Part shown: positions 1 to 64,000 of the stretch, in pieces
How positions within the stretch are numbered: the stretch's first letter is position 1
Layout: each line of letters begins with the position of its first letter
NCBI RefSeq assembly: GCF_014845095.1
Contig: NZ_NKUG01000054.1
Location: forward strand, 1 to 64,000
Direction: 5' to 3'
Length of the DNA: 64,000 bases
DNA from: Methylobacterium bullatum
GTDB lineage: Bacteria > Pseudomonadota > Alphaproteobacteria > Rhizobiales > Beijerinckiaceae
Program-made: the position numbers and the translations under genes
The notes under the pieces: model-generated
Databases searched by the model: none
What the model saw: the letters and a program-made list of their open reading frames with translations, nothing else
What the model was told of the DNA's origin: nothing

Positions 1-177
1 TACCTCCAGCAGGCCACAAACAGCTGGGACGGCGTCTTCCTCGTCGCCGCAGGCGCCAACATCCTGGCCTCGCTGCTGGCCATCGGTGTGCTCAAGCCCT
101 GGCGCAAGCGCGTGGTGGCCCAGGCACTTGCCGTCTCCGACGAGGCGAAGCCCGCCCCCCGCGTGGTCGCTGCCTGA
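1..177 (+). CDS. C-terminal end of an MFS oxalate/formate antiporter-like transporter (partial)
   Basis: Only the last 58 codons are in the window; the reading frame is open from base 1 to the TGA. The segment shows one hydrophobic helix (GVFLVAAGANILASLLAI) followed by a basic end (LKPWRKRVV) and a polar tail. That pattern is the usual last transmembrane helix and cytoplasmic tail of OxlT-type major facilitator transporters, which exchange oxalate for formate across the inner membrane. The nearby formyl-CoA transferase gene on the opposite strand supports an oxalate role. With so little protein visible the substrate is an inference. Confidence 0.6.
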   Translation, partial: YLQQATNSWDGVFLVAAGANILASLLAIGVLKPWRKRVVAQALAVSDEAKPAPRVVAA

Positions 178-206
178 TCTCGGGCTGAGCCACCGACCAT
201 GACAGA

Positions 207-242
207 GTGCGGGGGCCGGACGCCAAGTCCTGGCCCCCGCAC
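207..242 (+). terminator. Hairpin terminator after the transporter gene
   Basis: A perfect 11-bp inverted repeat (GTGCGGGGGCC paired with GGCCCCCGCAC) sits 29 bases after the transporter stop codon. There is no long T run after it, so it may be a weak intrinsic terminator or a 3' end stabiliser. Confidence 0.55.
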
Positions 243-283
243 CCGTTTCAGCACCCCGTGATCGCCTCCGCAGGAGATGTCCG

Positions 284-601
284 ATGCCGCCGACCTGGCA
301 CCCGATGCACACGGCTCCGCAGATCGTCGAGCGGATCTGGCTCAACCATCTGACACTCGGCCCGATCCTGGCCGAGGGCCGCCCCGGCCGCTGGTACGCC
401 CCCAGCGCGGCCCGGCAGGTCTGGCGCTGGTACCGTCCGGTCGGACCGGACACTCTTGAACCCTTCGCCGGCTGGCTCCCCTACGCGGCGCTCGCGGCCG
501 AGGAGAAGGACGCAGCTGCGCTGGACGACCCATCTCACGGTCTCTCAGATTCCCTTCCCGTTGCGGGGCAGCAGGGCCGTACCGCCTCCTTTGGGGGATA
601 G
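284..601 (+). CDS. Small hypothetical protein, 105 aa
   Basis: Not recognised. The ATG follows an AGGAG ribosome binding site at 272-276 with a 7-base spacer, which argues for real translation. The first 70 residues are rich in Trp, Pro and Arg (for example VWRWYRP and PFAGWLP) and look like a compact soluble domain; the last 35 residues look unstructured. There is no signal peptide or membrane helix. It lies alone between the transporter terminator and the DUF2867 gene. An overlapping ATG at 277 in another frame is less well placed after the ribosome binding site. It may be a lineage-specific gene. Confidence 0.45.
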   Translation: MPPTWHPMHTAPQIVERIWLNHLTLGPILAEGRPGRWYAPSAARQVWRWYRPVGPDTLEPFAGWLPYAALAAEEKDAAALDDPSHGLSDSLPVAGQQGRTASFGG

Positions 602-719
602 ACCGCACGGCTACCGGATCCAGAATGACGGAGGCCGCCCTCGTTCCGCCCATCAACAGCGCCGACTCCCCGCGCCGGTCATGCTAAGGCTGTCCCACAG
701 ATGAGTTGGGAGAGAGAGC

Positions 720-1220
720 TTGGCTGCCGACCCGCCGGTTCGCATTCTGCGCCCACGCGATCAACTCGACTATTACGACACGCGATCGGTCGTACTCTCC
801 TCGGCGGTGACACCGATCCACGTCTGGAATGTCATCTCCTCAGAACCGCGACCGTTCATGGCATTCGCCTTTCGCGTGAGGGATGCGATCGCGGCGCGCT
901 TCGGCGTGAAGGCCATCGGCGGCTTTTCAGGAGAACGACGGCTGCATGTCCGCGAGGGCGATAAGCTGGATTTCTTCCTCGTGGAACACAGCGCCCCGGA
1001 TATGCTGGTCCTCACCGCGCGGGACCGGCACCTGGACGTCATGATCTGTCTCGCGACGTCCGGTCATCGTCTCACGATCACGTCGTCGGTCGTCGTCCAC
1101 AATGCCTTCGGTCGGGCTTACATGGTGCCGGTCGCGCTGATCCATCGCTTGATCCTCGCTGCCGACCTGCGGCGCTTGAGGACGTCGTTGTGGCAGGAAG
1201 CCTCTGGTTCCGGCCCGTAG
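720..1220 (+). CDS. DUF2867 family protein
   Basis: 166 aa, with a TTG start preceded by a GGGAGAGAG purine stretch. The sequence fits DUF2867: an early DYYDTR motif, a central segment around FGVKAIGGFSG, then DRHLDVMICLA and the family-typical VVHNAFGRAYMVPVALIHRLI near the end, which resembles the last helix of START/SRPBCC-like ligand-binding folds. There is no signal peptide. In other bacteria the domain occurs alone or after an NAD-dependent epimerase domain; no reaction is known. No partner gene is evident here, since the next gene is on the other strand. Confidence 0.7.
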   Translation: MAADPPVRILRPRDQLDYYDTRSVVLSSAVTPIHVWNVISSEPRPFMAFAFRVRDAIAARFGVKAIGGFSGERRLHVREGDKLDFFLVEHSAPDMLVLTARDRHLDVMICLATSGHRLTITSSVVVHNAFGRAYMVPVALIHRLILAADLRRLRTSLWQEASGSGP

Positions 1221-1300
1221 ATTCTTCACTTGGACGGGGCCAGTCGATCGCCGAGCGCCCTTACTGGCGGCCATGAGGATGGGCCGGCCCGGTCCCACTC

Positions 1301-1338
1301 CAAAAGAGAACGGCGCACCTCGCGGCGCGCCGTTCTCC
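1301..1338 (-). terminator. Rho-independent terminator of frc
   Basis: On the minus strand an 11-bp stem (GAGAACGGCGC type) with a GC-rich loop is followed by TTTT, about 43 bases after the frc stop codon. Confidence 0.65.
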
Positions 1339-1380
1339 CGATTCGACGGTCCTGTTGGGACGGGCCGCCGCGCATCCGCC

Positions 1381-2631
1381 TCAGACGGCGCGTGCCTGGT
1401 GCAGGCGCTCGATCTGCTGCTGGGTGTAGCCGAGGTCGAGCAGGACCTCGTCGGTATGCTCACCGAGGAGCGGCGACGACTTGATCTCCACAGGCATGTC
1501 GGAGAACTTGATCGGGCTTCCGACCGTCAGATACGAGCCGAGCTTCGGGTGCTGGACCTCGACGATGGTCCCGCTGGCGCGGAGGGACGGATCCACCGAC
1601 AACTCCTTCATAGACAGGACCGGCGAGCAGGGGATGTCGAACTTGCGCAGGATGTCGACCGCCTCGAACTTGGTCTTGTCGGCGAGCCACTCCTCGATCG
1701 TGCCGAAGATGTCCATGATCTTGTCCTGGCGGGCGCGCGCCGTGTTGTAGGCCGGATCGTCGATCCACTCTTCCTTGCCGATCGCCTTGCAGATCGGCGC
1801 CCAGGCATGACCCTGGATCGTGAAGTAGATGTAGGCGTTGGGGTCGGTCTCCCAGCCCTTGCACTTCAGCACCCAGCCGGGCTGGCCGCCGCCGCCTGCG
1901 TTGCCGCCGCGCGGCACCACGTCGGTGAACTCGCCGTGCGGATACTGGGGGTATTCCTCAAGGTAGCCGAGGGCGTCGAGGCGCTGCTGGTCGCGCAGCT
2001 TCACGCGGCAGAGGTTGAGCACCGAATCCTGCATCGAGACGGCGACCTTCTGGCCCTTGCCGGTCTTGTTCTTCTGGTGGAGTGCCGTGAGGATGCCGAT
2101 GGCGAGATGCATGCCGGTGTTCGAGTCACCGAGGGCGGCCGCGCTCACGGTGGGGGGGCCGTCCCAGAAGCCGGTGGTGGAGGCAGCGCCGCCGGCGCAC
2201 TGAGCCACGTTCTCGTAGACCTTCAGGTCCTCGTAATGGTGGCCATCCGAGAAACCCTTTACCGAGGCCAAGATCATGCCTGGGTTGAGTTCCTGGATGC
2301 GAGCCCAGGAAAAACCCATCCGGTCGAGGGCGCCGGGGCCGAAATTCTCGACCATCACGTCGGATTGCTTGATGAGGTTTTCGAGGACTTCCTTGCCCTC
2401 GGGGGTCTTGGTGTCCAGCGTCAGCGAACGCTTGTTGGAATTGAGCATGGTGAAGTAGAGCGCGTCGGCATCTTCCACATGGCGAAGCTGGGTGCGCGTC
2501 ACGTCGCCGGAACCGGGACGCTCGACCTTGATCACATCGGCGCCGAACCAGGCGAGAAGCTGCGTGCAGGCGGGGCCTGCCTGGACGTGCGTGAAATCGA
2601 TGATCTTGGTGCCCTCAAGCGGCTTGCTCAT
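1381..2631 (-). CDS. frc: Formyl-CoA:oxalate CoA-transferase
   Basis: 416 aa, close to the 428 aa of the Oxalobacter formigenes enzyme. It moves CoA from formyl-CoA to oxalate, making oxalyl-CoA for oxalyl-CoA decarboxylase in the cytoplasm. It is a class III (CaiB/BaiF) CoA-transferase. The N-terminal [16 protein letters not shown] block, the catalytic aspartate in AALGDSNTG (Asp169, the same number as in Oxalobacter) and the flexible glycine loop [12 protein letters not shown] (about 241-252) are all visible. I chose the ATG at 2631 because GGGAG lies about 8 bases upstream; an in-frame ATG at 2658 would add 9 residues. No oxalyl-CoA decarboxylase gene is in the window. The transporter end at base 1 is the likely functional partner. 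Confidence 0.93.
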
Positions 2632-2756
2632 CTCGACGTTCTCCCTTTCGATCGTCATGCAACGATAATGGATCGGATAGTTCGACTGTCCGGTTCTGAT
2701 CCGGAGCTCGTGTTGGCCCGGAGTCGGGCGAAATCTTTAAACCTGCGCGCTTCCAC

Positions 2757-3236
2757 TCAGGCGGCGGCGCTTTCGAGTTCACTCAGACGCTTGCGCATCT
2801 GGCGTTCGTCGTTCCAACGCCGGGTCTCATCGCGGATAATGGCGAGGATACCGATCACCGAGCCGTCGGGTCCGTTGAGGAGACCAACGGTGAAGGCGAT
2901 CGAGAGCGATCGGCCATCCTTGTGGAGCGCCGGCACGCGCAGCACCTCCGTGCCGTAGCGGGTAATGCCGGTCCGCATCGTCTTGGCGTAACCATCCCAG
3001 TGACGCTGGCGCTGGCGTTCGGGGGTGATCAGGTCGAGGGATTGGCCGAGCGCCTCGGATGACGAGAACCCGAAGATCCGTTCCGCCGACGCGTTCCAGA
3101 CGACGATGGCCCCGTCGGGATCGGAGACGACGATTGCATCTCCGGCGGCTTCCACCAGTTGCGAGACGTTGATACCGGCGGGAATAGATTGGTCCGACAT
3201 GGCCCGATTCGCGTCTTCGACTGGAACTGTGCTCAT
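2757..3236 (-). CDS. Single-domain PAS sensor protein
   Basis: 159 aa. One PAS domain of S-box type covers about residues 25-140: EAAGDAIVVSDPDGAIVVWN, then AERIFGF, the HKDGRSLSIAF segment and GILAIIRDETRR as the closing PAC strand. No kinase, GGDEF or output domain follows, only a short charged C-terminal helix. It may therefore pass a signal by protein contact. It is cytoplasmic, with no signal peptide. Its stop lies 126 bases upstream of the frc start on the same strand, so co-transcription is possible but not shown. ATG 3200 is an alternative start. Confidence 0.75.
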   Translation of the reverse strand: MSTVPVEDANRAMSDQSIPAGINVSQLVEAAGDAIVVSDPDGAIVVWNASAERIFGFSSSEALGQSLDLITPERQRQRHWDGYAKTMRTGITRYGTEVLRVPALHKDGRSLSIAFTVGLLNGPDGSVIGILAIIRDETRRWNDERQMRKRLSELESAAA

Positions 3237-3605
3237 CGACTTCGCCGGCCGGCCCGGCCGTCAGGCGCGATGGAACATTTCGCTGCGGCTGAGCGGCACC
3301 AAGCCCGAAGTCGTCATCGAACGACCGGCTTTAGCCCAAGACATGTTGCGAATGCGAATGCTGCAATGCATCATTATGATCGCTTCCTCCATTTCGCGGA
3401 AAGGTCAAACCCCGCCCGAGAGATGTTCCGCGCACTTGCTTTTTCTGTGCGTCTACTGTTGGTATTTGGTATGCCAATGATTGCGGGCTGTCAACACGGA
3501 TGCAGGAGTGATGGATGAAAGGGAACTCGGGCTCGCTTCCCGATCGTTGCCTAACTGCTACGCCCGGCAGGCGGCAGCTAAACGATCCTCGAGGAGACGT
3601 CCCGT
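3237..3605. other. Divergent intergenic region
   Basis: This lies between the PAS gene (minus) and the OsmC gene (plus) and must hold both promoters. The stretch 3340-3490 is richer in A+T than its surroundings. I see no convincing gene or clear -35/-10 pair. Confidence 0.4.
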
Positions 3606-4049
3606 ATGGGCAGTGACGGCAGCATTACCATCAGGCAGATCGACGGTTATCGGTTCGAGATCGATTTCGGGGAGGCCTTCCCGAACCTCGCCGTCGACGA
3701 GGCGCCGCCTTATGGCAGCGGGGAGGGGCCTTTCCCCGAGCAGATCCTCGTCGCGGGCGTCACCAACTGCCTCTGCGCCAGCCTGGTCTTCGCTCTGGGC
3801 AAGTTCAAACAGGATGCCCCCGGGCTCGCCGCACGATCGAGCTTTCGCGTGGAGCGCAACGCGGAGGGCCGCTTGAGGATCAGCGGGATCGAGGTCGGAA
3901 TCGCGCTTGGCGCTCCCGCAGCTACGATGCCGCGCCTTGATCAGGTTCTCGACCAGTTCGAGCGCTTCTGCACCGTCTCCGAGAGCGTCAAAGCGGGGAT
4001 TCCCGTCACCGTTGCGGTGCGCGACGCGGACGGAACGCTGTTGAAATAG
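3606..4049 (+). CDS. OsmC-like peroxide/thiol stress protein
   Basis: 147 aa. The OsmC/Ohr fold is suggested by the N-terminal beta hairpin, the PEQILVAGVTNCLCASLVFAL helix with the family cysteine(s) after GVTN, and a second half that ends in VTVAVRDADG. Family members reduce organic hydroperoxides with a cysteine pair. The first cysteine region is clear, but a second conserved cysteine is only seen in FCTVSESV near residue 122. The substrate is not known. The start is well supported by GAGGAGAC upstream. It is followed by the SnoaL-like gene 94 bases later on the same strand. Confidence 0.75.
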   Translation: MGSDGSITIRQIDGYRFEIDFGEAFPNLAVDEAPPYGSGEGPFPEQILVAGVTNCLCASLVFALGKFKQDAPGLAARSSFRVERNAEGRLRISGIEVGIALGAPAATMPRLDQVLDQFERFCTVSESVKAGIPVTVAVRDADGTLLK

Positions 4050-4143
4050 CTCCGAGTCGATGAACGGGCCGGCTCATTCCCCAAGACCTAGACGTCCAAA
4101 AGCACCGGCGAGACAACTCGCAAGATGAGAGGAAGGAAACGCC

Positions 4144-4512
4144 ATGGCACACACGCGCGCGCAATCACCCGAAGACCTTGCCCGTCTCTTCAACGAGCGG
4201 GCCAATGCCGGCGACGTGGAGGGATTGGTCGCCCTCTACGAACAGGATGCGGTGCTTGCCGCCGGGAAAGTGGTGGCGACGGGGCAGCGGGAGATCCGCG
4301 CTTTCTACACCGACCTGCTTGCCCGTCGCTCCGAATTCCCGGCCGCCGAGGCGCTGCCCAGCATCCGTAACGGGTCCGTCGCGATGACCTTCGCGCGCCT
4401 GCCGAACGGCACGATCTCGGTGGAGACGGCACGGCTGCAGGACGATGGCGGCTGGCTTTGGATCATTGATCAATTGAAGATCAAGCCGGTGGCCGAGGCC
4501 AAGCCGGAATAG
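4144..4512 (+). CDS. SnoaL/NTF2-like protein (DUF4440-type)
   Basis: 122 aa, with a strong AGGAAGGA ribosome binding site. The cone-shaped NTF2-like fold is indicated by the opening helix (EDLARLFNERANAGDVEGLVALYEQDAVL), a central GQREIRAFYTDLL segment and the closing strands WLWIIDQLKIKPV. Proteins of this type bind or convert small hydrophobic ligands, but many have no known reaction. It lacks a signal peptide and is cytoplasmic. It sits in a short plus-strand run with the OsmC gene and the esterase, 35 bases before the latter. Confidence 0.72.
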   Translation: MAHTRAQSPEDLARLFNERANAGDVEGLVALYEQDAVLAAGKVVATGQREIRAFYTDLLARRSEFPAAEALPSIRNGSVAMTFARLPNGTISVETARLQDDGGWLWIIDQLKIKPVAEAKPE

Positions 4513-4547
4513 CGCATCACAAAACTGGCTGCCGCGAGGTTCACCGC

Positions 4548-5243
4548 ATGATCGATCCACGACTCGCTGGGCGGCTGACCTTCGCCCATCGCTTGCCGAG
4601 CGTGTCACCGCCGCCCCCCGGTCGGCATTGGCTAGGCCTCTTTGACGAGCGGGATGCCATTCTGGTGGTCCCGCCGGGGATCAATCCGCGCCGTCCGACG
4701 CCGCTGGTCGTGCTCTTCCATGGCGGAGGCGGGAGCGCCGAGAAAATCCTGCCCATGCTGGAGCAGCACGCGGCGGCACGCGGATTTCTGCTTCTTGTCC
4801 CACAATCCCTGTTCCCGACCTGGGACCTCGTCATTGGCGGTCATGGGCCGGATCGCGAACGGCTCGACCTCGCTTTGACCGACGTGGCGTCGCGCTTCAT
4901 GCTCGATCCGTTGCACATCGTCTTCGCCGGCCATTCGGACGGGGGCAGTTACGCCCTCTCCGCCGGCCTCGCCAATGGCCATGTGGTGACCCACCTCATC
5001 GTGTCGTCGGCGGGATTCCTGTCGGTTCACCTGCAATCCGGGTCGCCGCGCATCTTCCTTTCGCACGGGACACGAGACGAGCAGATCCCTATCGATCGCA
5101 GTGCGCGCGTGCATACAGCTCAATTGAGAGAGGCCGGCTACGACGTTACGTCAGTGGAGTATGACGGCCCGCATGCCTACCGGCCGGCCGTAGTGGCACA
5201 GGCCATGGAGTTCGTGTTCGGGCCTGAGGGCGACGGCCCGTAG
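4548..5243 (+). CDS. Alpha/beta hydrolase, phospholipase/carboxylesterase or PHB-depolymerase-like
   Basis: 231 aa. The order of motifs fits an esterase: VVLFHGGGGSAEKI for the oxyanion hole, FAGHSDGGSYAL for the nucleophile elbow (G-H-S-D-G), an Asp in LSHGTRDEQIP, and a His in DGPHAYRP. These would form the Ser-Asp-His triad. No signal peptide is visible, so it probably acts in the cytoplasm. It ends 25 bases before the moeA stop on the other strand. The substrate cannot be told from the sequence. Confidence 0.78.
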   Translation: MIDPRLAGRLTFAHRLPSVSPPPPGRHWLGLFDERDAILVVPPGINPRRPTPLVVLFHGGGGSAEKILPMLEQHAAARGFLLLVPQSLFPTWDLVIGGHGPDRERLDLALTDVASRFMLDPLHIVFAGHSDGGSYALSAGLANGHVVTHLIVSSAGFLSVHLQSGSPRIFLSHGTRDEQIPIDRSARVHTAQLREAGYDVTSVEYDGPHAYRPAVVAQAMEFVFGPEGDGP

Positions 5244-5268
5244 AAGGCGGTCACCCTTAAGGAGTCGC

Positions 5269-6498
5269 TCAGAGCAGCGTCCGGTCCAACCGGATGATCC
5301 GGCACGGGTCGCCGCGCTTTGCCGCCGGTGCGCCGGGGGGGCGCACGAGAAGCGCTTCGGACTGGCCGAGCACCGAGAGCATCGAGGAATCCTGGCGCCT
5401 CTCGGCGTAGACCGTGGGAAAGCCGCCCGCCTTGGCCTCCACTCTCGCGCGCATGTAATCCTGGCGAACATCGTTGGCCGGCATGTCGGCGCCGAGGATC
5501 GCCGGCTCGCTGCGGTCCGCTCCGGCCTTGGGGTCGCCGAGAAGGGCGCGGATCGCCGGCACGACGAAGAGCAGGCCGCAGACCACGGCGGAGACCGGAT
5601 TGCCCGGCAACCCGATGACCATCATCGGCCCGAGGCGCCCATGCATCAGCGGCTTGCCGGGGCGCAGGGCGACGCGCCAGAAGCCGAGTTCGAGGCCCTC
5701 GCGATGCAGGGCCGCCTGGACGAGGTCGTGATCTCCCACGGAGGCGCCGCCGAGAGTCACGAGGAGATCGGCTTTCGCGTCCCGCGCCCTTCCGAGGGCT
5801 GCTTCGAGGGATGCGAGGCTGTCGCCGGCAATACCGAGATCGATCGGTTCGGCGCCCGCCTCGCGGGCGAGGCTCGCCACCGCCAATCCATTCGAGGCCA
5901 CGATCTGGTCCCAGCGGGCAGGTTCGCCCGGCGCCACGAGTTCATCGCCGGTCGCGAGGATCGCAACCCGCGGCCTGCGGCGAACCGACAGGGTCGCGTG
6001 GCCACCGGCCGCCGCGAGGGCGAGGCGGCGGGCATCCAGGCTTTCACCCGCCCGCAGGAGGGGATCGCCGGACCGGAAATCGAGGCCCGGAACGCGGATG
6101 TGGCGCTCGGCGGCCACCGTCTCCACGGCCGTGACCACGTTGTCGGAAACGTCGGCGTTCTCCTGAATGAGGATCGTATCGGCCCCCGCCGGAACCGGAG
6201 CACCCGTGAGGATCCGCACGGTCTCGCCGGGGCCGATCGTTCCGGCAAAGCCATGGCCCGCCGCGCTCATGCCGATGAGCCTCAGCGTCGCCGGAACGGT
6301 GGCGACATCCTCGGCGCGCACGGCGTAGCCATCCATCGCGGAAGCCGGGAAGGGCGGCTGCGTGCGCAGGGCGGCCACATTCTCGGCCAGCGTCCGGCCA
6401 AAAGCCTCGGCCACCGTGACCGTCTCGGCCGCCACCGGCTCGGCGGCGCTCGCGAGGATGCGCGCGAGCGCCTCCTCCACCGGAATGAGCGTGCTCAC
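5269..6498 (-). CDS. moeA: Molybdopterin molybdenumtransferase MoeA
   Basis: 409 aa, the usual size. MoeA inserts molybdate into adenylylated molybdopterin to give molybdenum cofactor. Diagnostic stretches are [16 protein letters not shown], the MoCF-binding core [31 protein letters not shown] and [15 protein letters not shown]. The start is a GTG that overlaps the moaC stop by four bases (GTGA), so translation is likely coupled. An upstream in-frame start would run through moaC and is unlikely. It is the last gene of the minus-strand trp-mo operon and converges with the esterase gene. Confidence 0.95.
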
Positions 6499-6980
6499 GA
6501 GGCGTCCTCGGCCCGGTACGAGCCGGACTTTCCGCCATCCTTGGCGAGCAAGTGAATGCCTTCGATCCGCATGCCGCGATCGGCGGCCTTCACCATGTCG
6601 TAGATCGTCAGGCAGGCGACCGAAACGGCGGTGAGGGCCTCCATCTCGACCCCGGTCGGACCGATCACCTTGACCTCGGCGGTGACGCGCAGGCCGGGCA
6701 GCGAGTCGTCCGGCACACATTCCACCCGGACCTTGGAGATCAGCAGAGGGTGGCAGAGCGGGATGAGCTCATGCGTGCGCTTCGACGCCATGATGCCGGC
6801 GAGCCGCGCCGTGCCGATCACGTCGCCCTTCTTGGCATCGCCTTCGCGGATCAGGCGCAGGGTCTCGGGCAGCATCACCACAACGCCCTGGGCGCGGGCG
6901 GTGCGGGTGGTGGCGGGCTTGTCGGAGACATCGACCATATTGGCGGCGCCGGCCGCATCGAGATGCGTGAGGGTGCTCAT
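6495..6980 (-). CDS. moaC: Cyclic pyranopterin monophosphate synthase MoaC
   Basis: 161 aa, full length. MoaC converts the MoaA product into cyclic pyranopterin monophosphate in molybdenum cofactor synthesis. It carries the family landmarks [41 protein letters not shown] and the C-terminal [10 protein letters not shown]. It overlaps both neighbours by four bases: trpC upstream and moeA downstream. No moaA is in the window. Confidence 0.96.
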
Positions 6981-7849
6981 TTACCCACCTTGCCGAACAG
7001 GAGGCGCTTCGTCGCCTTGGTCACGTCCGCCTCCCGCATCAGGCTCTCGCCGACGAGGATGGTGCGGAGGCCGCCCTTTTCCAGGCGAAGGACGTCGGCA
7101 TGGCCGGTGATTCCGCTCTCGGCGACGGCGATACGGTCGGACGGCACGCCTTTGGCCACGCGGATCGCCGTATCGAACGAGACCTCGAAGGTCTTCAGGT
7201 CGCGGTTGTTGATGCCGAGAAGCCGGGTGCCCAGCGGAATGGCGCGGGCGAGTTCCTCCTCGTCATGGACCTCGACCAGCACATCCATGCCGAGATCGTG
7301 CGCGGTCTCGACGATGGCCAGCGCCTCGTCGTCGTCGAGGCACGCCATGATCGCCAGCACGCAATCGGCGCCCCAGGCGCGCGCCTCGAACACCTGGTAC
7401 GGTTCGAACAGGAAGTCCTTGCGCAATACAGGCAGCGAGCAGGCGTCCCGTGCCTCGGTGAGGTATTCCGGCTTGCCCTGGAAAGAGGGCGTGTCGGTGA
7501 GCACGGACAGGCAGGTGGCGCCACCCGCCTCGTAGGCGGCGGCGAGGGTGGCGGGGTCGAAATCCTCGCGGATCAGGCCCTTGGACGGAGAGGCCTTCTT
7601 CACCTCGGCGATGAGGGCGGGACGCCCTTGCGCGATATGGGCGGCGATGGCATCGGCGAAGGGGCGGACGGGCGCGGCCTTCTCGATGCGCTTCTCGAGC
7701 TTGGCGAGGGGTACGCGCAGCTTGGCTTCGGCGATCTCTCGGCGCTTGTAGGCCTCGATCCGCGAGAGCACGTCTCGCCGGTCGGTGGTGGCCGGTGCCG
7801 CAACCACGTCTGCCACGGGTTTCGCCTCGCTCATCGGGGCATCTTTCAT
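6977..7849 (-). CDS. trpC: Indole-3-glycerol phosphate synthase
   Basis: 290 aa, slightly longer than the usual 260-270 because of an extra N-terminal stretch. It closes the ring of the rearranged anthranilate deoxyribulotide to make indole-3-glycerol phosphate. Motifs: [55 protein letters not shown] and [12 protein letters not shown], covering the (beta/alpha)8 barrel with its catalytic Lys and Glu residues. A second ATG five codons in is an alternative start. It overlaps trpD by four bases and moaC by four bases. Confidence 0.96.
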
Positions 7850-8859
7850 GTGTTCGAGACCGCGACGAGGCGCGCGAGGGTCGCCCTGGCGGCGCCATCG
7901 TCGATGGCGGATGCCGCACGCGCCACGCCTTCCGCCAGATTCTGAGCGGAACCGGCGACGACGAGGCCGGCCCCCGCATTGAGAACGGCGATGTCGCGAT
8001 AGGCGTTGCGCTCGCCCGCCAGGACGGCGTTCAGCGCATGCGCGTTATGGTCGGGATCGCCCCCGCGCAGATCCTCGAGGGTCCAGAGCGGCAGGCCGAC
8101 GTCGCGCGGATCGATGGTGAAACGGCCGATCCGCCCGTCCTCCAGGGTGACCACCGGCGTCGGGCCGGTGACGGTGATCTCGTCGAGCCCGTCCGACCCG
8201 TGCACCGTCCAGACCCGCGTGCTGCCCAGTTCGCCCAGCACACGCGTCAGGGGTTCGGCCCATGCCTCGGTGGAGACGCCCAGAAGCTGGCGCTCGACAC
8301 CGGCCGGATTCGAGAGTGGCCCGAGCAGGTTGAAGATCGTCCGCGTCGGCAGTTCGGAGCGCACCGGCGCCACGTGGCGCATGGCGCCGTGATGGGTCTG
8401 GGCGAACATGAAGCAAAGGCCGGCCTGCGCGAGGCAGCGGGCCAGCCCGTCCGGGTCGAGGCCGATCCTGACCCCAAGGGAAACGAGGACATCGGCCGCA
8501 CCCGAGCGCGAGGTGGCCGCGCGGTTGCCGTGCTTGGCCACGGGCACGCCGCAGGCCGCCGTGAGGATCGCGGCGAGAGTCGAGACGTTGTAGCTGCCCG
8601 AATGATCGCCACCGGTGCCGACGATATCGATGGCGCCGGGCACCGGGGCCACGCGCACCATCCGCGCCCGCATGGCCTCCACCGCGCCAACGATCTCATC
8701 CTCGGCTTCGCCGCGGACCTTCAGGGCGATGAGGAAGGCGCTGGCCTGGACCGGCGTCACTTCGCCGGAAAGCAGGTCGTCGAAGGCGGCGCGCGCCTCC
8801 GCCCGGTCGAGACTCGACCCGGCCGCGACTTTCGCGAGGAGCGGCTTGAAGGTGTCCAT
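7846..8859 (-). CDS. trpD: Anthranilate phosphoribosyltransferase
   Basis: 337 aa, typical length. It transfers phosphoribose from PRPP to anthranilate. The PRPP-binding [18 protein letters not shown] stretch, the anthranilate-site segment [19 protein letters not shown] and the [13 protein letters not shown] motif are complete. It starts 36 bases after trpG, across a 30-bp palindrome, and its stop overlaps the trpC start. Confidence 0.97.
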
Positions 8860-8867
8860 GGCTGTTC

Positions 8868-8897
8868 GACGCGTAAGTCAGTACTGACTGACGCGTC
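8868..8897. repeat. 30-bp near-perfect palindrome between trpG and trpD
   Basis: The left arm GACGCGTAAGTCAGT is followed at once by ACTGACTGACGCGTC. 14 of 15 positions pair, with a single A/G mismatch, and there is no spacer. It covers the trpG stop codon and lies 8 bases upstream of the trpD start. In mRNA it can fold into a hairpin; in DNA it has the shape of a dimeric operator. Its function is unknown. Confidence 0.8.
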
Positions 8898-9510
8898 AAT
8901 GCACGCCGGACCCTCGCTTGTCACGCCCCGCGTTCCAAGCGGCGGCGATGTCGAGGAAGTTGCGCATAATCTGCGAGCCGTGATGTGAGAGGACGCTCTC
9001 CGGGTGGAACTGCACGCCGTGGACCGGCAGTGTGGCGTGTTCCAGCGCCATGATGAGCCCGTCCGCTTCCGCCGTGACGATGAGGTCCTGCGGGCACCCG
9101 CCTCGCTCCACCACGAGGGAATGGTAGCGCGTGGCATCGAAGGGGCCGTTCAGCCCGCGAAAGACCCCCGTCGCCCTGTGGGTGATGCTCGAGACCTTGC
9201 CGTGCATGGGCTTTGGCGCGCGGACCACGTCGCCGCCGAAGGCCTGCCCGATCGCCTGGAGGCCGAGGCAGACTCCGAAGATCGGCACCTCGCCGGAGAG
9301 GTCGCGCACCACGTCGAGGCAGATGCCGGCCTCGTTGGGCGTGCACGGCCCCGGCGACAGCACCACCGCATCGGGGGCGCGCTCGCGGATCTCGTCGATG
9401 GTGATCCGGTCGTTGCGCACAACATCGATCGATCCGCAAAGCGGCCCGATGAGATGGACGAGATTCCAGGTGAAGGAATCGTAATTGTCGATGACGAGGA
9501 CGTTGGCCAT
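8896..9510 (-). CDS. trpG: Anthranilate synthase glutamine amidotransferase component
   Basis: 204 aa. It hydrolyses glutamine and passes ammonia to TrpE. The class I amidotransferase triad is visible: Cys81 in FGVCLGLQ and the His-Glu pair in GVQFHPESV. The N-terminus ANVLVIDNYDSFTWNLV is that of standalone TrpG. I start at the ATG at 9510; the open frame runs 67 codons further but without family similarity. The stand-alone subunit shows that this organism does not use the fused TrpEG found in many Rhizobiaceae. Confidence 0.95.
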   Translation of the reverse strand: MANVLVIDNYDSFTWNLVHLIGPLCGSIDVVRNDRITIDEIRERAPDAVVLSPGPCTPNEAGICLDVVRDLSGEVPIFGVCLGLQAIGQAFGGDVVRAPKPMHGKVSSITHRATGVFRGLNGPFDATRYHSLVVERGGCPQDLIVTAEADGLIMALEHATLPVHGVQFHPESVLSHHGSQIMRNFLDIAAAWNAGRDKRGSGVH

Positions 9511-9586
9511 GATCGCGCTTCTCTTGATTCCCCTCGTGTGACGAGGTGAGCCGAGAGGGTCAAGCGTTCTCGCGCCGCGCCCGCTC

Positions 9587-10507
9587 TCAGGCCCAGATCG
9601 TCGGATGCCGGACGGCGGCGCCGTCCCCCAGATGCGCGCGGATGAAGGCACCGGCGCTCGCAAGCGATCGCCGCCCCTCGGCGAGTTGCGGATAGAACAT
9701 GTGCCAGGCATGGATCATGTGCGGCCAGACTTGGAGCGTCACGGCGACGTCCGCCGAGGCGGCCACCCCGGCGAGGCGAAGGGAATCGTCCAGCAGGGTC
9801 TCGGCGCTGCCGACCTGGATCAGCATCGGCGGCAGGCCGCCGAGGTCGGCGTGAAGCGGCGAGATCAGCGGGGTCGCAGCATTCGTTCCTGCGCAATAGG
9901 CCTCCGCGAGTTCCGTCAGGTATTCCCGCTGGATCAGGGGATCGACCGCCGCCTCGGTGTCCATGCTGTCACCGGTCATCTCCAGATCGACCCAGGGCGA
10001 CGTGAGCCAAAGACAGCGCGGAAGCGGCAGGCCGGCATCACGCAGCGAGAGGGCCGTCGCGAGGGCAAGCCCGCCGCCAGCGCTCTCCCCGGAAAGGACG
10101 ATGTTTCCCGGGCTGACGCCCGAATCGAGGAGGAAGCGGTAGCCCGCCAGGGCGTCATCGAGGGCCGCGGGAAACGGATGTTCCGGCGCGAGCCGGTAAT
10201 CCAGGGCCAGCGTGCGCGCTCCGGCGGCGCGGCCCGTCTCGGCCATCATGTGCCGGTGACTATTGAGCGAGCCGGACACGTATCCGCCGCCATGCAGGAA
10301 CAGGACGACGCGGGCCGGATCGGCCTCCGGGCTCAAGGTCCATTCGGCCGCCACCCCGCTCGCATCGACGGGCACGACCGTCACATCGTGGGGGACAGGA
10401 TAATGCGCGCCGAACCCATCGAGCCGCTCACGGCGCTCGGCGAGGTTCGAAGATCGTGGACTGGCCGCGAGGAGATCCCTGACGGCATCGATCTCGGTCC
10501 CAGCCAT
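9587..10507 (-). CDS. Alpha/beta hydrolase of the hormone-sensitive lipase family
   Basis: 306 aa. The HSL-family oxyanion motif HGGGYVSGS, the nucleophile elbow GESAGGG, an Asp in AVDPLIQ/VGSAETLLDDS and a His in VWPHMIHAWHMF point to a carboxylesterase for short acyl esters. The start at ATG 10507 is backed by GGAGGG seven bases upstream; an ATG at 10528 would add 7 residues. It is cytoplasmic, with no signal peptide. It lies between trpE and trpG on the same strand, a place where tryptophan operons normally have no gene, and no link to tryptophan is known. Confidence 0.85.
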   Translation of the reverse strand: MAGTEIDAVRDLLAASPRSSNLAERRERLDGFGAHYPVPHDVTVVPVDASGVAAEWTLSPEADPARVVLFLHGGGYVSGSLNSHRHMMAETGRAAGARTLALDYRLAPEHPFPAALDDALAGYRFLLDSGVSPGNIVLSGESAGGGLALATALSLRDAGLPLPRCLWLTSPWVDLEMTGDSMDTEAAVDPLIQREYLTELAEAYCAGTNAATPLISPLHADLGGLPPMLIQVGSAETLLDDSLRLAGVAASADVAVTLQVWPHMIHAWHMFYPQLAEGRRSLASAGAFIRAHLGDGAAVRHPTIWA

Positions 10508-10606
10508 CACGTCCCTCCGCCATTGCAACCGGCCGATATACGACCTTTTCGATGTCTATCGGCAATCGCGGGACGAGCGGAAGGGCTTCCTTGGTACGCG
10601 GAAGGA

Positions 10607-12127
10607 CTACTGCCCCCGCCGCGCCCGGCTCGCGAACATCACCGCATCCTCTGCGGCGCGGAAAAGGGCTTTGGCCTTGTTCACGCATTCCTGTTGCTCG
10701 GAGGCCGGATCGGAATCGTAGACGATGCCGGCGCCAGCCTGAACATGCATCCGCCCGTCCTTCACGATGGCGGTGCGCAGCACGATGCAGGTGTCCATCT
10801 CGCCGCGCGCGCCGAAATAGCCGATGCAGCCGCCATAGGGTCCGCGCTTCTCACGTTCGAGTTCGTCGATGATCTCCATCGCCCGGACCTTGGGCGCACC
10901 GGAGACCGTGCCCGCCGGAAACCCGGCCGAGAGGGCATCGAGCGCGTCGTGGCTCGGATCGAGATCGCCCTCGACATTCGAGACGATGTGCATGACCTGG
11001 CTATAATATTCGAGGAAGAACGACCCCGTCACGGTCACGCTGCCGATGCGCGAGACCCGACCGACATCGTTGCGGCCGAGATCGAGCAGCATCAGGTGCT
11101 CTGAGCGTTCCTTCGGATCCGCCAGCAGTTCCTCGGCCAGGGCCGTGTCCTCGGACGGCGTGGCACCGCGCCGGCGCGTGCCGGCGATGGGGCGGATCGT
11201 GACTCGGCCCTCGCGCACCCGAACCAGGATCTCGGGCGAGGAGCACACGACCTGGAAATCCTCGAAGTCGAGGTAGCACAGGAAGGGAGCCGGGTTGGTC
11301 CGCCGCAGGGAACGGTAGAGAGCGAAGGCCGGAAGCGTGAACGGCGCTTCGAAACGCTGGGACAGTACGACCTGGAAGACGTCACCGGCGACGATGTACT
11401 CTTTCGCCCGCGCGACCATGTCCAGATAGGCATCGGGCGTCGTGTTCGAGACCGGCTCGGGATGGGCGATGGAGCGGGGGTCGATCCGCGATTCCATCGG
11501 AAGCGGACCTTCCAGGACATCGGCCACGCGTTCCAGACGGGCGAGGGCGCCCTCATAGGCCGCGCGCGCCGAAACCCCTGCGCTCGGGCGCACCGGGCCG
11601 ACCACGGTGATGATGTCGCGCACGGCATCGAACACCACCATGACGCGCGGCCGGACGAGGATCGCGTCGGGAACGCCGAGGGGATCCGGGTTCGACTCCC
11701 CGAGCCGTTCCATGGTCCGGACCATGTCGTAGCCGAGATAGCCGAAGAGTCCTGCCGCCATGGGGGGAAGCTCGGTGCCGTCATCGGCTCCGATGGCGCT
11801 CTCGGCGATGAGGGAGCGGAGGCTCGCCAGCGGCGAGGCGTCGTCGGGCTCGAACACCGACAGGTCGCTGCACCGCGCGGTCTCCGGCCGGCCGTCGCGG
11901 CAGCGCCAGGCGAGGTCGGGGTCGAGGCCGATCATCGAATAGCGGCCGCGCACCGCACCGCCTTCGACGGATTCGAGCAGGAAGGCCGGCCCGGCATGAA
12001 CCGCGCGCAGCTTGAGGAAAGCCGCGACCGGAGTTTCCAGATCGGCCACCAGGGTCAGGTTGAGGAGGGTCGGCCGCCCTGCCTCGTAGGCCTCCGCGAA
12101 GGCGGCGTAATCCGGCTCCTGAAACAT
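10607..12127 (-). CDS. trpE: Anthranilate synthase component I
   Basis: 506 aa, usual length. With TrpG it turns chorismate and glutamine into anthranilate. The N-terminal half includes LLESVEGGAVRGRYSMIG, which contains the tryptophan feedback site region (LLES). The C-terminal chorismate-binding domain shows PIAGTRRRG, DLGRNDVGRV, GFPAGTVSGAPKVRAMEII and GPYGGCIGYFG. The start ATG is only seven bases after the ppiD stop. No leader-peptide attenuator can fit between them, so control must act further upstream or by feedback. Confidence 0.96.
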   Translation of the reverse strand: MFQEPDYAAFAEAYEAGRPTLLNLTLVADLETPVAAFLKLRAVHAGPAFLLESVEGGAVRGRYSMIGLDPDLAWRCRDGRPETARCSDLSVFEPDDASPLASLRSLIAESAIGADDGTELPPMAAGLFGYLGYDMVRTMERLGESNPDPLGVPDAILVRPRVMVVFDAVRDIITVVGPVRPSAGVSARAAYEGALARLERVADVLEGPLPMESRIDPRSIAHPEPVSNTTPDAYLDMVARAKEYIVAGDVFQVVLSQRFEAPFTLPAFALYRSLRRTNPAPFLCYLDFEDFQVVCSSPEILVRVREGRVTIRPIAGTRRRGATPSEDTALAEELLADPKERSEHLMLLDLGRNDVGRVSRIGSVTVTGSFFLEYYSQVMHIVSNVEGDLDPSHDALDALSAGFPAGTVSGAPKVRAMEIIDELEREKRGPYGGCIGYFGARGEMDTCIVLRTAIVKDGRMHVQAGAGIVYDSDPASEQQECVNKAKALFRAAEDAVMFASRARRGQ

Positions 12128-12134
12128 GGTCGGT

Positions 12135-14036
12135 TCAGTACTCGCCGCCGATCGCGCGCCGGAACGCCGTCTGGTTGACGGTGATCCCCACGCTCTTCTG
12201 AACGTCGGCGATGTACTCGCCGAGGATGTCGTCGATGAGGGTCGCCTGGAACCGCTTCGAGATCGCCGCGTCGGAGGCGCTGCCGGGCACGAAGGCGGGC
12301 ATCGTCGCCGCCGTGACCTTGGCGACCACGCGCGACTCGCCGGATTCCACCGAGACGGCCTTGTCCACCGGGACGGCGAAGAGGCGGTTGACCACGTCGG
12401 CCGAGAGGCCGTCCTTCGCCTGGCTGCGGGCGATGTCCGTGGAGGTCTGCACCTGCACGCCGACTTCCGTCGCCAGCGTGTCGATGGCCTCGCCCTTGTC
12501 CAGGCGCTCGGTGAGGCTGCGGGCCTTCTCCGACAGGCGCTTGGCCACCTCTGCGGCGCGCCATTGCGCAACGGCCTGGTCGCGCACCTGGTCGAGGGGC
12601 TTGTCGTGGGCGTGGTCGATGCCGGTGACGTCGACCCAGACGTAGCCGCCCGACTTCAGGCGAAGCGCCTCGGTGTCGCTCCCGATCTCGGAGCGGAACA
12701 CGATCGGCAGCGTCGTGTCGCGATCCGGGATGGAATCGACGAGCTTGCCCGACGGGTCGAGCCCCTGGGCGCTCACCGCCGGCACCGTCACGAGGGTGAG
12801 GCCCCGCTCCTTGGCGATCTCGGCCAGCGGCTTGCTGTTGGCGCGCTCATCCTCGATCGCGTCGTGGTCCTTCTCGACGGCGGTCCTCGCGCGCTCGAGA
12901 GCGATCGTCTTGCGGATCTCCGGCGCCACGTCGGCGAGGGGCTTGCGTGTCTCGGGTTCGATGGCGGTGACGCGGAGAAGCACGGTGCCGAAGCGACCCT
13001 TGACCGGGGCGCTCACGGTGTTCTGAGCAAGCGAGAACGCGGCATCCGCGACGGCCGGGTCGAACAGGTCGGCCTTCGTGAGGTTGCCGAGGGACAGTTC
13101 CTTCGCATCGACGCCGCGCGCGACCGCGACGGCCTCGAATGGCTTCTCGCCGGATTCGATCTCCTTGCGCGCCGCCTCGGCGGAGGCCTCGTCGGGGAAC
13201 ACGATCTGCTGGATCGTGCGCCGCTCCGGCGTGCCGTATTGCGCCTTGGCGAGATCGTAGCGCTTCTGCACGTCCTCCTCAGTGACCGCGTCGGGCTTGG
13301 CCATCGCCTGCGGATCGAGGGGGAGGAGGGTCACGGCCCGGTAGTCCGGTGCGCGGAATGCGCTCTTGTTCTCGTCGTAGAAGGTCTTCACCTCCTCGTC
13401 GGTCGGTGCGGGAATGTCACCCGCCACGGACGGGGGCAGCATCAGGAAAGACGCCGCGCGGCGCTCGGTGGTGTAGCGATGCACGGCCTCGCGCAGGGCG
13501 GCGGGGACGTGGATGTCCGCGGCCACGGCCTCGGCGATCTGGAGCCGTCCGGCGGCGGCGCGCTGGTCACGCACGAACATCGCCTCGTTGATCCCGGCGC
13601 GCTGCAGCGTCTGGAAGAAGAGGGTCTGGTCGAAGGAGCCGTTGGCCCCCTTGAAGGTCGGCTCTTCCTGAATCGCGCGCAGCACCGCCGAATCGGGGAT
13701 CACGAGTCCGAGATCCTTGGCCTGCTGGTCGAGGGAGGCCTCGCTGATCAGCTGAGAGAGGACCTGGCGATCGAGACCGAGGCCTCTGGCCTGATCGGGT
13801 GTCAGGCTGCGCTGGAGCTGGCTCTGGTAGCGCTGCAGCTGCAACTGGTAGGCCGACCGTACAGCCTCCGAGGTGATCTGCGTCTTGCCCACCGTGGCCA
13901 CGGTCGTGGCGGAGTTCGAGCGGAAGAAATCTTCCACGCCGAAGATCGCGACGCCGGCGATGAGGAAGGTGAAGACCACCGTGAGAATGATCTTGCCGAG
14001 CCAATGCTGGCTCGCACTACGCATGTTCTGCAGCAT
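12135..14036 (-). CDS. ppiD: PpiD/SurA-type membrane-anchored periplasmic chaperone-isomerase
   Basis: 633 aa. A single N-terminal transmembrane anchor (about residues 13-34) is followed by a large periplasmic SurA_N-like chaperone region and a parvulin-like PPIase domain (about 245-365). Members help outer-membrane and exported proteins fold near the Sec translocon. I start at ATG 14036, giving the short cytoplasmic [15 protein letters not shown] before the anchor; an ATG four codons later is possible, while the longer open frame upstream lacks family features. Parvulin active-site residues look poorly conserved, as is common in PpiD. Confidence 0.88.
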
Positions 14037-14230
14037 CGGAAGGTTCGAAAATCCGTCGTGATGGCGCGCCGGGGCACGGCTCCAAGCCGCCCGCGATAGA
14101 CCATCCGCTCGCCTCCGCAAAGGCCGGGGCGATCCGCGAGCGCATGTTTGCGCCGGCAAGTCGGCTCTGTTACGGCCCCGCTCACGATCCGGTGAAGCCG
14201 GACCAGGATGATCTGAACGCGAGGGATACG

Positions 14231-14992
14231 ATGTCGAAGTCGGGACGGCGGCCGCTGATCGCCGGCAACTGGAAGATGAACGGCCTGCGCAGTTCGGTTC
14301 CGGTGGTCGAGGCCATCCGCGACGGGCTCTCGCCCGAACTCACATCCCGGATCGACGTCCTTGTCTGCCCCCCCTCGACGCTGATTTCCTCCTGTGTGGC
14401 GGCTGTCTACGGGTCTGCCATCGCTATCGGTGGCCAGAACCTGCACGCCAAGGCCAGCGGCGCCTTCACCGGCAGCATTTCCGCCGAGATGCTGGCCGAT
14501 CTCGGGGCGACCTACGTCATCGTCGGCCATTCGGAGCGCCGCGCCTATCACCACGAGACCGATGACGGCGTTCATGCCAAGGCTCTGGGCGCCCGCCGGG
14601 CCGGCCTCTGCGGCATCATCTGCGTCGGCGAGACGCAGGAAGAGCGCGAAGAGGGCCGCACCCTCGATATCGTCCGGGCGCAGCTCGCCATCGGCGTGCC
14701 GAAAGGTGCCAAGGCCTCCGATACGGTCATCGCCTACGAGCCGGTCTGGGCGATCGGCACCGGCCTGACCCCGACACCCGCCGACATCGCCGAGGTCCAT
14801 GCCTCGCTTCGCGAAATGCTCGGCCAGCTCATCGGGGCGGAAGCGGCAAAGGTGCGCATCCTCTACGGAGGCTCGGTGAAGCCCGGCAACGCCCGCGAAT
14901 TGATGGCGGTGGAGAATGTGGACGGCGCGTTGGTGGGCGGTGCGAGTCTCGTCGCCTCCGACTTCCTAGGGATAGCCGCCGCTTATGCCTGA
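14231..14992 (+). CDS. tpiA: Triosephosphate isomerase
   Basis: 253 aa, full length. It interconverts dihydroxyacetone phosphate and glyceraldehyde 3-phosphate. The active-site residues are in place: Lys15 in GNWKMN, His100 in VIVGHSERR and Glu170 in [11 protein letters not shown], plus the phosphate-binding [11 protein letters not shown] loop. The open frame begins upstream at 14144, but family alignment favours the ATG at 14231. It is divergent from ppiD, with about 190 bases between them for both promoters. Confidence 0.96.
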
Positions 14993-15147
14993 GGCGATTC
15001 TCCTCTTCTAAACTCCATGCAGGATTTGGCGCGGGACACCATCTCGTGTAGGAGCCTGCCCTTCGCAGACGTTCCTCGACGGGCCTCATCGGGCGCCGTA
15101 TGCGGCCTTACGTGGTTCACGGACCAGGAACATCGGACTGAAACGAC

Positions 15148-15516
15148 ATGAATGCCGTCCTGATCTCCATTCACCTCATCGTGGTTCTCGCCCTCATCGC
15201 CGTGGTCCTGCTGCAGCGCTCTGAGGGTGGACTCGGGCTCGGCAGTGGCAGCAGCGGCGGCGGCGTGTCGGGCTTCATGACCGGACGCGGACAGGCCAAC
15301 GCGCTGACGCGGGCCACGGCGATCCTGGCGGCCCTGTTCTTCACCACCAGCATGACGCTGGCGGTCATTTCCCATCGCAGCGCCGCGCCGAAGTCCATCC
15401 TCGACGGAGCCGCAACGACGCAGCCGGTGGCGCCCAACGGCAACCTGCTCGAGACCCTTCGTCCGGGGCAGGGCGCGGCCCAGCCCGCCACACCCGAGGC
15501 GCCCCAGTCGCGCTGA
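15148..15516 (+). CDS. secG: Preprotein translocase subunit SecG
   Basis: 122 aa. Two membrane helices (about 4-22 and 55-75) flank the conserved cytoplasmic loop with VVLLQRSEGGLGLG and the FMTGRGQANALTRATAILA stretch. The C-terminal tail is rich in Ala and Pro. SecG assists SecYE in protein export. The tpiA-secG-pyrG order is common in this group of bacteria. Confidence 0.93.
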   Translation: MNAVLISIHLIVVLALIAVVLLQRSEGGLGLGSGSSGGGVSGFMTGRGQANALTRATAILAALFFTTSMTLAVISHRSAAPKSILDGAATTQPVAPNGNLLETLRPGQGAAQPATPEAPQSR

Positions 15517-17304
<1,788 letters not shown>

Positions 17305-17320
17305 GGGAGGGGCGGGCGCC

Positions 17321-17719
17321 ATGGTCTCGATCTCGGGTCTGCCCGCCTTTATCGCCTATGTCGCGGCGGCGTTCGGCCTCGTGGCGGTCTATCTCGCGGT
17401 CTACCTGTCGGCGACGTCCCATCGCGAGATCGCGCTGATCCGCGCCAACAACGCCTCGGCCGCCATCGCGCTGGGCGGAAGCCTCATCGGCTATACGCTG
17501 CCGCTCTCGGTGGCGATCTACAACGCGCAATCGATCCTCGACTGCATCGTCTGGGGCCTCGTCGCCCTCATCGTGCAGATCCTGGTCTACTTTGTCGTGC
17601 GGCTGATTTTACCGGACCTGTCACGTCGCATCGAAGCTGGTGAGATCGCCGCGTCCATCCTGCTCGCCGCGTCGTCCCTCGCAGGCGGCATCGTCAATGC
17701 GGCGTCCATGACCTACTGA
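17321..17719 (+). CDS. DUF350 inner-membrane protein (YjfL-like)
   Basis: 132 aa with four predicted membrane helices (about 8-30, 45-67, 72-95, 105-128), matching DUF350. The segment after helix 1 (TSHREIALIRANNASAAIALGGSLIGYTLPL) is the most typical part. The function is unknown. It starts 16 bases after pyrG and is followed by a DUF1190 gene and an ATP-grasp gene. The same three families are neighbours in Escherichia coli as yjfL, yjfM and yjfC, which suggests one functional unit. Confidence 0.85.
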   Translation: MVSISGLPAFIAYVAAAFGLVAVYLAVYLSATSHREIALIRANNASAAIALGGSLIGYTLPLSVAIYNAQSILDCIVWGLVALIVQILVYFVVRLILPDLSRRIEAGEIAASILLAASSLAGGIVNAASMTY

Positions 17720-17839
17720 GCGGGCGATCGGCGAATTTTTCCATTCCCGGTTTCAAACGGCCAAGCTCGATTCTACATTCGGGTCAGTGCGGTATCGTGC
17801 CGTGAGGGAGCAGGTCGTCGGAAGGCGGCCCACATTGGG

Positions 17840-18484
17840 ATGCCATCCGAGACCAGATCACCGACCCCCGTAAAGCCACCGCGCCTCATGCGCTCGCAGA
17901 CGGTCACCCTCGTCATGCTGGCGGGAGCGGGCGCAGCCGCCTTCGGGCTCGCCCATATCGATCCGTCGCAGGACGAAGAATCCGTGCTCGTCTACGCCGA
18001 TGCGGACGCCTGTATCGCCGGTGACATACGAACGGAAGCGGATTGCCGGAGCGAGTACCTCACGGCGCGTGCCGCCTATCCCGAGGTCGCACCGCGTTAC
18101 GCGACGATGATCGATTGCGAGTCTCACCACGGCCCATCGCATTGCCTGCCCGGAGACGGCGTCGCCATGAGTGCTGCCGGGCGCTTCGTCCCGATGATGG
18201 CCGGCTACGTCATCGGCAGGCGGGTCGATCAGAACCTGACGCCCCAGCCGATCTTCGACCATGCTCCGAAGTCGGAAGCGTCCCATAGCGGAAGCGCCGG
18301 CCACTCGGGGGGCACTGGCTATTGCACGGGTTGGGGGGGACGGATCACCACGTCGTCGGGCGGTGCGTCCTCCAGCGCACGGGTCGCCTCCTCGGCGGTG
18401 CGCCGGGTCGCGTACGGTGGTTTTGGAAGCACGGGCCGTTCGTTCTCGTCGCACGGCTGGTCCAGCCATGGAAGCGGCGGCTGA
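17840..18484 (+). CDS. DUF1190 protein (YgiB/YjfM-like)
   Basis: 214 aa. A membrane or signal helix at about residues 20-42 is followed by a domain with five or so cysteines (DACIAGDIRTEADC, TMIDCESHHGPSHC), typical of DUF1190. The C-terminal 70 residues are Ser/Gly/His-rich and probably disordered. It is likely an envelope-anchored periplasmic protein. Its TGA overlaps the ATG of the next gene by one base (TGATG), so translation is probably coupled. Confidence 0.82.
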   Translation: MPSETRSPTPVKPPRLMRSQTVTLVMLAGAGAAAFGLAHIDPSQDEESVLVYADADACIAGDIRTEADCRSEYLTARAAYPEVAPRYATMIDCESHHGPSHCLPGDGVAMSAAGRFVPMMAGYVIGRRVDQNLTPQPIFDHAPKSEASHSGSAGHSGGTGYCTGWGGRITTSSGGASSSARVASSAVRRVAYGGFGSTGRSFSSHGWSSHGSGG

Positions 18485-19653
18485 TGCGGCGCGTGCCCAT
18501 CGGCGAGCGACCGGATTGGCGGGAGACCGCGCGTCGGCATGGTTTCACCTTTCACACCCTCGATGGCGCAGCGTATTGGTCCGAGAGCCACGCCTACGCT
18601 TTCACGCTGGCCGAGATCGAAGACGATCTCGAAGCGCCGAGCAGCGAGATCCACGCCCTGTGCCTCGCCTTCGTCGCCGATGCGGTGGAGGACGAGCGGA
18701 TCCTGACCTCGCTCGACATTCCTCGCCACGCCTGGGACGCGATCCGCGCGAGCTGGAAGCGGGGAGACCCCTCCCTCTACGGCCGCCTGGATTTCTCCTA
18801 TGGCGGGGCATCCGCCGGGCCGGCAAAGCTCCTCGAATACAATGCCGATACGCCCACCGCCCTCTACGAGTCCGGCGTGTTTCAATGGCTCTGGCTGGAG
18901 GGAGGGCTGCGAACCGGCTCGCTGCCCGAGACGGCCGACCAGTTCAATTCCCTCCACGAGAAGCTGGTCGCCCGGTTCCGCGCGCTTCGCGGTGACGGCT
19001 CAATGGCTTTCACCGCCTATGCAGATGCGCCCGAGGACAGGGGCACGGTGGCCTATCTCGAAGATTGCGCGCGCCAAGCGGGGCTCGCGACACGCTTCCT
19101 CGACATTTCCGACATCGGACGGGACGAGGACGGACGCTTCGTCGACCGGGTCCATGCGCCGATCCCGAGGTTGTTCAAGCTCTACCCCTGGGAATGGGCG
19201 TTCACGGATGCCTTCGGCGAAGGGCTCGATGCCACGACGACCCTCTTTCTCGAGCCACCCTGGAAGGCCGTCCTGTCGAACAAGGGCTTGCTGGCGCATC
19301 TCCATGCCCGCGAACCCGGTCACCCGAACCTGCTGCCGGCTTTCTTCGAGGACGACCCGCGAAAGGCTTCGCTCGGAACGTCCTTCGTCAAGAAACCACT
19401 GGTCTCGCGGGAAGGTGCCAACATCCTCATGGTACGCGACGGTGCCGTCCTGGCGCAGGATCACGGCCCTTATGGCGGCGGCCGGCATATCCGACAGGCG
19501 CTGGCCGAGTTGCCGGATTTCGATGGCCGTCGCCCCGTGATCGGCTCGTGGATGGTCGGGGACGAAGCCGCGGGCCTCTGCATCCGAGAGAGCGCAGGGC
19601 CGATCACCGGCAATGCCGCCCTGTTCGTCCCCCATTTCATCGGGCCGGCCTGA
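18484..19653 (+). CDS. Glutathionylspermidine synthase-like ATP-grasp protein (YgiC/YjfC family)
   Basis: 389 aa, the size of the stand-alone synthetase-like YgiC/YjfC proteins, which lack the amidase domain of bifunctional Gsp enzymes. Visible family segments are LLEYNADTPTALYESGVFQW, PWEWAFTDAFG, FLEPPWKAVLSNKGLL, FVKKPLVSREGANI and GSWMVGDEAAGLCIRES, which make up the ATP-grasp site. The family joins an amine to the C-terminal carboxylate of glutathione or another peptide; the substrate of the YgiC/YjfC branch is not established. The ATG at 18484 overlaps the DUF1190 stop. Confidence 0.85.
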   Translation: MRRVPIGERPDWRETARRHGFTFHTLDGAAYWSESHAYAFTLAEIEDDLEAPSSEIHALCLAFVADAVEDERILTSLDIPRHAWDAIRASWKRGDPSLYGRLDFSYGGASAGPAKLLEYNADTPTALYESGVFQWLWLEGGLRTGSLPETADQFNSLHEKLVARFRALRGDGSMAFTAYADAPEDRGTVAYLEDCARQAGLATRFLDISDIGRDEDGRFVDRVHAPIPRLFKLYPWEWAFTDAFGEGLDATTTLFLEPPWKAVLSNKGLLAHLHAREPGHPNLLPAFFEDDPRKASLGTSFVKKPLVSREGANILMVRDGAVLAQDHGPYGGGRHIRQALAELPDFDGRRPVIGSWMVGDEAAGLCIRESAGPITGNAALFVPHFIGPA

Positions 19654-19706
19654 AGAGCGGCATCCCGCCGCTTTCAAAACGGCGGCATTGGCCTATCCTG
19701 ACCGGT

Positions 19707-20159
19707 GTGACCGAAATCCTGTTCTATCATCTCCAGCAGCAACCCCTCGAGAAGGTTCTGCCGACCCTCGTCGAGCGATCGTTTGCGCGCCAATGGCGCG
19801 CGGCGATCCAGGTCTCGGGGGAAGAGCGGCTCCAGGCGCTGGACGATCACCTCTGGACCTATAGCGACGACAGCTTCCTGCCGCACGGGACGGACCGTGA
19901 CCCGCAGGCGGCGAGCCAGCCCGTCGTGCTGACCCTGCAAGACGGCAATCCCAACTCCGCCGCCATCCGTTTTCTCGTGGACGGTGCGCCGCTGCCGCCG
20001 GATGCCTCGGAGTACCAGCGGATCTGTATCCTGTTCGACGGCAACGATCAGGACGCCCTGCTCGGTGCGCGGGCGCAGTGGAAGCAGGCCAAGGAGGCGG
20101 GCCATACCATCGTCTATTGGCAGCAGGACGAATCCGGGCGCTGGCAGAAGAAGGCGTGA
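19707..20159 (+). CDS. holC: DNA polymerase III subunit chi
   Basis: 150 aa. GTG start (VTEILFYHLQQQPLEKVLPTL), typical of HolC, followed by RVLERSLARG-like VERSFARQWRA, DDHLWTYSDDSFLPHG, a QPVVLTL strand and the closing QWKQAKEAGHTIVYWQQDESGRW. Chi links the clamp loader to single-stranded DNA-binding protein. It begins 53 bases after the ATP-grasp gene. Confidence 0.92.
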   Translation: MTEILFYHLQQQPLEKVLPTLVERSFARQWRAAIQVSGEERLQALDDHLWTYSDDSFLPHGTDRDPQAASQPVVLTLQDGNPNSAAIRFLVDGAPLPPDASEYQRICILFDGNDQDALLGARAQWKQAKEAGHTIVYWQQDESGRWQKKA

Positions 20160-20191
20160 GCGCTGTGGCCCATCACCTCAAAGGAAGCCGC

Positions 20192-21790
20192 ATGATCCGA
20201 GGTTCGATCGTCTCGCCCCTGAGCCGTGGCGAGGGCGGCGCCAGGCTGCTCGCCCTCGCTCTGTCCGCAATCCTCCTCGTCACCACCCAGCCCGGCATGG
20301 CGCAATCGCCCCAGGGAGGCGACAGGCCGCAGGAAAGGCGTGCCGCCGAGCAGCGAGGCCCGGAAGGACGCAAACTTCCATCCGACGTCACCACCGAGCA
20401 CAGCGTCACCCTGCCGGGTGGCCGTATCCTGCGCTTCACCGCCACGGCCGGCAGCCTGCCCCTCGTGGACGAGGGCGGAAAGCTCCAGGCGGAGATCGCC
20501 TTCATCGCTTATCGTCTCGCCGACAGGAGCGAGGCGGCCCGGCCCGTGACCTTCGCGATCAACGGCGGCCCCGGCGCGGCCTCGGCCTATCTCAATATCG
20601 GCGCGATCGGACCCTGGCGCCTGCCCCTCGACGGCACGAGCATCAGCCCGTCCACGCCCGTGAGCCTCGTCCCCAATGACGGCACATGGCTGGATTTCAC
20701 CGACCTCGTCTTCCTCGATCCCGTGGGCACGGGATACAGCCGCGCGACGGATGGCGATGCCAAACGCTATTGGAGCGTCGATGCGGATGCGTCGGTCCTG
20801 TCCTCGGCCATTGCCCGCTGGCTGCGCACGAACGACCGGATCGCGGCGCCCAAATTCTTCGTCGGGGAGAGCTATGGCGGCTTTCGCGGGCCGCTCATCG
20901 CGGCAAAGCTGCAGGAGGAGATCGGCATCGGCCTCTCCGGCATGGTCCTCCTGTCGCCTGTGCTCGATTTCGCCTGGCTGCAATCGCCGCGCTCGACCCC
21001 CTGGGGCCACGTGACGAAGCTGCCATCCTATGCCGCCGCCGCCATCGAGCGGGCCGGCGGCACGCCGAGCCGGAAGGCTCTGGCAGAGACTGAATCCTAT
21101 GCCACCGGCGACTATCTCGCCGACCTGCTCAAGGGGCCGTCCGACCAGGCCGCCATCGCCCGGCTCGGCGACAGGGTGGGGGCCGTCACGGGTCTCGATC
21201 CGGCCTTCGTCCGCCGTCAGGCCGGTCGCCTGAGCTCCAACAGTGTCCAGCGCGAGATCGGCGCGGATGAGGGCCGTGTCGCCAGCGCCTACGATACCGG
21301 CATCACCGGATGGGACCCCGACCCGGCCGCGACCTTCTCAGGCTTCGAGGACCCGCTGCTCACGGCCATGCAGGCGCCGCTGACCAGCGCCATGATCGAA
21401 CTCTACGGCGCGAAGCTGAACTACCGCGTGCCCGACCTGCGCTACGAACTCCTCAATGGCGCTGTGAGCCGGAGCTGGGGCTGGGGCTCTGGGCGCATGG
21501 CGCCAGAATCCCTCGGTGCGCTGCGCGGTGTCATGGCCCTCGACGGCAACCTGCGCGTCCTCGTGGCCCACGGTTTCACCGATCTCGTGACCCCGTACTT
21601 CACCTCGAAGCTCCTGATCGACCAGCTACCGGCCTTCGGCGGCGACAAGCGGATCGACCTCGCGGTTTATCCGGGCGGCCATATGTTCTATTCGCGGCCC
21701 GATTCTCGCGCGGCCTTCCACAAGGACGCCTCCGATCTCTACGCGGCTGCGCTGAAGGCGCGGGCCGGCACTTCGAAGGACGTGAAGTGA
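20192..21790 (+). CDS. Secreted S10 family serine carboxypeptidase
   Basis: 532 aa. A signal peptide (about residues 1-37, ending GMAQS) points to the periplasm. The S10 peptidase fold is shown by AINGGPGAASAYLN (oxyanion hole), LDPVGTGYSR, the nucleophile in VGESYGGFRGP, the Asp in AHGFTDLVTPY and the His in YPGGHMFYSR. It would remove C-terminal residues from peptides. I start at ATG 20192 after an AAGGAAG site. Its stop overlaps the GTG of the lipoprotein gene (GTGA), so the two are probably co-translated. Confidence 0.9.
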   Translation: MIRGSIVSPLSRGEGGARLLALALSAILLVTTQPGMAQSPQGGDRPQERRAAEQRGPEGRKLPSDVTTEHSVTLPGGRILRFTATAGSLPLVDEGGKLQAEIAFIAYRLADRSEAARPVTFAINGGPGAASAYLNIGAIGPWRLPLDGTSISPSTPVSLVPNDGTWLDFTDLVFLDPVGTGYSRATDGDAKRYWSVDADASVLSSAIARWLRTNDRIAAPKFFVGESYGGFRGPLIAAKLQEEIGIGLSGMVLLSPVLDFAWLQSPRSTPWGHVTKLPSYAAAAIERAGGTPSRKALAETESYATGDYLADLLKGPSDQAAIARLGDRVGAVTGLDPAFVRRQAGRLSSNSVQREIGADEGRVASAYDTGITGWDPDPAATFSGFEDPLLTAMQAPLTSAMIELYGAKLNYRVPDLRYELLNGAVSRSWGWGSGRMAPESLGALRGVMALDGNLRVLVAHGFTDLVTPYFTSKLLIDQLPAFGGDKRIDLAVYPGGHMFYSRPDSRAAFHKDASDLYAAALKARAGTSKDVK

Positions 21791-22173
21791 CGAACGCCTC
21801 GCCACGATGGGGCACGGCCGCCGCATATCTCGCGAGCCTCGTCCTCCTCGGCGCCTGCACCACCGGCGAGCGGGAAGCGCCGGTTAGCAGGCCGGTCCCC
21901 GTCGCCGTGACGCCGGCCCCGTCGCCCGGTGTCACGGGGCCGGTGCTCAATGCCGACGGCACCTGCAGCCAGGCCGCGCCGGGTACCGCGACCGTGATCG
22001 AGCCCGGGATCGGCGAGTGCGATCTCGTCCGGCTGAAGGCGAAGCCCGCAACGGACGTGCTGGTCGGGGAGGGGCGTTCCGGCCGCGAGGTACAGGTGCT
22101 CTACAGCGAGCCGGGAGCCAAGGAGCTGTACTTCTTCGTCAATGGCCGCCTCGACCGGATCGTGAAATCCTGA
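21787..22173 (+). CDS. Small lipoprotein, function unknown
   Basis: 128 aa, GTG start overlapping the upstream stop. The N-terminal helix ends in the lipobox LGAC (Cys24), so it should be lipidated and held in the outer or inner membrane. After a Pro-rich linker a small domain (about 55-128) contains CDLVRLKAKPATDVLVGEG and a closing ELYFFVNGRLDRIV, resembling short beta-rich inhibitor or assembly domains, but I do not recognise a named family. Its pairing with the carboxypeptidase suggests a shared periplasmic role. Confidence 0.7.
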   Translation: MTNASPRWGTAAAYLASLVLLGACTTGEREAPVSRPVPVAVTPAPSPGVTGPVLNADGTCSQAAPGTATVIEPGIGECDLVRLKAKPATDVLVGEGRSGREVQVLYSEPGAKELYFFVNGRLDRIVKS

Positions 22174-22183
22174 CCCCAACGAG

Positions 22184-23224
22184 TCAGTATGCGGGCACCA
22201 GCCGATCCTCGGGCAGGGGGGCGACCATGTGGAACCGCAGCCCCTCGGCCTCGTAGGCGATGACGACTTCGGCATTGCATTGCTGCGCGAGCACGCGCTG
22301 CAGCAGCGTCGAGCCGAATCCCTTGCGCTCCGGCGGCTTCACGGGGGGACCACCCGTTTCCGTCCAGCTCAGGTCGAGCACACGCCCTGCCTCTCGCCGA
22401 TCGACGCTCCAACGCACCACGATCCGCCCGGATGGCAGCGACAGCGCACCGTGCTTGGTGGCATTCGTGGTCAACTCGTGGATCGCCATGCCGGTGGGGA
22501 CGGCGAGGTCCGCGGCCAGTTCGATCGCCGGTCCGTCGAGGATGATCCGGCTGGTCGTCGCATCGTTGTAATGACCGAGTTCGTTCTGCAGCAGCTCGCG
22601 CAGCGGGGCCGTCTGCCAGTAATCCTCGGTGAGCAGGTTGTGCGTCTTGCCCAGCGAGACGATCCGGTCCGAGAACGAATGATAGAACGTGTTCACATCC
22701 TTGGTGGAGCGCGCCGTCGCTCCGAGCAGTCCCTGGACGGTGGCGAGCGTGTTCTTGACGCGGTGGTGAAGCTCGCGGATCAGCAGGGCCTGCCGCTCGT
22801 GCGTCCGCTGGCGTTCCTCAAGATAGGCTTGCACTTCGCGCTGCCGCCGCCGGGCGCGGAGGGCGGAGCGCACCGCATTGGCCAACACCGCCGGGTGGAA
22901 GGGACGTTCCAGCACCGTCACGTTGCCCAGGAGATCGGTGAGCCGCACATCCGGCGAGCCGCCGCGAGAGCTGAGCAGCACGAAGGGAAAATCCGACCAG
23001 GGCGGCTGCCGTTCGACCCAGTGGGCGATGGCGTTGCGGTCCCAGCGGAGTAGCGCTTCCTCGGTCATCACCGCGCAGGCGGCGCCATCGAGGCCGGCCA
23101 CCAGGGCGTCGAGGGTCGAGATCGACTCAGAGGCGATACCGACTTCCGCCAGGATCGCCGTGGCCACTGACGCATCACGTCCCAGGGGCGCGAGGATCAG
23201 GACGACCGGTTCAGGATGCGGCAT
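22184..23224 (-). CDS. HWE-family histidine kinase with degenerate receiver domain
   Basis: 346 aa. Residues 5-125 look like a response-regulator receiver (ending in VLERPFHPAVLANAV), but the usual phosphorylated Asp is not evident. A short coiled coil leads to the HWE kinase: H box IRELHHRVKNTLATVQGLL (His153 or His154), N box AIHELTTNATKHGALS and a G-box region WTETGGPPV...GFGSTLL. It is cytoplasmic and has no membrane segment. The ATG at 23224 lies inside the end of the KaiC-like gene (14-base overlap), so the two are probably translationally coupled. Upstream in-frame starts up to 23299 exist. Confidence 0.88.
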   Translation of the reverse strand: MPHPEPVVLILAPLGRDASVATAILAEVGIASESISTLDALVAGLDGAACAVMTEEALLRWDRNAIAHWVERQPPWSDFPFVLLSSRGGSPDVRLTDLLGNVTVLERPFHPAVLANAVRSALRARRRQREVQAYLEERQRTHERQALLIRELHHRVKNTLATVQGLLGATARSTKDVNTFYHSFSDRIVSLGKTHNLLTEDYWQTAPLRELLQNELGHYNDATTSRIILDGPAIELAADLAVPTGMAIHELTTNATKHGALSLPSGRIVVRWSVDRREAGRVLDLSWTETGGPPVKPPERKGFGSTLLQRVLAQQCNAEVVIAYEAEGLRFHMVAPLPEDRLVPAY

Positions 23225-24779
23225 CGCGTCCGGGCTCGTCCAGGGACTCTCCATCGGCCCCGACCCGTTCGACGAGGAGATTGTCGCCGTTGCCGTCATA
23301 GGTGGGCACGCCCGTCAGGACGCCGCGGAATTTCCGCAGGGGTTCGCCGACGCGCAATCCGTTGGCGTCGATCTTGAACTCGCGGATCGTGTCCTCGTGC
23401 GGACCGGTCCGCTTCTTGAGAACGGACAAGGCCCGGCGAACCCGGCCGGCGGCCTCGAAGAACCGCAGCATCACGACGGTGTCGCTGACATAGGTCAGGT
23501 CCACCGGCGATTCCATCTTCCCCACCATGCCGTGCTGGGCGAGGATCAGGATCGTCACCACGCCCTGCTGGTTCAGGTAGGTGACGAGCTCGTGCATCTG
23601 CATGACGAGGAAGGGCTGGCCCGCCATGGCGGTCATGTAGCCGGTCAGGCTGTCGATGATGACGATCCTGGCCGCATCGTGCTCCACGGCATCGCGGATA
23701 CGTCCCGCGAAATCGCCGGGCGAGACGTCGGCAGGGTCGATCTGCTCGATCTGCAGCGATCCGGCCTCGATGAAATCCGCCAGGGGCATGCCCACGCTCC
23801 GGGCACGTCGCAACAGGATGCCGCGCGTCTCGTCGAAGCTGATGATCAGGCCGCGTTCGCCGCGCCGGAGGGCGGCCACCAGGTAGCTCATGGCGAGCGT
23901 GGATTTGCCGGCCCCCGACGGACCGACGATGAGGCTCGTCGTCCCCCGGTCGAGGCCGCCGCCCAGAACCCGATCGAGCTCGGCGACGCCGCTTTCCACC
24001 GAGCCCGCCTCGAAGCTGCTGGGATGGTCGCTCGCGATCAGGCGCGGATGCACCAGGATGCCGCCCTTGCGGATTGCGAAGTCGTGGTAGCCGCCCTGGT
24101 ACTCCGTGCCCCGCATCTTGATGACGTGGACGCGCCGCCGCGGGGCACCATAGGCCGGCGTCAGCTGTTCGAGCCGGATCACCGCGTGGCTGATGGAATG
24201 CAGGTTGAGGTCGTCATGCTCGGCGCTGAGATCGTCGAGCATCAGCGCGGTGATGTCGTTGAGGAGGAAGTAGCTCTTCAGTGCGAGCACCTGGCGCCGG
24301 TAGCGCAGCGACCCTTGTGACAGCAACCTGATCTCCGACAGGCTGTCGAACACGACACGGCTCGGCTTCACCCGCTCCATCTCGCTCAGGGCCATGCGCA
24401 CGGTTTCACCGAGCTCGAGATCGGACGAATGGACGAGGCTCTGCTGCAGCTTCGAATCCAAGCTGAGTTCCGGCGGAACGAGTTCGTAGATCTCGATCCC
24501 CTCCAGCGACCAGCCATGCCGCTCGGAGACGGACATCAGCTCGCGGCGGCTCTCCGACAGGGTGATATAGAGGCATGTCTCGCCCCGGGCGGCGCCGTCG
24601 AGAAGAAACTGGAGGCCGAGGGTCGTCTTGCCGCCACCGGGCCGTCCCTCGATGAGATGGGCACGCTGGGCCGCGTATCCTCCCGCCAGGATCACATCGA
24701 GCCCCGGAACTCCCGTGGGAATCGGTTGGGCATCGGGGGCGGGACTGGCTGACATCGTCGTGTCCGGTGGGTACGGCAT
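23211..24779 (-). CDS. KaiC-family two-domain RecA-like ATPase
   Basis: 522 aa with two tandem KaiC domains. Walker A motifs lie at about 45-53 (GRPGGGKTT) and 286-294 (GPSGAGKST), and Walker B-like strands at RVVFDSLSEI and RIVIIDSLTG. In the C-terminal domain the residues matching the Synechococcus phosphosites Ser431/Thr432 appear to be Thr429/Tyr430, before SDTVVML. The paired glutamates before each arginine-rich helix are Ser-Glu and Asp-Glu instead of Glu-Glu. No kaiA or kaiB is nearby, so this is a KaiC-type signalling ATPase, not a proven clock. ATG 24755 is an alternative start. Confidence 0.88.
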   Translation of the reverse strand: MPYPPDTTMSASPAPDAQPIPTGVPGLDVILAGGYAAQRAHLIEGRPGGGKTTLGLQFLLDGAARGETCLYITLSESRRELMSVSERHGWSLEGIEIYELVPPELSLDSKLQQSLVHSSDLELGETVRMALSEMERVKPSRVVFDSLSEIRLLSQGSLRYRRQVLALKSYFLLNDITALMLDDLSAEHDDLNLHSISHAVIRLEQLTPAYGAPRRRVHVIKMRGTEYQGGYHDFAIRKGGILVHPRLIASDHPSSFEAGSVESGVAELDRVLGGGLDRGTTSLIVGPSGAGKSTLAMSYLVAALRRGERGLIISFDETRGILLRRARSVGMPLADFIEAGSLQIEQIDPADVSPGDFAGRIRDAVEHDAARIVIIDSLTGYMTAMAGQPFLVMQMHELVTYLNQQGVVTILILAQHGMVGKMESPVDLTYVSDTVVMLRFFEAAGRVRRALSVLKKRTGPHEDTIREFKIDANGLRVGEPLRKFRGVLTGVPTYDGNGDNLLVERVGADGESLDEPGRDAAS

Positions 24780-24983
24780 GATCGCAGCATAAGTTTCCGC
24801 GCCGGCCCTGTCCCCGATAAATCGGCCACAGTGCGGATTCATCCCGTACGGGACGGATCGGATACCGCCTTTGCAGATTGCCGCGTACCGCATTATCAGA
24901 CCGTGCCGTTGCGCTGCGAGGCGGCCTCCGATTCCGCTTCGCGCTCCTCCAACCCGCCCGACATTCCGGAGTTCGGATCCCTT

Positions 24984-26072
24984 ATGCGCGAACCGAACGC
25001 GATCGATTTCTGGCGCGGCCTCGCCCTCGTGACGATCTACGTCAACCACATCCCGGGCAACACGTTCGAGCGCTACACCTACTCGCAATACGGCATTTCA
25101 GATGCGGCGGAGCTGTTCGTCTTCCTCGCCGGATGGTCGATCGGGATCGCCACGCGCGGGCGCGACGGACGACCGGAACCGCGCCTGAAAAGCGTCCTGA
25201 GACTGCTGTCACGCACGATCGAAGTCTATCGCGCCCAGATCACGACGATGGCCATCGCATTGGCCATGATTGCCGGGACGGCGTTGCTTCTCGACAATCC
25301 GCTTCTTCTTGAGTGGCACAACGCCGGCGGCTTCTTCGCCGATCCTATACAGACCACCGTCGGTTTCGTGCTGCTCACACATCAACTCGGCTTCTTCAAC
25401 ATCCTGCCGCTCTACGTGGTGCTTCTCGGCATCGCCCCCGTCTTCATCCTGGTGGCCCGGGTGAGCCGCGTCGCGGCGCTCGGACTGTCCTTCTCCCTCT
25501 ATGCCGCAAGCCTCGTCTTCGAATGGAACCTGCCATCCTGGCCGGGGGAGGGGGATTGGTTCTTCGATCCGCTGTGCTGGCAATTGCTGCTCGTGCTCGG
25601 ATTCGTCGGGCAGGATCTGAACCGCGAATCCGACACGCTCCGGCGCTGGTCAAAGCGACTGATGCCCGTGGGCGTCGTCATCGTCGTGCTCGGCATCGTG
25701 CTATCGGTGTTCGATCTCAGGCCCGACCCGTTGCTCGTTCCCGATCCACGGCTCGTCTTCTCCTTCGACAAGACCTACCTGTCGCCCGCCCGGCTGATCC
25801 ACTTCCTCGGAGTGCTGCTGGCCTTCCAGGGGGTCTACGCGCTCATCGTCCCGCATGTCGGCGCGGTCGGTCGATATTTGACGGGACTCGGTCGTAATTC
25901 ACTGGCAGTCTTCTCCATCGGCTCGCTCCTGAGCCTAGCCGCACAACTCGTGCGGTTCTGGACGGGGGGCGGCATCCTGGTTGATGTCGGCGTCATGGGA
26001 TTCGGCTTGTTCGCTCTGGGCTTCACTGCATGGTTCGTCGAATGGCGCTCGCGCAAACCTCGGCACTCCTGA
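24984..26072 (+). CDS. OpgC-domain integral membrane protein (glucan acyltransferase-like)
   Basis: 362 aa with about ten membrane helices. The N-terminus REPNAIDFWRGLALVTIYVNHIPGN and the ELFVFLAGWSIG segment are typical of the OpgC branch of the acyltransferase-3 superfamily, whose members add succinyl groups to periplasmic glucans. The His in VNHIPGN corresponds to the conserved acyltransferase histidine. I use ATG 24984; the open frame extends to 24831 without family similarity. It overlaps the SGNH hydrolase gene by 43 bases, and the two together resemble the acyltransferase-plus-SGNH pairs that modify surface sugars. Confidence 0.85.
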   Translation: MREPNAIDFWRGLALVTIYVNHIPGNTFERYTYSQYGISDAAELFVFLAGWSIGIATRGRDGRPEPRLKSVLRLLSRTIEVYRAQITTMAIALAMIAGTALLLDNPLLLEWHNAGGFFADPIQTTVGFVLLTHQLGFFNILPLYVVLLGIAPVFILVARVSRVAALGLSFSLYAASLVFEWNLPSWPGEGDWFFDPLCWQLLLVLGFVGQDLNRESDTLRRWSKRLMPVGVVIVVLGIVLSVFDLRPDPLLVPDPRLVFSFDKTYLSPARLIHFLGVLLAFQGVYALIVPHVGAVGRYLTGLGRNSLAVFSIGSLLSLAAQLVRFWTGGGILVDVGVMGFGLFALGFTAWFVEWRSRKPRHS

Positions 26073-26989
26073 TTTCCCTCGGCCTCGCCTTACTGGGAAT
26101 GATCGTCGGATCATCGCAGACCAGGGCGGAGGGCGGTGCGACGATCGTCTCACCACCGACCGCAGCGGCGCCCGCTCCGGGCGGCGAGGCGTCGGAGGCC
26201 GTCGATGTGAGCCTGTCGCCCGAATGCCGGGTTCCCGGCTCCAAGCTCTACACCCTCGCCCGGTTGAACTCGGTCAAAGCGGCGCTCAAGGAGAAGCGTC
26301 CGGTCCGCGTTCTGGCCATCGGTTCGTCCTCGGCCGGTGCCGGGGCCTCGGCGACCTATCCGGTCAAGCTGGAGACGGCACTGGAACGCTCGCTTCCCAA
26401 TGTGGATGTGGAAGTCGAGAGCCGGGGCATGCAGGGTGAGATAGCCTCCGGCGCGGCGGAGCGTCTGCGCAGTATGGTGGCAGAGGTGGAGCCCGATCTC
26501 GTGGTCTGGCAAGTCGGCACCCACGATGCACTCGCCCGCGTCGATCTCGATGCCTTCGCGAGCGCTCTCGACGAAACGGTTCAGTGGATTAAGTCGCACG
26601 ATATCGACGTGGTGCTGGTCAATCCCGTCTACACGGCGTCGCTGGCCCAGGACGAATATTACAGCAGCATCGTCCGCAAGGTGCAGGAAGTGGCCCTGCG
26701 CGAAGGCGTTCCGCTGGTACAGCGCTACGAGGCGATGCGCTACCTGTCCGGCAGTAGCGACAAGGGCGAAGCGCACATGCTGGGGCGCCAGTTCCGCCTC
26801 AACGACCTCGGCCTGCGCTGCATGGCCGAACACGTGACGCGGGCCATCACTCTCTCCCTGCTACAGCCCGACCCTGCGGCGACGGGGACGGCCGGCGCGC
26901 CGGCCCTGATCGTCGCGCCGCCGAAGGATGCTTCGGTCAAGCCGTCGCCCCCACGGAGCGGCGGTGCATCGCTGGAGGACAAGCCCTGA
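26030..26989 (+). CDS. Secreted SGNH/GDSL hydrolase
   Basis: 319 aa. An N-terminal signal sequence (about residues 1-33) targets the periplasm. The SGNH blocks are VLAIGSSSAGAGA (catalytic Ser), SRGMQGEIASG (Gly), VWQVGTHDAL (here Thr-His in place of the usual Asn) and a C-terminal RLNDLGLRCMAEH (Asp and His). The family hydrolyses or moves acyl groups on sugars. The C-terminal 40 residues are Pro-rich. It begins inside the opgC-like gene, which suggests coupled expression; ATG 26042 is a second start. Confidence 0.82.
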   Translation: MVRRMALAQTSALLISLGLALLGMIVGSSQTRAEGGATIVSPPTAAAPAPGGEASEAVDVSLSPECRVPGSKLYTLARLNSVKAALKEKRPVRVLAIGSSSAGAGASATYPVKLETALERSLPNVDVEVESRGMQGEIASGAAERLRSMVAEVEPDLVVWQVGTHDALARVDLDAFASALDETVQWIKSHDIDVVLVNPVYTASLAQDEYYSSIVRKVQEVALREGVPLVQRYEAMRYLSGSSDKGEAHMLGRQFRLNDLGLRCMAEHVTRAITLSLLQPDPAATGTAGAPALIVAPPKDASVKPSPPRSGGASLEDKP

Positions 26990-27167
26990 TGCGCACGGTG
27001 ACATGCGCACTCGGTTTCTTTTAGCCCGGCCGCAACGGGTGTCGCTCTGAACACCGACGCCGGAACGATGCGAAAAAAAGCCCCGGTATTGCGTGACCTC
27101 GTCCGAAGACAGGCGTCCTGTTTCCGGAACGAGGCCAGGGCCTGACTTGAGATCTCGAAGGGGCGAC

Positions 27168-28532
27168 GTGAGCTTAGCAACTGATGGGACGGAGGGTCGC
27201 ACCTTCGGAGCGGTGATCGTCCGCTTCAAGACGTTCCGCGCAGGTGCCGCGGGAGCGGCACTCGACGTCTTCACCATCCGTATCGCTGCCGCCGTCTTCG
27301 CCTACGGGGCGCAAGTGCTGATGGCGCGCCTGATGGGGCGGACGGAATACGGGATATTCGCCTCGATCTGGGTCTGGATCGCCATCCTCGGGCATTCCTC
27401 GACACTGGGTTTCGCCCAGGGCGCCTGCCGTTTCCTGCCCGCCGACCAAGCACGGGCCGACCTCGTCCATGTCCGGGGGTTCCTCATCGGGGGCGCATGG
27501 GTGAGTGCCGCGTGCGCCTGCACCGTCGCATGTCTCGGCCTCGCACTGGTCTGGATGCAGGGTACCCTCCTCGGAGGACCGTATGCTGGACCACTGCTCG
27601 TCGCCGCGCTGGTCCTGCCGCTCTTCACCCTGCAAGACTATCTCGAGGGCGTCGCCCGCAGCCAGAACTGGGCGGTGCTCGCCATCGCGCCACCCTATCT
27701 CCTCCGCCAGTGCCTGATCATGGCCGCCATGGCGGGAGCCGTCGCCGCGGGAGCGCCGGCGCAGGCTTGGGTTGCCGTCGCGTGCACCTTGGTCGCCACC
27801 GGGATCGCCCTGGCGATCCAAGCGTGGCTCCTGATCCTGCGCCTTCGCGCCGTTCTGCCCTCGGAGCCACCGCGATACCGTTGGCGGATCTGGCTCCGGG
27901 CATGCCTGCCAATCGCGGCGGGTGATCTTGCCCATTCCACCTTCACCATGATCGATGTGGTCATCCTGAGTATGATGATGCCGCCGACGGCGGTGGCCCT
28001 CTATTTCGTCGCGACCCGGATCCAGCAATTCGTCCCCTTCGTGCATTACGCCGCATCCGCGGCCACCGCTCAGCGTTTCGCCGCCATCCATGCGTCCCGG
28101 GATGCTCCGGGCCTGAAACGCTTCGTCCGCATCCAGGCCCGGCTCACATTCGCCGCCACGGTGACGGTCGGTCTCGTCATCGTGGCGGCGGGACCGTTCC
28201 TGCTCGCGATGTTCGGGCCGGAATTCGGCGCGAGCTTCCCGCTCCTCGCCGTGCTGGTTTTGGGCAATGTCGGTGCAAGCCTGTTCGGGCCGGGGGAGGA
28301 CCTGCTGACCATGATCGACGGCGAACGTCTGTGCGCCGCCATCACACTGGCAACGCTGGCCGTGGCAGCCTTTCTGTGTGTGGTCCTCGTCCCGTCGATG
28401 GGCGCCATGGGGGCCGCCATCGCCATGGCACTGGCCACCATCCTTCGCGGAGCCGGCATGGCGATGGCGGCTTTCCTCGTACACGGCATCGTGACGCCGG
28501 TTCTGCGGTTCCCAAGCCGCGCGGGTTCATGA
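27168..28532 (+). CDS. Polysaccharide flippase (Wzx/MATE-like)
   Basis: 454 aa with 12 or so membrane helices. The segment FAYGAQVLMARLMGRTEYGIFASIWVWI in helix 1-2 is typical of oligosaccharide flippases of the MOP superfamily, which move lipid-linked glycans across the inner membrane. I chose the GTG at 27168 because AAGGGG lies six bases upstream; a GTG at 27093 would add 25 residues. Its stop overlaps the next ATG (ATGA). No glycosyltransferase or polymerase is in the window, so its substrate must be made elsewhere. Confidence 0.83.
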   Translation: MSLATDGTEGRTFGAVIVRFKTFRAGAAGAALDVFTIRIAAAVFAYGAQVLMARLMGRTEYGIFASIWVWIAILGHSSTLGFAQGACRFLPADQARADLVHVRGFLIGGAWVSAACACTVACLGLALVWMQGTLLGGPYAGPLLVAALVLPLFTLQDYLEGVARSQNWAVLAIAPPYLLRQCLIMAAMAGAVAAGAPAQAWVAVACTLVATGIALAIQAWLLILRLRAVLPSEPPRYRWRIWLRACLPIAAGDLAHSTFTMIDVVILSMMMPPTAVALYFVATRIQQFVPFVHYAASAATAQRFAAIHASRDAPGLKRFVRIQARLTFAATVTVGLVIVAAGPFLLAMFGPEFGASFPLLAVLVLGNVGASLFGPGEDLLTMIDGERLCAAITLATLAVAAFLCVVLVPSMGAMGAAIAMALATILRGAGMAMAAFLVHGIVTPVLRFPSRAGS

Positions 28533-29680
28533 AGACCGAGCATCGAGGGACGAACGGCCGACGCTCCGTCTCGATCGTCACATATTCGGAATTGGCTGCC
28601 GATCCCGGTGCCTGGGACGCGCTGATGGCCCGGGCGCTCACCACGCATCCGCATTACAGCCGCCACGTCATCGCCGCCCACCACGCTGCGGGACTCGCCG
28701 ATACGGATCTCGCCTTCGTTGCCGTGCGGGGTCCGAGCGGCCTCGATGCGCTACTACCGTTCGCATGCAAGCGCGATGTCTGCGGGCTCGGAATGAAGGT
28801 GGCACGCCCCTTCCTCTCACCCTTCATCACGCAGACGAGCCCGCTCGTCGCCGACGACCCGGACCTGGCGAAAATTCTCGATCTTCTGGTGGCGGGTCTA
28901 CAATCCGCCTCCGGCGGCCATCTCTGGCGCTGGCCGCTGCTTCCCACCTCGACGAGGCTCGGTGGCGAACTGCTCGCGGCGATGGATCGGGCGGGTTGGC
29001 AGCACGGCATCGCTCACAGTTTCGAACGACCGATCGTAGAGCGCCGCACCTCATATGACGCCTTCCTCGCAGGTCATCCGAACCGGTCGCGCCTGAAGGA
29101 TCTGAACCGTCGCGATCGGCGTCTATCGAAGCGCGGTACGCTCATCCTCGATGTCGCCACCAATGGCGCAAACCTGCGCGATGCCGTCACCAGCTTCCTC
29201 AGTCTCGAACGGACTGGATGGAAGGGCAGAGCCGGAACGGCGCTGACTTGTCAGCTACAGCACAAGGCTTTCGCGCGAGCCCTCTTCGCCGACGGGAGCG
29301 GCCCGATCGGCCTACGCGCCGATATCCTTCGGCTCGACGGTCGCCCCCTCTCGATCAGCCTCGCCCTTCTGACAGGCGGCACGGCCACGCTTCTGAAGAC
29401 GACCTATGACGAGACCGAGCGCTCCAACGCTCCGGGGCTCCTGCTCGAGGCACGGATCATCGAGACGCTGCACGAGACGGGGTTCGCCCAGCGGCTCGAT
29501 TCGGCGACATTGGCCGGTTCCGTCCTAGAAGATCTCTTTCCGGACCGGGAGACGATCTGCGAGGTCGTCGCCGCCCCGCGCCGGGCGTTCCGCTTGCTTC
29601 CCGTAGATCGACGGATTCGCCTTGTCATGATCGAACGCGATTGCAAGGCGCTGATCAAGCGGGTCTTGGGCAGGCGCTGA
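28529..29680 (+). CDS. GNAT acetyltransferase of the CelD/BcsL type
   Basis: 383 aa. The C-terminal half has the GNAT-like block found in CelD/BcsL proteins: a [17 protein letters not shown] segment, [17 protein letters not shown] and a closing [19 protein letters not shown] region that forms the acyl-CoA site. Such proteins are found in polysaccharide gene clusters and are thought to acylate sugars or help cellulose and exopolysaccharide synthesis. No signal peptide, so it would act in the cytoplasm before export. It is translationally coupled to the flippase gene. Confidence 0.82.
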
Positions 29681-29738
29681 CGCGCGGGCGCAGCCGTGCT
29701 ACTCGGCCCGTTCGGCACGCCAGACAGGAACCATCCGC

Positions 29739-30158
29739 ATGCGTCGTCCGCTTCTTGCCCTCACCGGAGCCTTGTTGATCGCCATGACCGCTTCCGCATC
29801 CGCCGAGACCGTGACCACGCCTTCGGGCCTTCAATATCGCGACGAAGTCGTCGGCACCGGCCCCTCGCCACAGACCGGCAAGAAGGTCAGCGTCCATTAC
29901 ACCGGCTGGCTCGACGATGGTGGCAAGCCCGGCAAGAAGTTCGACTCCTCCCGCGACCGGGGCCAGCCCTTCAGCTTCACCCTCGGTATCGGACAGGTCA
30001 TCGGCGGCTGGGACCAGGGGGTCGCCACGATGAAGGTCGGCGGCAAGCGCACGCTCATCATCCCATCCGACCTCGGCTATGGCGCACGCGGCGCCGGTGG
30101 CCTGATCCCCCCGAACGCCACGCTCATCTTCGACGTCGAACTGCTCGGCGTGAACTGA
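29739..30158 (+). CDS. Exported FKBP-type peptidyl-prolyl isomerase
   Basis: 139 aa. A signal peptide (about residues 1-22, ASASA) is followed by one FKBP domain with [50 protein letters not shown] and [10 protein letters not shown], covering the ligand-binding aromatic residues. It would speed proline isomerisation in periplasmic proteins. It follows the GNAT gene by 58 bases on the same strand. Confidence 0.93.
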
Positions 30159-30708
30159 AGGCCGGCTGGAGAACGGCGCGGCCCCGGTCCTAACCTTGAG
30201 GTACCGGGAGCCCTGAAAGACGCGTCCGGTGCGGCTGCAGGCGGTGAAGAGCTTCGCCTGCAGCCCTCTTGGCACAGAAGGCACAGGTCGCGAGACCGAG
30301 AAGCTCCCGAGCCGCGTAGGGGTCGGCGACGTCCCGGCCGCGGCGAAACCCCGTTCGATGGCTAGCCCGACGAGTTCAGCGCTGCTGGCTGCCAATTGGT
30401 GCTCCGGGACACGGATCTTGTCTTCCAGTCCGCACCGCATCGTCCTCGCGCGCATGCGCCCAATCCAATACCTCGGCCGGATGCCGGCCGGTGCCGGCGG
30501 CGGTCCAGGTCGCCCGGGGGCAGGATCCGTTTCAGCTCCTCGAGGAGCAGGTCGAGGAGGCGCTCATTGGCAGGAAGAGCGTTCTTCAGGCGGGTGACGA
30601 AGGGACGCGGGGACGGGCATTCTTCAACCCCTCATCGAGAAGACGCCGGGCGCCGTACAGGTGCGAGAGGTCGAAGATCTCGATTTCGGCGCACCGCGGA
30701 TCAGGCGA
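30159..30708. other. Non-coding or decayed region
   Basis: Six-frame reading shows no protein family. Open frames here are short or run into neighbours in an unlikely way. A hairpin (CTGCAGGCG paired with CGCCTGCAG, 30235-30263) lies about 75 bases after the FKBP stop and might end that transcript. The stretch 30490-30700 has coding-like bits in changing frames (for example a frame with LIEKTPGAVQVREVEDLDFG at about 30620-30690), as a dead gene would. I could not name the source. Confidence 0.4.
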
Positions 30709-31788
30709 TCAAGAGATGCCGAGGGCGCGGATGAGAAGAAGGCTGATGGCGAGGAGGACGGCCAGAGAGCCGGTGACGGCAAGCGTCACCCGCCCGCCCA
30801 TGCGGGCCAGTACCCGGACATCGACGCCCAGGCCCAGGGCGGCCATGGACATGATCGTCAAAAATCCAGCCAGTTGCCTCACCGGCCCGGAGGCCGCCTC
30901 AGGGATCAGGCCGAGGGAACGCAGGCTTGCCAGCCCGAGAAAACCCAGAATGAACCAGGGTACGAGCTTGGTGAAGCCGAGCCGCCCCGTCGATGCTTTC
31001 CGAACTCCGTCTTCCAAAGGAAGCCGATGGGCGATGAGCGAGAAGGCGATGACGACGGGGCCGAGCATCAATACACGCACCAGCTTGACCAGCGTGCCGA
31101 CTTGGGTGCTGAGCAGCCCCACCGGCACCGTGGCGGCGAGCACCTGCGGCACAGCGTAGACGGTTAGGCCCGCCAGCACCCCGTACTGGTGATCCGATAG
31201 GCCAACGAGGGGGATGAAGAGGGGCAGGCCGAGCACCATCAGCACGCCGAGCACGGCGGTAAAGGCGATGGAGCCGGCGACGTCCTTGCTATCGGCTCCG
31301 ATCACCGGCGCCACGGCGGCGATGGCCGAATTTCCGCAGATGGCGTTGCCGCAGGCAACCAGGATCGCCATACGGGCCGGCAGGCCGAGACCGCGGCAGA
31401 TCGCGTAACTCGAGACGATCGCCAGCAACACCGTGCCGACGATGCCGGTGAGAAGTGCGGGTCCTGAGGCGACGATGGCGCCGAGGCTGACCGACGCTCC
31501 CATCAACGTCACGGCCAGTTCGAGCAGTTGCTTCGCGCTGAAGGCAATCCCTGCCCGGAAGCGCTCGCCCGGCATCCAGACGGTGCGGATCGCAATGCCG
31601 AACAGGATCGCGATCACGAGCGCTTCGATATAGGGGTGCCCGGTGGCCCGCTCCTCCCAGGCTTGGATGGCTATGGCGATCCCGGTGACACCGAGGCAGA
31701 GGACGATGCCCGGCAGAAGCGCCGATCGCCTATGCGACGTGGCCGCTCCCGTCGGGATTGTCAGATTCGAGGATGCCTTCACGCCCAT
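30709..31788 (-). CDS. YeiH/UPF0324 family putative sulfate exporter
   Basis: 359 aa with about ten membrane helices. Family landmarks: HPYIEALVIAILFGIAIRT, KQLLELAVTLMGASVSLG, GNAICGNSAIAAVAPVIGA, YAVPQVLAATVPV and the closing LTIMSMAALGLGVDVR. Members are called putative sulfate exporters, but substrates are mostly untested. It stands alone on the minus strand between a decayed region and the small gene at 31933. Confidence 0.88.
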   Translation of the reverse strand: MGVKASSNLTIPTGAATSHRRSALLPGIVLCLGVTGIAIAIQAWEERATGHPYIEALVIAILFGIAIRTVWMPGERFRAGIAFSAKQLLELAVTLMGASVSLGAIVASGPALLTGIVGTVLLAIVSSYAICRGLGLPARMAILVACGNAICGNSAIAAVAPVIGADSKDVAGSIAFTAVLGVLMVLGLPLFIPLVGLSDHQYGVLAGLTVYAVPQVLAATVPVGLLSTQVGTLVKLVRVLMLGPVVIAFSLIAHRLPLEDGVRKASTGRLGFTKLVPWFILGFLGLASLRSLGLIPEAASGPVRQLAGFLTIMSMAALGLGVDVRVLARMGGRVTLAVTGSLAVLLAISLLLIRALGIS

Positions 31789-31932
31789 TCCACCCGCTCG
31801 GAGTTGCCTCTAGGCTCCCCGAAAAAAACTTCCACATGGCTCGACGAAAAGAGAAAGTCGCGCTCCATACCGCGGGAATTTCAAAAGTCTTATCCATTGA
31901 TCGCTAGCACGCAAAGCCCGATCTTATCGCTC

Positions 31933-32175
31933 ATGACCACGTGTTCCGATGCCAACGCCACCAGCTTCGACCCCTATGGTGAGCCGTTGGGAGAAGACCG
32001 CATCACACACATGGTGCAGGCTGATCGTCGGGCGCGCAATGCCGCTATCGCGATCTTCTGGACGCTCGCGCTGACTTTGACTGCGGGGCGGGTTTATTTG
32101 AACGATCAGCCACTTGGCCATGCCTTGATACTTGCCAAAGCGCAGATCGGGGCGTTCGTCACGGCCGTACGTTGA
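31933..32175 (+). CDS. Small membrane protein, 80 aa, hypothetical
   Basis: Not recognised. A soluble N-terminal stretch (about 1-35, with a FDPYGEPLGEDRITHMVQADRRAR segment) precedes one membrane helix (about 36-56, AAIAIFWTLALTLTAG). The frame opens further upstream, but 31933 is the likely start since earlier codons overlap the permease gene. It lies just before the transposase remnant and may itself be altered at its 3' end. Ribosome binding site weak. Confidence 0.4.
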   Translation: MTTCSDANATSFDPYGEPLGEDRITHMVQADRRARNAAIAIFWTLALTLTAGRVYLNDQPLGHALILAKAQIGAFVTAVR

Positions 32176-32238
32176 CGTGATGTCGATGGCTGTCGACCAA
32201 TACGTGTCGGCGAGATAACGCGGCGATCGCTTTCTTGA

Positions 32239-32748
32239 TCGGGGCATGAGATACGGCCACCGTATTTGGCCGGTATGGACGCAGGGCAACCGGACCGAGC
32301 ACAGCGCACGTTTACCGACCCGGACAGCCGGATCCTGCCAGGCGCGATGGCCTCGTGCAGGGATACAACGGGCAGATTGCCGTCGATGACGCGAATGAGA
32401 TCATCGTAGCGCATCGCCCTGTTACGACCTCCGCCGACTCCCGCGCCCTGGTGCCGATCATCGACGACGTCCGCAGTCATTTCGGGCTTCAGTCGTTCGA
32501 GGTCTCCGGCGATGCAGGCTTTACCAACCGAGGTAAACTTGGCTGCTCTGAGGGAGCGGCCGGCCTTCTCACGCTGACGAAAGACGCCCCCGATGCGTGC
32601 GATGGCCGCGTGGATGAAGCGGGCTGGCCGCCGGACCCGCTACCGCCTGAGGAAGCATATCGTCGAGCCGGTGTTTGTGTAGATCAATCAGGCCGGAGGC
32701 TTCCCGAAGTTCTTGCTCCTGGTTCTCAATCAGGTTCGGCACTTATAA
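32239..32748 (+). pseudogene. Decayed IS1182-type transposase fragment
   Basis: Three reading frames carry consecutive parts of one transposase. Frame one (from 32239) reads to RTFTDPDSRI; the frame then shifts near 32335 to DGLVQGYNGQIAVDDANEIIVAH and FEVSGDAGF; a later shift near 32620 leads to YRLRKHIVEPVFV, an in-frame TAG (32680-32682), then INQAGGFPKFLLLVLNQV. These match the C-terminal half of IS1182-like transposases (FTDPDSR, QGYNAQ, DAGY, VEPVFGQIK). The N-terminal half and clear inverted repeats are missing, so the element is dead. Confidence 0.8.
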
Positions 32749-32762
32749 TACATTGCAAATAG

Positions 32763-32796
32763 AGGACGGCGCGCGGATTTCTCCGCGCGCCGTCCT
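32763..32796. terminator. Strong hairpin after nrdJ, possibly bidirectional
   Basis: A perfect 15-bp stem (AGGACGGCGCGCGGA) with a TTTC loop. On the plus strand it is followed by TTTAAAA; on the minus strand it lies about 97 bases past the nrdJ stop. It may end nrdJ transcription and that of the dead transposase. Confidence 0.6.
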
Positions 32797-32892
32797 TTAA
32801 AACGCAGGTTCGTGTCATTCGTACAGATAGAAACACCACTAAAACCGCAATGTTCTATTGCCCGTCGTAATAGCGGTTTTTCTCGAACACCA

Positions 32893-35800
32893 TCACGAGC
32901 AGCCTGTCGTTCCGCCACACGTGTCGCATTTCAAGCAAGTTCCGTTACGCACGAGCGTGAAGTTCGCGCATTCAGGGCAGGATTCTCCGACATAGCCCTT
33001 CATCTTGGCTTCCGCTCGCCGATCCGAGACAGTCCGTTCGGCCTTGGCGAAGGGGAGGGCGGTGACGAGGCTTTCGGCTTGGCCCGCCAGCTCCGGTTCG
33101 GCCTTCAATGCCGTCGCTCCCCGCAGGGCATGAACGACGCCGCCGGCTGGGGAACTCGTTCCGGCGTTACCGGAGCCGATGCCCATCGTGCCGCCGCCGG
33201 GGCCGCCCTGGATGAGGGTAAGCCGGTCGGCCGATCCGCGCAGCAGGCCGCGCGAGACGACGCTGGACGCCACGGGATCCGGCTTGTCGCCGCCGCTGCG
33301 GCTCCCTTCGCCCTCACCCTTGCCCATCACCGTGTTGCCGATTTCCGAGGGGTCGACATGGGCGAGATCCATCCTGCCGAGATACGAGATCGCCAACTCG
33401 CGGAACACGTAGTCGAGGATCGAGGTAGCGTTCTTGATCGCGTCGTTGCCTTGGACAAATCCGGCCGGCTCGAAGCGGGTGAAGGTGAAGGCGTCGACAT
33501 ACTCTTCCATCGGCACGCCGTATTGAAGGCCGATCGAAATCGCGATGGCGAAGTTGTTCATCAGCGAACGGAAGGCGGCGCCTTCCTTGTGCATGTCGAT
33601 GAAGATCTCGCCGATGCGGCCATCCTCATATTCGCCGGTCCGCAGATAGACCTTGTGGCCGCCGACAACAGCCTTCTGAGTATAGCCCTTGCGCCGATCG
33701 GGTAGCTTCTCGCGCGAGCGGATACGCTCGACGCGCTCGATCACCCGTTCGACGATTTTTTCCGCGAGCTGCGCTGCCTTGGCGGTGGCCGGTTGCGCCA
33801 CCAGAGCTTCGATGGCCTCCTCGGTATCCTCCTCCTCATCGGCGATGAGCGCCGAGTTCAGGGGCTGAGAAAGTTTCGAGCCGTCGCGGTAGAGGGCGTT
33901 AGCCTTGAGGGCCAGCGTCCAAGACAGCTTGTAGGCGTTCTTGCAATCCTCGACCGTGGCGTCGTTGGGCATGTTGATGGTCTTAGAGATCGCCCCAGAG
34001 ATGAAGGGCTGCGCCGCCGCCATCATGCGGATGTGGCTCTCCACCGAGAGGTAGCGCTTGCCGATGCGCCCGCACGGGTTGGCGCAATCGAAGACCGCGT
34101 AATGCTCCTGCTTGAGGAAGGGGGCTCCCTCGAGAGTCATCGCGCCGCAGATATGCGTGTTGGCTGCCTCGATGTCCTTCTTCGAATAGCCGAGGAAGGG
34201 CAGGATCTCGAAAGTCGGGTCGGCGAGCTTGTTGGCCGGAACCTGAAGCACGTCCTTGAGGAAGTCGTCGCCGAGGGTCCAGCGGTTGAACACGAACTTG
34301 ATGTCGAAGGCCGACTTCAGTCCCGCCTCGATGGCCGCGATCTTGTCGTCGGTGAAGCCTTTGGCGCGCAGGGAACCCGGGTTGATGGCGGGAGCCTGCC
34401 CCATCGAACCGTGGCCGACGGCATAGGCCTCGATCTCGGCAATCTCCGATTCGCGGTAGCCGAGGGAACGCAAGGCGTTCGGTACAGCACGGTTGATGAT
34501 CTTGAAGTAACCGCCACCCGCGAGCTTCTTGAACTTCACCAGGGCGAAGTCCGGTTCGATACCGGTGGTGTCACAATCCATCACGAGGCCAATCGTGCCG
34601 GTGGGCGCGATGACGGTGGCCTGGGCGTTGCGGTAGCCGTACTCCTCGCCCAGCGAGAGGGCGCGGTCCCACGCCACCTTGGCGCGTTCCGCCAGGTTCG
34701 TTTGAGGAATGTTGGCGATGTCGAGGGGGACGGGGGCGATCGAGAGGAACTCGTAGCCCGCAGCCTCGCCATGCGCCGCGCGGCGATGGTTACGGATGAC
34801 CTTCAGCATGGCATCCGCGTTCTCGTCGTAGCCCGGGAATGGCCCGAGTTCGGCAGCCATTTCCGCCGAGGTTGCGTAGGCGACACCAGTCATGATGGCG
34901 GTCAGGGCACCGGCCAGAGCCCGACCCTTATGCGAATCGTAAGGCAGGCCCATGCTCATCAACAGGCCGCCGATATTGGCGTAGCCGAGACCGAGGGTGC
35001 GGTAGCGGTAGGAAAGCTCCGCGATCTCCTTCGACGGGAACTGCGCCATCATCACCGAAATCTCGAGGACCACGGTCCAGAGCCGGTTGAGGTGCTCGAA
35101 GGCGGCTACGTCGAACTCGCCGCTGGCCTGATCGTACATCGTCAGCAGGTTGGCGGAGGCGAGATTGCAGGCCGTGTCGTCGAGGAACATGTACTCGGAG
35201 CACGGGTTCGACGCACGGATTCGGCCAGCGGACGGGCAGGTGTGCCAATCGTTCATGGTCGTATTGAAATGCAGGCCCGGATCGGCAGATGCCCAAGCGG
35301 CTTCGCCGATCTTATCCCAGAGCTCGCGGGCCTGGACCGTCTTCACGGACTTGCCGGTGGTCCGAGCCGTCAGATGCCATTCCTCGTCACGCTCCACCGC
35401 GCGCAAAAAGTCATCGGTAAGCGAGACGGAGTTGTTCGAGTTCTGGCCGGCAACCGTCAGATAGGCCTCGGAATCCCAATCGGTGTCGTAGACCGGGAAA
35501 TCGATCTTGGTGAAACCCTGGCGGGCGAACTGGATGACGCGCTTGGTGTAGCCGTCCGGCACCATCTCCTTGCGGGCGGCCTTCACGGCCTTCTTGAGGA
35601 CGGGATTGCGCTCGATGTCGAAACAGGCATCACCCTCGGCTTCGCACTGGGTGCAGGCCTTCATCACTGCCTGGAGGTGCTTGGAAACGATCTTGGAGCC
35701 TGTGACGAGGGCGGCGACCTTCTGCTCCTCCTTCACCTTCCAATCGATGTACTGCTCGATATCCGGGTGGTCGATGTCGACGATGACCATCTTGGCTGCG

Positions 35801-36627
35801 CGCCGGGTGGTGCCACCGGACTTAATCGCGCCGGCCGCCCGGTCGCCGATCTTCAGGAACGACATCAGGCCCGACGACTTGCCGCCCCCGCCGAGCTTTT
35901 CGTTCTCGCCGCGCAGCATGGAGAAGTTGGAGCCGGTGCCCGAGCCATACTTGAACAGGCGCGCCTCACGGACCCACAGGTCCATGATGCCGCCCTCGTT
36001 GACGAGGTCGTCCTGCACACCCTGGATGAAGCAGGCATGCGGCTGCGGGTGCTCGTAGGACGAGGCCGACTTCACCAGTTCGCCGGTGCGGTAATCGACA
36101 TAGTGATGGCCCTGCGCCGGACCGTCGATGCCGTAGGCCCAGTGGAGACCGGTGTTGAACCATTGCGGCGAGTTCGGCGCGACCATCTGCTTGGCCAGCA
36201 TGAAGCGAAGCTCGTCGAGGAACGCGGATGCGTCCTCCTCCGAGGTGAAGTAGCCGCCCTTCCAGCCCCAATAGGTCCAGCAGCCGGCGAGCCGGTCGAA
36301 CACTTGGGTGGATGAGATCTCGGAGCCGGAGCGCTCGGCCTCCGGCAGTTCCGCCAGGGCGGCCTCGTCGGCCACAGAGCGCCACAGGAAGGAGGGAACG
36401 TCGTTCTCCTCGACCTTCTTCAGGCGCGCCGGCACGCCGGCCTTGCGGAAGTACTTCTGCGCCAGCACGTCGCTGGCGACCTGGCTCCAACTGTCCGGCA
36501 CCGAGATGCCGTCGAGGCGGAACACGATCGATCCGTCCGGGTTGCGGATCTCGCTCAACGCCTTGCGGAAGGCGATGGTCGCGTAGGGGGATTGCCCGGC
36601 CGTGGTGTAACGCCGCTCGAACCGCAT
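32893..36627 (-). CDS. nrdJ: Vitamin B12-dependent (class II) ribonucleotide reductase
   Basis: 1244 aa, typical for the long alphaproteobacterial NrdJ. It reduces ribonucleotides to deoxyribonucleotides using adenosylcobalamin, so it works with or without oxygen. Motifs include [81 protein letters not shown] and the barrel finger region [21 protein letters not shown]. The C-terminus ends in a cysteine-rich tail ([21 protein letters not shown]) that rereduces the active site. It stands alone, with its promoter region carrying probable NrdR boxes. Confidence 0.97.
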
Positions 36628-36798
36628 GAACCCTGTATCCCTTGTCGAAGAGTCGACGATGCCGCCGCGCCCTGCGCAGCCGCCGATTCACTGAAGTCTG
36701 ACGAAGGCAAGCGCTCGCGAACGCTCGCGATGCGCTGTCAGATGGCCGAAAATGCTTAGGGCTACCGGACCGAACCCGTCGTCCCGGCGACCTTCGAA

Positions 36799-36827
36799 AG
36801 CTATCTCGGACACGCCCTCCACGTCAA
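36799..36827 (-). promoter_or_regulatory. Candidate nrdJ promoter
   Basis: On the minus strand TTGACG and ATAGCT are separated by 17 bases. The -35 fits the housekeeping consensus well and the -10 poorly. It would give a 5' leader of about 165 bases. The -35 overlaps the downstream NrdR-like box. Confidence 0.4.
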
Positions 36828-36869
36828 CAACTTGTGTGTGCCGGCTACGTTCCGCGCTATATGTTGTGG
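36822..36869 (-). promoter_or_regulatory. Paired NrdR-box-like sites upstream of nrdJ
   Basis: Reading the minus strand, CCACAACATATAGCGC (36854-36869) matches 12 of 16 positions of the published NrdR box consensus acaCwAtATaTwGtgt, and ACACAAGTTGTTGACG (36822-36837) matches 10. They start 32 bp apart, three helical turns, as NrdR pairs normally do. nrdR itself lies at 62616-63191 in this window. Binding would cover the -35 and repress nrdJ. Confidence 0.55.
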
Positions 36870-37165
36870 TGCTTCGGTAAAACCTGTGGATATCGCGGCG
36901 GCGGCGATAAGTGCTGTTTTCCATTGCGGGAATCCGGCTGGAAAATTTCTGCGTTCACAGGGTGGACGCCGCCTCGGCCATGTAAGCTTTTGGTTAAGGC
37001 GCGTTGGCTGTGTGATTCCCGCCGCACCGCCCCAGGAGCCTGATCGCTGATCGCGCGCCGATGGCTGTCCCCGGTCCGACTCGCGCTGGACTTCGTGCCG
37101 GCCCCTGACCATAGTCCGGCCATCGAAGGACGGGCGGTCGCGCCGGTCCGGTTCAGGCAAGTGCG

Positions 37166-37579
37166 ATGGCTCTCAAGGACACGCTTCTGCGGATCTTCAC
37201 ATGGTGGAACGGGCAGACCATGTCGCTCGCCGTCATGACGGCCCGTCACGGCCAGCTGGTCGGCAAAGACGATTTCGGAAACACCTATTACAAGGCCATC
37301 GGACCGCTGATCGACCGCTCGGTCGGGACGGAGCGTCGCTGGGTCGTCTATAACGGCTATGCCGATGCATCGAAGGTCCCGCCCGGCTGGCGCGGCTGGC
37401 TCTGCCATAACGGTGACGTTCCTCCGAGTGAGGAGAGCTACACCCCGCGCGAGTGGCAGAAGCCGCATGTGGAGAATCTCACCGGAACCAGCGCGGCGTA
37501 CCGTCCGAAGGGATCCCAACTCAATCCGGGCAACAACGTCGTGACGGGTGGTGACTACGCGGCCTGGAGCCCGGAATAG
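37166..37579 (+). CDS. NDUFA12-like NADH:ubiquinone oxidoreductase accessory subunit
   Basis: 137 aa. The family features are plain: LLRIFTWWNGQT, LVGKDDFGNTYYK, RRWVVYNGYADASKVPPGWRGWLCH and the HVENLTGTSAAYRP end. This subunit is a supernumerary part of complex I shared by mitochondria and alphaproteobacteria, on the matrix/cytoplasmic arm. It is not next to the nuo operon, which is normal. DUF2155 and aat genes follow, a conserved neighbourhood in this class. Confidence 0.93.
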   Translation: MALKDTLLRIFTWWNGQTMSLAVMTARHGQLVGKDDFGNTYYKAIGPLIDRSVGTERRWVVYNGYADASKVPPGWRGWLCHNGDVPPSEESYTPREWQKPHVENLTGTSAAYRPKGSQLNPGNNVVTGGDYAAWSPE

Positions 37580-37734
37580 CGCTTCGCCGAATGAGAGCGG
37601 CCGCCGACGCCGGATCCAGCACCCATGATCGGGCCGCCCTTTTTACACCATGCTTGGCCTGTCTATCGGTGCATGACATCGCGACCGCCCTGGCTTAGGG
37701 CAGACGCCTCTTCGTCCCGCGCCGGGTAAGCCGC

Positions 37735-38409
37735 ATGCTCGTTCACCGCAATCTGCATCTCGCCATCAGAGCCGGCCTTCTGTTCGCGGGCGCCGCGGCG
37801 CTCGGCCTGCCGATGACGGGCCATGCCCTCGCCGACAAGATCAAGAACCCGACCGCGGTGTTCTCCGGCCTCGACAAGATCACGGGGCGGATCGTGTCGT
37901 TCGAAGTCGCGGTGGACGAGACCGTTCAGTTCGGCGCACTGCAGATGACCCCGCGCGTCTGCTACAGCCGGCCGCCCACCGAGAGCCCAAAGACCACGGC
38001 CTTCCTCGAAGTCGACGAGGTAACCCTCGACAACAAGTACCGCCGCATCTTCACCGGCTGGATGTTCGCGGCGAGCCCCGGGCTGCATGCGATCGAGCAT
38101 CCGATCTACGATGTGTGGCTCGTGGATTGCAAAGGTGGCAACGACATCATCGCCGAGGCCCGCGAGCAGGAAGACGTGCCTGCCATGGCGTCGAAGCCGG
38201 AGAAGACCAAGCGCCAGCGGAACTCGGACCCGACGCGTACGGCCCAACAGGTCAACCCGAACGGGCAGGTCGATGTGGAGGCGCCGCGCGGAGTTCCGGT
38301 GCAGCCGAAGCAGAAGCCATCGCGGAAATTCTTCCCGACCAACGAAGGCCCGGCGCCCGCGCCGCCGCCTCAGCAGCCGCAATCGATCTTCGACGCCATC
38401 TTCCGGTAG
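37735..38409 (+). CDS. DUF2155 periplasmic protein
   Basis: 224 aa. A signal peptide (about 1-33) precedes the DUF2155 domain (about 36-135): LDKITGRIVSFEVAVDETVQFGALQMTPRVCYSRPPTE and IFTGWMFAASPGLHAIEHPIYDVWLVDC. The two cysteines (CYSRPP and LVDCKGG) could form a disulfide. The C-terminal 85 residues are Pro/Gln-rich and low in complexity. Function unknown; its steady position beside NDUFA12 and aat genes is the main clue. Confidence 0.88.
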   Translation: MLVHRNLHLAIRAGLLFAGAAALGLPMTGHALADKIKNPTAVFSGLDKITGRIVSFEVAVDETVQFGALQMTPRVCYSRPPTESPKTTAFLEVDEVTLDNKYRRIFTGWMFAASPGLHAIEHPIYDVWLVDCKGGNDIIAEAREQEDVPAMASKPEKTKRQRNSDPTRTAQQVNPNGQVDVEAPRGVPVQPKQKPSRKFFPTNEGPAPAPPPQQPQSIFDAIFR

Positions 38410-38437
38410 GATCGGCCGAGCAACCGAGTTTTGCTTC

Positions 38438-39070
38438 ATGCCCGATGCCGTCACCCTTCTGGCTTTCGCGGGCGTTTCCCTCGGGATGGTGCTGACGCCA
38501 GGGCCGAACATGGCCTATTTGGTCTCCCGCGCGATCTGCCAGGGCCGCGGGGCGGCGCTGGTCTCCCTCGGCGGGGTCGCGCTGGGCTTCGTCGTCTACA
38601 TGCTCTGTGCCGCCTTCGGCATCACCGCTCTGATCCTGGCGATCCCCTACGCATACGATGCACTAAGACTGACTGGCGCCCTCTATCTCGGTTACCTTGC
38701 CTGGCAGGCGCTGAAGCCTGGTGGCCGCTCACCGTTCGAGGTGAGCCGGCTCGCCCCCGATAGCCGGAAGCGGCTCTTCGCCATGGGCTTCCTCACCAAC
38801 CTCCTCAATCCGAAGATCGCGATGCTCTATCTCGCGCTCCTGCCGCAATTCGTGACACCCACGGGCGGCTCGGTGCTGGGACAGACACTGATGCTGGGCT
38901 CCGTCCAGATCGCGATCAGCGTCGCGGTGAATACGCTGATCGCGTTGGCGGCAGGATCGATCGCCGTCTTTCTGTCGCGCAATCCCAGATGGCTGAAAGC
39001 CCAGCGCTGGATCATGGGCGGCGTTCTCGGAAGTCTCGCCCTGCGCATGGCGCTCGACAGAACCCGCTAA
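38438..39070 (+). CDS. LysE/RhtB family amino acid exporter
   Basis: 210 aa with six membrane helices. The N-terminal GVSLGMVLTPGPNMAYLVSRAICQGRGAALVSLGG and the MGFLTNLLNPKIAMLYLALLPQFV stretch identify the LysE superfamily. The exported amino acid or analogue is unknown. It starts 28 bases after the DUF2155 gene and converges with aat, separating two genes that are usually adjacent. Confidence 0.9.
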   Translation: MPDAVTLLAFAGVSLGMVLTPGPNMAYLVSRAICQGRGAALVSLGGVALGFVVYMLCAAFGITALILAIPYAYDALRLTGALYLGYLAWQALKPGGRSPFEVSRLAPDSRKRLFAMGFLTNLLNPKIAMLYLALLPQFVTPTGGSVLGQTLMLGSVQIAISVAVNTLIALAAGSIAVFLSRNPRWLKAQRWIMGGVLGSLALRMALDRTR

Positions 39071-39083
39071 CGCGTACCGCGAT

Positions 39084-39764
39084 TCATGTCTGCCGAGCGA
39101 TCGAGGTGAGCACCTCCTCGCCACTCACGGCCCGCTCCTTCGGCCAGACATCCCAGACCGCTTCCTCAGCGATCGCCTCCGCAAGCCGTCGTTTGTAGAC
39201 ATGGCGCGGCACTTCCTCCGCTCCGAACTGGATCAGATGGTCCGTGACGAACTGCGTATCGGCGAGGCGATATCCACCCATCCGCAACCTCGCCATCAGA
39301 TGGACAAGGGCAACCTTCGATGCATCGCGGGAGACGTGGAACATGCTCTCGCCGAAGAATGCCGCTCCGAGCGATACGCCGTAGAGTCCGCCGACGATCC
39401 GTCCCTCCGCATAGACTTCGATCGTATGGGCATGGCCGGCATCATAGAGGGCACGGTAGAGTTCTCGGATACGTGCGTTGATCCAGGTCTTCTCCCCGTC
39501 GCCTCGAGGAGCAGCGCAGCCGGCGATCACGCTATCGAATTCGAAATCTGTCCGAACCTCAAAACGGTTGGACCTTATTGTACGGGCGAGCCGACGTGAG
39601 ACGTGGAAACGGTCGATCGGCAGAACTCCGCGTGCTTTCGGCTCGACCCAATAGATGGTCGGATCATCGGCATCTTCCGCCATGGGAAAGATTCCGGCGG
39701 CATAGGCCTTCAGCAAGATCTGCGGAGTGATGTCCACGCGGTCGCCGTCGTGGTCGTGCTGCAT
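39084..39764 (-). CDS. aat: Leucyl/phenylalanyl-tRNA-protein transferase
   Basis: 226 aa. It adds Leu or Phe to N-terminal Arg or Lys of proteins, marking them for ClpSAP (the bacterial N-degron pathway). Motifs: [75 protein letters not shown] and [19 protein letters not shown]. The ATG at 39764 is preferred; a further 23 codons upstream lack similarity. Confidence 0.95.
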
Positions 39765-39834
39765 GATGACCAATGTGACGCTTCGGACGTACGAAAGCCA
39801 GAGGGCGGACGCATCACCCAGCGTCGCGCCCAAC

Positions 39835-39863
39835 GAAAAACGGCGGAGCTTTCGCTCCGCCGT
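39835..39863 (-). terminator. Rho-independent terminator
   Basis: On the minus strand a 10-bp stem (ACGGCGGAGC with its partner) and a 4-base loop are followed by TTTTT, 25 bases after the stop of the small secreted-protein gene at 39888. Confidence 0.8.
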
Positions 39864-39887
39864 CTCGTCTTGTGAAAAGGATCAATT

Positions 39888-40193
39888 TCAGAATTCGGGA
39901 CCGCCCGAAGTCGTACCGAGATTGGGGTTGGAACGCTGGTTCTGCTCGGCATTGCCGCCCTTCGCGGAATCCTCGAACACCGCCTCGCGGTTCGAAATGA
40001 AGGGGCGGCTACGAACGCTGCCGGTATCCTCGACATCGACGCGACCTTCGGCATCACGATAGGTGCCGTCGGCTTGCGTGCCGGTCATCGGGACGATGCG
40101 GTCGGGCGCACCGATATATGCGGATGGTGACTGGGCGAAGGCGGCGGTGGCGCTCAGTGAGGCGGCCAACACGGCGATGGTCAGGGTGCGCAT
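39888..40193 (-). CDS. Small secreted protein, paralogue of 40599-40913
   Basis: 101 aa. A clean signal peptide (MRTLTIAVLAASLSATAAFAQ) is followed by an 80-residue polar chain with no cysteines. It shares with its neighbour the start AQSPS, a P-[DE]-R-x-V-P-x-x-G-T segment, the DSAKGGN motif near the end and a T-[ST]-G-G-P tail. The chain is rich in Gly, Ser, Asn and Asp, so probably disordered or calcium- or surface-interacting. ATG 40211 would add six residues before the signal peptide and is less likely. It has its own terminator. Function unknown. Confidence 0.75.
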   Translation of the reverse strand: MRTLTIAVLAASLSATAAFAQSPSAYIGAPDRIVPMTGTQADGTYRDAEGRVDVEDTGSVRSRPFISNREAVFEDSAKGGNAEQNQRSNPNLGTTSGGPEF

Positions 40194-40534
40194 GAATATC
40201 TCGATTGTCATAAGGGTGATCGGCCTCTCGGTAGCTGCCTGCTGATGTCAGAAAAGGCGCTTTCCGGGCCGGGCTGGTCGGATAAGCTCTGTCGTCGCCA
40301 GGCGTTCCCCTTGTAGTGAGCCGGCAATGTGTCGCATCTCAATGGGGGTAAAAACAAACATCAAAAGCTCCGTGCTTCTAAATGGGCATTAAAGGCAGCA
40401 AATTCTTCTCTCATAGGGCACTTCGAATTATTCTTTTGGATGAGAATACCAATAAGTGTCGAGTACGGAGAGAAACGAAACATCCGCTCGTTGTAACAAT
40501 TCGCACGGTTAAAAAGCTGTCTTTTCTGCTGGTC
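40194..40534. other. AT-rich intergenic region between the paired secreted-protein genes
   Basis: The stretch 40340-40530 is much richer in A+T than the genome average. It holds the promoter of the 39888-40193 gene. A 63-codon frame at 40382-40573 runs into the terminator hairpin and lacks a ribosome binding site, so I do not count it. Confidence 0.45.
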
Positions 40535-40570
40535 AAAACAAAGCAGCCTGCCTCTTGGGGCAGGCTGCTC
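40535..40570 (-). terminator. Rho-independent terminator
   Basis: On the minus strand a 10-bp stem (GCAGCCTGCC / GGCAGGCTGC) with a 6-base loop is followed by TTTGTTTTG. It lies 29 bases after the stop of the gene at 40599. Confidence 0.85.
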
Positions 40571-40598
40571 TAAATCAAGCAAAGGGAAAGCGCTGCGA

Positions 40599-40913
40599 TT
40601 AGCGCGCCGGACCGCCGGAAGTGGAACCGGTATTGGCTCCCATGCCCTTGTTGGTCTGATCGGAATTTCCGCCTTTTGCCGAATCGACTGCGCCGGCTCC
40701 TGGGGACATCCCATTCTCGCCAATGGGACGGCTCGTGCTGCCGGTGGCCGGCGGCATATCCCGGGTGGACGGATTGTCGAGCGGACCACCCGTCGTCGTG
40801 CCGGCCTGTGGCACAGTCCGCTCCGGCTGCGAGACGTTGCCTGAGGGTGACTGCGCCAAGGCCGGGGAGGCTGCGAGAAGCAGGGCAGCGACGGTAAGCT
40901 TTGCAATGCGCAT
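40599..40913 (-). CDS. Small secreted protein, paralogue of 39888-40193
   Basis: 104 aa. Signal peptide MRIAKLTVAALLLAASPALAQ, then a Gly/Ser/Thr/Pro-rich polar chain without cysteines. Conserved with its neighbour: AQSPS after cleavage, QPERTVPQAGT, DSAKGGN and the final STSGGP. Codons before 40913 in the same frame have no signal-peptide character, so the start is firm. Likely a periplasmic or surface-exposed, possibly unstructured protein; no family name recognised. Confidence 0.75.
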   Translation of the reverse strand: MRIAKLTVAALLLAASPALAQSPSGNVSQPERTVPQAGTTTGGPLDNPSTRDMPPATGSTSRPIGENGMSPGAGAVDSAKGGNSDQTNKGMGANTGSTSGGPAR

Positions 40914-41045
40914 GACGTTCGTCCTTCTGGGTTCGTGCTCCCACTGCGCCGGGCGGTCACCCTGGATTGCGAGCAATGAGAAACTTCTTATCCAGAGAAC
41001 GAGCTTTAAGCGGAGCAGTTCCTCTCAGCCGTTTGTCGGCGTCAT

Positions 41046-42407
41046 TCAGGTCGTCGTCTCCGAGAGGCCACCGCCTTCGAGGAAGCTCTCCAGCCAATGG
41101 ATGTCGTAGGCCCCCGCGAGGACCTCCGGATTTCGTACCAGCGTTCGGAACAGCGGAAGCGTCGTGTCGACGCCGGCGACCACGAATTCGTCGAGGGCGC
41201 GACGCAGGCGCATGAGGCATTCATGTCGGGTACGCCCGTGAACGATGAGTTTCCCGATCAGCGAATCGTAGTTCGGCGGGATGCGATACCCCTGATAGGC
41301 GGCAGAATCGACGCGTACACCGAGCCCGCCGGGCGGATGGAAGTAGGTAATGAGCCCAGGCGATGGACGGAAGGTAGCCGGATGCTCGGCATTGATCCGG
41401 CACTCGATGGCATGACCCGTGACCTTGATGTCCTCCTGCGTTACCGAGAGGGGCAGGCCAGCGGCCACACGGATTTGCTCGGACACGAGATCCACCCCGG
41501 TGATCATCTCCGTTACCGGATGCTCCACCTGGATGCGGGTATTCATCTCGATGAAGTAGAACCGCCCGTCCTCGTAGAGAAACTCGACCGTTCCGGCGCC
41601 GATATATTGCAGCTCCTGCATCGCCCGAGCGCAGATACCGCCGATTTCAGCACGGGTCGCCTCGTCGATCACCGGCGATCCGCCTTCCTCCCAGACTTTC
41701 TGGTGACGTCGCTGGAGCGAGCAATCGCGCTCGGCTAGGTGGACTGCCTTGCCGCGACCATCGCCCAGAACCTGAACTTCGATGTGCCGCGGCTTCTCGA
41801 GATATTTTTCGAGATAGACGGCATCGTCACCGAACGCCGCTTTCGCTTCGGTGCGCGCCATGTCGAGGGCTTGTTCGAGATCGGCCTCCGTACGCGCCAC
41901 CTTCATGCCGCGGCCACCGCCACCGGAAGCGGCCTTCACCAGAACAGGATATCCGATCTCCGCCGCGATTCGCTTGGCCTCGACCGGATCGTCGACACCG
42001 CCCTCAGAGCCGGGCACACAAGGAATACCGAGCCGCTTGGCTGTGCGCTTGGCCTCGATCTTGTCGCCCATGATGCGGATATGCTCGGCCTTGGGACCGA
42101 TGAAGCCGATATTGTGATGGGCCAGCACTTCGGCGAAGCGCGCATTCTCCGACAGAAATCCGTAGCCCGGATGCACCGCATCCGCGCCGGTGATCTCACA
42201 GGCGGCGATGATCGAGGGAATGTTGAGGTAGCTGTCCCTGGCCGAGGGCGGACCGATACAGACACTCTCGTCGGCGAGCCGCACATGCATGGCATCGGCA
42301 TCCGCAGTCGAATGCACCGCCACGGTGGCGATCCCGAGTTCCTTGGCCGCGCGCAGGACGCGCAGGGCGATCTCGCCACGATTGGCGATCAGGATCTTTT
42401 CGAACAT
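41046..42407 (-). CDS. accC: Acetyl-CoA carboxylase biotin carboxylase subunit
   Basis: 453 aa, full length. It carboxylates the biotin on AccB with ATP and bicarbonate, the first step of fatty acid synthesis. N-terminus [23 protein letters not shown]-grasp glycine loop [43 protein letters not shown] and [11 protein letters not shown] are all present. ATG 42407 fits the family; five codons upstream are possible. It lies 11 bases after accB, so the two form an operon with aroQ. Confidence 0.97.
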
Positions 42408-42418
42408 GGGGGGCGCTA

Positions 42419-42919
42419 TCACTCGATGACGAGGAGAGGTTCGCCGAACTCGACCGGCTGACCATCCTCGAAGAAGATCGCGGTCACCGTTCCGGCGCGG
42501 GGCGCGACGATCTCGTTGAAGGTCTTCATCGCCTCGATCAGAAGCAGTTTCTCGCCTGCCGCCACCTGGGAGCCGATATCGACGAAGGCCTTTGCATCTG
42601 GCGAGGGCCGGCGATACGCGGTGCCGACCATGGGGGAGGGCACGGCGCCCGGATGACCGGCCCCGGCCTTGGCGCGCTCGCCAGCGGCGCCGGAGCCCGG
42701 CACGGGCAGTCCCGCCGCAGCGGGGGCGGCCGCCGCCACGGCAGGTGCGGGTGCCGCAACTTGGACATGCACGGGCTCAATCCGGCGGACCACGCGGATA
42801 CGCAGGTCACCCTTTTCCACTTCGATTTCGGTCAGATCCGTCTCGGTCACGAGTTTGGCGAGTTCGCGAACGAGCTCGGGATCGAAAGGTTCGTTCTTAG
42901 GCATCGGCACCTTGGCCAT
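42419..42919 (-). CDS. accB: Acetyl-CoA carboxylase biotin carboxyl carrier protein
   Basis: 166 aa. An N-terminal helical part (about 10-50), an Ala/Pro-rich linker (about 54-90) and a C-terminal biotinyl domain. The biotinylated lysine is Lys132 in [10 protein letters not shown]; the residues after it differ from the common AMKMMNE. The end [15 protein letters not shown] is typical. It sits five bases after aroQ and 11 before accC. Confidence 0.95.
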
Positions 42920-42924
42920 TCCGG

Positions 42925-43422
42925 TCAGTCTTGAGAGTTGGCGTCCGACGAAGCGTCGGACAAGAGCGAGGGGAGAGAGGGCAGACGGGACTGGAGCAGC
43001 CGCACCAGGGCTTCCAGGCCCAGACCGTAACTGTGCGGACCGAAACCGCAGATAACTCCGGCACAGACCGGGGCGATGAGCGAGACATGCCGGAAAGCTT
43101 CCCGCGCATGCACGTTCGAGAGATGCACTTCGACCGCAATCGCGCCGCTACCGGCAATAGCATCGCGCAAGGCCACGGATGTATGGGTATAGGCAGCGGC
43201 GTTGATGAGCACGCCGGCGCCGGCAAGGCCCGCATCCTGCACGAAACCGACCAGTTCGCCCTCGTGATTGGTCTGACGCACGGTCAGCGCTACGCCGAGA
43301 GTGTCCGCGCGCGCACGAAGGTCACGCTCGATGTCATCGAGCGTCGCGGTCCCGTAGATGCCGGGCTCACGGCGACCGAGAAGGTTCAGGTTCGGTCCAT
43401 GAAGGACGTGGATCGGGATCAT
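42925..43422 (-). CDS. aroQ: Type II 3-dehydroquinate dehydratase
   Basis: 165 aa. It removes water from 3-dehydroquinate in the shikimate pathway. Motifs: [18 protein letters not shown] (catalytic Tyr), [50 protein letters not shown] and [14 protein letters not shown]. The start at ATG 43422 is the family start, though the open frame is longer. First gene of the aroQ-accB-accC operon. Confidence 0.95.
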
Positions 43423-43534
43423 GATATCGCGTTCGAAGCGCCGGCTGTGCCAAGCGGTCGGGGCAGTGGTCGTAGACGATCGTTCCGGATAGCGACAGGC
43501 GCAGGCCGGAACAATCGCCGAGGAGCATAAGCCT

Positions 43535-44344
43535 TCAGCAACTCGCGTGGCCGCACTGGCGGATGTCACCGATAGTCTTACGGATCGGGTCGACACCGAC
43601 AGCGCCGGGGATGATCTCATCGCCGATGATAAAAGCGGGCGTACCGGAAAGGCCGAGCTTGTCACCGAGGCCGACATTCTCCGCCAGCGCTGCCTTCACC
43701 TCCGCTCCCTGTGCATCCTTCTGCAGCTTGGCGATATCGAGACCCATATCCTTGGCCAAGGCGATCGCACGCTCGCCGTTGACCCGGCCCTTGCTCTCCA
43801 GCAGCTTGACGTGGAACTCGAACAGCTTGTCACCCTTGAGCTGCTGCTTGGCCGCCAGCGAAATCTTGCTGGCTTCGAGAGATTCCGCGCCGAGGACGGG
43901 GAAATCCTTCAGAACCACGCGCAGCTTGGGATCGCCTTTCACCAGCGTCTGGATGTCGGCGAGTGCCTTGCGGCAATAACCGCAATTGTAGTCGAAGAAC
44001 TCCACAAGAGTGACATCGCCGGTCGGGTTGCCGACCACGACGCCGTGAGGTGAGTTGACCAGAGCCTCACGGGATTCCTTCAGCGCGGCGGATTGTGCCA
44101 GCTTCTGTGTTTCCTGCTGGCGCCGCTCACCCTCGGCGATGGCCTCCTGCAGGACATCGGGATTCTTGACGAGGTAATCCTTGATGATCGCCTCAATCGC
44201 CTGGCGCTGCACATCGGTGAAGGCCGCAGCCGCGGTCGGGGCCGTTTGCGCGGGAGCCGGGGCCTGCGCGACAGCGCTCGAAACGCCGGAAGCGAGCGCG
44301 CCGACGAGGGCAACGGACGAAAGAAGGTGGCGAAGCAGGCGCAT
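43535..44344 (-). CDS. DsbA/Com1-family thiol-disulfide oxidoreductase
   Basis: 269 aa. A signal peptide (about 1-27), a helical N-terminal region with DYLVKNPDVLQEAIAEGERRQQE, and a thioredoxin domain with the active site CGYC (Cys121-Cys124) after VEFFDYN. The cis-Pro loop is GTPAFIIGDEIIPGA. Such proteins oxidise or shuffle disulfides in the periplasm. The C-terminal QCGHASC adds two more cysteines. ATG 44344 is chosen since earlier codons lack a signal peptide. It is 112 bases upstream of aroQ and probably has its own promoter. Confidence 0.9.
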   Translation of the reverse strand: MRLLRHLLSSVALVGALASGVSSAVAQAPAPAQTAPTAAAAFTDVQRQAIEAIIKDYLVKNPDVLQEAIAEGERRQQETQKLAQSAALKESREALVNSPHGVVVGNPTGDVTLVEFFDYNCGYCRKALADIQTLVKGDPKLRVVLKDFPVLGAESLEASKISLAAKQQLKGDKLFEFHVKLLESKGRVNGERAIALAKDMGLDIAKLQKDAQGAEVKAALAENVGLGDKLGLSGTPAFIIGDEIIPGAVGVDPIRKTIGDIRQCGHASC

Positions 44345-44529
44345 TGATCCTCGCGGGGTCGCGTCCCGTCGGCCGTGGTCAGGCGCGGGACAACCGGTCG
44401 TTAGCCACCGGGTTAGGCGTTTTCGCGGCGGCGGGTCAATTGTTCGCCCGCCCCGCCAGCTCCCGCGCGGTAGGCGCGGAACGGATCGGTGGCCTGGAAG
44501 GGGAGGGCGCAGGAGAGTAAACCAGCGCC

Positions 44530-45720
44530 ATGACACCAGCCGACGATCGCTCTGACATCAGCATTTCCGCCAAAACCTCTCTCCGCGCGAGTCGCGTGGC
44601 GCCCTTCCTTGCCATGGACATCATGGCGGCCGCCGCGATCCGCGACAAACAGGGCGACGGCGTGATCCATATGGAAATTGGGCAACCCTCTGCTCCTGCG
44701 CCGCGCCGCGTGATCGAGGCCGCGCAACGCGCTCTGGAAACCGGCAGGCTGCCATATACCGATGCCTGCGGAATCCCGGCTCTCCGCGAGCGCATCGCCC
44801 GGTCCTATCGCGACACCTACGGCGTCGCTGTGGCCCCCGACCGGATCGTCGTCACCACCGGCTCCTCGGCCGGCTTCGTGCTGGCTTTTCTCAGCCTGTT
44901 CGATGCCGGAGCGCGCATAGCGGTGCCACAGCCAGGCTATCCCGCCTATCGCAGCATACTCCACGCATTGGACCTCGTTCCCGCACCCATGATCCTGCGG
45001 GAGGACGACCGCTTCGCTCCGACCAGCGAGGCTTTGCGCGCCCTCCATCGCCGCGAGGCCCTCTCCGGGATACTGGTGATGAGCCCGGCCAATCCGTCGG
45101 GCACGGTCATCGAGCCTGCCCGTCTCGCGGAGCTCTGTGCCACGGCTCGAGATCTTGGGCTGCCCTTCATCTCCGACGAAATCTATCACGGACTCAGCTA
45201 CGGAATTCCCGCCGAGACCGCGCTGAAATTCGATCCCAACGCCATCGTCATCAATTCGTTCTCGAAGACCTTTTGCATGACCGGCTGGCGCATCGGCTGG
45301 ATGGTTGTCCCGCCCTGGCTGGTCAGGCCCGTCGAGCGTTTGGCGCAGAACCTCTACATCTCGGCCCCCTACCTCTCGCAGGTCGCCGCACTGGCGGCTT
45401 TCGACGCGACGGAAGAGGCAGAGACGATCCGCCTCGGCTACGCCGCGAACCGGGCGTTGCTGCTCGACGCGTTTCCCTCCCTCGGCCTGGGGCGGACACA
45501 TCCGGCCGATGGTGCCTTCTATCTCTACGCTGATGTCGCAGGCCTCACCGACGACGCATCATCCTTCTGCCGCCGGATGCTGGAACAGGCGGGGGTAGCC
45601 GCGACCCCTGGGCTCGATTTCGACGCTGCCGAGGGAGGCCACCATGTGCGGTTCTCCTTCGCGGGATCCGAAGGGGATTGCGTGGAAGCCGTGCGGCGCC
45701 TGAAGTCGTGGCTTGGGTGA
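44530..45720 (+). CDS. PLP-dependent class I/II aminotransferase
   Basis: 396 aa, fold-type I. The pyridoxal phosphate lysine lies in NSFSKTFCMTGWRIGW; other motifs are VTTGSSAGFVLAFL, PQPGYPAYRS, MSPANPSGTVIEP and ISDEIYHGLSYG. The spacing suits the aspartate-type subgroup, but the substrate cannot be told. It is divergent from the DsbA-like gene. Confidence 0.9.
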   Translation: MTPADDRSDISISAKTSLRASRVAPFLAMDIMAAAAIRDKQGDGVIHMEIGQPSAPAPRRVIEAAQRALETGRLPYTDACGIPALRERIARSYRDTYGVAVAPDRIVVTTGSSAGFVLAFLSLFDAGARIAVPQPGYPAYRSILHALDLVPAPMILREDDRFAPTSEALRALHRREALSGILVMSPANPSGTVIEPARLAELCATARDLGLPFISDEIYHGLSYGIPAETALKFDPNAIVINSFSKTFCMTGWRIGWMVVPPWLVRPVERLAQNLYISAPYLSQVAALAAFDATEEAETIRLGYAANRALLLDAFPSLGLGRTHPADGAFYLYADVAGLTDDASSFCRRMLEQAGVAATPGLDFDAAEGGHHVRFSFAGSEGDCVEAVRRLKSWLG

Positions 45721-45738
45721 TGTCTCGCCCATCGACAG

Positions 45739-45766
45739 AAAAATGGCCCCGGATCGCTCCGGGGTC
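45739..45766 (-). terminator. Rho-independent terminator of the broken porin gene
   Basis: On the minus strand the stem CCCCGGA/TCCGGGG with a 4-base loop is followed by GGCCATTTTTC, 30 bases after the porin reading frame ends. Confidence 0.7.
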
Positions 45767-45793
45767 CTCCGTTCTAGTCGCTCGGCTCCGCGC

Positions 45794-46768
45794 TTAGCGG
45801 AACAGGTTCAGGAACCCGCCCGGCTCGGCATAGATGCCCGGTGCCGCCGTGGATGTCTGGAAGGTGATCGAACCGATCACCGCATCGCCGCACCATTTCG
45901 AAATTCCGCCATTGGTCACCTGGCGGAAGTCACCACTGAAGGCGGCGCACTCGGCCTTGGTCAGATCGGTATCATGGTAGCGTACGTCGAGAACGATGTT
46001 CTTGTAGGTGTAGGACAGGCCGACGTTCCCATAGAGGTAGCTCGGCAGGTTGAATGAAGTGAACCGCCCGATATCCGCATTGAATCCGGTAGCCGAGTTC
46101 TTTGCGGCGCCAAGAAAGAAGTAGCCGAGCTCGGACAACAGCGAGAACCCGCCCGCATAAGACTCCGGCAGGAACGGGAACAGCGATGCCGGCAATGTGT
46201 AAGCGGCCGTTCCGGACGCATAGGTACTGATCGCGTGCGTACCGAAGAAATTCGGTGAAAAGAACACGTTCGTGCCCAGCGTCAGCGAATCTGTCGCGGT
46301 GTAGAGCATCTTACCGGCGGCTTCGTAAAAGTCCGAGTTCTTCGTCGAAAACGCCGTGCCGCCCGGCAGGATGACCTGCTGCTAGTTGGGATAAAAATAC
46401 TACAGGACGCCGAGATCGAAGGCGAACTTTCCGAAGGTCGGGCGAATACCGGCGATCAGATCAAACTCCATGTCCGGCCGGGTGGGAAGGCGGGTCTGAT
46501 AGGTGGCGAAGCCCGCATAGGCGAAGTTGTTCAGGAACTGGGCTTCGAAAAACGTCTGATAGCTTCCCTGCAGGTTCGATTGCGACACGCCGCGGAAGTT
46601 ATAGTCCGTCTGATAGCGCGAGCCGAAAGAGAAGCCGATGAGTGGGTCGGCGGCCTTCGCCTCGACCGGCATGGCTTTGGGAACGGACAGATCGGTAGCA
46701 ATCGCCGGTGATAGAGCGACACCCGCAAGTGTACCGAACGCCAGCAATGATGTGTACAAACGGCGCAT
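45794..46768 (-). pseudogene. Putative TorF-type porin gene with two in-frame TAG codons
   Basis: One continuous frame of 325 codons encodes a signal peptide (about 1-25) and a beta-barrel resembling the TIGR02001/TorF putative porins (SFGSRYQTDYNFRGVSQSN, FEAQFLNNFAYAGFATYQT, then DIGRFTSFNLPSYLYGNVGLSYTYKN). It is cut by TAG at 46400-46402 and again at 46382-46384, six codons apart, in DLGVL*YFYPN*QQV. No frameshift is present, and the sequence on both sides still looks well kept. Either it is a very young pseudogene or amber codons are read through. Family homologues have a tyrosine-rich stretch here. Confidence 0.78.
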
Positions 46769-47170
46769 GGCCCGATCCTTTTATTGATGGCCGCTAGGGT
46801 TGTGACAACATAAACCCTCTTTCAAAGAGATTCCCCAGTCTTCCAGGCCGACTTGAAAACACTCCGGCCGTCTCGCGACGGCGAAGACAGCAGGATAACA
46901 ACCGTCCTTTCCGACGTCGTATACTTTGTCTTCAAATCCTGCTCGACCGTAAGCGATCATGGCTTCGGAAAAAATTGCTTTGCTGAAAAATTCCCAATCA
47001 ATCACATATTATTATTTTAGAAATTGGTTTTTTTACTCACTGAAGGCAGTCAGAACAATATTTATAATGACAATGCACAACAGTTATCATTCGGCCATGG
47101 AAATCTGCCCGCGGACGCGGTCTCTCGATCCGTCAAAGGTCGTTGCCTCGCCCACTGACCTCGAAGCGAC
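46769..47170. other. AT-rich intergenic region upstream of the porin gene
   Basis: The part 46960-47080 is strongly AT-rich for this genome (for example several runs of A or T around 46975-47035). It should contain the porin promoter. I see no gene; short frames here have no ribosome binding site. Confidence 0.45.
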
Positions 47171-47206
47171 AAACGAAACGGGCCGCATCCTGTCTGGATG
47201 CGGCCC
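47171..47206 (-). terminator. Rho-independent terminator of rne
   Basis: On the minus strand the stem GGGCCGCATCC/GGATGCGGCCC with a 5-base loop is followed by GTTTCGTTTG, 37 bases after the rne stop. Confidence 0.75.
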
Positions 47207-47242
47207 GCTCGAACGTTGGGATAGGCGTTATCGGGAGTTGGA

Positions 47243-50200
47243 CTAATCGCCCGTGAGCGCGGCCTTGGTCCGCGACCACCATCCGGCGCGCTTCGGACGA
47301 TCCGGATCGATTGGCGTTAGCACGACTGCTACCGGCTCGGGGGCCGGAGTTGCAGCCGGAACCGGCTCCGTCGCGGCAATATCCGAATCCACCGTATCGC
47401 TGACCAACGCCTCCGGAGCTGCCGCCTCAGCGGCAGGTATCGAAGGCTCTTCAGCGACCGGGAGGTCTACCGAAACGGGTGCGGGTGCCGTTTCCGACGC
47501 CTCCTGAGGCAGGCCGGTCGAAACCTGAGCAACCTCTTCGAAGGAGGCCGACACGGCCTGCTGCTCTTCGCCATTCTCGCGCGGGCGACCTTCTGTGCGG
47601 TCACGACCGCGTCCGCCTCGGCGTCCACGACGACGACGGCGACCGGCCCCCTCGTCGTCGGACAAGTCGGACCGAGGTGTTGCCTCGCCGTCCCGGACAT
47701 CTGCTACGACGAGCTCATCGCCGTCATTCTCTCCAACCCGTCCATCCGAATCTTCGCCGGTTTGATCGTCGTTGTCCCGGCTCTCGCTGTCGGTCTCGTC
47801 GTCGCCGGACTGCTCGTCTTCGCCGGTCGCGTGATCCCCCGACGATTCGCCGGTCTCGTGGCGACCACCACGCCGCCGCCGACGCCGACGACGACCGCCC
47901 GATCGGCCTTCGCCATTGCCTTCACTCGACTTCTCGCGCGGTGCCTCCGGCTCGACCGGTTCGGCCTCAGCCTCGAGGATGGCCTCTTCCTCATCGTCGC
48001 CGTCGATATCCTCGTCGGCATCGAGCTGAGGCGAGATCGCCACGGCGCGGACCCCGGTTACGGGACCCTCGCTCCTGATCGCCAACTCACCTCGATCGAG
48101 CTGGAACGCCGATGTCGCGGCCAGCCGCTCGTCCGCGGCAATGGTCACGGTGACGCCAAAGCGGATTTCCAGTTCGCGCAGATGCGCACGCTTCTGGTTC
48201 AGGATGTAGAGCGCCGCCTCCGTGCGGGTGCGAAGGATGAGATTGTGTGTCGTGCTCTTGAGAAGCGACTCCTCGATGGCGCGCAGGATCTGAAGGGCCA
48301 CCGAGGCGGTGGCGCGGACATATCCCGAGCCACCGCAATGGACGCAGGGGAGCGACGAGCTCTCCAGCATGCCGGTGCGGATGCGCTGGCGGCTCATTTC
48401 GAGCAGACCGAAGGGCGAGATGCGGCCGACCTGAATGCGTGCGCGATCGTTTTTCAGGCAATCGTTGAGCTTCTTCTCGACCGCGCGGTTGTTGCGCTTC
48501 TCTTCCATGTCGATGAAGTCGATCACGACGAGACCAGCGAGATCGCGCAGGCGAAGCTGGCGGGCGACCTCTTCGGCCGCCTCCAGATTGGTGCGGAGTG
48601 CCGTGTCCTCAATGTCGTGCTCGCGGGTCGAGCGGCCCGAATTGACGTCGATGGAAACCAGGGCTTCGGTCGGGTTGATGACGAGGTAGCCGCCTGACTT
48701 CAGCGTCACATGCGTCGAGAACATCGCATCGAGCTGTTGCTCGACTCCGTGGCGCGCGAAAATCGGCGTCGGGTCGCGATAGGGCTGCACCACTTTGGAC
48801 TGGCCCGGCATCAGCATGCGCATGAAGTCGCGGGCCTCGCGGTACGCCTCGTCGCCCGCCACAAGGATGTCGTCGATATCCTTGTTGTAGAGGTCGCGGA
48901 TGGCGCGCTTGATGAGCGAACCTTCCTCGTAGACCAGGGCCGGCGCAGAGGAGGACAGCGTCAACTCACGCACGCTTTCCCAGAGGCGCATGAGATATTC
49001 GAAGTCGCGCTTGATCTCCGGCTTGGTCCGGGACGCACCGGCAGTGCGCAAGATCACGCCCATGCCTTCCGGAACCTCAAGATCCTGGGCGACTTCCTTG
49101 AGGCGCTTGCGGTCGGCCGCCGAGGTGATCTTACGCGAGATGCCGCCGCCACGGCCGGTATTGGGCATCAGCACCGAGTAGCGGCCAGCCAGCGACAGAT
49201 ACGTGGTCAGTGCCGCGCCCTTGGTGCCACGCTCCTCCTTGACGACCTGTACCAGGATGATCTGGCGGCGCTTGATCACCTCCTGAATCTTGTAGTGGCG
49301 GCGATAGGTACGGGGGCGCTCGGGGATCTCGGCCAGAGCGTCGCCGTTACCGCCGACCTGGGCGATCTTGTGCTCGCCATCCTCACCATCATGCTCGTCG
49401 TCCGAATCCTCGTCGTCGGATTCGTCCTCCTCGTCGTCCGAATCGTCGTCCTCGTCCGATTCATCTTCGTCGGTCTCTTCGTCCTCGTCGGTTTCGTCTT
49501 CGAGAACGGGGGCATCGGGATGCCCCTCGGCGACTGGTTCCGCCACGTCCACTTGGGCCGGCGCCGCTTCTTCGAGCGCAGATGAGGTCGCCTTTACCGG
49601 TGCGGAGACTTCGCCTTCGAGGGAAGCGGGCGGCAGATCGGACGATTCATCCGAGCCGGGCTCGATGCCGATGGCCTCGGACGGGACGACATCCGCAGGG
49701 GCGGCCTCGTCATTGACGCTCACGTCGCCGTCGAGCTCGCCGGCGGTCTTTGATACGATGGGATGCTCACCGGATTCGTTGCTGGGCGGTGCCGAGGCCT
49801 GACCCGACTGCTCCTCTGCAAGACCTACCTCGACGGTCTCCGAAACGTCTTCGGCACTCACTGTCTCGCTGGTCTTGGCGGATGCAGCCTCTGCACGGCG
49901 CCCACGCGAACGGCGGCGCGGCTTGCGCTCCTCGCGTTCGCGGTGCTCCTCGGCGTCCCGCGCCTCGTCTTCCAGCAACGCCTGACGATCGGCGAGGGGG
50001 ATCTGATAATAGTCGGGATGAATCTCGCTGAAGGCGAGGAAACCGTGGCGGTTGCCGCCATACTCGATGAAGGCTGCTTGGAGCGAAGGCTCCACGCGCG
50101 TCACTTTGGCAAGGTAGATGTTGCCACGAAGCTGACGCCGATTGGCCGCCTCGAAGTCGAACTCCTCGACCCTAGACCCGTGGACCGTGACGACCCGGGT

Positions 50201-50248
50201 TTCCTCCGGGTGCATCGCATCGATGAGCATCTTGTTGTTGTTGGCCAT
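47243..50248 (-). CDS. rne: Ribonuclease E
   Basis: 1001 aa. It cuts single-stranded RNA and organises the RNA degradosome. The S1 domain starts at about residue 36 ([29 protein letters not shown]) but is split by a long acidic, low-complexity insert (about 95-300, with runs of Asp, Glu and Ser), usual in alphaproteobacteria. The DNase I-like catalytic core has [16 protein letters not shown] and [12 protein letters not shown]; the zinc link [10 protein letters not shown] follows. The C-terminal third is disordered, with [9 protein letters not shown]-type and Pro/Val/Ala-rich stretches for RNA and protein binding. Confidence 0.95.
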   Translation of the reverse strand: [1001 protein letters not shown]

Positions 50249-51018
50249 GACGGACTTTCATGGCGATCGACGTCGTCCTTCTGCAGCCGAACTGTCCCGG
50301 CGAAGCGCTGCCCGATTCCGGCCCATCGGGCGTCGGGGGGAGCGCACGCCCAGGCCCGACGATGCGGGCCAGGGGGGCTTTGGGGAAGGGATTGCCGTCA
50401 ACCGCCGCTAGGCGCCGGTGATCGGCGCGCGTGGGGTTGAACATGGCCAGGGCCGACGGCGAACCGGCGCCACGCGAAACGCGTACGCTTTGAACACGAG
50501 CAACGGCAACCGATGCTGTGCGTCCGTCCATCCGCTCCCTGACCTCACGAAGACTTTGAGACCGTGCAAATGCCGGCCGCTGATTTCCAGAACGGCGACT
50601 TGGCGAAACGATCGCCGCATGCACCGGTACCCACCCGAATTCAAAAACGCCGACGGACTTGACGCGGAGAGCCGACTGCGAGGCGACACGGCGACTGGCC
50701 AGGACGCTCTCGCGGGCCGCGAATGAGACCGCACGACACCCGGGGAGGGACAGTACCATTACAGATCGTCGCGGGCGCTTGGCAAGCAGCAAGAGCATGC
50801 CGCCACAACTTTGACGCCTTGGCGCCCAGGCGGGCATCCGGTTCGGTCCTGTCGCCCCACACCAACATCCAGGCTGCTTCGCCATCCGGCCGGAGAGGAA
50901 CGGTTAACCATCCCGGCCGTATCCCTTATCGAACACTCGCGCTTCCCAAGGCCCCTCGGTTCCGGAAGTCTGTTGGTTCCAACGGCCCCCTGGTTTCAGG
51001 ACAACGACTGCCGGATCG
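50249..51018. other. 770-base divergent region between rne and amiC
   Basis: No protein gene is convincing here. A hairpin (GGCCCG ACGATG CGGGCC, 50353-50370) lies in what would be the rne 5' leader, a region that often takes part in RNase E self-control. Promoters for rne and amiC must be inside. I cannot place them or exclude a small RNA. Confidence 0.4.
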
Positions 51019-52293
51019 ATGCCGCCTCTCGCTCGCCTGCTGCGCCACGCAATTGTCCTATCCGCCCTCGCGATGGCTGTTCCGGTCGTGGCCCAGGACG
51101 ACATCCGGACGAATCCGACAGTATCCGGGCAACAATCGGCCGTCGCCATCGCGGCGGACCTCTCCACCGGTGCGGGCGGATCGACCAAGCTGACCCTCAC
51201 ATTGTCGAAATCGATCGAGGCGCGCACCTTTGTCATGGAGCGGCCCGACCGGGTCGTCATCGATCTTACGGAAGTGAACTTTCAACTCGCACCTGACACC
51301 GGACGACGCCGCGAAGGGTTGGTCTCTTCCTTCCGATACGGCCTGTTCGCTCCGGGTCGCTCGCGCATCGTCGTCGACCTTGCTCAGCCGGCCACAGTCG
51401 GGCGCATCGAAACGACGACGCGCATGCGAGACGGCGCCATCCTCCTCTCGATAGAGTTCCAGCGGGCCGACCGCGACACCTTCCGTCGCGCCGCTGTGGC
51501 AAACGACCCGTCACCTCCGGCCCGCAAGGAAGCCATGGCAGAACCGAGTGATTCCCGGCCGTTGATCATGATCGATGCCGGGCATGGCGGCATCGATCCA
51601 GGCGCCATCGCTGCCTCGGGCATCTTCGAAAAGGACATCGTGTTTGGCTTCGCCCAGGCCCTCGTCGGTAAGCTCGAAGCGTCCGGCCGCTACAGGGTGC
51701 GGATGACACGTGATCGCGACGTGTTCGTTCCTCTGGCCGAGCGCGTGCGAATCGCCCGCGAGGCCAGCGCCGATCTCTTCGTCTCGATCCATGCTGATTC
51801 CATCTCGTCGGCCCCGCAAGTGCGCGGCGCGACGATCTATACTGGCTCCGAAAAGGCCACGGACGCCGAATCGGCCAAGCTCGCAGAGCGTGAGAACAAG
51901 GCGGATTCGACCGCCGGCACAGATTCCGGCCAAGGTCCCGGCCACATCGCCGACATCCTCCAGGAACTCACTTTGCGCGAGACGCGCACCTTCTCGTCGG
52001 GCTTCGCCAAGGGTCTTATGTCCTATCTCAGCCCCGTCATGGAGCTGAGCAACAAACCGCATCGTGAAGCGGGTTTCGTGGTCCTGCGTTCGCCGGACGT
52101 GCCGTCAGTGCTGGTGGAGCTCGGCTACCTGTCGAGCAAGCGCGACCTCGACCTGCTGCAGTCCGAAGCCTGGCGCGCCGATGTCACAGGCGGGATGGCG
52201 AAGGCCATTGACGCATTTTTTGCTAACCGTACTTCCCTGACACGGCCGGTGCCGCCGCGCCGCTCTGCGGCAATCGCCCCAGTTTCACCATAG
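51019..52293 (+). CDS. amiC: N-acetylmuramoyl-L-alanine amidase (AMIN plus Amidase_3)
   Basis: 424 aa. Signal peptide (about 1-25, ending VVAQ), an AMIN domain (about 45-150, targeting to the septal wall) and a zinc amidase_3 domain (about 185-400). Zinc and catalytic residues lie in MIDAGHGGIDPGAI, GIFEKDIVFGFA (Glu), SIHADS (His) and SVLVELGYLSSKRDLDLL (Glu). It cleaves the bond between muramic acid and the stem peptide during cell separation. The gene sits next to a PBP1A gene, a usual pairing in this class. Confidence 0.93.
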   Translation: MPPLARLLRHAIVLSALAMAVPVVAQDDIRTNPTVSGQQSAVAIAADLSTGAGGSTKLTLTLSKSIEARTFVMERPDRVVIDLTEVNFQLAPDTGRRREGLVSSFRYGLFAPGRSRIVVDLAQPATVGRIETTTRMRDGAILLSIEFQRADRDTFRRAAVANDPSPPARKEAMAEPSDSRPLIMIDAGHGGIDPGAIAASGIFEKDIVFGFAQALVGKLEASGRYRVRMTRDRDVFVPLAERVRIAREASADLFVSIHADSISSAPQVRGATIYTGSEKATDAESAKLAERENKADSTAGTDSGQGPGHIADILQELTLRETRTFSSGFAKGLMSYLSPVMELSNKPHREAGFVVLRSPDVPSVLVELGYLSSKRDLDLLQSEAWRADVTGGMAKAIDAFFANRTSLTRPVPPRRSAAIAPVSP

Positions 52294-52466
52294 ATACGGT
52301 GTGAAACCGGGGCTCACGGCGCCCCGGCTCGGAATAGGCCTCTCACGCCTTCCGAACGATAGCGGGTCGTCGCGTCATTCTTGCCTTTCCGGGACGATTG
52401 AGGTCTCGGTCATCCTCGCCTCTCGGCCGGACCGGCAGCGGCAGATCATCGACGGACGGGACCCGG

Positions 52467-54887
52467 ATGCGCTTCATCCTTCGTTTCTTCGGCTTCCTGT
52501 TCAGCATCGGGGCGATGTTGTTCGTGCTGCTGTCGGCAGCCGGCGCGTATTTCTATTACACCTACAGTCAGGATCTGCCCGATCACGCCGCCCTCGCCAA
52601 TTATGAGCCGCCGGTGATGAGCCGCGTCCACGCAGCGGATGGCAGCCTGCTCGCAGAATATGCCAACGAGCGCCGGCTCTACCTGCCGATCCAGGCGATG
52701 CCGAAGATCGTCGTGGCCGCCTTCCTCTCGGCCGAGGACAAGAACTTCTACAAGCATGGCGGCATCGACCCCGAGGGGGTCGTGCGGGCGATCTTGACCA
52801 ACGCCAAGAGTGGCAAGAAGCAGGGCGCCTCGACCATCACCCAGCAGGTGGCGAAAAACTTCTTGCTCACCAACGAGCAGACCTTCGACCGCAAGATCAA
52901 AGAGGCATTGATCGCCCTGCGGATCGAGTCGGCCTACTCCAAGGACAAGATCCTCGAGCTCTACCTCAACGAAATCTTCCTCGGCACCATCGTGCCCGGC
53001 CGCAACCTGCACGGGGTCGCCGCCGCCGCACTCGATTATTTCGGCAAGTCCGTCCACGAGCTGACGATCAACGAGGCTGCCTATCTGGCCGCGCTGCCGA
53101 AAGGCCCCAACAACTATCACCCCTATCGTCAGACCCAGAAGGCCCTCGACCGACGCAACGAGATCATCGGCCTTATGGCCGTGAACGGCTACATCACGAA
53201 GGAAGAAGGAGAAGCCGCGCGTAAGATGCCGCTCGGCGTCAACCCGCGCGTCGCCTTCGCCAACGCCGCCAATGCCAACTACTTCACGGAAGAGGTTCGC
53301 CGCGAGATCACGGAACGCTACGGCGAAAAGAAGCTCTATGAGGGCGGGCTCTCCGTGCGCGCCACCCTAGATCCGAAGATGCAGGCCTGGGCGCGCAAGG
53401 CGCTCGTGGATGGCCTGATCCGTTACGATCAATCTCACGGATGGCGGGGAGCTCAGGCGAAGGTCGATCTCGTCGGCCGCGATTGGGGTCTCGCCGTTGC
53501 CGAAGTGCCGGGCCTCGGTGACGTCCAACCTTGGCGTCTCGCCGTCGTCCTGAGCACGACGGGAGGCGTTGCTCAGATCGGCTTGCAGCCCCGCCGCGAG
53601 GCATCCGGTCAAGTCTCGAAGGAGCGTGAGACCGGCACTATCGCCGCCGACGGCACCCGCTGGACCGGACGCTCGCCATCGGCAGCGCTCAATGCCGGCG
53701 ATGTCATCTATGTCGAGGCCATCGACGGGGGGCGCGGACAGTACCGGCTGCGCCAGCGTCCGGAGGTCTCCGGCGCCATCGTCGCCATGGACCCCTATAC
53801 CGGACGCGTCCACGCCATGGTCGGGGGATTCTCCTATGACGAGAGCCAGTTCAACCGTGCGACGCAGGCCCAGCGTCAGCCGGGCTCGTCGTTCAAGCCG
53901 ATCGTCTACTCGGCCGCCCTCGACAACGGTTACACGCCGTCTTCGATCGTACAGGACTCGCCGATCACCATTGAGGCCGGTCCCGGCCAGGAAGCGTGGT
54001 CTCCGTCGAACTACGACGGCAAGGCGGGCGGCCCGCATACGCTCCGCTACGGGATCGAGCATTCGAAGAACCTGATGACCGTGCGGCTGGCCAAGGATGT
54101 CGGCATGCCGCTCATCGCCGAATACGCCCGCCGCTTCGGTGTCTACGACGATATGCTCCCCGTCCTGCCGATGTCGCTCGGGGCGGGCGAAACGACCGTC
54201 ATGCGCATGGTCACCGCCTATTCCATGCTGGCCAATGGCGGCCGCCGTATTCGCCCGACCCTCATCGACCGCATCCAGGATCGTGTCGGCGAAACCATCT
54301 ACAAGCACGACAACCGAAAGTGTCTCGGCTGCGACGCTGAAAAGTGGTCCGGCCAGGACGAGCCGAAGCTGGTGGATGATTCGGAGCAGGTCCTCGATCC
54401 ACTCACTGCCTACCAGATGGTCTCGATCATGGAGGGCGTCGTCCAGCGCGGCACCGCGACATTGCTGAAGCAGATCGGCAAGCCGCTCGCCGGCAAGACC
54501 GGCACGACGAACGATGCCAAGGACGCGTGGTTCGTCGGCTTCTCGCCGGACCTCGCGGTCGGGGTCTATATCGGCTTCGACAAGCCGCGCTCGCTCGGCG
54601 ACCGCGCAACCGGTGGCGGTCTCGCGGCGCCTGTGGCCCTCGACTTCCTGAAACAGGCCCTTAAGGACAAGCCGCCGACACCGTTCCGTGTGCCGCCCGG
54701 CATCAAGCTAATCCGCGTCAACGTCGCCTCCGGCATGCGCGCCGGCTCCGGGGAAGGCTCCGGTACGATTCTCGAGGCGTTCAAGCCGGGCACCGCCCCG
54801 CCCGACGCCTACGTCGCGGCGCCGGCCGCTCCCGCCGCCGTACCGGCGGACGCCGACCGTGCGGCACAGGCTGGTGGATTGTACTGA
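52467..54887 (+). CDS. mrcA: Penicillin-binding protein 1A
   Basis: 806 aa, bifunctional. A short cytoplasmic start and one membrane helix (about 8-30) precede the glycosyltransferase domain with AAFLSAEDKNFYKHGG (catalytic Glu) and GASTITQQVAKNFLL, EIFLGTIVPGRNLHGV. An OB-like linker follows (about 300-430). The transpeptidase has QPGSSFKPIVYSAALDNG (Ser-X-X-Lys), EHSKNLMT (Ser-X-Asn) and AGKTGTTNDAKDAWFVG (KTG). It builds and cross-links peptidoglycan in the periplasm. I use ATG 52467; the longer frame is not conserved. The Ala/Pro end is typical. Confidence 0.95.
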   Translation: MRFILRFFGFLFSIGAMLFVLLSAAGAYFYYTYSQDLPDHAALANYEPPVMSRVHAADGSLLAEYANERRLYLPIQAMPKIVVAAFLSAEDKNFYKHGGIDPEGVVRAILTNAKSGKKQGASTITQQVAKNFLLTNEQTFDRKIKEALIALRIESAYSKDKILELYLNEIFLGTIVPGRNLHGVAAAALDYFGKSVHELTINEAAYLAALPKGPNNYHPYRQTQKALDRRNEIIGLMAVNGYITKEEGEAARKMPLGVNPRVAFANAANANYFTEEVRREITERYGEKKLYEGGLSVRATLDPKMQAWARKALVDGLIRYDQSHGWRGAQAKVDLVGRDWGLAVAEVPGLGDVQPWRLAVVLSTTGGVAQIGLQPRREASGQVSKERETGTIAADGTRWTGRSPSAALNAGDVIYVEAIDGGRGQYRLRQRPEVSGAIVAMDPYTGRVHAMVGGFSYDESQFNRATQAQRQPGSSFKPIVYSAALDNGYTPSSIVQDSPITIEAGPGQEAWSPSNYDGKAGGPHTLRYGIEHSKNLMTVRLAKDVGMPLIAEYARRFGVYDDMLPVLPMSLGAGETTVMRMVTAYSMLANGGRRIRPTLIDRIQDRVGETIYKHDNRKCLGCDAEKWSGQDEPKLVDDSEQVLDPLTAYQMVSIMEGVVQRGTATLLKQIGKPLAGKTGTTNDAKDAWFVGFSPDLAVGVYIGFDKPRSLGDRATGGGLAAPVALDFLKQALKDKPPTPFRVPPGIKLIRVNVASGMRAGSGEGSGTILEAFKPGTAPPDAYVAAPAAPAAVPADADRAAQAGGLY

Positions 54888-54914
54888 GAGCGAGCTCCGC
54901 GGGGATCCCATTCC

Positions 54915-54947
54915 GGGTCATCGGGCGCTGACTGCGCTCGATGACCC
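54915..54947. repeat. Hairpin between converging genes
   Basis: GGGTCATCG and CGATGACCC form a 9-bp stem extended by a wobble pair and four more pairs, 14 in all, with a 5-base loop. It has no T run on either strand, but its place between the PBP1A and TonB receptor genes suggests a shared 3' end structure. Confidence 0.5.
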
Positions 54948-55067
54948 AAAAGCCGCAGGAAGCCGAAGCGTTCATGGAGCCGGCAACGAGGAAGTGAGAA
55001 CCCGTCTCGGTCCGGCCTTGCGCCCCATCCGATCAGGCGGTTTTGCCGGGTGATGGGAACGCCCCCC

Positions 55068-57155
55068 TCAAAAGGAAGCTCGCACGCCCCCGAAGAAGCT
55101 GCGACCGACGCCAGGGTAGAAGGCGGTCGGATTGCCGCCCATCGTCACTGCGTTGTTCACCACCGCCACGTCAGAGACGTAACGTGTATCGGCGAGATTG
55201 CGGGCGTCGAGGAACAGCGACACCCCATTCGAGAAGTCGATGCCGGTTTGGACGTTGATCAGGGTGTAGCCAGGCACCTGCAGGGTGTTGGCATGATCCG
55301 AGAAGGCGCCTCGCGGCACCCAATCCACCGAAGGGCTGAGGTGAAAGCCGCTCGGGTGGGTATAGGTGACGACGCTGCGCAGCACGTCTTGAGGGATGCC
55401 GGCGATTTGATTGTCGCCAAAGACCGGATCGCCGACGAACCGGAAATCGTTATGCGTCCAGACCTGCGACGCCGAGACTCGGTCGCCGACCCCGGTGAGG
55501 TCACGGATGATGTCGAGGGAAACGGCCGCCTCGACGCCCTGGTGGATCGTGCGCGGCGAATTGAAAGTCGCCGCAGGGATGTTGCGACCCGGATCGACAG
55601 AAAAGTTGATGAGCTCGTCCCGGACTTCCGAGCGATAGAGCGTCACGTCCCATGCGAGGCGGTCAAGGCGGCCACGTGTGCCAGCCTCGTAGGTCCAGGC
55701 CCGCTGGGCCTGAAGCGGCACGAATTGCGTCGTCGTCCCAATCGTCTGTGTCAGGTCAGTGAAGTCCGGCACGTCGCGGGAGCGGGTGATGTCCGCGAAA
55801 ACTTGGATGTCGGGCAGCGGCTGCCAGATCAGTCCGAGCTTCGGGTTGATCCCCTGATAGGTCCGGTTGTCGAATTTCACCGCCGGGTTTGGGCCGAAGC
55901 CGCCCTTATCGCTATAGGTCCGGTTCGAGGAGAACGCCTTCGCCCCGGTCATCAAGGCGACATCCGGCAGGAACCAGAACCGGTTCTCGCCATAGGCCTC
56001 GTAGTTCGATGAGCTCTGAAGCGCGTTCAGAGTCTGCGCTCCGCGCTGTCCGGCGACGTTTTGGAACTGCAGCGCCGAGTTCTGACCGGCGAAGGCACGA
56101 AGGCCGAGGATCGTGTCGTTGCGGTATCCGCCGATGTCGAAGGTGCCGGCCCAATGCGGGGAGATGCCGTAGGTCCAGCCGTCTTGGTCGATGACCTGGA
56201 AGATCGGGTGATAGAGCGATTTGTGGATCGCCCAGGTGTCGATATCGAGCTTGCCCACATCGAGGGCGAACGACGTGCGATTGGCCACCCGCTCCGTCTC
56301 GACTTTGCGCGACTGGTTGCCCGAAATGGCGCTCGGATTGGCCATGGTCGGGTTGTTAAGCGCGTCCCAGAGTCTGAGCGTTCCGGGCAGCTTCTGATCG
56401 GTGAGGTAGATGCCGACGTAGAACCGCGTCTCGACACCGGGTGCGAGCCGGTAGCCGACATTGGCGTTGAAATTCTGGGTCCGCTGGGTTTCGTGGTCGC
56501 GAAAACCATCGGAATTGGTCAGCGTGCCACTGATGAGGAAATCGACTGGGCCGGAGATCCGCGAGAACTGGAAGTGCTCTCGGATAGTGCCAAAGCTGCC
56601 GCCATCGACGCGCAGGATGTTTGGCGCGAAGGCCGTCTGGGCAGTGGGCGTGATAAAGTTGATTGCGCCGCCCAGGGTCGTCGCACCGAAGGTGAGCGCG
56701 TTGCCACCCTTATAGACTTCGACAGAGCGCAGAGCGAGCGGATCAATCTGGTAGAAGTCACCGCTGCCGTCCGCCGAGTTCACCGGGATTCCATCCTGCA
56801 GCAGTTCCAATCCACGCAGATGGAAGCCGCGCGAAATGCCCGAGCCGCGCACCGACAGGCGCATTTCCTGACCGTAGCGCTGCTGCACGAACACGCCGGG
56901 CGTGTCCTTCAGGACGTCGCGTAGGGTATTGGCGTAGCGATTCTGGAAGTCCTTGGCATCGACGAAAGCCACCGAACCGACAGTAGCGTTCACCGCAGCC
57001 CGCTGTGCGGCAACACTCGGCACGGTGAGTGAACCGGGCGTTGTCCCTTGAACGCTAAGCTCGGGCAGTTCTGCATTCGCCACGCCCTGAGCGAAGGCGG
57101 ATGTGGAGGAGAGGAGGATGAGCGCGAACGCCCCCGGAAGACGTGACGACGGCAT
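55068..57155 (-). CDS. TonB-dependent outer-membrane receptor (copper-cluster member)
   Basis: 695 aa. A signal peptide (about 1-23) precedes the plug domain: TLRDVLKDTPGVFVQQRYGQEM, RLSVRGSGISRGFHLRGLELLQDGIPVN and TFGATTLGGAINFITPT, then a 22-strand barrel ending in GRSFFGGVRASF with the usual C-terminal Phe. It lacks the N-terminal signalling extension of FecA. The two genes upstream on the same strand encode copper-handling families, so copper or a copper complex is the likely ligand; that is an inference. ATG 57155 is chosen to give a proper signal peptide. Confidence 0.88.
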   Translation of the reverse strand: MPSSRLPGAFALILLSSTSAFAQGVANAELPELSVQGTTPGSLTVPSVAAQRAAVNATVGSVAFVDAKDFQNRYANTLRDVLKDTPGVFVQQRYGQEMRLSVRGSGISRGFHLRGLELLQDGIPVNSADGSGDFYQIDPLALRSVEVYKGGNALTFGATTLGGAINFITPTAQTAFAPNILRVDGGSFGTIREHFQFSRISGPVDFLISGTLTNSDGFRDHETQRTQNFNANVGYRLAPGVETRFYVGIYLTDQKLPGTLRLWDALNNPTMANPSAISGNQSRKVETERVANRTSFALDVGKLDIDTWAIHKSLYHPIFQVIDQDGWTYGISPHWAGTFDIGGYRNDTILGLRAFAGQNSALQFQNVAGQRGAQTLNALQSSSNYEAYGENRFWFLPDVALMTGAKAFSSNRTYSDKGGFGPNPAVKFDNRTYQGINPKLGLIWQPLPDIQVFADITRSRDVPDFTDLTQTIGTTTQFVPLQAQRAWTYEAGTRGRLDRLAWDVTLYRSEVRDELINFSVDPGRNIPAATFNSPRTIHQGVEAAVSLDIIRDLTGVGDRVSASQVWTHNDFRFVGDPVFGDNQIAGIPQDVLRSVVTYTHPSGFHLSPSVDWVPRGAFSDHANTLQVPGYTLINVQTGIDFSNGVSLFLDARNLADTRYVSDVAVVNNAVTMGGNPTAFYPGVGRSFFGGVRASF

Positions 57156-57291
57156 GGCAGGGAGCTCCGGATCCCGCGCCATGAAACACTCCGCCCCATC
57201 GAGGCAGAGGAGCGGCGGGTCCTGAAAGAGAAAGGGAGTGCGCGCGATTGGCGAAACCGCCAAAGCGCGAAGCCGGTCCGGAATCGGACGC

Positions 57292-58293
57292 TCAGTGCTG
57301 GTGTTGTCCGGCCGCCGGTTCGCTTGCTGCAGGCGCGTTCGGTGCCCTGGCGCCAATGGGCGCGACGGCGAAGGTGACCGGTACGGTCCCCGCGCGCTCG
57401 AACACCAAGTTCCCCGAGATCGGTTCGCCTACTTTTGGCGATGCCTTCAGCCCCTCGAACATCAGGTGATAGCTGCCGGGCTTTAACTCCACGGTCTCGC
57501 CGGGCTTCAGCACGAGTCCGCCTTCCACCACGGCCATCTTCATCACCCCGCCATCCATCGTCATGGAATGGATCGACCCGGATGCAGCGATGGGGATGGA
57601 AGCGGAGATCAACTTATCCGCCAGTTTGCCGGTATTACTGATTCGGACATATCCACCAGCGACGGTGGCGCCGCCGGGCGTGGCGCGCATCCACGGCGTA
57701 TCGATGGTGAGGTCGCCGGCCTTGTTCTGGCCCGAGGAGGATGACGCCGCGCGCGACGGTGCCAGGGCCTGAGCCGCGACGATGGTGACGCCCGGTGCGG
57801 GGGATTTCAGCGCATGGGCGTCCTGCCCCGGCGCGGGGATGTCTCTCCAGCGATGATTGCCATTCGTGCAATCCTGCTCGACCGGGAAGTACACGGTCTC
57901 GCCGGGTGCGAACGCATCGGAGATGCGGGCAAGGAAGGTGAACTCGTCGACCTGATCGTCCGGCAATTGGCCACCACTCCAGGTGATGGTCTTCACCCCA
58001 TTGGAAATGTCGCCGTGATAATAGGGATAGGGCTTGGCGTAGGGTCCTCTTTCCGTTGTCACACTCCAGCCCGGCTTCGGCATCGGCTTAGCGCCGATGA
58101 CACCCTCAGGAATCGTGACGCTCACCCGATTGGTCGGTTCGCCGTTGCACCCATGGGTGACTTGGAGCACGCCGCGATAGCTCGCGTTCGCGCTTGCCTC
58201 CTTCCGCTCCATCGTGGCGTGAGAGAAGGCAGCGCCGGTAGGGAGGGTGACGAGGAGCGCCGCGGCAAGCTCCGACCACAAGATCCGTTTCAT
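57292..58293 (-). CDS. YcnI (DUF1775) - PCuAC copper chaperone fusion
   Basis: 333 aa. Signal peptide (about 1-24), after which the mature chain would begin with His (AFS|HATMERKEA), the metal ligand of DUF1775/YcnI proteins. DUF1775 covers about 25-165 and includes a Trp in TITWSGG. A linker leads to a PCuAC domain (about 195-310) with an H-x10-M-x22-H-x-M copper(I) motif (IHSMTMDGGVMKM ... YHLM). The end is GQHQH. Separate YcnI and PCuAC proteins are known; here they are one chain. It would hold copper in the periplasm for cuproenzyme assembly. Confidence 0.9.
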   Translation of the reverse strand: MKRILWSELAAALLVTLPTGAAFSHATMERKEASANASYRGVLQVTHGCNGEPTNRVSVTIPEGVIGAKPMPKPGWSVTTERGPYAKPYPYYHGDISNGVKTITWSGGQLPDDQVDEFTFLARISDAFAPGETVYFPVEQDCTNGNHRWRDIPAPGQDAHALKSPAPGVTIVAAQALAPSRAASSSSGQNKAGDLTIDTPWMRATPGGATVAGGYVRISNTGKLADKLISASIPIAASGSIHSMTMDGGVMKMAVVEGGLVLKPGETVELKPGSYHLMFEGLKASPKVGEPISGNLVFERAGTVPVTFAVAPIGARAPNAPAASEPAAGQHQH

Positions 58294-58335
58294 GATGAAT
58301 GTCCGTATCTGAAGGAATCGAGGTATCGAATCGCT

Positions 58336-58740
58336 TCAGGCGGCGGGTGGACCTCGCGGATGGGGGATAGAACCCGGTGGCCCGCGTGCACCGAGGTCGG
58401 CTACGTCGCGCCAGATCAGATGGATGACGGATGTGGCCGGCCAGACGATCGCGCTGGACGCGAGCACCGGTTGATCAGCTGAAACGGTTGCGACTGCCGA
58501 CGTGCAGCAAAGCTTGTGGCCGACGTGGGACGAACCGTCTGGCTGCTGCGCGGCAAGATCGCCATCCATCAGGCCAGAACAGATCGGATCGGCATGACCA
58601 GCCGCGGGGAGTGGCATCAGAGTCGCAAGGAAGACCTGCAGCACGAACGCATAGAGCGCGATCACCGCCGTGATCACGCGCCCGCCGCCCGCCGCTGAAA
58701 CTCCCGACATCATACCTCCAGCGCTTACCCCAACGGACAT
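58336..58740 (-). CDS. DUF2946 family membrane protein
   Basis: 134 aa. One hydrophobic helix (about 20-42, ITAVIALYAFVLQVFLATLM) followed by a periplasmic part with DPICSG, HVGHKLCC and a final Pro/Arg-rich stretch, as in DUF2946 proteins that often neighbour copper genes. The Cys and His residues could bind metal. The start is uncertain: ATG 58740 is used, but GGAGGT lies just before the paired ATGs at 58713/58710. It is 42 bases upstream of the YcnI-PCuAC gene and heads the cluster. Confidence 0.72.
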   Translation of the reverse strand: MSVGVSAGGMMSGVSAAGGGRVITAVIALYAFVLQVFLATLMPLPAAGHADPICSGLMDGDLAAQQPDGSSHVGHKLCCTSAVATVSADQPVLASSAIVWPATSVIHLIWRDVADLGARGPPGSIPHPRGPPAA

Positions 58741-58970
58741 AATCCCGCCATACCGTCGACGAGGCGTGGCGCCGTGATGTTGCATGTGCGCTGCAGTACA
58801 GGACAAGCCGCGATTTAATCTGACGGCGCCACATTCTAGCCCGGACCGCATGACTTCTTAACCGTGCCCCGACACGTTCGCGGCACAGGACTTTCGGTGG
58901 CCGTTCTCAATCACGGCCATGCCCCGACGGCCTCGTGCCGCTTCACAGGTCAGATCAGAGTTTCCGTCCG

Positions 58971-60269
58971 ATGCTGAAACAGGCTTACCCCATCCGCTCA
59001 TTGGGTCTCGTACTCCTTGCCGGTGTCGCCGCCTTCGCCCAAACCGCCTCGGCACGGGAGCAGGCCGGTTTCGCCCAGGCCGAGTGGGCGCAGGATTACG
59101 CTGCACCCTCGGCTATGCAGGTGCAGCGTTCCTCGACGCCGATCCTGTCGCCGCAGACGATTGCGGCCACCGAACAGATGGTCGAGCGCTACAAGGACAT
59201 CGTGGCGCGCGGCGGCTGGAGACCGGTCTCCGGCGCCGACCGGCTACGCATCGGCAGCAAGGGACCGACAGTGGCGGCTCTGCGCCAACGTCTCACGGTG
59301 ACGGGAGACCTCGACTCCGCCTCCGGCGGATCGAACGTGTACGATTCCTATGTGGCAGCCGGCGTGAAGCGGTTCCAGGCCCGACATGGCTTGAGCCAGA
59401 CCGGCTCCATGAGCCCGGCCACCCAGCAGGCCATGAACGTGTCGGCCGACATTCGCCTGAAGCAGCTCGAGGTGAATGCCGTCCGCCTGCGCTCGTATTC
59501 GGGCAATCTCGGCAACCGCTTCGTCATCACGAACATTCCCGCCGCCCTGGTCCAGACGGTGGAGAACGGCCAGGTCGTGACCCTGCACGCCGCCGGTGTC
59601 GGCAAGATCGATCGTCAATCGCCGATCATGAACACCAAGGCGACGCAGATCAATTTCAACCCCTTCTGGACGGTTCCGGCTTCCATCGTGAAGAAGGACC
59701 TCATCCCCAAGATGCAGAAGGACCCGAACTACCTCACCGAGAACAAGATCCGCATCTTCACCGGTGAGACCGAGATCTCGCCGGCCTCGGTGAACTGGAA
59801 TTCGGACGAGGGCACGCGCTACCGCTATCGTCAGGATTCGGGCGCCGACTTCAACTCGATGGGGATCGTGCGCATCAACATCCCGAACCCCCACGGCGTG
59901 TTCATGCACGATACGAACTCCAAGGGCGTGTACGGCGACGACTTTCGCTTCATTTCCTCGGGCTGCGTCCGCGTTCAGAACGTGCGCGAGTACATCACCT
60001 GGCTGCTCAAGGACACGCCCGGCTGGGGCCGCGACCAGGTCGAGCAGGCCATCGAGAGCGGCAAGCGCGTCGACGCAACCCTCAGCACCCCCGTGCCGGT
60101 TTACTGGACCTACATCACCGCCTGGGCGACCCCGGACGGCTCGGTGCAGTTCCGCGACGATATCTATAAGCGCGACGGTGTGAACGTTCCTTCGACCCTC
60201 TCGGCCCCGACCCCTGTGGCCAGCGCCGAGCAGGTGCCGAGCTTCGAGCCGGGCGACGAGGAAAACTGA
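58971..60269 (+). CDS. L,D-transpeptidase (YkuD) with peptidoglycan-binding domain
   Basis: 432 aa. Signal peptide (about 1-28), a PG_binding_1 domain (about 92-155, with GSKGPTVAALRQRL) and a YkuD catalytic domain (about 190-340) with MHDTNSKGVYGDDFRF and the nucleophile in ISSGCVRVQN. It makes 3-3 cross-links or anchors proteins to the wall. The layout matches the YcbB/LdtD type. A strong hairpin follows the gene. Confidence 0.93.
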   Translation: MLKQAYPIRSLGLVLLAGVAAFAQTASAREQAGFAQAEWAQDYAAPSAMQVQRSSTPILSPQTIAATEQMVERYKDIVARGGWRPVSGADRLRIGSKGPTVAALRQRLTVTGDLDSASGGSNVYDSYVAAGVKRFQARHGLSQTGSMSPATQQAMNVSADIRLKQLEVNAVRLRSYSGNLGNRFVITNIPAALVQTVENGQVVTLHAAGVGKIDRQSPIMNTKATQINFNPFWTVPASIVKKDLIPKMQKDPNYLTENKIRIFTGETEISPASVNWNSDEGTRYRYRQDSGADFNSMGIVRINIPNPHGVFMHDTNSKGVYGDDFRFISSGCVRVQNVREYITWLLKDTPGWGRDQVEQAIESGKRVDATLSTPVPVYWTYITAWATPDGSVQFRDDIYKRDGVNVPSTLSAPTPVASAEQVPSFEPGDEEN

Positions 60270-60300
60270 TTTCTCGGCGCGACAATCGCAGCCTGAATAT

Positions 60301-60328
60301 GGGCGAGATCCGGCACCGGGTCTCGCCC
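60301..60328 (+). terminator. Hairpin after the L,D-transpeptidase gene
   Basis: An 11-bp stem (GGGCGAGATCC / GGGTCTCGCCC, one G-T pair) with a 6-base loop starts 31 bases after the stop. There is no T run. Confidence 0.55.
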
Positions 60329-60421
60329 GAGTCGTTGTGGATGGAGCAAACCGATCATCCGAGCTTTGCGAGGCGTTCTTCGGCTCCTGCCGCGTACAGC
60401 GTGATTTCGGCCGCCACAAGG

Positions 60422-60889
60422 ATGGCGCGGATGCCGTCGAAACGAGATCCCTTCAGCTACAGAACCGACCCGGCCGTCCCATCATTCGCGGATGACCGTC
60501 CGATCATTATTTTCGACGGGCATTGTGCGCTCTGCGTCGGCTGGATCCGGTTCGTCATGCAGCGTGATCACGCCAAACGATTCCGGTTCCTGTCGGCGCA
60601 GTCGGCACTGGGACGGGCGCTCTACGCACATTACGGCCTCGATACGGATCGATTGGAGACGAACATCCTGCTGGGCGAAGGGCGGGCTTGGTTCAAGCTG
60701 GAGGGATCGATACGGATTGCCAGCAGTCTCGGCTTCCCCTGGTCCTTGGCTGCGACGCTGCGGCTCATTCCGACGCGTGGGCAGACGGCATTGTACGATC
60801 TCATAGCCAACAGCCGCTTCGTGCTATTCGGGCGGAAAGACGTCTGTCATAGGCCTGCCCCTACCGACGCGGATCGCTTCCTGGCCTGA
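60422..60889 (+). CDS. Thiol-disulfide oxidoreductase-like DCC family protein
   Basis: 155 aa. The DCC signature DGHCALC (D-x-x-C-x-x-C) follows PIIIF, then FRFLSAQSALGRALYAHYGLD and a hydrophobic segment WSLAATLRLIPT, with a closing DLIANSRFVLFGRKDVCHRP. The C-x-x-C pair suggests a redox role, but substrates are unknown. The start is uncertain; ATG 60422 and 60431 are in frame and the open frame begins at 60299. Confidence 0.82.
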   Translation: MARMPSKRDPFSYRTDPAVPSFADDRPIIIFDGHCALCVGWIRFVMQRDHAKRFRFLSAQSALGRALYAHYGLDTDRLETNILLGEGRAWFKLEGSIRIASSLGFPWSLAATLRLIPTRGQTALYDLIANSRFVLFGRKDVCHRPAPTDADRFLA

Positions 60890-61200
60890 ATGACCGGCAC
60901 TGGCTCGGCCAGCGCCCAATCCCCCCTTGCTAGGAGCCGGCGCGGTTGCTTCCACACTCGACACTTAATCTGCGACCCAAAGCTGCAGGCCGCGACGTGG
61001 CAGACCCTGCAACGCCTTGTGCCCCCTGGCATTCACCACCGTGAATACCGAATGCACCGAAATTTTTTTGGCCGAGACTACAAATTAGCTGTGCTTGGCC
61101 TCTCTCGCTGGCCCGTGTAGTAAATTGCACATCGAGCGTCCGCCTGCTTAACGCCAGCGGATAACGGACGCCTTCGCCCGTTCAACAATCGAGGCTTTCC
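60890..61200. other. Upstream region of glyA with a hairpin and T7 run
   Basis: A short imperfect hairpin (GCATTC...GAATGC, 61029-61055) is followed by a T7 run at 61063-61069. It could end the DCC transcript. I find no gene here; short frames have no support. Confidence 0.45.
61095..61123 (+). promoter_or_regulatory. Candidate glyA promoter
   Basis: TTGGCC and TAGTAA are separated by 17 bases, about 78 bases upstream of the glyA ATG and after the T7 run. The match to consensus is moderate. Confidence 0.35.
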
Positions 61201-62505
61201 ATGAGCGCCGGTACCGCTGCCGACAAGCACTTCTCGAATTCCTTTTTCAATGCGTCCCTGGCCGACGCCGATCCGGAAGTGGCCAAGGCCGTCAGCCAGG
61301 AACTCGGTCGGCAGCAGCATGAGATCGAGCTGATCGCCTCCGAGAATATCGTCTCGAGGGCGGTGCTGGAGGCCCAGGGGTCGGTCCTCACCAACAAGTA
61401 CGCGGAAGGCTATCCCGGCCGTCGCTACTATGGTGGCTGTCAGTTCGTCGACATCGCCGAGAACCTCGCCATCGAGCGCGCCAAGCGCCTGTTCGATTGT
61501 GGCTTCGCCAATGTGCAGCCGAATTCGGGCAGCCAGGCGAACCAGGGCGTGTTCATGGCCCTCATGCAGCCGGGCGATACCTTCCTCGGCCTCGATCTCG
61601 CCGCCGGCGGCCACCTCACCCACGGCGCGCCCCCGAACGTCTCGGGCAAGTGGTTCAAGCCGGTCTCCTACACCGTGCGCCGCGACGACCAGCGCATCGA
61701 CATGGAGCAGGTCGAGGCCCTCGCACACGAACACAAGCCCAAGGTGATCATCGCCGGCGGCTCGGGCTATCCGCGCCATTGGGACTTCGCCAAGTTCCGT
61801 GAGATCGCCGATGCCGTCGGCGCATACTTCTTCGTCGACATGGCCCATTTCGCAGGCCTCGTGGCAGCCGGCGTCCACCCGTCGCCGTTCCCGCACGCGC
61901 ATGTGGCCACCACCACCACTCACAAGACTCTGCGTGGCCCGCGCGGTGGTATGATCCTGACGAACGACGAGGCGCTCGCCAAGAAGTTCAACTCGGCGAT
62001 CTTCCCCGGCCTCCAGGGCGGTCCGCTCATGCACGTCATCGCCGGCAAGGCCGTTGCCTTCGGCGAGGCGCTCAAGCCCGAGTTCAAGATCTACGCCAAG
62101 CAAGTCATCGAGAACGCCAAGGCCCTCGCCGACACCCTGATCACGGGTGGCTACGACATCACGTCGGGCGGAACCGACAACCACCTGATGCTCGTCGACC
62201 TGCAGAAGAAGGGTCTGACGGGCAAGGCGGCGGAGGCGGCCCTCAGCCGCGCCGACATCACCTGCAACAAGAACGGCGTTCCGTTCGATCCGCAGAAGCC
62301 CACCATCACCTCGGGCATCCGCCTCGGCACCCCGGCCGGCACCTCGCGCGGCTTCGGCGTCGCCGAATTCAAGCAGATCGGCGGCTTCATCGTGGAAGTA
62401 CTCGACGGTCTGGTGGCCAAGGGCGATGCCGGCGATCCGGCCATCGAGGCCGCGGTCAAGGACAAGGTCCACGCCCTGACCCACCGTTTCCCAATCTACG
62501 GCTGA
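61201..62505 (+). CDS. glyA: Serine hydroxymethyltransferase
   Basis: 434 aa, full length. It converts serine and tetrahydrofolate to glycine and methylene-tetrahydrofolate, a reaction that is also the entry of carbon into the serine cycle in methylotrophs. Landmarks: [66 protein letters not shown] and the PLP lysine in [14 protein letters not shown]. It is followed by two terminator hairpins, so it is probably a single-gene unit. Confidence 0.97.
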
Positions 62506-62512
62506 GACGTTC

Positions 62513-62589
62513 GACGGCGGGTGCACCCGCCGTCACCGACATGATAGAGACGGCCGCGGATTCCCATATCCGCGGCCGTTCTCGTTTTC
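62513..62589 (+). terminator. Double hairpin terminator between glyA and nrdR
   Basis: Hairpin one is GACGGCGGG/CCCGCCGTC (62513-62534). Hairpin two is a 10-bp stem CGGCCGCGGA/TCCGCGGCCG (62551-62578) followed by TTCTCGTTTTC. nrdR therefore needs read-through or a promoter inside this stretch. Confidence 0.75.
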
Positions 62590-62615
62590 TCACCAACCAT
62601 GCAGGTATCCGCCCC

Positions 62616-63191
62616 ATGCGGTGTCCCTATTGCGGCGGGCCCGACACCCAGGTGAAGGATTCGCGACCCAGCGACGATTCTGCTGCGATCCGACGCCGTC
62701 GGGTCTGCCCGGATTGCGGAGGCCGCTTCACGACCTTCGAGCGCGTGCAGTTGCGCGAACTCACCGTGCTCAAGCGCTCGGGTAAGCGCGTCCCGTTCGA
62801 TCGTGACAAGCTGCAGCGCTCCATCGGTGTGGCCCTGCGGAAGCGCCCTGTAGATCCGGAGCGGATCGAGCGACTGGTCAGCGGCATCACCCGGCAGTTG
62901 GAAAGCGGCGGCGAGGCCGAAATCGCCAGCGAGGCGATCGGCGAACTGGTGATGGAGGGGCTCAAGGGTCTCGACGACGTGGCCTATGTCCGGTTCGCCT
63001 CGGTCTACAAAAATTTCCGCGAGGCCAGTGACTTCAAGGCGTTGCTCGGCACCCTGGGGGAGACCTCCGGCATTGAACCGCTTCAAGAGGAAGAGGCGAG
63101 CGATGAAGCCCCTCTCGGTGAGGTTCTGCCGCCCAGCGCAAGTCCGCCGGCCAAACATCCGTCGAAGCGCGGAACGCGGGTGCGGTTATGA
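62616..63191 (+). CDS. nrdR: Transcriptional repressor NrdR
   Basis: 191 aa; the family is about 150-160, so the last 40 residues are an extra Pro/Ser/Lys tail. A zinc ribbon (MRCPYCGG, then CPDCGGRF, about 1-38) binds DNA, and an ATP-cone (about 48-140) senses ATP and dATP. It represses ribonucleotide reductase genes when dATP is high. ATG 62616 gives the exact family start MRCPYCG. Its stop overlaps the ribD start (ATGA), a common nrdR-ribD pairing. Paired NrdR-like boxes lie upstream of nrdJ in this window. Confidence 0.95.
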
Positions 63192-64000
63192 ATGTACCAG
63201 AGGCGAACACTCACCCAGATCGTCGCTTCATGCGCCTCGCCCTGGCGATCGGCAGGCGAAATCTCGGGCGGACCTGGCCCAATCCGTCAGTCGGTGCGGT
63301 TGTGGTCGCAGGAGAGACGGGCAGAGAGCGCGTGATCGCACAGGGCGTGACGGCTCCAGGGGGGCGCCCCCATGCCGAGCCTCTCGTTCTCGCCATGGCC
63401 GGCGAGGGCGCGCGCGGGGCAACGCTTTACGTCACGCTCGAACCCTGCTCACATCATGGAGCCACCCCTCCTTGCGTCGACGCCATCATCGCGTCGGGGA
63501 TCACCCGCGTCGTCACGGCGATAGAGGATCCGGATTCCCGAGTGGCGGGCAGGGGCCATGCGCGACTCGCCCAGGCGGGTATCGCCGTGACGCAGAATGT
63601 GCTGCGGGACGAGGCCGCGAGAGATCATCGCGGCCATTTCACCCGCGTCACGAAAGGGCGCCCTAGCCTGCATCTCAAGCTCGCACGCACCCAGGACGGC
63701 TTCGCGTCCGGTGCGCCGGACGAGCGCCTGCGCATCACCGGTCCCATCGCCGATGGCATGGTCCATCTGTGGCGCGCCCATGCCGACGCGATCCTGGTCG
63801 GGATTGGGACGGCACGAGCGGACGATCCGTCACTGACGGTGCGACTGCCCGGCCTGTCGCAACGATCGCCGCTGCGCATTGTCCTCGATTCGACGCTGCG
63901 TCTGTCGCCGACCTCGCACCTCGTGCGTAGTGCGCGCGACATCCCGACTCTGGTGATGACGACACGGTCGGCCCCGATTCATGCCAAGCGGATGCTTGCA
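63188..64000 (+). CDS. ribD: Bifunctional riboflavin deaminase/reductase RibD (partial, 3' end outside window)
   Basis: The first 271 codons are present and the frame is open to the window end. RibD deaminates and then reduces a pyrimidine intermediate in riboflavin synthesis. The deaminase domain shows [29 protein letters not shown] (zinc His and Glu) and [17 protein letters not shown] (zinc cysteines). The reductase domain begins around residue 157 with [18 protein letters not shown] and [23 protein letters not shown]. The start overlaps nrdR by four bases. Confidence 0.95.

Follow-up and report, generated by a model that had tools for sequence, protein, structure and literature searches.

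Four genes lie on the plus strand, between positions 24984 and 29680, of the window, by which we mean the whole 64,000-nucleotide stretch of Methylobacterium bullatum DNA analysed here. The first (24984..26072) encodes an OpgC-family membrane acyltransferase (OpgC_C, PF10129; E 2.1e-78, 264.2 bits against a Pfam cut-off of 21.4) that retains the DxxRx10H acyl-CoA motif, DFWRGLALVTIYVNH, in its first helix close to the N-terminus. It is followed by a gene (26030..26989) for a protein of SGNH fold (PF25182 NonGDSL, E 2.1e-47, 161.7 bits against a cut-off of 80; also PF13472, 5.6e-12), which is predicted from its N-terminus to be secreted and has lost its catalytic triad. Downstream, a polysaccharide flippase-like membrane protein (27093..28532; PF01943, E 3.5e-9, 36.9 bits against a cut-off of 28.2), with a putative role in transport, and a GNAT protein (28529..29680; PF13480, E 3.7e-17) form a second, separable pair whose frames overlap by 4 bases (28529-28532). 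The flippase start is uncertain, with GTG codons at 27093, 27168 and 27213. "CelD-type" was the label given to the GNAT protein by the original prediction, whose four reading frames and overlaps are all present in the ORF calls and Pfam matches. A BspF-type effector identity for this protein was rejected, the match being distant (99.7 bits against a curated cut-off of 775 for NF047385). A scan of the locus for promoters and terminators found none above shuffled expectation.

The opgC and SGNH frames overlap by 43 bases (26030-26072) counting from the first ATG, or by 31 bases counting from the ATG at 26042. We set this overlap aside as proof of coupling, because chance alone will often place an in-frame ATG close to where opgC ends; with start codons as predicted, an ATG in the SGNH frame falls inside the last 150 bases of opgC at 58 of 58 genus loci and at 31 of 37 other loci. 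What clearly exceeds chance is the adjacency itself, not the overlap: opgC and the SGNH gene are neighbours in all 58 Methylobacterium relatives that form our genus set, and the pair is never broken. The flippase and GNAT genes follow in 46 of these 58 relatives, and all four genes stand in the same order in two relatives outside the genus (L256 and L266), so the order is not peculiar to this strain. However, in 11 of the 58 relatives the flippase-GNAT pair sits elsewhere, still paired and with surrounding predicted genes that do not include opgC, and in the remaining relative the second pair is represented by no more than a weak GNAT match. The two pairs also differ in constraint, with dN/dS of 0.04-0.10 for opgC-SGNH versus 0.17-0.27 for flippase-GNAT in four close comparisons. 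Since the second pair is found away from the first, the single four-gene module that had been proposed is ruled out in that form. That the flippase and GNAT protein nonetheless share the glycan of OpgC in one modification and export module, as the frequent four-gene order might suggest, we consider unlikely given this separation and the much weaker constraint. The core is a two-gene unit of opgC and its coupled SGNH gene, with the neighbouring flippase and GNAT genes making up a unit of their own.

The SGNH partner has lost catalytic residues well beyond what was first noticed. In the 59 genus sequences (the window protein and its 58 relatives), the block I nucleophile position, Ser100 (26327..26329, plus strand), is Ser in 43, Asn in 8, Thr in 7 and Pro in 1, so that the serine present in the window protein is replaced in 16 of 59. 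The block III oxyanion Asn position is His165 (26522..26524, plus strand; His in 39, Asn in 20). The original prediction had read this GTHD as Thr-His in place of the usual Asn; the active site is indeed unusual, but the Thr occupies the variable position of GxND, and the residue substituted for Asn is the His. The prediction was right in direction and stopped short in extent, as it missed blocks I and V: the Ser is unfixed, and the catalytic Asp and His are lost throughout the genus. The DxxH of block V reads RxxR in the window protein, with Arg253 (26786..26788, plus strand) at the catalytic Asp position, where none of the 59 sequences has Asp, and Arg256 (26795..26797, plus strand) at the catalytic His position, which is Arg in 59 of 59 and His in all 10 intact relatives compared. 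A reading in which this His had become Phe was discarded, because in the alignment to closely related intact proteins the His is replaced by Arg and the Phe is kept. The former Ser and Asp columns, invariant in the 10 intact relatives, lie at the 71st and 82nd variability percentiles within the genus. Position 256 alone among the catalytic columns is uniform in both groups, His throughout the intact relatives and Arg throughout the genus. Gly136 of block II is kept in all 59 sequences. An esterase or lipase annotation of this gene is probably wrong in Methylobacterium.

Despite the loss of its triad, the SGNH gene is under purifying selection. Its dN/dS is 0.043-0.101 in four close pairs, versus 0.052-0.072 for OpgC, and 0.158-0.205 (about 0.16-0.21) in four wider pairs, versus 0.105-0.119. 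Structural matches to the AlphaFold2 model of the protein are SGNH folds, the top one scoring Z 17.2 across 201 residues, and PatB is matched as well (Z 13.7). Structure prediction, which had been suggested as a check of the active site, thus points to a retained SGNH fold but is uninformative on the active-site loop: a melted loop cannot be read as a mark of the dead protein, because the loop is of low confidence in the model of the intact L256 protein too. A conserved partner whose catalytic residues are lost suggests a structural helper rather than an enzyme.

Other explanations for such a protein have to be weighed. The lost residues, and a dN/dS somewhat above that of OpgC in the wider pairs, might be taken to mean that the gene is merely decaying after its role was lost. 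However, all 58 relatives keep it next to opgC, with the reading frame uninterrupted across the matched stretch (two copies reach contig ends), and because dN/dS is low, at 0.04-0.10 in the close pairs, simple decay is very improbable. The protein may instead still be an enzyme with altered chemistry, in which Arg256 and other residues replace the triad. The fixation of Arg256 and Gly136 throughout the genus would agree with this, as would the Pfam family name Non-GDSL, although intact members also fall inside that family. Against it, the Ser and Asp positions drift within the genus, and the His position holds varied residues in other degenerate lineages (E, D, Q, K, A, N, P, T and L, with Arg in L148). 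In OafA, moreover, excerpts of PMC7448272 report that S412A and H590A reduce the signal to less than 1% and D587A reduces it to about 10%. Altered chemistry is accordingly, in our judgement, quite improbable.

A more serious alternative is that the degenerate protein is the non-catalytic half of a heteromer, in which the final transfer is performed by an intact SGNH protein, whose gene adjoins in some families but is unlinked in Methylobacterium. At 12 loci OpgC, a degenerate SGNH gene and an intact SGNH gene stand in tandem on one strand, and an unlinked homologue (E <= 1e-30) occurs in 37 of 37 genus genomes searched, so an intact SGNH protein may supply catalysis in trans. The triad motifs are present at 30 of 30 loci of these unlinked Methylobacterium paralogues that were read, with 16 further genus matches left out. 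Eight genomes have just one degenerate copy, and four of these (L360, L366, L367 and L369) hold another NonGDSL protein with intact motifs. There is also precedent, in excerpts of PMC7448272, for such action in trans: WecH, an AT3-only protein, can function together with the soluble SGNH protein PatB. However, in the other four (G339, G304, G287 and G311) no NonGDSL protein except the degenerate copy linked to OpgC exceeds the family cut-off, though these genomes still contain weaker SGNH matches that show GDSL, GxND and DxxH motifs, and in the window genome the unlinked paralogue lies on a different contig from either OpgC. On balance we consider a heteromer rather unlikely.

The history of the partner is not one of a single loss. 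L256 and L266, which carry the same four genes outside the genus, have an intact SGNH triad, and in the SGNH tree they form the starred sister group of a clade of Methylobacterium and one L279 copy. Over the 72 rows of this tree, at least six changes between the intact and degenerate states are required.

As for the substrate, the original prediction held that the cluster lacks a sugar-polymerising gene and may act on a glycan made elsewhere. None of the four reading frames is such a gene, and no linked glycan polymerase was found among the 29 of 53 predicted window proteins that were scanned with Pfam. The sole "glycosyl transferase" by name among these 29 is a PF00591 protein at 7846-8859, amid tryptophan-pathway genes, and polymerases are represented by a single peptidoglycan PBP (52467-54887). 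At other sites, the window genome encodes opgG and an opgH-like glycosyltransferase, so a glycan made elsewhere would fit, as judged from gene content. That opgC belongs to an opgGH operon was rejected, as neither OpgC of the genome adjoins opgG or opgH. The second OpgC paralogue (C272) is 29% identical to the window OpgC, and it could be the glucan enzyme instead. Across 297 genomes of the order, 117 carry both OpgC and MdoG, 28 OpgC only, 45 MdoG only and 107 neither, counts that are uncorrected for shared ancestry. With the same caveat of uncorrected ancestry, MdoG is found in 29 of 31 outside-genus genomes with an OpgC-SGNH locus and is absent in two. The DxxRx10H motif occurs at 219 of 219 OpgC loci. 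Since 49 of 86 OpgC loci outside the genus have no linked SGNH gene on the same strand, many OpgC proteins manage without an SGNH partner.

The locus resembles several known systems without coinciding with any. The window OpgC shares its PF10129 match and DxxRx10H motif with OpgC/MdoC, the succinyltransferase of osmoregulated periplasmic glucans in the TmAT superfamily, and 117 of the 145 OpgC genomes in the order sample carry MdoG too (again uncorrected for shared ancestry). However, OpgC/MdoC proteins are characterised as stand-alone AT3 proteins in excerpts of PMC9558356, whereas here an SGNH gene is coupled and opgG and opgH are not adjacent. Fused acyltransferases such as OafA/OafB and OatA likewise combine a membrane acyltransferase with an extracytoplasmic SGNH fold, but as one AT3-SGNH chain with an 11th helix rather than two separate reading frames, and the membrane part here matches OpgC_C and not AT3 (PF01757). 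OafA, moreover, needs its SGNH triad, according to excerpts of PMC7448272, while the triad of the window protein is lost. The MBOAT and SGNH two-component systems (PatA/PatB; AlgI with AlgJ/AlgX) also combine an acyl-exporting membrane protein with a distinct SGNH-fold protein in the periplasm; in the present case the membrane partner is OpgC, not an MBOAT protein, and the SGNH protein is without a triad. A functional analogy is offered by AlgF, described in excerpts of PMC10641220 as a non-catalytic interaction mediator in alginate acetylation. Like the proposed pseudo-SGNH protein it is a non-enzymatic periplasmic helper of glycan acylation, although AlgF has beta-sandwich domains and the helper in the window is a former SGNH enzyme.

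We put the chances at about even that the SGNH-fold partner serves OpgC as a pseudoenzyme subunit, and that OpgC, alone or with another SGNH protein, acylates a glycan, likeliest a periplasmic glucan. OpgC would draw the acyl group from cytoplasmic acyl-CoA and pass it through its membrane domain by way of the conserved DxxRx10H motif. On the periplasmic side, the pseudo-SGNH protein would play a non-catalytic part, either holding and positioning the acceptor glycan or stabilising OpgC, with which it would be physically associated. The final transfer would be made by OpgC itself or, in some species, by a second, intact SGNH protein. The likeliest acceptor would be the osmoregulated periplasmic glucan produced by opgG and the opgH-like enzyme. 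A broader version of the pseudoenzyme reading, which we offer only tentatively, is that OpgC of this order often pairs with a separate SGNH protein, that catalysis was shed in at least six lineages, and that the SGNH protein was kept as an obligatory non-catalytic subunit, an acceptor clamp or gate in which, in Methylobacterium, Arg256 possibly binds the succinyl carboxylate or an anionic glycan.

Among titles and the openings of abstracts, with subscription papers and preprints lying outside the search, we found no paper on an SGNH gene coupled to opgC or on a dead SGNH partner of OpgC. Excerpts of PMC9558356 and PMC7448272 pose the question of how AT3-type acyltransferases that lack an SGNH domain complete the reaction, and whether they require such a partner at all. 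The present locus and its relatives form a natural experiment on this question, in which a similar membrane enzyme occurs with an intact partner, a degenerate one, both or none. It separates a structural from a catalytic role of the SGNH partner, and Methylobacterium against L256 and L266 offers matched pairs. If the SGNH protein is truly an obligatory non-catalytic subunit, it would show an AT3/TmAT-type enzyme completing its reaction without SGNH catalysis.

Four plus-strand genes lie at 24984-29680 of the window, as had been observed: opgC (24984-26072), an SGNH-fold gene (26030-26989), a flippase-like gene of uncertain start that ends at 28532, and a GNAT gene (28529-29680). The genome belongs to a Methylobacterium: among the named loci kept, the best 80 of 345 confirmed, 71 are titled Methylobacterium or Methylorubrum, and the closest named relative of the SGNH protein found is from Methylobacterium sp. 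10 (96% identity). The top NCBIfam match of the GNAT gene is the Brucella effector model BspF, at 99.7 bits against a cut-off of 775; a score so far under the cut-off suggests only a distant relationship to BspF, and the gene looks like an ordinary chromosomal GNAT here. Divergent from opgC, on the minus strand (22184-24776), an ORF for a double KaiC-like ATPase (PF06745, 23211-24776) and one for an HWE histidine kinase (22184-23299) overlap by 89 bases and possibly form a KaiC-kinase signalling pair. Farther along, short ORFs at 32106-32762, which by eye only resemble a transposase remnant, occupy a gap before a large gene that, again by eye only, looks like a ribonucleotide reductase.

The original prediction was that the four genes may form a single module for glycan modification and transport. 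In every one of the 58 genus relatives whose region was taken, opgC directly neighbours the SGNH gene on the same strand; the flippase and GNAT genes lie downstream in 45, including one (L062) in which they are 4.75 kb away. Allowing for a contig break, one more genome (G057) is linked, its locus L327 showing the end of the SGNH gene and then the flippase-GNAT pair. In 11 genomes, however, that pair is found side by side at another location (L316-L326), with no opgC among the surrounding predicted genes, and one genome (G047) gave a weak GNAT match only. Thus, both pairs are stable but the junction between them is not. The Methylorubrum suomiense locus L230 (7241-11016) has a stretch of about 4.75 kb between opgC-SGNH and the flippase, two ORFs of which gave no Pfam match when scanned. 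Constraint also differs: dN/dS (Nei-Gojobori, our own script) in four close comparisons was 0.052-0.072 for OpgC, 0.043-0.101 for SGNH, 0.168-0.245 for the flippase and 0.258-0.268 for GNAT, and in wider comparisons 0.105-0.119 and 0.158-0.205 for OpgC and SGNH (four pairs each) and 0.209-0.269 and 0.313-0.341 for the flippase and GNAT (three pairs each). Constraint on SGNH therefore matches that on OpgC in close pairs and is somewhat weaker in wider ones. The unstable junction and the unequal constraint speak for two pairs and against one module, although the four genes do stand in order in most genus relatives.

Alignment with intact relatives indicates that, in Methylobacterium, the SGNH partner has become a pseudoenzyme. 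Across 59 genus sequences (the window and 58 relatives), the catalytic His position is always Arg; the Asp position is Arg in 41, Ala in 6, Ser and Thr in 5 each, and Gln and Gly in one each; the Ser position is Ser in 43, Asn in 8, Thr in 7 and Pro in one; and the oxyanion Asn position is His in 39 and Asn in 20, while the block II Gly is retained throughout. Within the genus the Ser column is more variable than 71% of columns and the Asp column more than 82%, whereas both are invariant in ten intact relatives. Position 256 is fixed in both sets but as different residues, His versus Arg; the sole other such column, 62, is a trimming artefact. In a named set of 76 sequences (L203-L278), which overlaps the 59 in species, 74 have Arg at the His position, and His is kept only in L256 (Rhizobiales bacterium YIM 77505) and L266 (a Microvirga MAG), both with the identical four-gene order and an intact triad. 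The protein is nevertheless predicted to keep its fold, and it is still under selection. Its AlphaFold2 model (mean pLDDT 74.2) resembles SGNH structures, most closely the acetyl-mannan esterase 6hfz (Z 17.2, 201 residues, 3.1 A). Since the active-site loop is also of low confidence in the model of intact L256 (mean pLDDT 83.1), loop confidence does not separate these two proteins.

Similar degeneration recurs outside the genus. We fetched 80 OpgC loci, mostly the higher-scoring among the matches listed, some sharing a genome and one (L142) from the genus; with L091, L256, L266 and L279-L282, 86 non-genus loci were scored. In 12 (L128-L132, L134, L191, L193, L197, L200, L091, L279) a degenerate SGNH gene and then an intact one follow OpgC in tandem; a single SGNH gene is degenerate in 8 and intact in 17, and 49 lack a linked one. 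A broader profile rerun on these 49 gave no additional same-strand neighbour. An SGNH gene lies on the opposite strand in two of them and 4 kb upstream in one, and L184 stops 771 bases past OpgC. A copy counts as "degenerate" if it lacks at least one of Ser, Asp and His, and because some retain one or two of the three (in L179, Ser and His remain and Glu takes the place of Asp), not every such copy is certain to be inactive. In a maximum-likelihood phylogeny of 72 SGNH sequences (39 degenerate; 33 intact, four of them without direct OpgC linkage), built without the trait columns, the two states require at least six changes, a count that depends on the placement of several long degenerate branches. 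The tree is blind to direction, and we read the changes as probable losses because regaining a complete triad is implausible. The degenerate copy of L279 groups next to Methylobacterium, and it may therefore have lost its triad either together with that genus or independently.

Published accounts treat OpgC and MdoC as stand-alone AT3 proteins (PMC9558356) and assign OpgC to the TmAT superfamily (PMC12423673). The fused OafA requires its triad (S412A, D587A and H590A leave 0.36%, 10.13% and 0.87% of wild-type signal; PMC7448272), and whether AT3-only proteins need a partner is raised as a question (PMC7448272, PMC9558356). The degenerate SGNH protein could be a non-catalytic subunit of OpgC, or it could form a heteromer with an intact SGNH protein, whether encoded next door or at an unlinked place. 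As a control, an unlinked NonGDSL paralogue of the window's genome (contig C286), whose triad is intact, was used as a query and found homologues at E <= 1e-30 in all 37 genus genomes searched; the triad motifs are present in all 30 genus loci read (30 genomes), with 16 further genus matches outside this count. Decay within Methylobacterium thus appears, as far as read, tied to the OpgC-linked copy. We also searched the eight genomes bearing single degenerate loci with the PF25182 profile. Four encode another NonGDSL protein whose motifs are intact (L360, L366, L367, L369). In the other four (G339, G304, G287, G311) the OpgC-linked copy is the sole protein above the cut-off; below it lie weak matches with GDSL, GxND and DxxH motifs (L371-L374), so another kind of SGNH protein may be present. 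The eight-genome result fits both readings and slightly favours the non-catalytic subunit.

For the acceptor, contig C305 of the window's genome carries opgG (MdoG) together with a divergent opgH-like glycosyltransferase, and another MdoG is on C101. A second OpgC, a distant paralogue with 29% identity (C272, L290:5967-7112), has neither SGNH nor opgGH next to it among the predicted genes. Among 297 genomes of the order, 117 have both OpgC and MdoG, 28 OpgC only, 45 MdoG only and 107 neither, uncorrected for ancestry, and MdoG is present in 29 of the 31 non-genus genomes of the order sample with an OpgC-SGNH locus. From this co-occurrence, a count that ignores ancestry, a periplasmic glucan is the likeliest acceptor, and no more than that. 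The original interpretation was partly right, but the main interest lies in the degenerate SGNH protein that accompanies OpgC, whose function we infer: it is conserved, repeatedly evolved and testable.
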